Assembly (NCBI GenBank): GCA_029785685.1
Contig: JAFLZE010000056.1
Location: 1 to 6,378 of the forward strand
Source of the DNA: Nitrososphaerota archaeon
GTDB taxonomy: Archaea > Thermoproteota > Nitrososphaeria > Nitrososphaerales > UBA183
Direction of reading: 5' to 3'
Length of the DNA: 6,378 bases
Numbering within the stretch: the first letter of the stretch is position 1; each line of letters opens with the position of its first letter. The notes beneath the pieces are model-generated. The model was not told the origin of the DNA. It did no database searches and saw only the letters and a list, made by a program, of their open reading frames with translations. Below are positions 1 to 6,378 of this stretch, in pieces. Both the position numbers and the translations under genes were made by a program.

Positions 1-9
1 CTTTCACGA

Positions 10-41
10 CTCGTTCCGTACTGGAGCGAGCCTCTGTTTTT
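10..41 (+). terminator. Candidate hairpin plus T-run terminator
   Basis: Bases 10-17 and 23-30 form an 8-bp stem (CTCGTTCC with GGAGCGAG, one G-T wobble) around a 5-nt loop. A run of five T lies at 37-41, in a T/G-rich stretch. This would end a plus-strand transcript entering from the left of the window. Archaeal termination depends mostly on the U tract, so the hairpin may be incidental. No gene to the left is visible to support it. Confidence 0.3.
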
Positions 42-92
42 GTTGGGGGGGTTTGGTTTGCTGTATTCGCAGCACGCTCAAAGTGGCCCGGA

Positions 93-105
93 GTATTTAA
101 CGCGC
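93..105 (-). promoter_or_regulatory. TATA-like element GTATTTAACGCGC, first copy
   Basis: This 13-mer occurs exactly twice, here and at 3696-3708, each time at the left edge of a repeat array. An ACGCTCAA block lies to its left in both cases (74-81 here). Read on the minus strand it is GCGCGTTAAATAC. The CGTTAAA core matches the proposed TATA boxes of the integrase (CGTTAAAC) and of the small gene at 4555 (CGTTAAAT). By that analogy it would fire leftward, with a start near position 68, away from the array and out of the window. A rightward reading (TATTTAAC) is possible and would transcribe the array. Confidence 0.4.
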
Positions 106-124
106 GGGGGGTTTTCGGGCTTGT

Positions 125-476
125 GGGCCTGACAACCCCGCCAAGGATTGACATTTCGCAGCTCAGGCTTGACATGGCAAGGGTCCCAGGCTAGACATCA
201 GCGATGCTAGGCTTGACATCTGGGCTCGAAAGGTGACATCCAGAACCCGAAGGGGGACAATTTTTCAGGCCCAAGGGTGACAAATCTGGCCGGCAAGGGG
301 ACATTCGTATCTACGGAAAGCTGGGAAGGGGGACATTTTTCGAGCGGAGAGTGACATCGGTCTCTACGGGAGGGAGGGCAAAGGGTGCCATTTTCAGGCG
401 AAGGGTGACATCCTGGACCGGAAGGGTGACAAAATCGGACCCGAAGGGTGCCAAATCAGGAGGAAGAGTGACATCT
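125..476. repeat. Iteron-like array of 16 degenerate repeats, phased at about 21 bp
   Basis: Sixteen copies of a short direct repeat lie in one orientation. The core GACA (GCCA in copies 12 and 15) starts at 131, 150, 171, 194, 215, 235, 256, 279, 300, 332, 353, 387, 407, 428, 450 and 470. Most steps are 19-23 bp, two turns of B-DNA; the two long steps are 32 and 34 bp, about three turns, so the sites stay on one helix face. Several left-hand copies read AGGCTTGACAT; later copies read AAGGGTGACAT. A possible seventeenth copy (AGGGCCAAAG) lies at 508-517. The array sits between a leftward TATA-like element and the topoisomerase gene. Iterons of a replication or partition site fit best by analogy; an extended operator is the alternative. 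Bases 477-616 hold nothing clear beyond the proposed topoisomerase promoter. Confidence 0.85.
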
Positions 477-573
477 GGTTTTCGAGATACCTTCCAGTTC
501 CCTCGTCAGGGCCAAAGTCGCGGCGGAACAGTTTCACTCCCGGGTCTGTCGGAATCTCGCCTTCAAACTCCGG

Positions 574-581
574 GAATTAAG
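574..581 (+). promoter_or_regulatory. Candidate TATA box of the topoisomerase gene
   Basis: GAATTAAG is the only AT-rich octamer at the right distance ahead of the TTG start. With the usual spacing of about 27 bp, transcription would begin near 605 and leave a leader of about 12 nt. No Shine-Dalgarno sequence is seen before 617, which fits a short or leaderless message. The match to a TATA box is weak. Confidence 0.3.
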
Positions 582-616
582 TAGCCGGTCTCTTCAGACG
601 TCTCTTTCGACTCGCT

Positions 617-3214
617 TTGGCCTACGTCACCCTCCCCGACTGGCGCCTGTTCAAGTGGGAGTATGTCGGCTCGATCTACGGGGCCTCCAAGCAGGACGTC
701 CCCCGCGTGGTCCTGAAGGAGCTGATGGACAACTTCCTGGACGCGGCAGGCGCCCAGGGCGTAGACCCTCGCATCCAGGTGGAGATTTCCCCGGACAAAG
801 ACTCGAAGACGCTGGAGATTAGGGTCAGGGCAAACACCCACTGGGAGAAGGAGAGGATCGAGCTCGTCTTCTCCTCCCCGTTCGGCTCGTCGGTCAGCAG
901 CAAGAACCTGGTCAAGCTCCCGAACCGGGGGCTCTTCGGCCAGGCGATGAAGGTGCTTCAGGCCCTCCCCTATACTCTGGCGATGGAGCAGGGCTTCCCG
1001 CTCCCCCAGAGCCTCCCGATCCGTGTCGAGACAGCCTACGGCGGCAAGAAGCACGTCTTCTCGATAGGGGCGTCCGTAGACGAAAGGAACAGGAGTGCCA
1101 CGCCTGTCCTGGAATCGTCCATGCCGGGAGACGCTCCCGCCGAAGCGTGGACCGAGGTCGCCGTGGAACTCCCCTTCACGTACGACCTGGGCAGATGGTC
1201 GATAGAGAAGCTCATGAGAGGATTCCTGGTCCTGAACCCGAGCCTCACCCTGCAATGCTTCGTGAAAGGCTCCCCCGGCCAGTCGACCGGGGGACTTCCG
1301 GTCAAGCATAGACGGGTCACCCCCGGCAGGCCTGCCGTCCTCTCCTACAGCCCGGCGCAGTTCAAGGACGCCCTGTTCGCGCAGAGGGTGCCCAACCCCG
1401 ACATGACGGTGAGGGAGTTCATCCAGGGGGGCCGCGGGTGGAGGGGGTTCAGGGGCTTCCAATCGGAGGAGTCGATAGCCGAGGTGCTGAAGGCGGTAGG
1501 GGTGGACGGGGAGACCAGGCTCAGGGACCCTGCCCTCGGCTCCGACTCTGCGACGAGGCTCTTCAGCGCGGCGGTGAAGAGGGCGGAAAGGCTGCGTGGG
1601 AGGGCGCGCCTCGGCTACAAGGACCTGACATGTCTGAGGGGAGAACTCGCCGAGAGGCTCGCCCAGATGGTGGCGCCTGGCGAAGGAGGCGGGGCGAGGT
1701 ACAGCAAGCCGAGGCGAAAGGGGGACGCCAAGCGTCCGTGGATGATGGAAGCAGCGGTGGTCCCCATCGTTCACAGGACGTCCGTGCCTCCGGAGATGGC
1801 TTCCGAAATCATCGTGGGCGTCAACGGGAGCCCGCTGTTGAAGAACCCGTTCGCCAACTACAACCTGAGCAGCGGCAGGAGCAAGTGGGCGAGCACCAAC
1901 GATCTGCTGAAGGACCTGCGGATGCCCGTGATTTGCGCCATCAACATCTCCGGACTGGTCGAGCCGCTCAGCCCAGACAAGGCCGAGATAGACGAGCACG
2001 AGTATCTCTGGGAGTACGAGGTGAAGATCTGTTCCCTCCTCCTGCCCTACAGGAAGAAGCGCAAGGGAGGGCCGAAGGCGCACAGCGAGATGATTGACTG
2101 GCTCCAGAAGGAGCTCGAAAGGAGGAAGGCCGGTTTCAAGGACGGGAAGCCCCTGGACTGGGTGCCGCAGCAGTCCCTCTGGTACAAGGCTCGGAACGAC
2201 TACCTCGTCAGACGTCCGGGCGAGTCCGAGCCTGACGTGTCCAGGAAGTACTTCATCGAGAAGGTCCGGCAGATATGTGCGGTGATGGGGGTCAGCCGTG
2301 AGAAGCTGGGGATCTTCGCGGCGGAGCGGGCCATCCTTTACTTCAGGGGGAGCAGGACAGGGGTGTCCCTGGAATCGATAGCGGAGGTGTTCAAGTACGG
2401 ATCGGACGTCATCGCTATCGAGAAGGAGGGAATCTGCGTCATCTTGGAGCCCCTCGCCGCCGAATACGGTATAGCTCTGCTGAATTCAAGAGGGCAGCTG
2501 GTCGACTATGCCGAACAGGTCATAGTAGAGGCGCGGAAGTCAGGCGCGAGGGTCTTTCTCCTCACAGACATGGACGACGCCGGCTTCGTGATAGCCAACA
2601 ACCTCGGGGGGATAGCCAGGCTCGGCGTGGACTCCCGCATGATCCAGGAACTCGCTCGGGAAATGGGACATGCGACCACGGACGAAGTCAGGGAGTTTAG
2701 GAAGGGAATCGAAGAGAAGGCGAACTTCTACTTCACCAATCTGGAGGAAGACCAATATCTGGAGCTGGGGTGGACTGCCAAGGAACCCCCAAGCAGAAAG
2801 GACCAGATGACGAGGATTGAGATAGACGCCGTCCTCGCCTTCGTGGGACGGGAGCAGTTCTGGGCATACCTCCTGACGAGGATGATGGAGTTGGCCCCGG
2901 AACGCGACCTGACGAGGTCTCTAAGGGACCCCGCCGAGCTGGCGGAGCTGGCCCTTCCGTCTGAAGTGAAGGAATACGTCGACCATGTGAGGGAGACCTT
3001 CCGGGCGCCCATCCAGCGCAGGATTGAGAAGCGATTCGAGGGATACAGGAAGTGGCATGGGGGCTTTCAGGATTTGGAGAAGCTAGAAGGCGGAATAGCC
3101 GAGGCGGCTAGGACGGAGGCTGAAACCGATACCAAGGCGCTCCTCCCGCAGATGGAATCAGAAGTGCGGAAGGTCATCGAGAGACTAGGAAACTCCATGC
3201 CGGAATCGGGCTAA
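617..3214 (+). CDS. Topoisomerase VIII-like single-chain type IIB DNA topoisomerase
   Basis: The 865-residue protein fuses both halves of a topoisomerase VI-like enzyme. Residues about 1-215 resemble the GHKL ATPase of the B subunit, with N box E35-L-M-D-N39 and a G2-like NRGLFGQA segment (103-110). Residues about 380-475 resemble the transducer (VGVNGSPLL at 400-408, then LSPDK with K455 as candidate switch lysine). The CAP-like region follows; Y523 in SLWYKAR aligns by eye with the nucleophile of topo VI A/Spo11. The Toprim domain shows IEKEG (601-605) and LTDMDDAG (649-656), giving E602, D651 and D653 for metal binding. Fusion in one chain defines topoisomerase VIII, a family described from free and integrated plasmids. 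Expected chemistry is ATP-dependent double-strand passage. The G1 box DxGxG is not found; the equivalent stretch reads RANTHW (71-76). TTG is used as start because the frame opens at 581 with no ATG or GTG before it. The gene stands alone; the next gene to the right is convergent. Confidence 0.8.
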   Translation: MAYVTLPDWRLFKWEYVGSIYGASKQDVPRVVLKELMDNFLDAAGAQGVDPRIQVEISPDKDSKTLEIRVRANTHWEKERIELVFSSPFGSSVSSKNLVKLPNRGLFGQAMKVLQALPYTLAMEQGFPLPQSLPIRVETAYGGKKHVFSIGASVDERNRSATPVLESSMPGDAPAEAWTEVAVELPFTYDLGRWSIEKLMRGFLVLNPSLTLQCFVKGSPGQSTGGLPVKHRRVTPGRPAVLSYSPAQFKDALFAQRVPNPDMTVREFIQGGRGWRGFRGFQSEESIAEVLKAVGVDGETRLRDPALGSDSATRLFSAAVKRAERLRGRARLGYKDLTCLRGELAERLAQMVAPGEGGGARYSKPRRKGDAKRPWMMEAAVVPIVHRTSVPPEMASEIIVGVNGSPLLKNPFANYNLSSGRSKWASTNDLLKDLRMPVICAINISGLVEPLSPDKAEIDEHEYLWEYEVKICSLLLPYRKKRKGGPKAHSEMIDWLQKELERRKAGFKDGKPLDWVPQQSLWYKARNDYLVRRPGESEPDVSRKYFIEKVRQICAVMGVSREKLGIFAAERAILYFRGSRTGVSLESIAEVFKYGSDVIAIEKEGICVILEPLAAEYGIALLNSRGQLVDYAEQVIVEARKSGARVFLLTDMDDAGFVIANNLGGIARLGVDSRMIQELAREMGHATTDEVREFRKGIEEKANFYFTNLEEDQYLELGWTAKEPPSRKDQMTRIEIDAVLAFVGREQFWAYLLTRMMELAPERDLTRSLRDPAELAELALPSEVKEYVDHVRETFRAPIQRRIEKRFEGYRKWHGGFQDLEKLEGGIAEAARTEAETDTKALLPQMESEVRKVIERLGNSMPESG

Positions 3215-3310
3215 TTTCCTTCGGTCTCCGGGCTAGCCTGTTAACTGCAAGAAGATTCACACTTATGGCCAGGCATGAGTGGTCATCGGTCGCACGCGCC
3301 GTCGTCTACT

Positions 3311-3334
3311 GCCTTTCATAATCCCATGAAAGGC
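3311..3334. repeat. Perfect 9-bp inverted repeat, 6-nt spacer
   Basis: GCCTTTCAT at 3311-3319 is mirrored by ATGAAAGGC at 3326-3334 around AATCCC. In RNA the stem extends by two more pairs (3310-3335 wobble, 3309-3336). It starts 97 bp after the topoisomerase stop and has no following T run, so it is not a typical archaeal terminator. It could be an operator, a structured 3' end or a recombination site. Confidence 0.5.
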
Positions 3335-3504
3335 GGCGAGTCCAGACGCCCTCCAGGCGGGTTCCAATCAAGAGGCTAGCTGGGGAAAGGTCAGCTATTC
3401 CTGAGCGGTGGGGTTTGTCGCTTGGGGGGCTGTTTGGATCAGGGGAAGACCCCAGGCGAAAAAATCCTTCAAAAAATATATTGGGAGATCGGCGGGAAAT
3501 ATCC

Positions 3505-3543
3505 GCAACGAACTCCCTGGCAACCCTGCCAGCTGGGGGTTGC
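3505..3543. other. Nested hairpin containing array-type repeat units
   Basis: GCAAC (3505-3509) pairs with GTTGC (3539-3543), CTCC (3513-3516) with GGGG (3535-3538), and CTGGCA (3517-3522) with TGCCAG (3527-3532) around loop ACCC. Unpaired GAA (3510-3512) and CT (3533-3534) sit on opposite strands. The arms hold GGCAACCCT in reverse and GGGGGTTGC in forward, both close to the unit of the array at 3714-3859. Paired inverted iterons would produce such a fold, so it may be two outlying binding sites rather than an RNA element. A TATA-like AAAAAATATATT lies at 3472-3483, about 28 bp upstream on the plus strand. Confidence 0.45.
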
Positions 3544-3672
3544 AAAAAATAGTCAATGGAAGATATCTAAACTGGCGTTATGGCATCCTAGGAGATTCGC
3601 TTGTGGTCGTCCCTAGGCGCCATCGTACCTTTCGTTGCCGTCGTCCTTCAGTCCAGAGAGAGAAACTGAGTT
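3544..3672 (-). ncRNA. Possible small RNA, leftward
   Basis: This is a speculative call from signals alone. On the minus strand a TATA-like GCGCGTTAAATAC (3708-3696) would place a start near 3672. The transcript would carry a strong hairpin: ATGGC (3580-3584) with GCCAT (3619-3623), and CCTAGG (3587-3592) with its own copy (3612-3617), around a 19-nt loop. It would end in six U at 3549-3544, with further T6 runs beyond (3477-3472 and 3466-3461). No C/D box, H/ACA or tRNA pattern is recognised, and no reading frame in it looks coding. The palindromic arms would fold equally well from the plus strand. Confidence 0.22.
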
Positions 3673-3695
3673 AGGCGCTTCATACTACGCTCAAG

Positions 3696-3708
3696 GTATT
3701 TAACGCGC
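3696..3708 (-). promoter_or_regulatory. TATA-like element GTATTTAACGCGC, second copy
   Basis: This is identical to the 13-mer at 93-105 and also has ACGCTCAA on its left, at 3687-3694, only 1 bp away here against 11 bp at the first copy. The second repeat array begins 5 bp to its right. Read leftward it would serve the possible small RNA. No plus-strand gene lies downstream, because hicBA is on the opposite strand, which argues against a rightward protein-gene promoter. Confidence 0.4.
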
Positions 3709-3713
3709 CGTCG

Positions 3714-3859
3714 AAGGGTTGCCAATCTACGACAGGGTTGCCACCTGAAACGGGCGTTTTCTGCTTGATTTTGGCAACCCTAGGGACGGAAATGGCAACC
3801 CTGCGGTTCAAGGTTGCCAACTAACACCTAAGGTTGCCAAATTCGGCTCTGGCGTGCCA
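3714..3859. repeat. Second iteron-like array, AAGGGTTGCCAA type, mixed orientation
   Basis: The core GCCA occurs forward at 3721 and 3740, then reversed (TGGC) at 3772 and 3793, then forward again at 3816, 3836 and, more degenerate, 3856. Steps within each group are 19, 21, 20 and 20 bp, again two helical turns. The unit AAGGGTTGCCAA differs from that of the left array (AAGGGTGACAT, AAGGGTGCCAAAT) by one inserted T and one core base, so the arrays are probably related. The forward-reverse-forward order gives the site a partly symmetric layout. Reversed and forward units also lie in the hairpin at 3505-3543. Function is inferred as binding sites for one element-encoded protein. Confidence 0.75.
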
Positions 3860-3885
3860 CTCGAGGGGGCCAGCCCAGGGCGATC

Positions 3886-4101
3886 TCACTCGAATTCCGA
3901 GCGGTCCTTCTCCGTCTGCTTGATGATGTACTGAATTACGAAGACGGTAACTTCGCTGTGATGTGGCACCCATGTAGTCAGGACGCGGCCTCCAATCTTT
4001 TTCTTGAATGTGATGTGCTTACCAGACCTTACCTCTTCAAAGCCGTTTGACTTGAGAACGTCGATGACCTTACGACGACGCAGGGGACGAAGTCTTGCCA
4101 T
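3886..4101 (-). CDS. hicA: HicA family mRNA interferase toxin
   Basis: The protein has 71 residues, a normal HicA length. It matches the dsRBD-like HicA fold: KVIDVLKSNGFEEVR (11-25), then SGKHITFKK with the likely catalytic histidine H29, a short glycine turn, TTWVPHHSEVT (42-52) and a final helix VIQYIIKQTE (55-64). HicA toxins cleave mRNA in translation and are held inactive by HicB. The ATG lies inside the end of hicB, with a 32-bp overlap, so toxin translation is probably coupled to antitoxin translation. There is no promoter of its own. The locus is visibly more AT-rich than the topoisomerase and integrase, which suggests separate acquisition. The catalytic histidine is intact, so the toxin looks functional. 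Confidence 0.85.
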   Translation of the reverse strand: MARLRPLRRRKVIDVLKSNGFEEVRSGKHITFKKKIGGRVLTTWVPHHSEVTVFVIQYIIKQTEKDRSEFE

Positions 4102-4339
4102 GTAGGATGCTTTCCGGTATCTTCACGGGTATGTTGGACAGCGACAAGGACATCAGCTCGTCCAGCGAAGGCTTCCGCGTATCGGGGTCTCGGAGGTACT
4201 CGTTAATCAGATCAACCAGGTTCTCTTTGACTTCCTTCTCGGTCAGGCCCTGTGTGGCCACGTCGAGGATGGGAGAAGAGGCTACGAACCACTTTCCTTC
4301 TCTGGTGATGAGAATCGGGACAGGGACCTGAAGCGTCAT
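4070..4339 (-). CDS. hicB: HicB family antitoxin
   Basis: The 89-residue protein shows the HicB partial RNase H-like core: strands VPVPILITREGKWFVASSP (5-23), the conserved turn ILDVATQG (24-31) and helix LTEKEVKENLVDLINEYLRD (32-51). HicB binds and neutralises HicA and often represses its own operon. No ribbon-helix-helix or helix-turn-helix domain is evident in the short tail, so direct DNA binding is uncertain. The frame opens further upstream to 4468, but the ATG at 4339 is chosen because the family match starts there and a TATA box sits 26 bp before it, predicting a leaderless message. The gene precedes and overlaps hicA in one operon, on an element where it could act as an addiction module. 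Confidence 0.83.
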   Translation of the reverse strand: MTLQVPVPILITREGKWFVASSPILDVATQGLTEKEVKENLVDLINEYLRDPDTRKPSLDELMSLSLSNIPVKIPESILHGKTSSPASS

Positions 4340-4360
4340 GTGAACGATGAGGGTGGGTCC

Positions 4361-4369
4361 ATGTATAAG
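4361..4369 (-). promoter_or_regulatory. TATA box of hicBA
   Basis: The minus strand reads CTTATACAT, a good archaeal TATA box. Its centre is 26 bp from the ATG at 4339, so transcription should begin at or next to the start codon. This decides the hicB start and implies a leaderless transcript. Confidence 0.55.
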
Positions 4370-4517
4370 GGCTTTGCCGAGAATGCCATGTACGTTCCAG
4401 CCGGCATGATGGTCCCCCTGACGCCTCGCACTCGTGCAGGTTCGAAGACCTCTTTCATGACCTTCCACCGAATTACGCCCTTTCAGCCTTCGTCGGCCTA
4501 GAACGGTTTCTGCCTCT

Positions 4518-4525
4518 CGTTAAAT
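4518..4525 (+). promoter_or_regulatory. Candidate TATA box of the small gene at 4555
   Basis: CGTTAAAT lies about 33 bp before the ATG at 4555, predicting a leader of only a few bases. It shares its CGTTAAA core with the proposed integrase TATA box. A 6-bp inverted repeat, CCATTC (4534-4539) and GAATGG (4553-4558), follows it and covers the start codon, which could act as an operator or a start-masking hairpin. Confidence 0.4.
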
Positions 4526-4554
4526 GAGTCGAACCATTCCAACTCCGAAACAGA

Positions 4555-4752
4555 ATGGAGGCTCCCGAGCAGGTCTACGCTACGGTCAGCGTCGCTGAAT
4601 TGAAGGCCCTGGCGCGGCGACTGCTTCCCGAATCCAGCCCGACGCGCGCGGTCGTCGAACGCCAGCCAGACCTTGTTCCGTTCTCAGACTACTTCGTCCT
4701 AGCCAAACTCGTCTCCCGCCAGCTCACCTGGGAGCTCTCGCGGGCCTCATGA
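4555..4752 (+). CDS. Small hypothetical protein, 65 residues
   Basis: I do not recognise this protein. It supports coding in three ways: G/C at most third codon positions, like the genes around it; an ATG placed correctly behind a TATA-like box; and a plausible soluble composition with a helix VSVAELKALARRLLP (12-26) followed by a more hydrophobic stretch around FSDYFVLAKLVSRQL (43-57). There is no signal peptide, membrane segment or metal motif. It converges on the integrase and overlaps the integrase 3' end by 29 bp. Small genes beside integrases are often excision or regulatory factors, but nothing in the sequence shows that. A stop (TGA, 4525-4527) closes the frame upstream, fixing the ATG as the first start. 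Confidence 0.45.
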   Translation: MEAPEQVYATVSVAELKALARRLLPESSPTRAVVERQPDLVPFSDYFVLAKLVSRQLTWELSRAS

Positions 4753-6076
4753 TCGCCTCGGTCTTCGAGTCGTCCCACCAGTTCACGAAGTCCCACCCCT
4801 TCTCCATCAGGGCCTTGGCCTCCTCCCTGGAGACCACCTTGGACCCTCCGTTCACCCCCAGCTTCTCCTCCCACTTGGCGTCTATCATTCGCTCTACCTC
4901 CTCCTCGGGAAGCGCTGACAGGTCCCCCATCTTCCCGACCTCCTCCTTTGCGTACCCCGACCTCACGAGCAGCTCCGTTCTGATGATGCTTAGGACTGTG
5001 TCCTTGGTGACGCCCGCGCTCCCTCCGGTCTCAAGGTACCGCTGAGAGGCTTCTGCGTACTGGGCCCGCATCGCCTCGACAGTCTCCTGGGGGAGGCTCT
5101 TGTGGAGGGTATAGACGTGCTCCATGTCCCCGGAGTGCCCCATCCAGAAGACTACGAAGTCGCGCGAGACGACCCCTCTCGCCGTGGCGTTGAGGAGCAT
5201 GTTGTGGTCGAAGTACCTCCTCAGGATATAGGGCCTCCATCTGAACCCCGCCTCCCGGATGGCGGAGCGGATCAGGTCTCTCACGTTCTCCACCGTGATC
5301 AGGTCCCCTCGCTTCTTCGAGACCCTGTCGCCGAACTTCGGCCTCTCCTGAACCTGGGTGGCGTACTTCTGCGTCAGCAACGCCGAGTCGGGAGCGAGCT
5401 TCTCTCCACGCATCATCCTCAGCTCGAGGTACTGCTTGACGAACTCGCACCCCTGGGCGTTGAGGAAGGTCAGGTACTCGTGCCCGAGTTTGGAGATGGG
5501 CGCCCTCACCCGGACGAGCGCCGGGACCGTCGTGAAGGTAGCCTTCCTCGCCTCGGGGTCCCACTCCAGCTCGGGCAGGTCCCTCAACCTCAGCCCGTCG
5601 GTGGTGGAGCCCACGACCTCGGGTCTCACGGAAGTGAACGCGACGAGAGCCACCGCCACCTTCGCCCTGATGTCCTTCGCCGCCAGGATCCTTGACAGCT
5701 CCTCTTTCGCCGGAACCACTTCGTTCGCTATGGTGGGCGTCTCGTTCAGCCTAGGGATCTTCACCCTGATCTCCCCCACAGGCCTCAGGTTGAACCTGAG
5801 CCACGACTTCACCGCTTTGACCGCGCTCTCGATGTAGCCTCCGGCGTTCTCGCGGGAGTCCATGTCGTTGATCATGTCCACAAGGAAGTCGCGTATTCCT
5901 CTCCTGTCAAGCTTCGCCACGTCATGAGGGGTGGTGTGGTAGCGGTCGCAGGCGTAGCCGAGCCTCCTCAGGTAGACCTTGGCCGTCTTTTTCGACCCCT
6001 GAGAGACCTGGCCGAACCAGCGTGCGACGTCCCTGTCTTCGAGCATCGCGGTGTACTTGCTTTGACTTCCCTGCAT
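4724..6076 (-). CDS. Archaeal tyrosine recombinase (integrase)
   Basis: The 450-residue protein is a site-specific recombinase of the phage-integrase superfamily. A core-binding SAM-like N-terminal domain (about 10-110) carries GSKKTAKVYLRRLGYACDRY (27-46). The catalytic domain shows R151 in TSVRPEVVG, likely K196 in ISKLGH, box II YILRR (283-287) with Y283 in place of the usual histidine and R286, H314 in FWMGHSGDMEH, and nucleophile Y322 in VYTLHK. This MGHSGD-E-YT form is typical of archaeal integrases. A C-terminal tail of about 105 residues, ending in SREEAKALMEKGWDFV (416-431), follows. The frame is intact and all catalytic positions are filled. The gene starts 75 bp from the 3' end of tRNA-Ile and reads away from it, so it probably integrates its element there. 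M11 is an alternative start. Confidence 0.9.
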   Translation of the reverse strand: MQGSQSKYTAMLEDRDVARWFGQVSQGSKKTAKVYLRRLGYACDRYHTTPHDVAKLDRRGIRDFLVDMINDMDSRENAGGYIESAVKAVKSWLRFNLRPVGEIRVKIPRLNETPTIANEVVPAKEELSRILAAKDIRAKVAVALVAFTSVRPEVVGSTTDGLRLRDLPELEWDPEARKATFTTVPALVRVRAPISKLGHEYLTFLNAQGCEFVKQYLELRMMRGEKLAPDSALLTQKYATQVQERPKFGDRVSKKRGDLITVENVRDLIRSAIREAGFRWRPYILRRYFDHNMLLNATARGVVSRDFVVFWMGHSGDMEHVYTLHKSLPQETVEAMRAQYAEASQRYLETGGSAGVTKDTVLSIIRTELLVRSGYAKEEVGKMGDLSALPEEEVERMIDAKWEEKLGVNGGSKVVSREEAKALMEKGWDFVNWWDDSKTEAIMRPARAPR

Positions 6077-6113
6077 GGTCAGGTCAACTCCCGTAGACAG
6101 TAACGGTAGGGGC

Positions 6114-6121
6114 GTTTAACG
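6114..6121 (-). promoter_or_regulatory. Candidate TATA box of the integrase gene
   Basis: The minus strand reads CGTTAAAC. Its centre lies about 41 bp before the ATG at 6076, predicting a start near 6090 and a short leader. The core is shared with the two GCGCGTTAAATAC elements beside the repeat arrays. It lies between the tRNA 3' end and the integrase, so on a circular form of the element it would stay with the integrase. Confidence 0.4.
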
Positions 6122-6150
6122 GGCCGGACGGAAATAGACCCTGGAGGATA

Positions 6151-6210
6151 TGGGCCGGAAGGGATTCGAACCCTTGGCCTCCCGATTATCAGTCGGGTGC
6201 TCTAGCCAAG
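6151..6210 (-). other. Candidate attachment site in the tRNA-Ile 3' part
   Basis: Archaeal tyrosine integrases commonly recombine within the anticodon-to-3' end segment of tRNA genes, and the integrase here begins just beyond this end. The stretch is free of the intron. No second copy of the segment is present in the window, so the far boundary, if it exists, lies outside it. The core cannot be delimited from one copy. Confidence 0.35.
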
Positions 6211-6227
6211 CTGCTCCCCCATAGGGA
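6211..6227 (-). other. 17-nt tRNA intron in the D-loop, BHB type
   Basis: The transcript strand carries TCCCTATGGGGGAGCAG between G15 and C16 of tRNA-Ile. The exon GCUC (6233-6230) pairs with intron GAGC (6216-6213) to give a 4-bp helix. It is flanked by 3-nt bulges AGU (6229-6227) and AGC (6212-6210) on opposite strands, and closed inside by CCC with GGG. Cutting each bulge as AG|U and AG|C removes exactly these 17 nt and restores the standard loop AGCTTGGCTA. The outer helix is weak. The CAG repeat at both borders would allow shifted cuts, but this one fits the fold. A tRNA-splicing endonuclease and RtcB-type ligase are needed. Confidence 0.85.
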
Positions 6228-6266
6228 CTGAGCTACCAGCCCAGCCCCCGGGGCATGTGACATCCT

Positions 6267-6274
6267 CTATAAGC
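6267..6274 (-). promoter_or_regulatory. TATA box of tRNA-Ile
   Basis: The minus strand reads GCTTATAG. Its centre is about 28 bp from the first base of the tRNA at 6242, the canonical archaeal spacing. Confidence 0.6.
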
Positions 6275-6331
6275 GTGCGAGCGCTTGCGACCCGAACGAG
6301 GCTCCTCGGCCTGGGAGCCAATCCCTCCTAG

Positions 6332-6338
6332 TTTAAAA
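6332..6338 (+). promoter_or_regulatory. TATA box of the right-edge tRNA
   Basis: TTTAAAA is centred 30 bp before the proposed tRNA start at 6365, on the plus strand. It is divergent from the tRNA-Ile promoter, and the two share the interval 6243-6364. Confidence 0.5.
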
Positions 6339-6364
6339 CGCCCAGATGGGGCGTCGCCGAGTGT

Positions 6365-6378
6365 GGGCCGGTAGTTCA
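6365..6378 (+). tRNA. Partial tRNA, 5' end only
   Basis: GGGCCGGTAGTTCA matches a 7-nt acceptor strand, U8-A9, the D-stem GTTC and A14. With the TATA box at the correct distance this is probably the beginning of a second tRNA gene cut by the window edge. The anticodon is outside, so the identity cannot be given. Confidence 0.5.

Follow-up and report, generated by a model that had tools for sequence, protein, structure and literature searches.

The closest described counterparts of the arrays reported here are the clt/TRS sites of Streptomyces plasmids such as pSVH1 and pWTY27, whose readers are TraB or TraA and in which, according to the cited passages, short plasmid-specific repeats lie beside or extend into the translocase gene (PMC3583192, PMC4170104). 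As described there, TraB of pSVH1 reads 8-bp repeats via helix alpha3 of its C-terminal winged helix-turn-helix (wHTH) domain (PMC3583192) and DNA is transferred in double-stranded form (PMC3583192, PMC4170104); in pWTY27, TGACACC repeats are present in the clt, 16 bp of which belong to traA (PMC3583192). In archaea, relaxases have not been recognised, according to the relevant passages of PMC9905601, which raises the question of how conjugative elements choose their DNA. Sulfolobus lacking traG is reported to show a fall in marker transfer, and the terms oriT and relaxase are absent from that paper's main text (PMC9899855). Thaumarchaeal ICEs carry VirB4, VirD4/TraG, a TFIIB homolog, a ParB-like protein and pilins, with no relaxase detected; section 12 of the paper in question names no transfer site for them, and both "origin of transfer" and "oriT" have 0 occurrences in its main text (Krupovic et al. 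2019, PMC6563490). A further point of likeness is with integrative mobilizable elements and hitchers with oriT mimicry, which combine an integrase and a cis site with no transfer machinery nearby. The known ones are bacterial and relaxase-based. According to a passage of PMC11389934, archaea might also have conjugation hitchers, the identification of which has lagged. Among open-access papers, judged by titles and abstract openings, we found none describing an archaeal array of the kind reported here or its reader.

We analysed a 6,378-bp stretch of archaeal DNA (hereafter the window), which covers one end of an integrated element carrying a topoisomerase VIII-like gene, hicA with a partner ORF, a tyrosine recombinase and a tRNA gene. 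It is in this respect like the topoisomerase VIII-bearing integrated plasmids, integrated elements in which, in the cited account, a gene like those of type IIB topoisomerases encodes a single chain (Gadelle et al. 2014, as cited in PMC8185306). The features of the window are as follows:

59..74, minus strand: hairpin TGCTG-CGAATA-CAGCA, 18-19 nt from the GTATTTAACGCGC motif
93..105, minus strand: GTATTTAACGCGC motif, interpreted as a putative leftward promoter element (CGTTAAATAC)
125..474, plus strand: array A, a row of sixteen 11-bp units, most of them A[AG]G[GC][GT]TGACA[TA]; class I (GTGACAT)
617..3214, plus strand: topoisomerase VIII-like protein, 865 aa, with Topo VI B-like N-terminus and TOPRIM-like DMDDAG
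3461..3690, no strand: conserved non-coding stretch, 93.9% identical to the ortholog L001, with two predicted hairpins
3696..3708, minus strand: second copy of the GTATTTAACGCGC motif, adjoining array B
3715..3840, mixed strands: array B, six units resembling AAGGTTGCCAA, with class III (TGCCAA) as the closest class
3886..4101, minus strand: HicA-like toxin gene (PF07927, 6.3e-10)
4070..4468, minus strand: small ORF adjoining hicA, HicB-like by position only
4724..6076, minus strand: tyrosine recombinase (integrase); several homologs are named site-specific integrase or have PF00589
6150..6243, minus strand: tRNA gene, right end of the element, candidate integration target

In a topoisomerase VIII the B and A subunits are fused in one chain. 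The B-like part of the 865-aa protein matched the Topo VI B model weakly, at E = 4.9e-6, far under the model's cut-off, and Topo VI B in the PDB at E = 0.015; its DMDDAG was recognised by eye, and its AlphaFold model was unusable (pLDDT 34). The hicA-like gene and its small upstream partner ORF (3886-4468), the latter with no Pfam match, likely form a toxin-antitoxin maintenance module. The tyrosine recombinase itself had no Pfam match, and the tRNA gene is the probable integration target of the element. This gene was assigned by ARAGORN as tRNA-Ser(GCT), with an Rfam match covering only 6151-6220; by eye it resembles tRNA-Ile(GAT) with a D arm longer by ~17 nt, and these additional nucleotides may be an att scar or an intron of an unusual type. 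The tRNA was the only match in an Rfam scan of the window, and the block at 1-105 was unmatched.

The initial annotation described array A as 16 degenerate cores, and this was borne out: all are on the plus strand, with core (GACA/GCCA) starts at 131, 150, 171, 194, 215, 235, 256, 279, 300, 332, 353, 387, 407, 428, 450 and 470 and steps of 19, 21, 23, 21, 20, 21, 23, 21, 32, 21, 34, 20, 21, 22 and 20 bp, which sum to 339. Matches to AAGGGTGACAT with ≤ 3 mismatches numbered 15 forward and 0 reverse, compared to means of 0.89 and 0.32 (maxima 4 and 3) in 200 dinucleotide shuffles, confirming the excess of cores over shuffled sequence. Of these 15 matches, 14 are true cores and 1 falls between cores; the two remaining cores, at 131 and 194, differ from AAGGGTGACAT by > 3 mismatches. 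A drift from AGGCTTGACAT on the left to AAGGGTGACAT on the right was also present, and a position weight matrix built from the 16 cores recovered array B as a second array in the window, with units starting at 3715, 3734, 3810 and 3830 on the plus strand and at 3771 and 3792 on the minus strand.

The cores had also been described as held in helical phase. This stands for adjacent steps, the spacing of which is near whole turns, but phase across all 339 bp, over and above local spacing, was not significant (residual SD 0.91 vs 1.30 in permuted steps, P = 0.06). Vector strength at 10.5 bp was 0.76 for 57 adjacent steps from the hand-curated cores of ten arrays, and the best-scoring period within 8-14 bp was 11.15 (0.80) for the ten arrays pooled and 12.9 (0.86) for array A by itself. 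The 12 steps other than two turns likewise gave 0.76 at 10.5 bp (P = 1.5e-4 vs uniform steps). For this spacing test, array A was represented by the 16 cores of the initial annotation, overlapping or between-core matches were removed (179 in the window, the minus match at offset 23 in array B, the minus match at 218 in G024 and "CAGGAGGCAAA" in G036), one 4-mismatch unit each was added in G026a and G036 at the phase-predicted place, and G001 and G038 were excluded as near duplicates.

The ortholog L001, the closest relative, is a contig of archaeon LSA3.bin14 (G001), in which the topoisomerase is 89% identical to that of the window and both arrays are present; among 46 genomes of the family, the topoisomerase was found in G001 alone. 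Array A in L001 has lost 45 + 22 bp and has 13 units by matrix score, 11 of them being counted with ≤ 3 mismatches. It had been suggested that selection acts on the cores rather than on the text between them. This was not supported by the comparison of window and L001, where identity was 120/141 in cores vs 131/146 in spacers, values which speak for the distance between these two loci and for aligned positions. That the cores are conserved no more than the spacers, that units have been lost in L001 and that the units of window array A are far more degenerate than those of G003 would fit an array A which is a decaying relic, a degenerate leftover that is now functionless. However, L001 retains most steps and most core positions, including the 32- and 34-bp steps, and its array B stretch is 89.3% identical to that of the window with 6/6 units kept, and we regard a functionless relic as quite improbable.

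Adjacent to array B, the conserved stretch at 3461-3690 (230 bp, including an AT-rich stretch) lies directly right of 3215-3460, which has 48.4% identity to L001 (gaps included). It holds an inverted pair of array-B-like sites (3517-3527 and 3535-3545) and could be a replication origin or an RNA. An 11-codon ORF, MKRLTQFLSLD (3648-3683, minus strand), is found near the expected start of a transcript from the 3696-3708 motif and by eye is retained in L001.

When the window array was used as a nucleotide query, it led to a second locus type, in genome G003 of the same family, and the block of G003 was then used as a query against 400 genomes of the order, with 9 genomes matched. One of these, G108, was a chance match. 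A second query returned the identical 9 loci, which are found in 8 of the 46 genomes of the family and include L001; counts over 10 loci in this text refer to these 9 and the window. Each locus has a conserved block (a G-run, a hairpin at fixed distance, the motif and further hairpins), followed by the array. Within the block, GCGTTAAAT is invariant across the 10 loci, positions 93-106 are 14/14 identical in L001, and the stem of the hairpin near the motif is perfect in 9/10 loci, with inner pairs that differ. The leftward direction of the GTATTTAACGCGC motif was judged by eye from TATA-like motifs preceding the integrase and Zn-ribbon genes. As the initial annotation had anticipated, the regularly spaced, repeated cores of a mobile-element site are thus kept in related elements: the 10 loci hold 13 arrays, each a short repeated motif in a short non-coding stretch, which in G026b extends into a gene. 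In IMG/VR, no relatives of the topoisomerase or of the ATPase described below were confirmed, and a scan with a 15-base motif gave 40 contig stretches, none with ≥ 4 core-matrix matches within 130 bp. The flanks of the G003 element held no att repeats of ≥ 20 bp apart from array units.

We assigned the 11-bp units to three related classes and read their consensuses ourselves: class I with AAGGGTGACAT (G017, G003, window A and L001 A) and AATGGTGACAT (G020); class II with AAAGTGGACAT (G024) and AAGGTGGACAT (G026b and G003); and class III with AAGGACGCCAA (G036 and G038) and AAGGATGCCAA (G026a), to which AAGGTTGCCAA (window B and L001 B) is closest. Steps are mostly 18-23 bp across the arrays, commonly ~21 bp, with additional steps of ~31-33 and 42-43 bp in class II. 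Units all point one way in the class I arrays and in the class III arrays at loci with an ATPase; both directions occur in array B and in the class II arrays of G024 and G026b, and G003 has its class II units on the minus strand throughout. A mechanical count with uncurated cores, for which we set the region lengths and removed plus-strand matches (class I units) from the G003 class II array, gave exactly 6 units in 9/13 arrays, the others having 4, 5, 11 and 15. Six is the subunit number of HerA/FtsK-type hexamers, and its agreement with the commonest array size may be a coincidence.

The array had initially been tied to topoisomerase VIII. Topoisomerase similarity was found at the window and L001 only; among the other 8 loci, a TraG/HerA-like ATPase that includes a wHTH domain is encoded at 7 and a ParB-like protein at 1. 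The array occurs without the topoisomerase and the link was rejected, the independence of the array family being a difference from the topoisomerase VIII plasmids.

At 7 of the 9 family loci, the array adjoins the 3' end of a convergent gene encoding a TraG/VirD4/HerA-like ATPase of 811-842 aa, with a gap of 7-20 bp at 6 loci and an overlap of 82 bp at G026b. Conversely, all 7 full-length ATPases of ≥ 55% identity in the 400 genomes have an array at their 3' end (2 candidates scored per genome, partial genes excluded). A consensus-free test also found chains of 5-7 spaced repeats at 6/7 ATPase gene ends, compared to a maximum of 3-4 in shuffled sequence; at G026b, where steps are irregular, the chain of 2 was not above shuffled. 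Among 7 more distant or partial ATPase genes, the 3' flank past the stop codon gave chains of 2-3, 0/7 being above the shuffled level, and the array is therefore present with one ATPase branch only.

These ATPases matched TraG-D_C, T4SS-DNA_transf, HerA and a C-terminal wHTH in Pfam, all just under cut-offs, and many of their relatives have the same families in precomputed annotation. PDB profile matches were MntR (1.4e-4), HerA (0.0025) and Sso10a (0.009). Of 30 relatives, 5 are named by organism, all archaeal and 4/5 from Nitrososphaerota/Thaumarchaeota. On the opposite side of the block we found, as contigs allow, a TFB-like gene (PF00382, 1.3e-9 in G017), a 170-aa protein, an ArdC-like protein and a Zn-ribbon protein. 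The G020 element additionally has T2SSE (9e-22), T2SSF (5e-15), weakly VirB4-like (AAA_10, 2e-5) and weakly pilin-like genes. In gene content these elements are like the thaumarchaeal ICEs.

The gene on the far side of the block raises the possibility that the arrays are operators, at which the ATPase wHTH or another element protein regulates the leftward promoter (93-105) of a structured RNA or a TFB operon, with no role in transfer. Arrays A and B each start ~18-50 bp from a GTATTTAACGCGC motif, hairpins stand at a fixed distance from this motif, and the TFB-like gene is left of the block in 6/6 ATPase loci with a contig long enough, and these points speak for such an operator. Over the 13 arrays, however, the distance from motif to array varies from 17 to 282 bp, compared to the 7-20 bp separating array and ATPase gene in 6/7 loci; up to 16 units is many for an operator; and the stretches examined at the window, L001 and G003 loci showed no similarity to TFB. 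We consider an operator unlikely.

The initial annotation compared array A to plasmid iterons and partition sites, which would here be bound by an unrecognised Rep, Zn-ribbon or ParB-like protein. This is possible, and direct repeats with a 20-22 bp step, a Zn-ribbon gene in 6/6 loci with sufficient flank on that side and a ParB-like gene beside the G003 array are in keeping with it. It is not the best reading: Pfam scans of selected neighbouring ORFs recognised no Rep, a ParB-like gene is beside the array in only 1/10 loci, and in G020 array and ParB-like gene are ~23 kb apart, with no further cluster of units seen in the 38.5 kb analysed there. The ParB-like proteins of G003 and G020 are 42% identical and were assigned by eye, neither having a Pfam ParB match. 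Replication or partition is in our view a fairly unlikely role, and a further point against it is that unit sequence covaries with the wHTH of the ATPase.

This covariation can be seen in single comparisons, with the ATPase body taken as residues 1-690. The body of the G017 ATPase is 76% identical to that of G036 and 63% to that of G020, but its wHTH is 49% identical to that of G036 and 61% to that of G020, and the G017 unit belongs to the G020 class. Similarly, G026a and G036 are 96% identical in the body and 64% in the wHTH, and their units differ. Partial Mantel tests of unit against wHTH given the body were significant (7 loci: r = 0.64, P = 0.0012; 6 loci: r = 0.69, P = 0.035), whereas unit against body given the wHTH was not (P = 0.80); it should be noted that these used exact permutations in a type of test which may be too liberal, and that the sample was 7 ATPase loci, including the near duplicates G036 and G038, with consensuses read by us. 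In these sequence comparisons, unit sequence follows the winged helix and not the ATPase body.

At 7/10 loci the arrays lie against the ATPase gene much as clt/TRS sites do with their translocase gene, and at the window, L001 and G003 no ATPase similarity was found within the stretches examined; the covariation of unit and wHTH suggests that the arrays may also be read by the winged helix of the ATPase. They differ from clt/TRS in their archaeal host, in units which are mostly two turns apart, in the secretion- and pilin-like genes of the G020 element and in the ATPase itself, which is TraG/VirD4/HerA-like and matches TraG-D_C/T4SS-DNA_transf rather than FtsK models. A clt/TRS locus is required in cis for conjugal transfer, for which an FtsK-like TraB suffices by itself; the G020 element has T4SS-like genes. 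Another difference is the presence of arrays of two classes at loci without the ATPase, which the cited passages do not describe for clt/TRS (PMC3583192, PMC4170104). By analogy, the archaeal array may work like clt/TRS, but is set apart by an ATPase body that is not TraB-like.

We propose that the array is the cis-acting docking site of a relaxase-free conjugative DNA translocase and that the window element is mobilised by helpers, a reading which we consider evenly balanced between right and wrong. In the larger, full elements of these archaea, which are probably conjugative, each array unit would be read by the winged helix at the C-terminus of the TraG/VirD4/HerA-like ATPase encoded next to it, and units two helical turns apart would collect subunits on one face of the DNA. 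A hexameric motor could then load at the array, and this loading would mark the element for transfer without a relaxase, like TraB at clt in Streptomyces. The window element seemingly has the docking site without the motor. Its arrays A and B are class I and class III-like, respectively, and motors of helper elements may mobilise it. Binding, hexamer loading, relaxase-free choice of DNA for transfer and helper use are what we infer from these comparisons. Against a docking site are the cores which are no better conserved than spacers between the window and L001, the distant ATPases without an array, the irregular array of G026b and the non-significant long-range phase; in addition, passages of PMC9905601 favour a single-stranded mode of transfer for archaea. 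If the proposed site has a readable code, then with its candidate reader and a possible hitchhiker it opens both DNA choice and hitchhiking to simple binding assays, and it also gives a search rule for such elements.

The evidence on helpers comes from the loci at which ATPase similarity was not found, namely the window, L001 and G003 (none within 6.4, 4.9 and ~32.5 kb, respectively, stretches which may not span the whole elements). Arrays of two classes were present in 3/3 of these loci and in 0/7 loci with the ATPase: class I with class III-like at the window and L001, and class I with class II at G003. As the window and L001 are orthologs, these represent two independent cases. G001 has an ATPase fragment of 167 residues (84% identical) at a contig end and G003 has a truncated ATPase elsewhere in the genome (residues 1-514, 68%), so these hosts carry, or once carried, elements of the helper type. 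In its 6.4 kb the window has an integrase and arrays and no ATPase similarity, as a hitcher would, the left end of the element being beyond the window. It is possible that the window, L001 and G003 elements are hitchhikers. A more specific version, which is tentative and in our judgement rather doubtful, is that archaeal conjugation has a relaxase-free substrate code, in which the wHTH of a hexameric TraG/HerA-like motor reads 11-bp units spaced by two turns, about six of them so that each subunit has its own, and that the window element is a two-code archaeal hitcher riding two classes of helper.

Two further observations concern the block and its surroundings. The block at 1-105, found also in L001, L047, L058-L061 and L076-L078, has a leftward-promoter-like motif and then 2-3 hairpins with modest covariation; Rfam gave no match at the block in three further loci, and from its sequence the block is possibly a new small RNA of these elements. 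A palindrome, TTGTC[AG]CGACAA, was not found in L058, L001 or L047, and the window begins too late to show it. It is present on either strand ~140-170 bp left of the motif in 5/7 ATPase loci (L059:10016, L060:9783, L061:9450, L076:5212 and L077:964), and its core is found in a sixth (L078:90).
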